Source: a virus. Taken from it: 20,169 nt of DNA. The notes under the pieces are model-generated. The model made no database searches. It worked only from the letters and a program-made list of their open reading frames with translations, and was not told where the DNA came from. This document shows, one piece after another, positions 1-20,169 of this stretch (position 1 is its first letter; every line of letters begins with the position of its first letter). The translations under genes and the position numbers were made by a program. The stretch spans positions 1-20,169 of the IMG/VR virus record IMGVR_UViG_3300021378_000210. One strand, 5' to 3'.

Positions 1-7
1 GTGTTAC

Positions 8-157
8 TTAGTAGTCTATCTTACCGTTGAGATATTCTTCTACATCAAACTTCTTATCATCTTCTCCCTCTTCTTTATATTCAATCACATCATAAATCTC
101 ACCCGGCATATCATTAATCTCAGAGAAAATGTCAGTGTCGAAAGTGTCGTAATCCAT
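8..157 (-). CDS. Small acidic phage protein, 49 aa
   Basis: An ATG-started 49-residue frame ends in TAA close to the left edge. The protein is strongly acidic (many Asp and Glu, with a GEDDKKFDVEEYL stretch), has no Cys and no membrane segment. Its start is supported by a 28-nt leader that is repeated exactly in front of the next gene (start at 457). No Shine-Dalgarno sequence is visible; the leader is U-rich. I do not recognise a family. The neighbours are equally small genes on the same strand. Confidence 0.6.
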   Translation of the reverse strand: MDYDTFDTDIFSEINDMPGEIYDVIEYKEEGEDDKKFDVEEYLNGKIDY

Positions 158-182
158 TTTAAAAAAAGTGTTAGTTAGTGAG
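155..182 (-). repeat. Direct repeat copy 1: SD-less gene leader
   Basis: Twenty-eight bases ending in the ATG of the 8-157 gene are identical to 455-482. On the minus strand it reads CTCACTAACTAACAC followed by seven T, AAA and ATG. It lacks a Shine-Dalgarno sequence. The two copies bracket the 194-457 gene. Confidence 0.85.
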
Positions 183-193
183 TGAACGTTCGA

Positions 194-457
194 TCAGAGT
201 TTAACCCACTCACGAATTCCGCAACGTTCAACAATACCTTCCAGTTCAAGTTTTTTCATTTGATATTCAACTTGTGTAACTCCTTTGGTGTGACAGGGAC
301 GGGAATCATAACGTTCCATAAAATAGTGAAGATCATATTCTTCCACCAGGTTCTCAATAATATTACCCAATTCATCAGCAGTAAACTTATGTCCTTGGTT
401 CACATTTTCAATCAGAACGGCAGTGATGGATTTGATGCGGGTAGTTACGCCAGGCAT
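194..457 (-). CDS. Conserved-type phage hypothetical, possible small winged helix, 87 aa
   Basis: An 87-residue protein starting MPGVTTRIKSITAVLIENV. The central KFTADELGNIIENLVEEY helix and the C-terminal QVEYQMKKLELEGIVERCG element resemble the recognition-helix and wing layout of small winged-helix proteins; that is a pattern impression, not a domain hit. It starts with the same 28-nt leader as the 8-157 gene and lies between the two leader copies, so it could have been gained or lost as a cassette. A DNA-binding role is only a guess. Confidence 0.65.
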   Translation of the reverse strand: MPGVTTRIKSITAVLIENVNQGHKFTADELGNIIENLVEEYDLHYFMERYDSRPCHTKGVTQVEYQMKKLELEGIVERCGIREWVKL

Positions 458-482
458 TTTAAAAAAAGTGTTAGTTAGTGAG
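455..482 (-). repeat. Direct repeat copy 2: SD-less gene leader
   Basis: Identical to 155-182 over 28 bases, ending in the ATG of the 194-457 gene. The related string GTTAGTTAGT recurs at 830-839, at the end of the 831-1007 gene. Confidence 0.85.
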
Positions 483-499
483 AGTTGAGTAAGTGTTAC

Positions 500-739
500 T
501 TAGTCTATAAGTTCTTTCATCATTTCATTTACTTCTAATCCGTTGATATTAACATCGTCCCACTTACAACTATCTGGGGTTTCTTTACTTCCGGCATCGT
601 GAATCATACTTACCAAGTGACCGTAAGTTTCACCATGTCTTGCAACATCACAGGCAAGTTCATACAAACCAGGATCATTTCCGATCCAGAGAGCAACATT
701 CCAGGTCTCCCAATTTGTCCAACCGTTGTAACCTTCCAT
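500..739 (-). CDS. Conserved phage protein with NGWTNWETWNVALW motif, 79 aa
   Basis: The protein begins MEGYNGWTNWETWNVALWI. This N-terminus, with its Trp/Asn signature and the following GLYELACDVA helix, is a pattern I recognise from many small uncharacterised phage proteins. A longer in-frame extension to 865 exists, but it runs through a repeated regulatory segment (742-822), so I take the ATG at 739, which has AGGA about ten bases upstream. No catalytic motif or membrane segment is visible. Function unknown. Confidence 0.8.
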   Translation of the reverse strand: MEGYNGWTNWETWNVALWIGNDPGLYELACDVARHGETYGHLVSMIHDAGSKETPDSCKWDDVNINGLEVNEMMKELID

Positions 740-741
740 TT

Positions 742-822
742 GGTGAATTCCTGATGACTTAACTACAATACACGATTTTGGACCCTGTGCCGAAACCTTG
801 TGACACTTTGCCGACTGGCACA
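742..822 (-). repeat. 81-bp direct repeat, copy 1 (regulatory module)
   Basis: Bases 742-802 match 1014-1074 without a mismatch; the similarity continues to 822/1094 with four differences. On the minus strand the unit holds a gene-end inverted repeat (TGTGCCAGTCGGCAAAG), a possible -10 (TATTGT) and an AGGAATTC leader ending just before the ATG of the downstream gene. The two copies bracket the 831-1007 gene. Confidence 0.9.
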
Positions 823-830
823 TATTCTTG

Positions 831-1007
831 TTAGTTAGTGGGGAAATTACGACAGACAGCATCACATAAGATACGGGTTAAATCTTCTTGAGTTTCAGGA
901 TACTTACCCTCCCACATTTCCCAGCAAAATGTTTCAACAATTGATTCAACATCCTCAATCAATTGTTCCCGTGCTGATAACATCTCAAGTGTGTCGTTGT
1001 TAATCAT
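831..1007 (-). CDS. Small phage protein of unknown function, 58 aa
   Basis: A 58-residue frame starting MINNDTLEMLSAREQLIEDV and ending CRNFPTN. It is mostly helical in appearance, with two Cys and two Trp (CWEMWEGKYPE). The ATG at 1007 follows an AGGAATTCACC leader that is shared with the 500-739 gene through the 81-bp repeat. It lies between the two copies of that repeat. No named family is recognised. Confidence 0.65.
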   Translation of the reverse strand: MINNDTLEMLSAREQLIEDVESIVETFCWEMWEGKYPETQEDLTRILCDAVCRNFPTN

Positions 1008-1013
1008 TTTTGG

Positions 1014-1094
1014 GGTGAATTCCTGATGACTTAACTACAATACACGATTTTGGACCCTGTGCCGAAACCTTGTGCCACTTCCCCGACTGTCACA
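1014..1094 (-). repeat. 81-bp direct repeat, copy 2 (regulatory module)
   Basis: Second copy of the unit at 742-822, offset by 272 bases, upstream of the 831-1007 gene. Its distal end also forms the left arm of the 22-bp inverted repeat at 1072-1164. Confidence 0.9.
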
Positions 1095-1164
1095 CTCATA
1101 AGGTCTCTCTATGGGTCTTATAAGGTCTTCTAATGCCCTCTCGTGCCAGTCGGGGAAGTGGCAC
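1072..1164. repeat. 22-bp inverted repeat with 49-nt loop
   Basis: Arm 1072-1093 (GTGCCACTTCCCCGACTG then TCAC) and arm 1143-1164 are reverse complements with one mismatch. Each arm is itself an imperfect palindrome (GTGCCA...TGGCAC). The loop holds two copies of ATAAGGTCT. The right arm begins immediately after the stop codon of the 1166-1318 gene, so it may act as transcript end or boundary structure. The arm belongs to the gene-end motif family seen elsewhere in the window. Confidence 0.85.
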
Positions 1165-1165
1165 A

Positions 1166-1318
1166 CTAATACACGTCTGCGGTCTCTCTGATGCTAATAT
1201 CAACGTTCTCGTCACCTTCTAGTCCTAAGATATCATTCCAATTGATATTCTTAAGGTCTAGATCTTCATAACACTCAATGTCTAATGTAACACTTACAAT
1301 GCGTTTCTGTGCGTACAT
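1166..1318 (-). CDS. Small acidic phage protein, 50 aa
   Basis: The frame reads MYAQKRIVSVTLDIECYEDL and continues with a DLKNINWNDILGLEGDENV core to a TAG at 1166. Codon use and the amphipathic beta-then-helix look are like a real gene, and I recognise the VSVTL...INW...LEGDE pattern from small cyanophage proteins. It has its own possible promoter (TATAAT at 1343-1348), and its stop is followed directly by the gene-end inverted repeat. Function unknown. Confidence 0.65.
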   Translation of the reverse strand: MYAQKRIVSVTLDIECYEDLDLKNINWNDILGLEGDENVDISIRETADVY

Positions 1319-1342
1319 GTGTATCTCGTGTGATGTTTGCGT

Positions 1343-1348
1343 ATTATA
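1343..1348 (-). promoter_or_regulatory. Candidate -10 box for the 1166-1318 gene
   Basis: A perfect TATAAT on the minus strand 25 bases upstream of the ATG at 1318. A weak -35 (TTGCAT) sits 17 bases further upstream at 1366-1371. An ATCTCGT half-site lies between the -10 and the ATG, so the promoter would be under the same control as the array. Confidence 0.5.
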
Positions 1349-1543
1349 TCATGCGTAATGCTTATATGCAAGCTCGACGTAATCACATGTATCTCGTGCA
1401 TACTCATCATCATCGTCATATGCATCTAGTTGCATATCTCGTGATGTATTATGCATGTATGTCTCACACATCTCGTCGAGATCGTATACATTATGATCAT
1501 TGCTTAATGATGTATAGTCGAGATTGTGATCGTAGTAATACAT
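1349..1543 (-). CDS. Possible Asp/Tyr-rich 64-aa protein inside the palindrome array
   Basis: An open frame of 64 residues (MYYYDHNLDYTSLSND...), very rich in Asp, Tyr and His, with a DAYDDDDEY stretch. It begins 33 bases downstream of a perfect consensus promoter, which argues for a real transcript. However, its sequence contains several array palindromes and many short ATGCAT-like palindromes, and its composition is unlike the neighbouring proteins, so the frame may be fortuitous. No family is recognised. Confidence 0.35.
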   Translation of the reverse strand: MYYYDHNLDYTSLSNDHNVYDLDEMCETYMHNTSRDMQLDAYDDDDEYARDTCDYVELAYKHYA

Positions 1544-1575
1544 GGGTCTCGTCGAGATTTGTATGTTACTTTGTT

Positions 1576-1604
1576 ATTATACTGTTATCTCGTCTAGATG
1601 TCAA
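1576..1604 (-). promoter_or_regulatory. Perfect consensus sigma-70 promoter flanked by palindromic operators
   Basis: On the minus strand TTGACA (1599-1604) and TATAAT (1576-1581) are separated by exactly 17 bases. One array palindrome (1587-1599) occupies the spacer, another (1611-1623) lies just upstream of the -35, and a third (1546-1558) lies about +10 to +22. This is the arrangement expected of a strong early promoter under repression. Confidence 0.8.
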
Positions 1605-1633
1605 GTGCATGTCTAGTCGAGATCCATAAGCAT

Positions 1634-1641
1634 TATTTATA
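1634..1641 (-). promoter_or_regulatory. T4-type late promoter core TATAAATA
   Basis: Exact match to the T4 late promoter core on the minus strand, lying between two array palindromes and upstream of the consensus sigma-70 promoter. It would allow late transcription of the same region by gp55-type sigma factor. An 8-base match in AT-rich DNA can arise by chance. Confidence 0.4.
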
Positions 1642-1655
1642 AGTCTCGACGAGAA

Positions 1656-1894
1656 AAAATGTGTGGGTCTCAGAATTTTTATGCGGGGGTGGTTGACAAA
1701 ATGCTCTGAGTGTGATAGCCTGCGGGTAAAGGTCACAAGGACTGAGAGGTTTATAAGGGGTTTATAAGACCTTTAGAGCAGGTTCTTTTTTCCACAAATA
1801 AGTATTCAATTCTCATAAAAATCAGAGTATTTATAACTCTTTTCAGAACACTAAATCAAATAAAAACAATAATTAAACAATAATGTAATAATCT
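1656..1894. other. AT-rich intergenic region upstream of the HNH gene
   Basis: No convincing gene on either strand. It contains a second TATAAATA core on the minus strand (1828-1835, flanked by GAGT and ACTC) and a plus-strand TTGACA at 1693-1698 with only a weak -10 17 bases later (TAGCCT). At 1750-1776 two TTTATAAG-like repeats precede a T-rich run, which may be a weak plus-strand terminator. Short AGACCTTATAAG-type strings here also occur in the loop of the 1072-1164 inverted repeat. Confidence 0.5.
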
Positions 1895-1920
1895 TTACCA
1901 CTAAATAAAAGCAGTGGTAA
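1895..1920 (+). promoter_or_regulatory. Hairpin upstream of the HNH start with late-promoter-like loop
   Basis: Perfect 8-bp stem TTACCACT/AGTGGTAA (1895-1902 and 1913-1920) with a 10-base loop, ending 10 bases before the ATG at 1931. The only purine-rich Shine-Dalgarno candidate (AGTGG) lies in the 3' arm. ACTAAATA across the loop matches 6 of 8 bases of the T4 late core. In T4, I-TevI mRNA is controlled by just such a hairpin with an embedded late promoter; the parallel is inference. Confidence 0.55.
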
Positions 1921-1930
1921 ACTATAAGCA

Positions 1931-2470
1931 ATGCAATCCAGATTTATAAGGTTTGAGAATACAAAACATCTGAAAGATTATGAAGGTTATGGTATTGATG
2001 TGGAAGGTAATGTATGGTCATTTAAGCAAAAGAAACCAAAGATGCTTTCCCCCGGATGGAAAAAGAAGAATCATGGATATAGATCTGTTGTATTAACACC
2101 TAAGGATAAAAGCAAACCTTTAAAGAATTTCTTAGTTCATAGATTAGTTGCATTAGCATTCATTCCAACTGATGACATCACAATGCAAGTTAATCATATC
2201 AATCGTAATAGTACTGATAATACATTAGAAAACTTAGAATGGGTAAGTAGAGAAAAGAATATATCTCATAATGATAAAGTGAATGGATTTAAATTAGATT
2301 CTTACATATTAGCAAAGATAAAAGAAGTTCACTCTGCTTCTATAAGAAAAGGTCTTCCAGTTCCTACTTCCTATGAGTTTATGAATAGTATAATAGAAGG
2401 TTCATTAGAGCAATATATCAATCAGTATGGTTTGCGTAAAGTAATGAATCAATTACCGAAACCAAGTTAA
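1931..2470 (+). CDS. Free-standing HNH homing endonuclease with NUMOD4-like N-terminus
   Basis: A 179-residue protein. Residues about 14-52 (KDYEGYGIDVEGNVWSF, then KNHGYRSVVL) match the NUMOD4-type DNA-binding module. Residues 68-113 carry the HNH_3 signature: LVHRLVALAFIP with His70, VNHINRN with Asn88/His89, and LENLEWVSREKNISH. The C-terminal 60 residues look like an extra DNA-binding tail. Such proteins nick or cut DNA and spread themselves into related phages. It is the only convincing plus-strand gene in the window and is AT-rich, both typical of a recent insertion. Its stop codon touches the stop codon of the opposing 2471-2572 frame. Upstream is a hairpin that may hold back translation until late infection. 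Confidence 0.93.
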   Translation: MQSRFIRFENTKHLKDYEGYGIDVEGNVWSFKQKKPKMLSPGWKKKNHGYRSVVLTPKDKSKPLKNFLVHRLVALAFIPTDDITMQVNHINRNSTDNTLENLEWVSREKNISHNDKVNGFKLDSYILAKIKEVHSASIRKGLPVPTSYEFMNSIIEGSLEQYINQYGLRKVMNQLPKPS

Positions 2471-2572
2471 TCACTTTACCTCTCCAAATAGTTTGTCCAT
2501 ACAATCAAGCACTTGTTCATCTGTATCTTCAGTGATAGTTGCTTCTACTACATCATCATGAGTATAGGGCAT
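2471..2572 (-). pseudogene. 33-codon frame abutting the HNH gene; likely gene remnant or tiny gene
   Basis: A minus-strand frame begins MPYTHDDVVEATITEDTDEQ and ends DKLFGEVK before TGA at 2471. It resembles the C-terminus of an acidic protein. Its ATG sits in the hairpin at 2564-2585, upstream of where transcription from the TATACT box (2561-2566) should start, so that start is doubtful. The same hairpin and box precede a normal gene at 2795. A 5' deletion that joined the end of a gene to a module, perhaps at the time of HNH insertion, fits best. A genuine 33-aa gene is the alternative. Confidence 0.45.
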
Positions 2573-2601
2573 CTAGGTGCCCTATGGGAGTTCAGTGGTC
2601 A
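2560..2601 (-). repeat. Terminator-promoter module, copy 1 (42-bp direct repeat)
   Basis: Matches 2820-2861 with about five differences. On the minus strand it contains the gene-end motif (TGACCACTGAACTCCC), a hairpin with a perfect 8-bp stem ATAGGGCA/TGCCCTAT (2564-2585), and TATACT (2561-2566) overlapping the hairpin's 3' arm. Confidence 0.8.
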
Positions 2602-2603
2602 TC

Positions 2604-2795
2604 TTATGAATTGGCAAGAATATGATATTGCATAATGGTAAGAAATGTTATAAGAGGAAGAAGACCAATAATTCCTTGTAAGACATGATTTTTAATCATT
2701 TCCATTACAAGAATAATCCATCCAACAACAAGACCGGTAAAAAACAGGGCAACTGCCACATAACCAATTGCCTGTAGAAGAATTCCGAAATCCAT
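2604..2795 (-). CDS. Small membrane protein with two transmembrane segments, 63 aa
   Basis: A 63-residue protein. Residues about 4-31 (ILLQAIGYVAVALFFTGLVV and onwards) and 38-58 (VLQGIIGLLPLITFLTI) form two hydrophobic spans separated by a short loop with Glu, Lys and His. It is probably an inner or thylakoid membrane protein of unknown role; a holin-like activity is possible but not supported by context. Transcription should start from the TATACT box at 2821-2826. The gene is bracketed by two copies of a terminator-promoter module, so it looks like a self-contained cassette. Confidence 0.75.
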   Translation of the reverse strand: MDFGILLQAIGYVAVALFFTGLVVGWIILVMEMIKNHVLQGIIGLLPLITFLTIMQYHILANS

Positions 2796-2819
2796 AATTG
2801 AGGTTCTTTGGTATGTAAT

Positions 2820-2861
2820 GAGTATAAGGCATCTAGGTGCCTCATGGGAGTTAGGTGGTCA
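2820..2861 (-). repeat. Terminator-promoter module, copy 2
   Basis: Second copy of the module at 2560-2601. It has a shorter AGGCA/TGCCT hairpin with the same TCTAGG loop and a TATACT box at 2821-2826 serving the 2604-2795 gene. The gene-end motif overlaps the stop codon of the 2866-3114 gene. Confidence 0.8.
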
Positions 2862-2865
2862 GTTC

Positions 2866-3114
2866 TTAATCTGTCTCATAAACACTCTTTCGACTCTTTA
2901 CATAAGTAAGATCCTTCCACTGATGCGGATAACACAATAATAAAGTATGAATATACTTATGTTTCTCCTCACGGGTATACTCACAATTAGGTTTAGGTTT
3001 GACTCCTATCTCAATCGTAATATACAAACTATCAACAAAGTATACCCATCCTTCATGTATCACACCATGATGATTCCATATTACATAATCATTAACCTTT
3101 GGTACATAACTCAT
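2866..3114 (-). CDS. Conserved phage hypothetical, 82 aa
   Basis: An 82-residue protein with a VNDYVIWNHHGVIHEGWVYF start, a beta-rich YITIEIGVKPKPNC core and a HKYIHTLLLCYPHQWKDLTY end. I recognise this as a recurrent small protein of marine T4-like phages, function unknown; the pattern suggests a small beta barrel. It starts inside the ATGA overlap with the 3111-3404 gene, so the two are translationally coupled. Its TAA lies within a gene-end motif (GATTAAGAACTGACCACC). Confidence 0.85.
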   Translation of the reverse strand: MSYVPKVNDYVIWNHHGVIHEGWVYFVDSLYITIEIGVKPKPNCEYTREEKHKYIHTLLLCYPHQWKDLTYVKSRKSVYETD

Positions 3115-3404
3115 GAGTATAATAATGCTTCTAATAAATTTAAGTTCTTCTTCATTGCACTATAAGGAGTTGTATCCTTAATCAATACTTCCTTACCTAC
3201 CTTCTTTGAATTAATTGGTGCATAATACTTTTGCTCTCCGTAGGAACCCTTCTTTGATGAATAGAATCCCCATATTGACTTAGGTGGTGTATCTCTATAA
3301 GAGAACTCTCCATGATTGGATATCCATATGCGCATATACCTAGCATTAAATGATTCAAATGAATAAGAATAACCTTTGGGTGGTAGATGTGGGAAATCAA
3401 TCAT
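3111..3404 (-). CDS. Conserved phage hypothetical, 97 aa
   Basis: A 97-residue protein containing GYSYSFESFNARYMRIWISN, SIWGFYSSKKG and YYAPINSKKVGKEV, then a TTPYSAM box. These blocks recur in small uncharacterised proteins of T4-like and other tailed phages. It probably has a beta-sheet core. It is coupled by ATGA overlaps to both the upstream (3401-3553) and downstream (2866-3114) genes. Function unknown. Confidence 0.85.
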   Translation of the reverse strand: MIDFPHLPPKGYSYSFESFNARYMRIWISNHGEFSYRDTPPKSIWGFYSSKKGSYGEQKYYAPINSKKVGKEVLIKDTTPYSAMKKNLNLLEALLYS

Positions 3405-3553
3405 TGGACTCTTACAACCTTTAATCGTTTTGGACTTGTACCTTCATTTAAATGTGCATCATAATACTTCTTACATTCTTCCTTTGTTAATGGTCCCGTG
3501 ATATCAGTCCATCCTGAGGTTTCTTCCTCTTGGAGTTTGTATAATTCTTCCAT
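3401..3553 (-). CDS. Small conserved phage protein, 50 aa
   Basis: A 50-residue frame starting MEELYKLQEEETSGWTDITG, with LTKEECKKYYDAHLNEG and a basic SPKRLKVVRV end. The LTKEEC...Y...LNEG...P.RLK pattern is familiar from small phage proteins of unknown function. Its TGA overlaps the ATG of the next gene (ATGA), and it begins 5 bases after the stop of the 3559-3792 gene. Confidence 0.75.
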   Translation of the reverse strand: MEELYKLQEEETSGWTDITGPLTKEECKKYYDAHLNEGTSPKRLKVVRVQ

Positions 3554-3558
3554 AGAAA

Positions 3559-3792
3559 TTAAGTGCAGAATACTTCTATTATACCACTTTCATAATCATT
3601 TGCCAACTCCAACTTAGTCGCAGTTATAATCTTCTCCATAATTAAATGACCATAGTCTTCATTAAATAATTCCTCATCAGATAACAATTCAAGGGCTTCT
3701 GTATCATTCTCTGCAATCAATGTAATTAAACCCCCATATTCTGATGATGGAAATGGCACCCAGTAATCAACAACATACATATACTTTTTCAT
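3559..3792 (-). CDS. Conserved cyanophage hypothetical, 77 aa
   Basis: The protein starts MKKYMYVVDYWVPFPSSEYG and continues LITLIAENDTEALELL. The YVVDYWVPFPSSEYGG block is a pattern I know from small cyanophage proteins without assigned function. It overlaps the upstream NUMOD3 gene by ATGA, so it is now expressed from the transcript of that mobile-type gene. Confidence 0.8.
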   Translation of the reverse strand: MKKYMYVVDYWVPFPSSEYGGLITLIAENDTEALELLSDEELFNEDYGHLIMEKIITATKLELANDYESGIIEVFCT

Positions 3793-4241
3793 AATGGTCT
3801 CACCTTGATGATGTCTTTGTGTTTTGTATTACCATTCCCATTATACAGGTTTCGGATTGACGTTGGCACATATCCATTTGCACTCGCCCAAGTTTGTAAT
3901 GATTTGATGCATTCAACTCTTCCATCCTCAAATGTGATTTCATAATGTCGTGCGCGGGGATTGTTCTCACCAATAGCAGATTGTGCTTTTCTACGACCTT
4001 CATTCATTTTTTTTCTTGTTTCGGGTGATGGAGAATGACCCTTTTTACCCATATTTGATTTACTTATTTTTCGTTTTGTTTCTTCAGATAGTTTTTGTCC
4101 TGTCTTGCTTTTGTTCCCTTTGTTTGCAATACTGATTGCCTGTTTCATTTTATCGGAAACTTTGGGAGTTTGAATAAACTCACTAGGGTCTGGTTCTTCG
4201 CACACAAAGTTGCGAAGGTCTATCAACCATTGTTCTTCCAT
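3789..4241 (-). CDS. NUMOD3-containing DNA-binding protein, homing-endonuclease relative without nuclease domain
   Basis: A 150-residue protein starting MEEQWLIDLRNFVCEE. Residues about 33-85 carry two copies of the NUMOD3 helix-turn motif (LSEETKRKISKSNMGKKG and SPETRKKMNEG). Residues 98-148 (YEITFEDGRVECIKSLQTWA...SIRNLYNGNG) match the C-terminal DNA-binding module found in GIY-YIG and HNH homing endonucleases. No GIY-YIG or HNH catalytic core is present, so it binds DNA but probably cannot cut alone. A longer frame to 4340 crosses a terminator, so the ATG at 4241 is preferred. It has its own late promoter and couples to the next gene by ATGA. Origin by loss of a nuclease domain, or later use as a regulator, are both possible. 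Confidence 0.85.
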   Translation of the reverse strand: MEEQWLIDLRNFVCEEPDPSEFIQTPKVSDKMKQAISIANKGNKSKTGQKLSEETKRKISKSNMGKKGHSPSPETRKKMNEGRRKAQSAIGENNPRARHYEITFEDGRVECIKSLQTWASANGYVPTSIRNLYNGNGNTKHKDIIKVRPL

Positions 4242-4264
4242 CTGCTTTGTTTGTTTGGCATAGT

Positions 4265-4272
4265 TATTTATA
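4265..4272 (-). promoter_or_regulatory. T4-type late promoter TATAAATA for the NUMOD3 gene
   Basis: Exact TATAAATA on the minus strand, 23 bases upstream of the ATG at 4241 and directly after the U-run of a terminator. Its position makes it the best-supported late promoter in the window. Confidence 0.7.
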
Positions 4273-4295
4273 AAAAAGGGGATATTTTTATCCCC
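4272..4295 (-). terminator. Rho-independent terminator
   Basis: On the minus strand GGGGATA (4295-4289), loop AAAA, TATCCCC (4284-4278), then six T. It should end the transcript of the 4337-4513 gene and insulate the NUMOD3 gene. Confidence 0.85.
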
Positions 4296-4336
4296 CTTGT
4301 TGCTTGTGTCGCCAAACAAACAAGCACTATTATTTA

Positions 4337-4513
4337 TCATTCAATAATCCATTCGGCAAGAAACACATCAACTGTGATTTCCATCTTGGCAGCAGTGTTT
4401 TCAATAAATTCATCCAATACTTCAGGAGCATCTTCTTTGACCACATTATACCATGAATACCATAACTCTGGATTCGTCTGTGGTGTCACTGGTTCAGAAA
4501 GATGGTTCAACAT
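4337..4513 (-). CDS. Conserved-type small phage protein, about 58 aa
   Basis: The core NPELWYSWYNVVKEDAPEVL followed by DEFIENTAAKMEITVDVFLAEW is a familiar small phage protein pattern of unknown function. Start choice is uncertain: ATG at 4513 or 4522 overlaps the previous gene by about 20-30 bases, while a GTG at 4489 just after that gene's stop would give 50 residues. The terminator at 4272-4295 lies downstream. Confidence 0.7.
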   Translation of the reverse strand: MLNHLSEPVTPQTNPELWYSWYNVVKEDAPEVLDEFIENTAAKMEITVDVFLAEWIIE

Positions 4514-4709
4514 AAGGTTCATAACTGAGTTCAACGTTTGTTGTGTCTAATGTAACATAATAATCATATAACCGATCATATAAAGTATCAATACTACCTG
4601 ATGATCGATTAATCTGTATCTCATCTCCGTTCTCTACTAATTCAAGTGCCTTGAGTATAATATCTAATTCATGCACATTCAATTCAATATTAATTTCAGT
4701 CTTCTTCAT
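4494..4709 (-). CDS. Small acidic phage hypothetical, 71 aa
   Basis: A 71-residue protein with LNVHELDIILKALELVEN, IDTLYDRLYDYY and an acidic C-terminus. It looks like a short helical bundle. The ATG at 4709 has GGAG nine bases upstream (AAAGGAGTTAATGA), a good ribosome site. It overlaps the end of the 4696-4860 gene by 14 bases. No family recognised. Confidence 0.75.
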   Translation of the reverse strand: MKKTEINIELNVHELDIILKALELVENGDEIQINRSSGSIDTLYDRLYDYYVTLDTTNVELSYEPYVEPSF

Positions 4710-4860
4710 TCATTAACTCCTTTAACATCCATATGGTTTCTTTCATTGTAACCTGAGCATAACCAGTCGCATAAGGATAACCTTTATTTTTATCCTTACC
4801 AACATCATAACATACTTGAATCGCATCTTCAAGTCTTTCAATCATATGAGATACATTCAT
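4696..4860 (-). CDS. Small phage protein, 54 aa
   Basis: The frame MNVSHMIERLEDAIQVCYDV...GYPYATGYAQVTMKETIWML ends KELMNEED. It is helical with a central Gly/Tyr loop, resembling small phage proteins that carry a YPYATGY box. It starts in an ATGA overlap with the 4857-5111 gene and overlaps the next gene by 14 bases. Function unknown. Confidence 0.7.
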   Translation of the reverse strand: MNVSHMIERLEDAIQVCYDVGKDKNKGYPYATGYAQVTMKETIWMLKELMNEED

Positions 4861-5111
4861 GATAATTCAACTGGTTGTGATTTGAAATACAATCCGGCAA
4901 TTTGCATCATATCAATTAACTTTGATTGTATCTCCTCCAATTGCTCTGCATCTACATCATCATCCCAAAAGTCTACAATCTCAAACTCATCAAAGTTTAA
5001 TACTAACTGGTCAAATGGAACACGGAATAATTCACCCTCACTACAAACCGTATACATGCAATCATGTTCCTCAACTGTTAGAAATACACCAGAAAAAGTT
5101 AAATCAGTCAT
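4857..5111 (-). CDS. Acidic phage hypothetical, 84 aa
   Basis: An 84-residue acidic protein: a beta-rich N-terminal half (LTFSGVFLTVEEHDCMYTVC) and an acidic helix (DDDVDAEQLEEIQSKLIDMM). It starts in a TAATG junction with the upstream gene and ends in an ATGA overlap. Low net charge and small size could fit an inhibitor or DNA mimic, but nothing specific supports this. Confidence 0.75.
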   Translation of the reverse strand: MTDLTFSGVFLTVEEHDCMYTVCSEGELFRVPFDQLVLNFDEFEIVDFWDDDVDAEQLEEIQSKLIDMMQIAGLYFKSQPVELS

Positions 5112-5260
5112 TAGAAGTCAAGAATGAGTTGTTCAAATTCAAGATGGTCACAGCACGAATCATCATCGTGCAAATCAATCATGTCCGTGTCTGTGTGCTT
5201 AAAGAGTTTGTCAAACAAATCATTCACGAACTCTTGATTCGATTGTTGTTGATTCATCAT
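5111..5260 (-). CDS. Small acidic phage protein, 49 aa
   Basis: The frame starts MMNQQQSNQEFVNDLFDKLF and ends CCDHLEFEQLILDF. It contains a DLHDDDSCCDH box with His, Asp and two Cys that could bind a metal. The stop is shared with the next start (TAATG). It overlaps the upstream 5220-5363 gene by 41 bases in another frame, so one of the two could be spurious; both have plausible composition. Confidence 0.6.
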   Translation of the reverse strand: MMNQQQSNQEFVNDLFDKLFKHTDTDMIDLHDDDSCCDHLEFEQLILDF

Positions 5261-5363
5261 AGTTCTGAAACAGTTTGGAATCACGTTGTGCTAAGAATAG
5301 CAAATAAACACTGAGGGCAAATGTAATACAAATGCCACTCAATACATACTGAATTACTTTCAT
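5220..5363 (-). CDS. Single-pass membrane peptide, 47 aa
   Basis: The N-terminal hydrophobic span (VIQYVLSGICITFALSVYLL, then FLA) is followed by a polar QRDSKLFQNYDES tail. It is likely a small membrane protein with a cytoplasmic or periplasmic tail. The ATG at 5363 follows the stop of the 5364-5540 gene immediately. Function unknown. Confidence 0.6.
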   Translation of the reverse strand: MKVIQYVLSGICITFALSVYLLFLAQRDSKLFQNYDESTTIESRVRE

Positions 5364-5540
5364 TTAGTAAAGTTCGGTGGGTTCGACTGTTTCATTCACA
5401 ACATCCAACCATTCAGACCATACATTCATTGCATGACCACTGGCACCATCCTTTGTCCATTGTGAGATAAACTTGAAAGCATACTCTGCACGGGATTCGG
5501 GTTGAGCAAGACGTGCTTTGAGTTCGGGTGACATCTTCAT
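5364..5540 (-). CDS. Small phage protein, 58 aa
   Basis: The frame starts MKMSPELKARLAQPESRAEY and continues AFKFISQWTKDGASGHAMNV to a C-terminal VEPTELY. It is amphipathic and helical with three Trp. It is the first gene after a clear terminator-promoter module (5563-5595), the -10 being 23 bases from the ATG. Function unknown. Confidence 0.75.
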   Translation of the reverse strand: MKMSPELKARLAQPESRAEYAFKFISQWTKDGASGHAMNVWSEWLDVVNETVEPTELY

Positions 5541-5562
5541 GGGATCGGTTGCGTATGTGCTT

Positions 5563-5595
5563 ATTATAGAGCATCCTGAACGGGTTTCAAGATGC
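5563..5595 (-). promoter_or_regulatory. Terminator hairpin with embedded -35, plus TATAAT
   Basis: Hairpin GCATC...GATGC at 5571-5595 (9-bp stem with one mismatch) contains TTGAAA (5585-5590), 16 bases upstream of TATAAT (5563-5568). One short segment therefore appears to end the transcript of the 5607-5861 gene and start that of the 5364-5540 gene. Confidence 0.7.
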
Positions 5596-5606
5596 CCTGT
5601 GACACT

Positions 5607-5861
5607 TTACCATCTGGTCTGAATCAGTGCTGAATTAAACAGTTGTGGTTCAACATGCAAATCGGTTACTTCATAACCATAACCCTCAACACGATTATTA
5701 ACCTCTTTCTCAAATGATTCTTTGTTGATGTAAGACTTGGATTGCATGTCATTACTGAATGTGACGGTCTTATACATCAGACGCTCACTAATCGTATTAT
5801 CGGCATACTTCACAGGATAGAAGTCAACAACCATGTTTCCGTGCTTGGCGGTGAGTTGCAT
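5607..5861 (-). CDS. Phage hypothetical, 84 aa
   Basis: An 84-residue protein: MQLTAKHGNMVVDFYPVKYA, a central INKESFEKEVNNRVEGYGYE, and a C-terminal FNSALIQTRW. It probably has an alpha/beta fold. The promoter -10 (5891-5896) overlaps the methyltransferase stop codon and is followed by the AGAGGTAATCAAGG leader. Its TAA lies in a gene-end motif (TAAAGTGTCAC). Function unknown. Confidence 0.8.
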   Translation of the reverse strand: MQLTAKHGNMVVDFYPVKYADNTISERLMYKTVTFSNDMQSKSYINKESFEKEVNNRVEGYGYEVTDLHVEPQLFNSALIQTRW

Positions 5862-5890
5862 GTGAGTGGTGTTCCCTTGATTACCTCTGT

Positions 5891-5896
5891 ATTATA
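5891..5896 (-). promoter_or_regulatory. TATAAT promoter overlapping the methyltransferase stop codon
   Basis: The minus-strand TATAAT contains the TAA stop of the 5892-6839 gene and is followed by ACAGAGGTAATCAAGGGAAC, the leader shared with the 10547, 16526 and 18073 genes. No hairpin is seen here, so methyltransferase transcripts may read through. Confidence 0.7.
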
Positions 5897-6839
5897 AGGC
5901 ATACAGAGCACTCTCCAAGGGGTTCTGTGCCAGTTCCTCAACTGTCATACGTCCTCTTGCTATTTCTGTATAGTGTTCACTAAGATCCATACCAACAAAG
6001 TTCCTATATTGTCTTATGGCAGCGACTCCAGTGGTGCCACTACCACAAAATGGATCCAGAACAATAGAACCGGCAGGAGAATAGATCTTAATAAGATATT
6101 CCATTAATGATACTGGTTTAACTGTAGGATGATCATTATTTTCTCCCTTTTCTTTCTTTGTTGCTCTTGGTGCATAAAAATACTTTTGCTCAGAAGGTTG
6201 TACTTCACCAATAATATTCATTGGATAACGTCCTGCAGCATTACCACCGGTAGTTTCTTTTGGTATTGGTTCATTTGTAGATGGATCAATCCAATATTCT
6301 TCTTTGGTTTTAATATCACATGCCTTATTCTGAATACCACCAAATACTCTACGTTTCTCACCACCTTTAATCCAACCTGTTGGTGGTTTTCCATCCCAAG
6401 GCACGCGAGTATTGTCGATATCTATCAATCCACATCCCCATTTCTCATGATTCTCTTTGAGAGAACCTTCATAAGGTTTTTGTCCTACTACAATCGGTTC
6501 ATGTGCTGGTTTCAATCGATTATATTTTGCCATCTTAGTTGTGGTCATCCACATAATCTGATCTTTGATAATAAAACCAGCATCCTCTACATTACATGCC
6601 AGACGATGATACAACTCAGGAGAACAAAATGCAAGACAAAAAGCACCTGGTCGCAAAGTCCTATAAACTTCACACCAGATGTCTACATCGGGAACAGAAT
6701 GATCCCAGTGATCCATACCCATACCATATGGGGGATCAGTGATACATGAATGGAAATAGTTCTCCCCATAAGTGGAGAGAACATCTTTACAATTACCTGT
6801 TACAATATCAAAGGTGGAACTCATCAGGGATTTCTTCAT
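5892..6839 (-). CDS. Site-specific DNA methyltransferase, beta class (N6-adenine or N4-cytosine)
   Basis: A 315-residue protein. Motif IV DPPY is at residues 35-38 (ITDPPYGMGMDHW), the HPTVKP block at 237-242, and motif I LDPFCGSGTTG at 261-271. This order (catalytic motif before the AdoMet motif) marks the beta class, which transfers a methyl group from AdoMet to an exocyclic base amine. The central region (about 95-230) is the likely target-recognition part and includes GLIDIDNTRVPW. The frame overlaps the upstream ParB-like gene by 32 bases; a second ATG at 6824 would leave a 17-base overlap. The tight coupling suggests a joint role. With the nuclease at 8199-8729 it may be the protective half of a phage restriction-modification-like set; solitary protection against host enzymes is the alternative. 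Confidence 0.92.
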   Translation of the reverse strand: MKKSLMSSTFDIVTGNCKDVLSTYGENYFHSCITDPPYGMGMDHWDHSVPDVDIWCEVYRTLRPGAFCLAFCSPELYHRLACNVEDAGFIIKDQIMWMTTTKMAKYNRLKPAHEPIVVGQKPYEGSLKENHEKWGCGLIDIDNTRVPWDGKPPTGWIKGGEKRRVFGGIQNKACDIKTKEEYWIDPSTNEPIPKETTGGNAAGRYPMNIIGEVQPSEQKYFYAPRATKKEKGENNDHPTVKPVSLMEYLIKIYSPAGSIVLDPFCGSGTTGVAAIRQYRNFVGMDLSEHYTEIARGRMTVEELAQNPLESALYAL

Positions 6840-8130
6840 TATTATCTTGGTACACCCAGTTGAACATTACACTAGACATTTTACCACTGGACTTCTTTTT
6901 TGCCAACTTACAAGCAAGAGCAACAAACTCACGCCATTTTCCTTCATTACGCAGTCGAAGTTCAGTGATATTTTCTGAAGTCACTTCTTCATCACGACCA
7001 CTACGGTTGCCAAGTGCTCCATAAACTTCAAAGGAAAATTCATTATACTTTGGATTTACCATATCTTCCATGATTTGCTTCATTAAACGAACATCAGTTT
7101 CAGACTGGTTCATGATAGAAACATAACGAATGACTTTGTTCTTGTAGTCAACTCCATCAACAATATCGAAAGTCTTAGGATTGCCAATAAATTGACGGAT
7201 TTCTGCTTGTTTCCATGTACGAATGGACTCACGATGACCTTCAAGTTCAAGGATCTTGACGGCAGTATCAACACGATTAGAAGGTGTGATATGTGGATAT
7301 GTTGCCTTAAGATAGTCTTTTACAGCATCAACATTTGCTTCCAAACGTCCTTTGCGAATCCAATCACGAATAGCAGAGGTAGCATCTGCCTCAGAGGTAA
7401 AGTTGCAGAGGTGAACACCATCAGGATTGTTGGAAGTAGAACCAAACTTCTGCAGAAAATCCTCATGTGGAGCACTAATTACAGAACAAGGCAGATAATC
7501 ACCATCAGTACAATAACGGTGACGACCATTACGAAGAACGTATTTCTTCATTTTGCCGTCAGAACCCATAATAGGTACTTTCAATTCAGAAACTGAAGGT
7601 TGTGGTACATTATACATCCAACCTTTGTTCTGAATACTCTCATTGATTTGAGCAACAGTGTCGTGAAAAAGATCATTACCATCACGCTGCTGATAATACT
7701 CTTTCAGACCCAATCGAACTGCTTCTTCATGATCAATAACTTCGTCTTTACGGATATAGTCCCAACGATCAAAAGTGATATGATCACCTTCAGGTTCAGG
7801 TGCTTTTTGTTTCAGTTGATTGATCACAGAGAGAATATGTTTTTCTGGATAAACTGTTTCAGTGTTAAGGCAATCGTTAAGATTTTGAAAAATCATTGGA
7901 TTAAGTCGATAAGTACCATCATAATCAATAAATTTAATACAATTTTCATCTCTTAATATTTGAAGATCTGCTCTTACACATGCTTCTCTTGAATCTTCAC
8001 TTGTTCTACCATCATAAACAGAATCCCAAGGATCAGATAGTTTAGAAAGTAATTGTTGTAATTCAAACTTTTCATTTGGTTCTACAAAATTACGAATAGT
8101 GTCTCTTAGAAAATTAACTGTGGCAGACAT
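6808..8130 (-). CDS. Winged-helix plus ParB-like domain protein, 440 aa
   Basis: Residues 1-76 end in EACVRADLQILRDENCIKFI and DYDGTYRL, the pattern of a winged helix often fused to restriction enzymes. Residues about 115-235 contain DHITFDRWDYIRKDE, then VLRNGRHRYCTDGDYLPCSV; the NGRHR box at 201-205 resembles the ParB/sulfiredoxin-fold nuclease motif. The C-terminal 200 residues are not recognised and end in a Lys-rich KLAKKKSSGKMSS segment. The longer frame to 8232 crosses a terminator hairpin, so ATG 8130 is chosen, 23 bases after TATACT. It overlaps the methyltransferase. A role as specificity, regulator or second nuclease component of a modification system is inference. Confidence 0.75.
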   Translation of the reverse strand: MSATVNFLRDTIRNFVEPNEKFELQQLLSKLSDPWDSVYDGRTSEDSREACVRADLQILRDENCIKFIDYDGTYRLNPMIFQNLNDCLNTETVYPEKHILSVINQLKQKAPEPEGDHITFDRWDYIRKDEVIDHEEAVRLGLKEYYQQRDGNDLFHDTVAQINESIQNKGWMYNVPQPSVSELKVPIMGSDGKMKKYVLRNGRHRYCTDGDYLPCSVISAPHEDFLQKFGSTSNNPDGVHLCNFTSEADATSAIRDWIRKGRLEANVDAVKDYLKATYPHITPSNRVDTAVKILELEGHRESIRTWKQAEIRQFIGNPKTFDIVDGVDYKNKVIRYVSIMNQSETDVRLMKQIMEDMVNPKYNEFSFEVYGALGNRSGRDEEVTSENITELRLRNEGKWREFVALACKLAKKKSSGKMSSVMFNWVYQDNNEEIPDEFHL

Positions 8131-8152
8131 GATAGGTTTGTTTGATAAAAGT

Positions 8153-8188
8153 AGTATAAAGGAAAAGGAGAGGGAATTCAATCCCTCT
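8153..8188 (-). promoter_or_regulatory. Terminator hairpin whose loop is a -35 box, plus TATACT
   Basis: Stem AGAGGGA/TCCCTCT (8169-8175, 8182-8188) with loop TTGAAT on the minus strand. That loop is placed exactly 17 bases upstream of TATACT (8153-8158). The structure should end the nuclease transcript (8199-8729) and start that of the ParB-like and methyltransferase pair. Confidence 0.75.
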
Positions 8189-8198
8189 TCATAATTTG

Positions 8199-8729
8199 TT
8201 ACCAGGTGTGATTCAGGACATTGGATTCGCACTGTTGACGTTCAAAGTGCTTGAAGTAGTCTTTCTTACCAGCACCGTTCTGAACATACATGTTGCGAAT
8301 GTAAAAATCAAAACCACGGGAATCTTCCTGCCATTCTTCATCCATTTGATGAAGTTTCAGAACTGCATTCAATTCTTCAGTTAGATTATTGAATTGTTGA
8401 CGTTTCTTGGTAGAAACAACATCATCGGCAAAGAAGATTGTTGTTTGATTGTAACGATTACTGCTGAAGATGTAGACAACACCTTCTTTCGGCAATCCAC
8501 CATTGTAAGTAGGATAAGTTTGCTTACTTGACTTACATTCAATGTCAACGGTTTTACCGTCTTCAAGGAACACTCGAAAATCAGGACTTGCTTGAATACC
8601 ATTCGGTTGAGCAATATATCGGAATCCGTGCTTAATCAGCAGTTCTTCGACTTGCTTCTCATGAAGTGGGTTGTCTTGAGAATTGGACTTGTAAGGGAGG
8701 AGCAGAACCTCTTGCCAGAATTTTTTCAT
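8199..8729 (-). CDS. PD-(D/E)XK nuclease, restriction-endonuclease-like, 176 aa
   Basis: A 176-residue protein with a classical active site: SPDFRVF (Asp50) and VDIECKSSK (Glu64-Cys-Lys66), preceded by a helix with Glu (HEKQVEELLIKHGF, residues 23-36). The QPNGIQASPDF lead-in, the YNGGLPKEGVVYIFSS block and TTIFFADDVV are like small type II restriction enzymes. It would cleave double-stranded DNA using Mg2+. It has its own strong promoter and is followed by a terminator and then the ParB-like and methyltransferase genes, so nuclease and methyltransferase are separately controlled. The target is unknown. A phage-encoded host-genome-degrading nuclease is an alternative. Confidence 0.85.
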   Translation of the reverse strand: MKKFWQEVLLLPYKSNSQDNPLHEKQVEELLIKHGFRYIAQPNGIQASPDFRVFLEDGKTVDIECKSSKQTYPTYNGGLPKEGVVYIFSSNRYNQTTIFFADDVVSTKKRQQFNNLTEELNAVLKLHQMDEEWQEDSRGFDFYIRNMYVQNGAGKKDYFKHFERQQCESNVLNHTW

Positions 8730-8771
8730 GTTGAACTCGGACTTGATTGCCCGTTGTTTGTTTACCTTGTT

Positions 8772-8800
8772 ATTATAACCCCATATTGCCCGGAGGTCAA
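8772..8800 (-). promoter_or_regulatory. Strong promoter of the nuclease gene
   Basis: TTGACC (8795-8800) and TATAAT (8772-8777) are 17 bases apart on the minus strand, followed by AACAAGGTAAACAA, a variant of the shared leader. The -35 lies in the 3' arm of a hairpin (GGTCAA 8795-8800 / TTGACC 8816-8821). Confidence 0.8.
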
Positions 8801-8821
8801 GGGGTTTTTGAAAAATTGACC
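8795..8821 (-). terminator. Hairpin between metalloprotease and nuclease genes
   Basis: GGTCAA/TTGACC 6-bp stem with a T- and A-rich interior. On the minus strand it follows the gene-end motif TGTGCCAGTCGGCAAA (8824-8839) after the metalloprotease stop, and overlaps the nuclease -35. Confidence 0.55.
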
Positions 8822-8842
8822 CGGTTTGCCGACTGGCACACT

Positions 8843-9259
8843 CTATTTCTCATTTAACCACTGATCATATAACCTTACTTCTTCCTCCCGTGCCTCAATT
8901 TCATGTGGTTGATCCCAATAGTCGTAATTCTCCACCGGTTCTTGACAATATCTCATTTTTCCATGATGAAACCGCAGAGAACCACGTATCCACTGTGCCA
9001 TATGGGTCAGTTCATGAAAAAGAGTTTTTATATATGTTTCCTTATCCATATGTGTGTGAAGTTCAATCAGGAAGTGTCGTGGTCGATAATATCCATCAAT
9101 CACAGCACAATAACCAACAACACCATTACGTTTCAGTCCTTTATGAATAATGTCCACACAAATGCTATGTCGTGGAAAATATTCATTCAAAAACCAAGAG
9201 GTAACATCCTCACAGATGATCTTAGAATAACCGTATCCAAAATGGTAGATGCTAGACAT
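8843..9259 (-). CDS. Zinc metalloprotease, SprT-like zincin
   Basis: A 138-residue protein from ATG 9259 (a TTG at 9268 would add three residues). It starts MSSIYHFGYGYSKIICEDVT. The zinc motif HELTH is at about residues 82-86 (KTLFHELTHMAQWIRGS), and a downstream acidic helix HEIEAREEE near 119-127 can supply the third ligand. This HExxH plus C-terminal Glu layout matches SprT-like phage zincins. Its substrate is unknown. A gene-end motif directly follows its TAG. It is preceded by tiny overlapping genes. Confidence 0.85.
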   Translation of the reverse strand: MSSIYHFGYGYSKIICEDVTSWFLNEYFPRHSICVDIIHKGLKRNGVVGYCAVIDGYYRPRHFLIELHTHMDKETYIKTLFHELTHMAQWIRGSLRFHHGKMRYCQEPVENYDYWDQPHEIEAREEEVRLYDQWLNEK

Positions 9260-9321
9260 GTTCCCCAATGTAAAAACCAGATAAATGATGAGATGAATAA
9301 AAGTTTTTCCTTAGCAGTCAT
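9187..9321 (-). CDS. Possible overlapping membrane peptide, 44 aa
   Basis: A frame starting MTAKEKLLFISSFIWFLHWG at an ATGA overlap with the 9318-9479 gene. It has one hydrophobic span and a short polar tail. The last 70 bases overlap the metalloprotease gene in another frame. The coupled start and hydrophobic composition favour a real gene, the overlap argues against it. Confidence 0.35.
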   Translation of the reverse strand: MTAKEKLLFISSFIWFLHWGTCLASTILDTVILRSSVRMLPLGF

Positions 9322-9479
9322 GCCGGTGTTACACTCCATTCATCTGTTGGAACTATTGTGTCAATGACATGCTTAACATTTTCAATTCCATAAACTACAA
9401 CTTCCTGTGTTGAAGTGTAACCATTTTTCTTCTCACGTTTCCATGAGACAATCCATCGATCACATGATACTTTCATCAT
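9318..9479 (-). CDS. Small phage protein, 53 aa
   Basis: The frame MMKVSCDRWIVSWKREKKNG continues YTSTQEVVVYGIENVKHVID to a VTPA end. The alternating hydrophobic pattern suggests a small beta-sheet protein. It starts in an ATGA overlap with the 9476-9676 gene. Function unknown. Confidence 0.65.
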   Translation of the reverse strand: MMKVSCDRWIVSWKREKKNGYTSTQEVVVYGIENVKHVIDTIVPTDEWSVTPA

Positions 9480-9676
9480 CCATGATTCTCCATAAAATCG
9501 TCAAGAGTGTAAATTTCGTCAGTTGATGTTTCTTCAATCAATTGTTCGATTGTAAGTTCTTCCATCTCTTTACGATATTCTTCTGGTGTTGGATCTTCTG
9601 GGTCATAATCATCATGGCAGAGATAGTCCCACTCATGCACCAAGGCATCAATTAATTGTTCTTTAGTATAATTCAT
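9476..9676 (-). CDS. Conserved acidic phage protein, 66 aa
   Basis: The protein starts MNYTKEQLIDALVHEWDYLC and continues HDDYDPEDPTPEEYRKEMEE with a C-terminal YTLDDFMENHG. This MNYTKEQLIDAL...CHDD.DPE pattern is one I recognise from cyanophage hypothetical proteins. The ATG at 9676 lies one base after the stop of the upstream gene, with CAGCAGGTTGAT as a ribosome site; a longer frame to 9751 is rejected. Function unknown. Confidence 0.82.
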   Translation of the reverse strand: MNYTKEQLIDALVHEWDYLCHDDYDPEDPTPEEYRKEMEELTIEQLIEETSTDEIYTLDDFMENHG

Positions 9677-9677
9677 A

Positions 9678-10067
9678 TCAACCTGCTGTAAAGTATGCAT
9701 TACGATACAAATATCCTCCAGCCCAATCACAGTTCTCCAATACAAACTCACGTTCTTGGATGATTAAGAGATTGAAACGCACTCCTTTTGCTGGTGCTTT
9801 GATTGATGCTGGTTTGAATACGGAACCAGTCTTCTTATCAATGAAGGCATGAACTGATTCAGTCTGACCATCTACACACTGCATCACTTTGTGATACTTA
9901 CGACCAGAAATCAGTGCATAAGAATAGTTGCGACCACTATTTGGATATTGACGTTGATGAGATTGTTGCAGTGCATCACAGAGCATCAGGCAATACTCCC
10001 TCACTTTGAGTTGAATAGTATTCTGTGCGTCTTTCTGAGCAACGTAGTCGGTGAAGGTGGCAGTCAT
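9678..10067 (-). CDS. Conserved phage hypothetical, 129 aa
   Basis: A 129-residue protein: MTATFTDYVAQKDAQNTIQL, a central YALISGRKYHKVMQ, and HAFIDKKTGSVFKPASIKAP followed by AKGVRFNLL. The DKKTG.VFKPAS.KAPAKGVR.NLL block is familiar from many tailed phages, function unknown. Promoter TATAAT (10091-10096) lies 23 bases upstream of the ATG with an ACAAGGGAAACCACC leader. Confidence 0.85.
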   Translation of the reverse strand: MTATFTDYVAQKDAQNTIQLKVREYCLMLCDALQQSHQRQYPNSGRNYSYALISGRKYHKVMQCVDGQTESVHAFIDKKTGSVFKPASIKAPAKGVRFNLLIIQEREFVLENCDWAGGYLYRNAYFTAG

Positions 10068-10090
10068 GGTGGTTTCCCTTGTATGAATGT

Positions 10091-10123
10091 ATTATAGGGC
10101 ATCCTGATGGGGTTTCAGGATGC
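10091..10123 (-). promoter_or_regulatory. Terminator hairpin with embedded -35-like box, plus TATAAT
   Basis: Perfect 9-bp stem GCATCCTGA/TCAGGATGC (10099-10107, 10115-10123) with a 7-base loop. CTGAAA (10113-10118) lies 16 bases upstream of TATAAT (10091-10096). The hairpin is nearly the same as that at 5571-5595. Confidence 0.75.
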
Positions 10124-10133
10124 ATTGGGACAC

Positions 10134-10547
10134 TTAGGCAAGTGGTCCAGCAGGGATTTCCACAGGTTCTGGTGCTACCATATCTTCAAACTGGTGCATA
10201 TCATAGGCAAACCAGTTACCATTACGGAAGATATAGGAGTATTCTTCACCATCAGAGAAAAACTCTTCCATATCTTTATCAAGACGTGGTGCATTATCTT
10301 CGATTTTTTCTCCACGGGAAGTATAATACAGAGCACCAGATTCAGGCAGAGTTTCATTACCCCAACCTGCATTAGTCCAGGTGCAGGACATATCACCACC
10401 GTCAATCAATTCTTTTACTTTCTCAACGGTATCATAGTTGTCACGCAGAACACGGCCGTTGAACGCAGGATATCCATCATAATGACAATAAACAGAAACG
10501 ATGCTCTGATCTTGAAGTTCGATGCCGATGCGGGAACGGGTGCCCAT
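10134..10547 (-). CDS. Conserved phage hypothetical, MGTRSRIGIEL family, 137 aa
   Basis: The N-terminus MGTRSRIGIELQDQSIVSVY followed by CHYDGYPAFNGRVLRDNY is a highly recognisable phage and bacterial hypothetical family without a known function. The centre (YTSRGEKIEDNAPRL) and the EYSYIFRNGNWFAYD end fit that family. Its TAA lies inside a gene-end inverted repeat (GGACCACTTGCCTAAGTGTCC). Promoter TATAAT is at 10573-10578 with the AACAAGGTAATCAA leader. Confidence 0.87.
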   Translation of the reverse strand: MGTRSRIGIELQDQSIVSVYCHYDGYPAFNGRVLRDNYDTVEKVKELIDGGDMSCTWTNAGWGNETLPESGALYYTSRGEKIEDNAPRLDKDMEEFFSDGEEYSYIFRNGNWFAYDMHQFEDMVAPEPVEIPAGPLA

Positions 10548-10572
10548 GGTGCCTTTGCTTGATTACCTTGTT

Positions 10573-10578
10573 ATTATA
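10573..10578 (-). promoter_or_regulatory. TATAAT promoter with AAGGTAATCAA leader
   Basis: TATAAT directly after the terminator of the cp12 operon, followed by AACAAGGTAATCAAGCAAAG and ATG at 10547. No convincing -35 is seen 16-18 bases upstream, so it may rely on a modified RNA polymerase or activator. Confidence 0.65.
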
Positions 10579-10584
10579 ATGCAT

Positions 10585-10605
10585 AAAAAAGACCCCAGGA
10601 GGGTC
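10585..10605 (-). terminator. Rho-independent terminator after cp12
   Basis: Minus strand: GACCC, loop TCCTG, GGGTC, then six T. It closes the long small-gene transcript that runs from 16526 to cp12. A gene-end motif (GACAGTTTAAGAAGTGTCAC) precedes it. Confidence 0.88.
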
Positions 10606-10632
10606 GGTGTGACACTTCTTAAACTGTCTCAA

Positions 10633-10860
10633 TCAATCCTCATAAACTTTACATTCAGGTTCTGATGGGTTAGCATCACAATACAGTTCTAATGGTGTCG
10701 GGTCATGATGATCACCTGCCTCAATCTCTGCCTTGTGATGTTCTACATAATCTTCTAATTCATGTAGTTCACCTTCAATATGTCTCCTTTGTTGTGGAGA
10801 AATTGTTGGGTTTTCAAGGATTTCTTTATCCTTTGCGATATGGGTTTCGATATTTTCCAT
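10633..10860 (-). CDS. cp12: CP12-like Calvin-cycle inhibitor (auxiliary metabolic gene)
   Basis: A 75-residue protein, the usual CP12 length. The C-terminus HDPTPLELYCDANPSEPECK followed by VYED is the CP12 signature: a Cys pair (Cys61, Cys70) around a Pro turn and the terminal acidic YED that reaches the GAPDH active site. The middle helix (RHIEGELHELEDYVEHHKAE) is like picocyanobacterial forms; the N-terminal Cys pair and the AWDxVEEL core are absent. CP12 bridges GAPDH and phosphoribulokinase under oxidising conditions and slows the Calvin cycle. Cyanophages use it to push host carbon towards the pentose phosphate pathway and NADPH for nucleotide synthesis. It is the last gene before a strong terminator. 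Confidence 0.88.
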   Translation of the reverse strand: MENIETHIAKDKEILENPTISPQQRRHIEGELHELEDYVEHHKAEIEAGDHHDPTPLELYCDANPSEPECKVYED

Positions 10861-10881
10861 TGTGTTATTGTTTTTCTGTTT

Positions 10882-11037
10882 TTATTTATTTTGTCTTTTT
10901 GCTTTTTCTACCAAATAATCAGCAAGAGCTTCCATTCTTTCGGGATGAATTGCACGAATACCTGCCTCTTTTAGGGCAATTTTCATACTTTTTTCTTCAT
11001 TTTCGGTCAATTTCCTGCCGTTTTTTGGTAAAGTCAT
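10882..11037 (-). CDS. Small basic helical phage protein, 51 aa
   Basis: The frame starts MTLPKNGRKLTENEEKSMKI and ends LADYLVEKAKRQNK; the middle reads ALKEAGIRAIHPERMEALAD. It is basic and helical, which might suggest nucleic-acid binding. The ATG at 11037 has AAGAAA nearby. Upstream, 11040-11111 is a 70-base gap with a short ATTCTAA/TTAGAAT hairpin. Function unknown. Confidence 0.7.
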   Translation of the reverse strand: MTLPKNGRKLTENEEKSMKIALKEAGIRAIHPERMEALADYLVEKAKRQNK

Positions 11038-11111
11038 AGATTTCTTGCGGTGTGTTGATATTCTAACATTAGAATTCAATATTATCTAGGAATTTAAGAT
11101 TTTATTCAGAT

Positions 11112-11342
11112 TTATTCATCGGTATTGAACCAAGAATCAAACATACCACTATCTCCGGGTTTACGATTTTCAAGTTTATCAAGAATTTCATCAGTATGAA
11201 TGACTGATTCTATTTTACCAATCATCTCTGCAATAGTGCTACAAACCATTGGTCTTTCTTGTCTTGCAGCAAATGCGAGTGCATTGCGAAGTGATAGTTC
11301 TGCTTCTTTAAGTGATTCTTCGACTGATTGTGAAAGTGCCAT
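11112..11342 (-). CDS. Conserved cyanophage hypothetical, 76 aa
   Basis: The protein starts MALSQSVEESLKEAELSLRN and continues ALAFAARQERPMVCSTIAEM, with an IHTDEILDKLEN segment. The SLKEAE.SLRNALAFAAR pattern is familiar from T4-like cyanophages. It is a predicted helical hairpin. It starts two bases after the stop of the 11345-11479 gene. Function unknown. Confidence 0.8.
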   Translation of the reverse strand: MALSQSVEESLKEAELSLRNALAFAARQERPMVCSTIAEMIGKIESVIHTDEILDKLENRKPGDSGMFDSWFNTDE

Positions 11343-11344
11343 AA

Positions 11345-11479
11345 TTATTTTTTCGATATTAGTGGTTCAATTTTTTCCATTTCATTCCATATCTTTTCAA
11401 GATCCTCATAACTCCATTCATCATAAGAATTCCAAAAGTCTTCCCAGTCTTTTTGAGAATTGGTAACATCTTCATGCAT
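11345..11479 (-). CDS. Small acidic Trp-rich phage protein, 44 aa
   Basis: The frame MHEDVTNSQKDWEDFWNSYD continues EWSYEDLEKIWNEMEKIEPL. Four Trp and many acidic residues make it distinctive. It starts 8 bases inside the end of the 11472-11636 gene. Function unknown. Confidence 0.6.
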   Translation of the reverse strand: MHEDVTNSQKDWEDFWNSYDEWSYEDLEKIWNEMEKIEPLISKK

Positions 11480-11636
11480 GAGAATTAAGTTCATCTTGGA
11501 TTGCTTTTTCCATAAAAGATTGAATTTCTTTACTTGTCATATTATTTAACCAACTCCAATTAGGATCATTTTTATCCCATTCAAGATCAAATGAACCATC
11601 TTCATTCTGATGGACTTTAAGAGAATCAGCACTCAT
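11472..11636 (-). CDS. Small conserved-type phage protein, 54 aa
   Basis: The frame MSADSLKVHQNEDGSFDLEW continues DKNDPNWSWLNNMTSKEIQS and FMEKAIQDEL. The GSFDLEW.K.DP.W..LN..T.KEIQ pattern is one I associate with cyanophage hypothetical proteins. It overlaps both neighbours by about ten bases. Function unknown. Confidence 0.72.
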   Translation of the reverse strand: MSADSLKVHQNEDGSFDLEWDKNDPNWSWLNNMTSKEIQSFMEKAIQDELNSHA

Positions 11637-11805
11637 CTTTCTTAAATTGTTTACGACACTTTTTTACTTCCTTGAGTTCATCTTTTATCATTTTATATGC
11701 ATCATCCGGACTAATGCGTTTTGATACTTCCATAGCAGTAATGATTTCTACTCTTGTACCAAAATGTTTTAATGCTTCTTCAAAACAATTAAGTTCTTCA
11801 TACAT
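11626..11805 (-). CDS. Small conserved-type phage protein, 59 aa
   Basis: From ATG 11805: MYEELNCFEEALKHFGTRVE, then IITAMEVSKRISPDDAYKMI and a basic ELKEVKKCRKQFKKDEC tail. AAGGA lies about ten bases upstream of the ATG; a GTG at 11811 would add two residues. It is helical with a basic C-terminus. Function unknown. Confidence 0.78.
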   Translation of the reverse strand: MYEELNCFEEALKHFGTRVEIITAMEVSKRISPDDAYKMIKDELKEVKKCRKQFKKDEC

Positions 11806-11807
11806 AA

Positions 11808-12062
11808 TCACAAATCCTTATAGGATCCTCCACTAGAAACAACTATAGTATGATCATCTAAAGTCCCATCCTGCTCACATTGGAGATGAAATCGGGTCAT
11901 GATGATTACATTATCTTTGATAGCACCAGTAAGCATTTTACGACCTTGTTTGGTCATCGAAGAAAACAAACCATAACGAGTTTCCCAAACATAGAAACAC
12001 TCATCAATAAGTTCGGCACCTTCAGGTATAATAACTTCTGGTTTTGTATCAGTCTGAATCAT
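11808..12062 (-). CDS. Phage hypothetical, 84 aa
   Basis: From ATG 12062: MIQTDTKPEVIIPEGAELID, ECFYVWETRYGLFSSMTKQG, then IKDNVIIMTRFHLQCEQDG. It is beta-rich. GAAGAGA precedes the ATG; a longer frame to 12095 would lie wholly inside the previous gene. Function unknown. Confidence 0.75.
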   Translation of the reverse strand: MIQTDTKPEVIIPEGAELIDECFYVWETRYGLFSSMTKQGRKMLTGAIKDNVIIMTRFHLQCEQDGTLDDHTIVVSSGGSYKDL

Positions 12063-12276
12063 TGTTCTCTTCGGGTGGTTTTTTATTGAATCCAAAAGGT
12101 CCTACTTTAGTTTCAGACCTTTTCTTCATAACAACACCAGCAAGAGACTCCATAATTTTAAGGATGTCTTCTGCCTTAGCACCTTCACCAAGTTCTTTCG
12201 CAACATAAAAATACTTATCAAAGAACTCTTGACTGTGCTCTTTATAGTCTTCGACTGTGATTGGTTGATCTTTCAT
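12049..12276 (-). CDS. Conserved-type phage hypothetical, 75 aa
   Basis: Contains EDYKEHSQEFFDKYFYVAKE, then GAKAEDILKIMESLAGVVMK and a KVGPFGFNKKPPEENNDSD tail. The AEDILKIMESLAGVVMKKR.E...GPFGFNK block recurs in cyanophage small proteins. Coupled to the upstream gene by ATGA. Function unknown. Confidence 0.8.
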   Translation of the reverse strand: MKDQPITVEDYKEHSQEFFDKYFYVAKELGEGAKAEDILKIMESLAGVVMKKRSETKVGPFGFNKKPPEENNDSD

Positions 12277-12572
12277 TTAAATTTACCGAGTGCTTCTTCT
12301 TCAAGTTTAACAAGAATTCGTCGTGATTGTTCTTTTTTGATTTTATGGTAAATGGATTCATGACGACGGATCTCTCCACCCATCGAACAATTTTTCTCCA
12401 TTTCACTTACATAGAACTCCAATTGAAGAAGTTCCATATCTTCAAAATCAAGTCTTTCTTCCTTGATATTGTTCATTTTTTTCTTGTACTTTTCCTGTCC
12501 ACTTTTCAATAACTGATCAACATCTCCCATTAATTCATCAAATTGGTCGTCATTCATAAATTGATCGTTCAT
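12273..12572 (-). CDS. Coiled-coil-like phage hypothetical, 99 aa
   Basis: An acidic N-terminus (DDQFDELMGDVDQLLKSGQE) precedes long charged helices (KKKMNNIKEERLDFEDMELL, KIKKEQSRRILVKLEEEALG), so a coiled coil is likely. The ATG at 12572 has an excellent GGAGGAAA site that lies inside the end of the previous gene, with an ATGA overlap. Function unknown. Confidence 0.78.
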   Translation of the reverse strand: MNDQFMNDDQFDELMGDVDQLLKSGQEKYKKKMNNIKEERLDFEDMELLQLEFYVSEMEKNCSMGGEIRRHESIYHKIKKEQSRRILVKLEEEALGKFK

Positions 12573-12727
12573 TTTCCTCCTGTATCATAGTTTAGTTGAT
12601 CATCTTGCTCTTTGAGTTTAACAAGTCTCACTCTATCATGAAGTTGTTTGAGTGCCTCAGTAACCTCAGGAGTTTCTTCCCACTCCCAACTTTCACCACC
12701 CTTTCCGGTAAATTCTTTTTTAGTCAT
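12569..12727 (-). CDS. Small phage protein, 52 aa
   Basis: The frame MTKKEFTGKGGESWEWEETP continues EVTEALKQLHDRVRLVKLKE to DDQLNYDTGGK. It has a Gly/Trp start and one amphipathic helix. Both ends overlap neighbours by ATGA. Function unknown. Confidence 0.7.
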   Translation of the reverse strand: MTKKEFTGKGGESWEWEETPEVTEALKQLHDRVRLVKLKEQDDQLNYDTGGK

Positions 12728-12852
12728 GGATTTAAAGTTTTGTAGACAGCAGAGATGCTCATATGCCCGTGAATGTATCCTGCAGTGATTATAGCAAAGA
12801 CGGACAGAAATATCAAGCCCATTGCGATTAGGTTAGGCAACGGTGAGATCAT
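12724..12852 (-). CDS. Single-pass membrane peptide, about 42 aa
   Basis: From ATG 12852: MISPLPNLIAMGLIFLSVFA, then IITAGYIHGHMSISAVYKTL. One transmembrane helix. A frame to 12921 adds a polar segment that lies inside the previous gene. It ends in an ATGA overlap with the next gene. Function unknown. Confidence 0.6.
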   Translation of the reverse strand: MISPLPNLIAMGLIFLSVFAIITAGYIHGHMSISAVYKTLNP

Positions 12853-13081
12853 TAATTGTGTATTTGTTTTTTCTAAGTTTGTATCGTTTGATGTATGCTT
12901 GTCTGTGTTCATCACAATCAAAGTGGCAAATTCGATCTTCGTTTCCGTCCTTATATTCTAATCGATAAGGGAATGCTTTAAATGGATGCATTTCTTCAGG
13001 TGTTAGATTCTTTTTCTTGGGAGTTTTTGCTGAACTCTTTACCTTCGCTTTGCGAGTTGTAGTAGTCTTCTTTGCTGGCAT
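12833..13081 (-). CDS. Conserved cyanophage hypothetical with basic N-terminus, 82 aa
   Basis: From ATG 13081: MPAKKTTTTRKAKVKSSAKT, then EEMHPFKAFPYRLEYKDGNE, DRICHFDCDEHRQAYIKRYK. The N-terminal 25 residues are Lys/Thr-rich and probably disordered. The HPFKAFPYRLEY.DG...R.CHF.C.EH block is familiar from cyanophages; its Cys and His residues could bind zinc. A TTG at 13090 is a less likely start. Function unknown, nucleic-acid binding possible. Confidence 0.78.
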   Translation of the reverse strand: MPAKKTTTTRKAKVKSSAKTPKKKNLTPEEMHPFKAFPYRLEYKDGNEDRICHFDCDEHRQAYIKRYKLRKNKYTINDLTVA

Positions 13082-13142
13082 TCTTCTCAATCATTTTTTC
13101 ATGTTGTTGAGCACCTAAGTTGTCTAGAAAATCATTAATCAT
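12996..13142 (-). CDS. Small overlapping phage protein, 48 aa
   Basis: The frame MINDFLDNLGAQQHEKMIEK continues NASKEDYYNSQSEGKEFSKN. It starts in an ATGA overlap with the 13139-13351 gene, a strong sign of translational coupling, but its last 86 bases lie in another frame of the next gene's low-complexity N-terminus. Function unknown. Confidence 0.5.
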   Translation of the reverse strand: MINDFLDNLGAQQHEKMIEKNASKEDYYNSQSEGKEFSKNSQEKESNT

Positions 13143-13351
13143 TTGAAACCTTTTGCTTCTTGTTTATCTATTACATCAATATGAGAGAGAAAAGATGATG
13201 GAGTATTCCACCAGATTGATTGTGCTTCTCCCCATGATTCTACTGTAAGAGACATACCATCAGTTTTTATAATTTTATAGTGATGTCGATCATAAGGTTC
13301 ACTGGATGATTCTGTGAAAAATAGTGGGTCAGAAGGGTCAATTAAACTCAT
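13139..13351 (-). CDS. Conserved cyanophage hypothetical, 70 aa
   Basis: The protein MSLIDPSDPLFFTESSSEPY continues DRHHYKIIKTDGMSLTVESW and GEAQSIWW...LSHIDVID. The IDP.DPLF...SEPYDRHHYK and ESWGEAQ..WW pattern is one I recognise from T4-like cyanophages. ATGA overlaps on both sides. Function unknown. Confidence 0.82.
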   Translation of the reverse strand: MSLIDPSDPLFFTESSSEPYDRHHYKIIKTDGMSLTVESWGEAQSIWWNTPSSFLSHIDVIDKQEAKGFK

Positions 13352-13767
13352 CGCATTTTCATAGTTTGGACTGTAACTTCTTGATGTCTCAAATATAATT
13401 TAATGAAGCATCTTGCCATTACTTTAACAGTATCAAGATCTTCACAGTTCTCAATTTCTCTGGATAGTTTTTCATATTCAAAGAGTTTAGATGTGGTTTC
13501 TAATTGTATACTATCTGGATCCATGTCTTTTAGATATTCTAAACTACTATTTACCCCAGAATGTTTTAGTTTAAAGCATACTGAGTTAAACCATCCCACT
13601 TTATTATAGAGTTTGATTTTTGTATGTTGAGAATGAACATCTACTTTCTCAACTGTATACTCCTTACCAATTATAAGATAGGAAGTAGGATCATCATTAT
13701 TTCCCCATCTTATCTGCTCTTGAGAGCATCCTATGTACTCTACAACATTATTCTTTTCCATTTGCAA
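13348..13767 (-). CDS. Two-part phage hypothetical, possible fusion, 139 aa
   Basis: The first half (VEYIGCSQEQIRWGNNDDPT, IGKEYTVEKVDVHSQHTKIK, FNSVCF, residues about 8-67) resembles a small stand-alone phage protein with a beta-barrel look. The second half (about 90-133: LFEYEKLSREIENCEDLDTV, MARCFIKLYLRHQEV) resembles another small helical phage protein. Both are, as I remember, usually separate, so this may be a gene fusion. ATG 13761 is an equally possible start. Function unknown. Confidence 0.78.
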   Translation of the reverse strand: MQMEKNNVVEYIGCSQEQIRWGNNDDPTSYLIIGKEYTVEKVDVHSQHTKIKLYNKVGWFNSVCFKLKHSGVNSSLEYLKDMDPDSIQLETTSKLFEYEKLSREIENCEDLDTVKVMARCFIKLYLRHQEVTVQTMKMR

Positions 13768-13915
13768 TCATGCGATCTATTGCGATTAAAGTATCATAAG
13801 GAATCCATGCAGGATTTTCATCATCAAATTGAACCTGAACCTCATTTATATTCCTCTCTAATAATTTAGAATAAGAAGTTCTGGTGTTCTTTACATAAGA
13901 GATTGGATTAATCAT
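13748..13915 (-). CDS. Small phage protein, 55 aa
   Basis: From ATG 13915: MINPISYVKNTRTSYSKLLE, RNINEVQVQFDDENPAWIPY, then DTLIAIDRMIANGKE. The ATG follows the previous stop by one base; the frame to 13984 lies inside that gene. It overlaps the next gene by about 20 bases. Function unknown. Confidence 0.7.
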   Translation of the reverse strand: MINPISYVKNTRTSYSKLLERNINEVQVQFDDENPAWIPYDTLIAIDRMIANGKE

Positions 13916-13916
13916 A

Positions 13917-14123
13917 TTATTCAAACAAAGGAAAGATAGGAGGGACACCACCATAATATCCCATATTATACCAATAACAATCAATCAATCTTAACTTTTG
14001 ACTGACAGTGTTTTCTTCATTATAGGGATCAAGTGATGTAAAATCCTCACAAATTCTCACAATCTCTTGTGGAACCTGTATTGTTGTCCAGGTGTTAGGA
14101 TCATCGACAAAAACTGGAATCAT
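13917..14123 (-). CDS. Small phage protein, 68 aa
   Basis: From ATG 14123: MIPVFVDDPNTWTTIQVPQE, IVRICEDFTSLDPYNEENTV, then LIDCYWYNMGYYGGVPPIFP. A good AGAGG site is 7-11 bases upstream and the start overlaps the previous stop (ATGA). Function unknown. Confidence 0.72.
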   Translation of the reverse strand: MIPVFVDDPNTWTTIQVPQEIVRICEDFTSLDPYNEENTVSQKLRLIDCYWYNMGYYGGVPPIFPLFE

Positions 14124-14338
14124 ACTACCACCTCTTTCCATGCTTTCTTAAAGTTTTTATCCCAGTTTTCAGTATAAACTGGAAGGAAGGAATTTAGAGC
14201 ATAACAAATATCAACAATTTTCATTTGATTTTGTTCATCTACAGCCTCTTGCAATTCATCTAACATAAATTCTACCGTAGAAATACGGGAAAATGATTGC
14301 TCAAGATTGTTCATGACTTTCCAAATTTCATCAGGCAT
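14120..14338 (-). CDS. Conserved-type cyanophage hypothetical, 72 aa
   Basis: The protein MPDEIWKVMNNLEQSFSRIS continues TVEFMLDELQEAVDEQNQMK and IVDICYALNSFLPVYTENWD. The S.STVEF.LDELQ.AVD.QN..KIVDIC.ALNSFLPVYT pattern is familiar from cyanophages. Probably a helical bundle. Function unknown. Confidence 0.8.
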   Translation of the reverse strand: MPDEIWKVMNNLEQSFSRISTVEFMLDELQEAVDEQNQMKIVDICYALNSFLPVYTENWDKNFKKAWKEVVV

Positions 14339-14496
14339 CAGGTTTCTTTTGAATTATACCCATATTCTATCACAATTTCCTTGTGTGTGCTCACTGTGTC
14401 TGATAAGGATCTCTGATGTATTTTGTAGTCATGACCCTCATCACCTAATTCTTTTGCAAACTGATGCAGTAAGTTCCAATTTAAGTTCTGATCCAT
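14338..14496 (-). CDS. Small phage protein, 52 aa or longer
   Basis: From ATG 14496: MDQNLNWNLLHQFAKELGDE, GHDYKIHQRSLSDTVSTHKE, IVIEYGYNSKET. GGACTGAAG precedes it. A TTG at 14547 would give 69 residues including SVKYNTSWTEA, which also looks like protein, so the start is uncertain. The stop overlaps the next ATG by one base. Function unknown. Confidence 0.7.
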   Translation of the reverse strand: MDQNLNWNLLHQFAKELGDEGHDYKIHQRSLSDTVSTHKEIVIEYGYNSKET

Positions 14497-14527
14497 TGCT
14501 TCAGTCCAACTTGTGTTATATTTAACA

Positions 14528-14677
14528 CTATGGATTTCTTGGGTCAATACCTAAACTTTCAAGATAATCAATCCACCAATCAGCATCTTTCATATATTTC
14601 CAATTAGGGACGGGTTTACCTTGTTCTACAGTATAATACTCATATAAGGCATCATCTATAATCTGTGCGGTCTCCAT
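14528..14677 (-). CDS. Small phage protein, 49 aa
   Basis: From ATG 14677: METAQIIDDALYEYYTVEQG, KPVPNWKYMKDADWWIDYLE, SLGIDPRNP. A GAGGAAGAAGAG ribosome site lies directly upstream inside the acidic end of the previous gene. The longer frame to 14785 is a shadow. Function unknown. Confidence 0.72.
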   Translation of the reverse strand: METAQIIDDALYEYYTVEQGKPVPNWKYMKDADWWIDYLESLGIDPRNP

Positions 14678-14861
14678 ACTCTTCTTCCTCCGCATCAACA
14701 TCCGCATATGCATCTGCCACATATGGTCCGTGTGGTTTTCTGGATTCTGATCGGACATAATTCTGTTCTTGATTAACAGCTGCAATCCATAATGAGAGTT
14801 TCATAATAATCCAAATTAATGCCAGAGGTAAAAAACAAGCAAAAAGGATTATAGGTTTCAT
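14652..14861 (-). CDS. Single-pass membrane protein with acidic tail, 69 aa
   Basis: N-terminal hydrophobic segment (MKPIILFACFLPLALIWIIM, then KLSLWIAAV, residues about 3-29) and a polar tail with an acidic DVDAEEEEYGD end. The tail-coding GA-rich DNA also acts as ribosome site for the next gene. Starts in an ATGA overlap with the glutaredoxin-like gene. Function unknown. Confidence 0.72.
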   Translation of the reverse strand: MKPIILFACFLPLALIWIIMKLSLWIAAVNQEQNYVRSESRKPHGPYVADAYADVDAEEEEYGDRTDYR

Positions 14862-15094
14862 ACAAACATCCCTTGCTCATTCATATACTGAAGTGCCTCC
14901 TTCATACTACCAATATGATGATATCCAATTGCAACCTGAGGATATGTTGCATTTGATCCAAATTCTGCCTCAAATGCCTTATCATCAAAGTCAACACCTA
15001 AAACATATTCATGAAAATCATCACCAAGAGATTTAAGAAGAGATATCATTCTCTCACACTCTTGACTTCCGTTGCTGTAAATTACTGCTTGCAT
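14858..15094 (-). CDS. Glutaredoxin-like protein with SxxC active site
   Basis: From ATG 15094, 78 residues: MQAVIYSNGSQECERMISLL begins a thioredoxin fold. The active site reads Ser10-Gln-Glu-Cys13 where canonical glutaredoxins have CxxC; the cis-proline loop TYPQV is at 50-54 and IGS at 61-63 corresponds to the glutathione-binding turn. Dithiol glutaredoxins reduce ribonucleotide reductase using glutathione; with a single C-terminal active-site Cys the usual mechanism would be impaired. It may therefore bind rather than reduce, or act in an unusual monothiol way. T4-like cyanophages commonly encode glutaredoxins. The longer frame to 15118 overlaps the previous gene. Confidence 0.83.
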   Translation of the reverse strand: MQAVIYSNGSQECERMISLLKSLGDDFHEYVLGVDFDDKAFEAEFGSNATYPQVAIGYHHIGSMKEALQYMNEQGMFV

Positions 15095-15095
15095 T

Positions 15096-15410
15096 TTAAT
15101 CTCTTTGCCTCCAATCATCTCTTTTATCTTGATTAAACCAATTTACAATATCATCAGCACCATTAAATCCCGTTTTATAATTGGATGGGTCCGGGTCTCC
15201 TAATCCCATCCTATTCATAAAATCATCCATACTACCTTCCTCAATATCTTGAGAAGATTGTCTTCGTGCCTTCTTTAACATTTCATGAGCAGAAGTATTT
15301 GCTTTCGCAAGTTTTTGTGCCCATACCATGTCTTCAAGTTTCACTTCTTCATTATTTGCAATACATTTACAAATAAATTCTAACCGAAGACGGTATTTCG
15401 TAGACAGCAT
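15096..15410 (-). CDS. Conserved cyanophage hypothetical, 104 aa
   Basis: The protein MLSTKYRLRLEFICKCIANN continues EEVKLEDMVWAQKLAKANTS, and ends MDDFMNRMGLGDPDPSNYKT, GFNGADDIVNWF...DDWRQRD. This MLSTKYRLRLE.ICKCIA..EEVKLEDM pattern recurs in T4-like cyanophages. Helical, with an acidic C-terminal half. It starts one base after the 15412-15660 stop. Function unknown. Confidence 0.85.
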   Translation of the reverse strand: MLSTKYRLRLEFICKCIANNEEVKLEDMVWAQKLAKANTSAHEMLKKARRQSSQDIEEGSMDDFMNRMGLGDPDPSNYKTGFNGADDIVNWFNQDKRDDWRQRD

Positions 15411-15411
15411 A

Positions 15412-15660
15412 TTATTCTTTTGCCTCTAGATGTTTATTTATTTTTGCTCGCAATTCCTTCGCAAGCTTGAGATTTTTACGGTACATCATATATTTTACCA
15501 CAGGATTAGAAGGATTATTTTTTAACCACCACAATTCCTTTCTAATATTTGTATTCACTAACTTTAGAAGATAATCAAATGCTTTTGCGACATTTGGATC
15601 AACAACTATCACATATAAAATAACTCCAAATACCAAAAAAAGCATATATTGTGCTGTCAT
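15412..15660 (-). CDS. Membrane-anchored phage protein, 82 aa
   Basis: An N-terminal hydrophobic segment (YMLFLVFGVILYVIVVDPNV) is followed by a basic amphipathic region (WWLKNNPSNPVVKYMMYRKN, LKLAKELRAKINKHL). A membrane anchor with a basic cytoplasmic tail is likely. The start overlaps the previous stop (ATGA). I recall similar WWL.NNP.NP..K proteins in cyanophages. Function unknown. Confidence 0.8.
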   Translation of the reverse strand: MTAQYMLFLVFGVILYVIVVDPNVAKAFDYLLKLVNTNIRKELWWLKNNPSNPVVKYMMYRKNLKLAKELRAKINKHLEAKE

Positions 15661-15839
15661 TGGTGAAACTCCTGATTTCTACGATTATCAAGATACTCTA
15701 AAATTTCTGCTCTCCATTCCATCAACTCAAAGAAACATTCTTGATTGTGAGCACATTTTCTAAGTTCAGAATCAGGTTTTAATACACTTTCGTAAAAAAG
15801 TCCAAGTGCATCTTTGCGTTTTTGTTGTTGGTCAGTCAT
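15657..15839 (-). CDS. Small phage protein, 60 aa
   Basis: The protein MTDQQQKRKDALGLFYESVL continues KPDSELRKCAHNQECFFELM and EWRAEILEYLDNRRNQEFHQ. Helical with two Cys. ATGA overlaps on both sides show coupling. Function unknown. Confidence 0.75.
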   Translation of the reverse strand: MTDQQQKRKDALGLFYESVLKPDSELRKCAHNQECFFELMEWRAEILEYLDNRRNQEFHQ

Positions 15840-16090
15840 AGAAATTTTTCAAGAGAGGAGGTTGCTTTCTTTTTAATTTTAGAATACTTTTTGATATAAT
15901 CAAGTGCTTGTTTATACGTTTTTACACTATGCACTTGACTACCATTATGTATAATACAGAACCCTTTCTTCTTTCCTGCTAATGGTATAGCAGCCCACAT
16001 TCCATCATTAGATACAAAACCATCAGGGTCTCCTGGTTTTACATTCAGAAGACTCTGATTATGAACATGTGGTTTGAGAAACTTAGTCAT
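15836..16090 (-). CDS. Basic phage hypothetical, 84 aa
   Basis: From ATG 16090: MTKFLKPHVHNQSLLNVKPG, DPDGFVSNDGMWAAIPLAGK, KKGFCIIHNGSQVHSVKTYK, ending in a Lys-rich KKYSKIKKKATSSLEKFL. The core looks like a small beta sheet. The longer frame to 16204 lies in the previous gene and is rejected; the ATG overlaps that gene by 8 bases. Function unknown. Confidence 0.75.
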   Translation of the reverse strand: MTKFLKPHVHNQSLLNVKPGDPDGFVSNDGMWAAIPLAGKKKGFCIIHNGSQVHSVKTYKQALDYIKKYSKIKKKATSSLEKFL

Positions 16091-16526
16091 CAAGTGCTCC
16101 AAGAATAAGAACAATAAAGAAGAAACCAAAAATAAGACCAACAAGAAGTTGTGGTGACATAAATGGAATCCAAGAGAATAAACCCCATGCCCATTGTGCA
16201 GCACCTACAATCCACTGCCAAGCAGTCATAACAACAGCAGAACCCAACTTCCATGCCTCCCATGCTAACCATCCACCAAGTGCTAGAATTGCAATTCCAC
16301 CAAGTCCACTAGAAGAACCAGAAGAGGAAGAATAACCTCCATCATGTGAAGATTCTTCAGTCCAAGAAGTATCATGATCAGGTTGATCAAAAATAGCAGT
16401 GGTACTTATAATTGTAGATCCAGGATTACGTGCAAGTGCTTTCTGATTTGCTTGTTGATAATCACGGGCAATAACAACCTCCTCAAAAGTTGTTCCAGAT
16501 TCATAGAGAGTCACTGCAACTTTCAT
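16083..16526 (-). CDS. Membrane protein with Ser/Gly linker, 147 aa
   Basis: A soluble N-terminal domain (MKVAVTLYESGTTFEEVVIA, RDYQQANQKALARNPGSTII) is joined by a Ser/Gly-rich linker (about residues 62-76) to Trp-rich hydrophobic segments at about 77-92, 97-118 and 125-145. The N-terminal block is familiar from cyanophage hypotheticals. It is the first gene of the long small-gene operon, with TATAAT at 16553-16558 and the CAAAGGTAATCAACGGAACA leader. Function unknown. Confidence 0.8.
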   Translation of the reverse strand: MKVAVTLYESGTTFEEVVIARDYQQANQKALARNPGSTIISTTAIFDQPDHDTSWTEESSHDGGYSSSSGSSSGLGGIAILALGGWLAWEAWKLGSAVVMTAWQWIVGAAQWAWGLFSWIPFMSPQLLVGLIFGFFFIVLILGALDD

Positions 16527-16552
16527 GGTGGTGTTCCGTTGATTACCTTTGT

Positions 16553-16558
16553 ATTATA
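16553..16558 (-). promoter_or_regulatory. TATAAT promoter of the long small-gene operon
   Basis: TATAAT followed by ACAAAGGTAATCAACGGAAC and ATG at 16526. No good -35 is seen. Where sister modules have a hairpin, this one has a tandem repeat. Confidence 0.7.
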
Positions 16559-16559
16559 G

Positions 16560-16591
16560 GGCAGAGTGGGGCAGAGTGGAGGGGCAGAGTG
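16560..16591. repeat. Three tandem copies of GGCAGAGTG(G)
   Basis: GGCAGAGTGG at 16560 and 16570, and GGCAGAGTGA at 16583. It sits between the gene-end motif (TGACCACTTGCTGAACTGTCA) and the TATAAT box. Confidence 0.75.
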
Positions 16592-16614
16592 ACAGTTCAG
16601 CAAGTGGTCAGTTC

Positions 16615-16872
16615 TCATGGGAATTCCCATAAATCAATCCACCAACACCAATTCCAAGAGGGATGATTTTTACATTCTTCGAGAGACATATTATCAATAC
16701 TTTCCACAAGACTATAATATGATGGTGGATTTTTATCTGGATCAGAAAAATATCTATAAGCAGCACTACCACGAGGGGGTAATTCTTTTTTTAATCGTTC
16801 TTTCACAAACATCATTTTTTGAGCATTCTGATATCTTTCTGTTGCTTTTTCAAATGGTGATAGTTTTTTCAT
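16615..16872 (-). CDS. Phage hypothetical, 85 aa
   Basis: The protein MKKLSPFEKATERYQNAQKM is basic and helical, then ELPPRGSAAYRYFSDPDKNP and a Trp-rich NHPSWNWCWWIDLWEFP end. No family recognised. It follows the helicase stop by 7 bases, so it probably shares its transcript. Its stop is followed directly by a gene-end motif. Confidence 0.75.
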   Translation of the reverse strand: MKKLSPFEKATERYQNAQKMMFVKERLKKELPPRGSAAYRYFSDPDKNPPSYYSLVESIDNMSLEECKNHPSWNWCWWIDLWEFP

Positions 16873-16879
16873 AATAACC

Positions 16880-18073
16880 TCAACGACGGATAACGGAAAT
16901 GGCAGGTTGACCCTGCTTAAACACGGTGTCTACAACTGCCTGAACGGACTTAGCAGTGCTGATGCCCACTTTATCATAGACTGGAACACAGACCAGTCCA
17001 AAGGTCTTCTGGGTGCCTCCTAGACGGATCACACGACCGATTGACTGGGAGATACCGATATAATCCATGTTACGCATGAACAATACTGCCTCAAGTCCAC
17101 TGACGTTGATACCTTCAGACAAAATAGAGTGATGAAGAACAACAAACTTTTTGTTAGGATCTTTACCCCATGCATTCAGAGTATCAAAGAATACCTCACG
17201 ATTGACTTTCTGACCGTCAATGATAGCACCAGTCTTGGATGTAATATACAGACAGGAATAACCACGTTCTGCCAGTTGATTACGGAAGTCAGATTGACTC
17301 AGAAGTTTGATAATCTGTTTGGTAGAACGTGCGGCAATCAGAATCTTATCCAGCGAGTTCTCATCAATCGTATCAATCAAATTCTGACAATCACGGTCGG
17401 CAATCATCTGCTTATCTTGAACCATATCCAGTTGCTTTACAACAACCTTAGGTGGCAGAATATATCCTTGCTCTACTAATGTAGGAGCAGGAACATTACA
17501 TATGACTTTACCGTAGACCTCATAATCATTCATCCCTGCCTTGTAAATAGAGAGAGAATGCTTAGGAGTAGCAGTGAAGAAGTAACACCGATCAGCATCA
17601 GCAGAAAAGTGCTCCGTAGCAGGGAAAAAGTTACGTTGGACTGAGTTATGCGCTTCATCAAAGTAAATCGTATTGACTTCAATATCTGCTTCTACAAGAC
17701 GATGTAGAGAGTGATATGTGGTAAAGATTACTACATTCTCACCAGCAGTTCTAGCAGTATTTACAAAAAGATTGATCTTTTCTGCTTTTGTTGTGGAGAA
17801 GTGTGAAGTCTCACCACTATGAACATGCATCACATGTGTGTGAGTTGTATCGATGACTTCCAGAAACTCACTACAAAGTTGTTCTGCAAGCAGAATACGA
17901 GGTGCAACAATAACCGTAGTGTTGCCACTACTGATGTTCTTAATAGAGGATTGAGTGTCAGTAATCATACATAAGGTCTTACCACCACCAGTCGGTACAA
18001 TAATCTGACCCTTTTGATGAACCAGCATGGCATCAACGGCATCTTTCTGATGGGGTCGCAGAGTGATGGTCAA
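16880..18073 (-). CDS. SF2 DEAH-box DNA helicase, UvsW-like
   Basis: A 397-residue helicase. Q-like motif LRPHQKDAVD at 5-14, Walker A PTGGGKT at 27-33, DEAH at 139-142 (IYFDEAHNS), FTATP motif III at 166-170, motif V SILSEGIN at 316-323 and motif VI QSIGRVIR at 343-350. These are the two RecA folds of an ATP-driven translocase like T4 UvsW (recombination, fork reversal, origin R-loop removal) or type III restriction helicase subunits; it is shorter than T4 UvsW (503 residues). The start is TTG at 18073: GAGGGAG lies five bases upstream, the promoter leader is the same as in ATG-started genes, and the first residues are conserved-looking (MTITLRPHQ). It reads from TATAAT at 18097-18102. Confidence 0.9.
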   Translation of the reverse strand: MTITLRPHQKDAVDAMLVHQKGQIIVPTGGGKTLCMITDTQSSIKNISSGNTTVIVAPRILLAEQLCSEFLEVIDTTHTHVMHVHSGETSHFSTTKAEKINLFVNTARTAGENVVIFTTYHSLHRLVEADIEVNTIYFDEAHNSVQRNFFPATEHFSADADRCYFFTATPKHSLSIYKAGMNDYEVYGKVICNVPAPTLVEQGYILPPKVVVKQLDMVQDKQMIADRDCQNLIDTIDENSLDKILIAARSTKQIIKLLSQSDFRNQLAERGYSCLYITSKTGAIIDGQKVNREVFFDTLNAWGKDPNKKFVVLHHSILSEGINVSGLEAVLFMRNMDYIGISQSIGRVIRLGGTQKTFGLVCVPVYDKVGISTAKSVQAVVDTVFKQGQPAISVIRR

Positions 18074-18096
18074 AGGTCTCCCTCGATTACCTTCTT

Positions 18097-18102
18097 ATTA
18101 TA
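18097..18102 (-). promoter_or_regulatory. TATAAT promoter of the helicase gene
   Basis: TATAAT followed by AAGAAGGTAATCGAGGGAG and the TTG start. It lies just after the terminator at 18107-18138. Confidence 0.7.
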
Positions 18103-18106
18103 GCAG

Positions 18107-18138
18107 AAAACCGTCCCCAGTGCGACCTGGTGGACGGT
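18107..18138 (-). terminator. Rho-independent terminator upstream of the helicase
   Basis: Minus strand: ACCGTCC (18138-18132) and GGACGGT (18116-18110) with an inner CCAG/CTGG stem, followed by a short T-run. A gene-end motif (AGACACATTAAGAACCGTCC) overlaps its 5' arm. Confidence 0.82.
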
Positions 18139-18206
18139 TCTTAATGTGTCTTATAGATTCCTCTTCAACCCTAACAAAGGTAGTCTACAGGGTTTTTACG
18201 ATAGTG

Positions 18207-18776
18207 TCAAGTCTCTGTAAATATATGCCATCCTGTAGCAATATATTTTGTTTCAGTCTCACTTACAATACCATGATGTTGATGAGTCCAATATGCAGGC
18301 CAAATAACTAATCTACCCATTCTGGCATTTATGGTGAGATCATATGTTGGAAACCTTGTTCCTCCATTATCATTTATAGTATTTAAGTAGAACATCCAGG
18401 CAAGAACTCTTTTAGATGATCTTAATGATGCACATTCACAGTGAGTGCCAAAATATGCTTCATTTGGTTCATATTTTTGTATATTAAAAAGTGGGTCAAT
18501 AGTCCAAGAACCTATGTGATCTACATCAGGATAATTATTTCTATATTCATTTATACCAAGTTCTAAGGTACTTAAAATAATAGAAACACTATCACATTTT
18601 TCGGTTGTATTATAAGAAATGTCTGTAGATGTTTTAGTTTCTGGTTTAATTTTACTATTTCCAACTGTACCTTTATGATGCCGGTCTAATTTACTCTCAA
18701 ATTCATTAATGATAATATCACAATATTCTTTTGATAAGATATCATCATAAATTGATATAAAATTTTGATTTATCAT
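18207..18776 (-). CDS. 2OG-Fe(II) oxygenase, prolyl-4-hydroxylase-like (second copy)
   Basis: A 189-residue protein. Probable iron ligands are His112 and Glu114 (FGTHCECA) and His165 in IWPAYWTHQHHG; Lys177 (ETKYIATGW) may hold 2-oxoglutarate. The double-stranded beta helix core runs through NNGGTRFPTYDL-type sequence (NGGTRFPTYDLTINARMGRL). Such enzymes hydroxylate proteins or other substrates using O2 and 2-oxoglutarate. The HxE rather than HxD triad is a noticeable feature. It starts in an ATGA overlap with the other oxygenase gene; the pair may act on the adjacent virion protein, which is inference. The 130 bases after its stop hold a weak AACCCT/AGGGTT hairpin and the helicase terminator. 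Confidence 0.87.
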   Translation of the reverse strand: MINQNFISIYDDILSKEYCDIIINEFESKLDRHHKGTVGNSKIKPETKTSTDISYNTTEKCDSVSIILSTLELGINEYRNNYPDVDHIGSWTIDPLFNIQKYEPNEAYFGTHCECASLRSSKRVLAWMFYLNTINDNGGTRFPTYDLTINARMGRLVIWPAYWTHQHHGIVSETETKYIATGWHIFTET

Positions 18777-19399
18777 TTTCCCCCTTCAACTTGTTTACGT
18801 CCAAAAAATGAAGTGATTGCATAACGACCAAATCCATCAAAGTAATCAGATTCATCAATTTTAACTTTAGTAACTCCGTGCTCCACCCATCCAGGAAAGA
18901 TAATCATAGAATTATTATCACAAGTAATCTCGTAATCATATTGTGGGAAAAATAACTCTCCACCTGTAAATTTTTTTGGTTCCTTATAAAAATATGAAAA
19001 TCCTAAAAATGGTTGGCATTTGTCAGTATGAGGATCGTAATACTCTCCATCGTGATAGTATCTGACTTTGGTCGTATCGTAATTTGAATCAGTTGCTAAA
19101 ATACAACTTTGATGTATATTAGCAAAATGATCTAAGACTCCGCTATTAAATAACTTTCTATTTACGGTTAAAATATTTGATAAAAGTCTATGATTTTTAT
19201 ATATTTCATCTAATAAAAGTGCTTTAGAGTTTGTATAATCAACTATTCCACCATAATATTTTGCTTCTAAAAATTTTCCTGGTTTGGTATAAAAATTTAA
19301 TTCTTCCCATATAAGGTCCAATTCACTTTCATTATAAAAATTCTCAATAATCATATGTGGAAAAGGAAATTCATCCACTATTGCTTCTAATTTTTCCAT
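18773..19399 (-). CDS. 2OG-Fe(II) oxygenase, prolyl-4-hydroxylase-like (first copy)
   Basis: A 208-residue protein with a clear HxD...H...R set: His124 and Asp126 (YYDPHTDKCQPF), His174 (FPGWVEHGV) and Arg192 (GRYAITSFF). The TGGELFFPQYDYEI strand pair is typical of P4H-like enzymes. The N-terminal FPFPHMIIENFYNESELDLI matches phage oxygenases. It uses O2, Fe(II) and 2-oxoglutarate, releasing succinate and CO2; substrate unknown. It follows the Gly-rich virion protein by 22 bases and is coupled to the second oxygenase. Confidence 0.9.
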   Translation of the reverse strand: MEKLEAIVDEFPFPHMIIENFYNESELDLIWEELNFYTKPGKFLEAKYYGGIVDYTNSKALLLDEIYKNHRLLSNILTVNRKLFNSGVLDHFANIHQSCILATDSNYDTTKVRYYHDGEYYDPHTDKCQPFLGFSYFYKEPKKFTGGELFFPQYDYEITCDNNSMIIFPGWVEHGVTKVKIDESDYFDGFGRYAITSFFGRKQVEGGK

Positions 19400-19421
19400 T
19401 ATAATAATCTAATTTATCTAT

Positions 19422-20169
19422 CTATGATACTCCTTGATTTGCTCCTGTAGGACCTTGAACAGTTCCTCCTGATACTCCCGGAATTGAAGTATTTGAAGTA
19501 ATCGAATATCCAGAGGCACCTCCACTTCCTCCGTCTTTTTGCTCTTGTCCACTTCCTCTGGCTCCACCTCTTCCACCAGAACCACCAGTTCCACTAGTGC
19601 TTCCAGAGTTTCCATCATTAGCTTCTCCTGTTCCGTTTCCACTTTCACCACCACTGCCACCAGAACCTCCCCAGGATCCTCCACCTCCTCCACCACCACC
19701 ATCGGCGTTGTTTTCCTCCTCTCCACCTGTAGCTCCTTCACCACCTCCACCACCATTATTAGTGCTTCCACCACCACCATTATTACCATAATCATCTACC
19801 TCTCCAGCACTATTACCTCGTGAACCTCCCGATCCTGGAGGACTGCCAGCACCTCCGGCACCTCCTCCTCCACCACCATATTCCTCACTATTGTTCAATT
19901 CTCCGGCACCACCTCCACCACCTCCACCACCACCAGAACCTGCTCTGATAAGTGATCCCCCACTTAACACTATTTCCTCTACATTTCTCTGAAGTCCTAA
20001 TGCACTGGTTCCGGTCTTTCCTGCATTACCACTATTTGCATCCTCTTCACCTGCATTTCCACCGTTTCCACCGTTTCCACCTCCTCCATAAATTTTTCCA
20101 GAATTGCCCATAATAATGTCCATCTTAGCAGCGTTATTAAAACTCCCTGTTCTTAATGCACAACGATTC
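19422..20169 (-). CDS. Glycine-rich tail-fibre or structural protein, 5' end outside window
   Basis: The frame is open to the right edge (reading ...RTGSFNNAAKMDIIMGNSGK), so the first 45 bases shown are coding and the true start lies beyond 20169. The visible part of about 248 residues contains GTSALGLQRNVEEIVLSGGS, then long Gly runs with Asn, Ser, Glu and Asp (GGGNGGNGGNAG and similar), and ends GVSGGTVQGPTGANQGVS. This is the style of adhesin or distal-fibre C-termini with polyglycine-II-like packing in T4-like cyanophages. The plus-strand Pro- and Ser/Thr-rich frames here are shadows. Confidence 0.85.
   Translation of the reverse strand, partial: NRCALRTGSFNNAAKMDIIMGNSGKIYGGGGNGGNGGNAGEEDANSGNAGKTGTSALGLQRNVEEIVLSGGSLIRAGSGGGGGGGGGAGELNNSEEYGGGGGGAGGAGSPPGSGGSRGNSAGEVDDYGNNGGGGSTNNGGGGGEGATGGEEENNADGGGGGGGGSWGGSGGSGGESGNGTGEANDGNSGSTSGTGGSGGRGGARGSGQEQKDGGSGGASGYSITSNTSIPGVSGGTVQGPTGANQGVS

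Follow-up and report, generated by a model that had tools for sequence, protein, structure and literature searches.

The DNA analysed here, a stretch of 20,169 bases referred to below as the window, carries an array of 13-bp palindromes that runs across a sigma-70-type promoter and into the gene behind it. Judging from the sequence, these palindromes are probably the operators of a dimeric regulator that represses an immediate-early operon of two small genes, YHYA and VTLD. The array is of the operator type, a general kind that is known; its setting is unexpected, and it is widespread. The window belongs to a T4-like cyanophage and is closest to Synechococcus phage S-SKS1, with which it aligns over 63% of its length at 91% identity. 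The features of the locus are given below, with mismatches counted against the first-noted word ATCTCGNCGAGAT unless otherwise indicated.

1166 to 1318, minus strand: VTLD, second gene of the operon, a 50-aa protein (phrog_12516) with homologues in many cyanomyoviruses
1323 to 1330, plus strand: half-site ATCTCGTG, read directly
1349 to 1543, minus strand: YHYA, first gene of the operon, a 64-aa acidic ORF whose family occurs in 103 contigs
1391 to 1398, plus strand: half-site ATCTCGTG, read directly
1436 to 1443, plus strand: half-site ATCTCGTG, read directly
1470 to 1482, no strand: operator-like palindrome, exact ATCTCGTCGAGAT (0 mismatches), within the YHYA ORF, where it codes for LDE
1512 to 1524, no strand: operator-like palindrome GTATAGTCGAGAT, 3 mismatches to the first-noted word and 2 to the degenerate word ATCTMGNCKAGAT, within the YHYA ORF
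1546 to 1558, no strand: operator-like palindrome, 1 mismatch, at about +10 to +22 of the minus-strand promoter (register peak +46)
1576 to 1581, minus strand: -10 TATAAT of the array promoter
1587 to 1599, no strand: operator-like palindrome, 1 mismatch, in the promoter spacer and with one base in common with the -35 (register peak +5)
1599 to 1604, minus strand: -35 TTGACA of the array promoter, which with the -10 gives a 12/12 sigma-70 match
1611 to 1623, no strand: operator-like palindrome, 2 mismatches, immediately 5' of the -35 (register peak -19)
1643 to 1655, no strand: operator-like palindrome, 2 mismatches, outermost, on the side of the outward promoter
1693 to 1721, plus strand: degenerate outward (divergent) promoter, TTGACA at 1693-1698 followed by TAGCCT as a poor -10 (relatives have a better -10, TATGCT)
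1788 to 1796, plus strand: the one DnaA-box-like TTTTCCACA left (2-4 in phase in many relatives)
1931 to 2470, plus strand: divergent HNH endonuclease gene adjoining the array (GIY-YIG instead in most relatives having one)

Six sites of the form ATCTMG-W-CKAGAT span positions 1470-1655, accompanied by the three half-sites. A site scan found at most 2 mismatches to ATCTCGNCGAGAT at five of the six (1470, 1546, 1587, 1611 and 1643), which agrees with the five strong copies reported in the first-pass annotation, and no further site of this quality in the full 20,169-base record. The even scatter that this annotation had named as evidence against a dedicated site was therefore not observed, as the five sites lie at one spot only. 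Forty first-order Markov simulations of the window produced a mean of 0.45 sites in total, and never more than one site in any 190-bp stretch. Thus, near-identical palindromes are clustered at one locus beyond chance. The description of this cluster as a ten-fold array holds only if the half-sites and an additional 3-mismatch site at 1371 are counted; indeed, the half-sites at 1323, 1391 and 1436 account for much the greater part of the earlier count of ten. The portion of the array within 1349-1543 is not intergenic and coincides with the conserved small ORF YHYA.

The array promoter, TTGACA-N17-TATAAT, is as perfect as previously described, with a 17-base spacer, but its strand had to be corrected to minus, so that it is directed at YHYA and then VTLD. 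Sites in the spacer, just 5' of the -35 and at about +10 to +22 were all found as claimed. Among 86 non-redundant YHYA loci, 42 displayed a promoter of at least 11/12, versus 10 of 510 control windows; 32 of these 86 primary loci were devoid of any promoter of at least 10/12. Operator positions relative to the first base of the -35 peaked at three offsets: +5, corresponding to the last base of TTGACA (28/86 loci), +46, or 41 bp downstream of that last base (15/86), and -19, or 24 bp upstream of it (10/86). All three positions are occupied in the window. In the Prochlorococcus phage P-SSM2, the promoter reads TTGACA-[ATCTCGACTAGAT]CTGG-TATAAT, and the operator takes up spacer bases 1-13. The sites thus overlap the promoter in a fixed register that is kept across dozens of loci, which strongly supports the operator placement proposed earlier. 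On the opposite side, an outward TTGACA promoter of at least 10/12 was detected in 34/67 of the relatives' loci, versus 17% of controls.

The first-pass annotation had also suggested counting the 13-mer in relatives, a lack of conservation there being its second refuting condition; the array proved to be conserved. Syntenic arrays were found in S-SKS1, S-T4, S-SRM01, P-SSM2 (four exact sites, 66029-66170), P-SSM5, the single-cell virus AG-345-F15 and many IMG/VR contigs, with paired sites in at least 120 IMG/VR stretches. A census of the collected loci gave 160 clusters of at least three sites across 130 contigs, and the word ATCTMG-W-CKAGAT was derived from 905 sites. Phages of Prochlorococcus, of marine Synechococcus and of freshwater Synechococcus have this one word in common. 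A motif-agnostic search for arrays of perfect palindromes was also run; its criterion was too strict to be useful. When bacterial and archaeal genomes were scanned for paired sites, no cyanobacterium was present among the matches listed; these were scattered among unrelated taxa and were judged to be due to chance.

In the window, S-SKS1 and S-T4, the array is restricted to this locus. The S-T4 record (NC_048049.1) contains it twice, near each end (2713-2935 and 174282-174504), which fits a redundant assembly end. S-SRM01 and several contigs contain 2-4 arrays, kilobases apart and at recurring gene boundaries, which makes it probable that the regulator governs a small regulon. A promoter of at least 10/12 was present at 29/55 of the secondary arrays versus 24% of controls, a modest excess. 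In S-CAM7 (locus L032, 2090-2320), a different repeat/palindrome array lies upstream of VTLD, with the core ACTGCGCAGT and half-sites CGCAGYATAT; such a different operator-like word would fit an altered specificity of the regulator.

The overlap of the array with a coding sequence allowed constraint on the DNA word to be assessed. YHYA has an N-terminus resembling MYDDYDLDY and a C-terminus, LAYRHYA, from which its name is taken. The array overlaps this ORF in 97 of the 103 YHYA-bearing contigs, and 93 contigs have VTLD. Phage Sf-CH8 possesses YHYA upstream of VTLD without the array, indicating that YHYA is a real gene. Most sites within YHYA translate as Leu-Asp-Glu, and 173 of 188 in-gene sites are read in this single frame. 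This tripeptide is spelled CTCGACGAG in 113/141 YHYA-family triplets, versus 1/68 in the other ORFs of the same contigs, a test that is independent of the site-calling procedure. Within the YHYA coding sequence, selection thus acts on the DNA word itself, and the word is kept in relatives.

VTLD (phrog_12516) has no known function. Its structure model was of modest confidence, with no clear fold, and its profile gave no usable PDB match. Just 3' of this gene, a near-perfect 23-bp inverted repeat, TGTGCCACTTCCCCGACTGTCAC, lies within window positions 1071-1165, with a partial second copy of the region about 280 bp away, near 741-825; it is possibly a terminator or a mobile hairpin. On the outward side of the array, a divergent GIY-YIG or HNH gene is present in 25/59 loci, and this position appears to be an insertion hot spot. 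Farther away, positions 5892-8729 (minus strand) encode a DNA methylase (N6_N4_Mtase) alongside two other ORFs, one of 474 aa that weakly matches a DpnI_C HTH and one of 176 aa that is nuclease-like; the group may constitute a restriction-modification-like cassette in the phage. Rfam and tRNA scans gave no matches.

From these observations, we infer the following mode of action. A dimeric DNA-binding regulator would control a promoter of the host sigma-70 type, from which YHYA and VTLD would be transcribed leftward in the window. Three operators would be occupied at fixed places, about -55 to -43, -31 to -19 and +10 to +22, and a dimer bound in the spacer, which at 17 bp is of optimal length in a promoter of consensus sequence, should block RNA polymerase. 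The in-gene operators, maintained by constrained codon choice, might add cooperative binding or looping. The promoter would be active upon infection and would be shut off as the regulator accumulates. Since a consensus promoter with an optimal spacer should need no activator, repression appears to be the simpler reading.

The best candidate for such a regulator is a putative AbrB/MazE-fold protein of 58 residues (phrog_661) encoded 3-9 kb downstream of the array. It is present in all array-bearing isolates examined, in P-SSM2 as PSSM2_102, and its gene lies downstream of the array in 15/19 contigs of sufficient length. Its profile matched the AbrB chains of the PDB weakly (E ~0.3). Its model (pLDDT 78.5) had MazE, AbrB and SpoVT among the best Foldseek matches, none with E<0.001. 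From its sequence the protein is acidic, and it is also found in the array-less Sf-CH8. Since the array phages appear, from the genes they have in common, to be related, co-occurrence of a gene with the array can be phylogenetic. Two other candidates were rejected. DUF7219 (phrog_765; window 11626-11811, minus strand, 61 aa) was the sole plausible protein common to three array phages and missing from four others, but it occurs in 280 records, and those checked (WH25-B, Syn33, S-RIM2 and Sf-FP1) had no array. This protein is broadly conserved in cyanophages, often beside thymidylate synthase, and here lies in a small-gene region. A small conserved protein adjoining phoH, called a transcriptional regulator in some records, displayed no obvious link to the array.

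Three other explanations of the palindromes were weighed against operators of a phage repressor. The protein bound could be an activator, or a transcription factor of the host. The palindrome directly upstream of the -35 occupies a possible activator position, and a wider profile comprising P-SSM2 and eight array-less phages yielded no convincing array-phage-specific protein. Against this, the promoter already matches the consensus fully, the operators cover parts of the spacer and of the early transcribed region, and one word serves phages of three host groups; for a host factor in particular, the scan of bacterial and archaeal genomes returned no cyanobacterium among the matches listed. We therefore consider this explanation distinctly unlikely. 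The array might also be the repeat-rich coding sequence of an acidic LDE-repeat protein, in which case the operators would be only apparent. The frame common to nearly all in-gene sites is what would be expected of such repeats, but sites are present beyond the gene too, including the promoter spacer, which refutes coding repeats as the sole explanation; moreover, the CTCGACGAG spelling is almost confined to this family, and Sf-CH8 retains the protein without the sites. This makes the explanation highly improbable. The least credible of the three has a ParB/KorB-type protein binding the array as a partition or centromere site; the first-pass annotation had raised a partition-like site. KorB operators are clustered 13-bp palindromes with a central base, and the array resembles them in this respect. 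However, the ParB_N domain was detected in 0/11 cyanophage genomes, four of them array-bearing, while 11/14 control genomes were positive, and a partition-like site is accordingly disfavoured. The 474-aa ORF of the window was considered as a ParB-like protein on account of a GRHR motif and was rejected: only the weak DpnI_C match was obtained, and no homologue was found in 12 genomes at E 1e-2.

A replication origin with iterons had also been proposed. The palindromes themselves gave no support to this idea, but in many relatives the array has a distinct neighbour, a block of phased DnaA boxes. The consensus of the cyanobacterial DnaA box is TTTTCCACA, of the form TTWTCCACA (PMC4674748). Many relatives have 2-4 such boxes in one orientation, 11-12 or 20-22 bp apart, upstream of the array and YHYA; initiator boxes are thus clustered in helical phase in relatives, while the window has one box. 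Of 30 close box pairs in the array contigs (1.13 Mb), 27 fall at this locus; 12 cyanophage genomes have close pairs in two places only, this locus in S-SKS1 and the VTLD gene in S-SM2. The phased boxes are located at 2913-2955 of locus L005 (S-SKS1 151414-151464) and at 2246-2279 of locus L035 (S-SM2). A box-pair scan in which the palindromes were not used gave at least 78 new loci, which were checked, 12 of them with VTLD. Among the matches listed, 11 of these 12 loci had the boxes 200-560 nt upstream of VTLD, and 9 of the 11 had no palindromes; the link between DnaA boxes and VTLD is therefore independent of the array. Short GGTTTATAAG repeats accompany the outward promoter and the boxes in many relatives. 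In S-SKS1, the outward promoter and the boxes are separated by four to five tandem copies of a 22-bp repeat, AGAAGGTTTATAAGAGTATTAG (L005 2810-2919).

These data suggest that a replication origin plausibly adjoins the array locus, and prediction of one theta origin in phage Syn9 has been reported (PMC2984593). That the locus is primarily an origin, with the palindromes as iterons of a phage initiator and with the boxes and the outward promoter recruiting host DnaA and providing a primer or activating transcript, is nevertheless unlikely in our opinion. At most VTLD loci of the box-pair scan, among the matches listed, the boxes occur without palindromes, and S-T4, S-SRM01 and P-SSM2 have palindromes without nearby box clusters; the first of these observations shows that the two elements are separable. 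GC skew is monotonic, with no turning point at the locus, though skew follows gene orientation. Finally, the operator register suits transcription control. The two elements might still be combined in a transcription-coupled origin of T4-like cyanophages, in which host DnaA would act on the phased boxes, the array between two divergent promoters would set the timing of origin transcription and firing, and the operator words at this place would be lineage-specific; we offer this model as a speculative one. Repression of the YHYA-VTLD operon through the palindromes remains the preferred reading.

The locus bears on how T4-like cyanophages control early genes without MotA/AsiA and on where they begin replication, and is a concrete, widely conserved place in cultured phages, including P-SSM2, in which both can be addressed. 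The array also implies that an as yet undescribed DNA-binding regulator acts in these widespread aquatic viruses, and its target word may vary by lineage; the phages concerned form a large family that kills ocean and lake cyanobacteria, and in them the array often lies beside a possible replication start. Exact-word and topic searches of open-access literature retrieved no prior description of the array or of the DnaA boxes in T4-like cyanophages, the exact-word matches being unrelated.

Several known systems can be compared with this locus. Like ParB/KorB sites, the array consists of clustered 13-bp palindromes with one central base; unlike partition systems, it occurs in genomes in which no ParB_N domain was found (11 cyanophages). 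The neighbouring boxes resemble a bacterial oriC in their sequence (consensus in PMC4674748), number, single orientation and spacing of one or two helical turns, but this putative origin block belongs to a phage that has a T4-type replisome of its own, and the boxes are distinct from the palindromes. As in AsiA/MotA control of T4, an early promoter of the sigma-70 type is used in a T4-like phage; here, however, the element is a palindrome array and no MotA box, and cyanomyoviruses have no motA and asi homologues (PMC2984593). The lambda OR/OL type of operator in temperate phages also differs from the array, which belongs to T4-like myoviruses held to be virulent (no lysogeny is implied), has no adjacent repressor gene and runs through the first coding gene. 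Features in common with these operators are several short palindromes placed in fixed register about a sigma-70-type promoter, a number of sites greater than a single promoter requires, and another operator-like word in a relative, S-CAM7.
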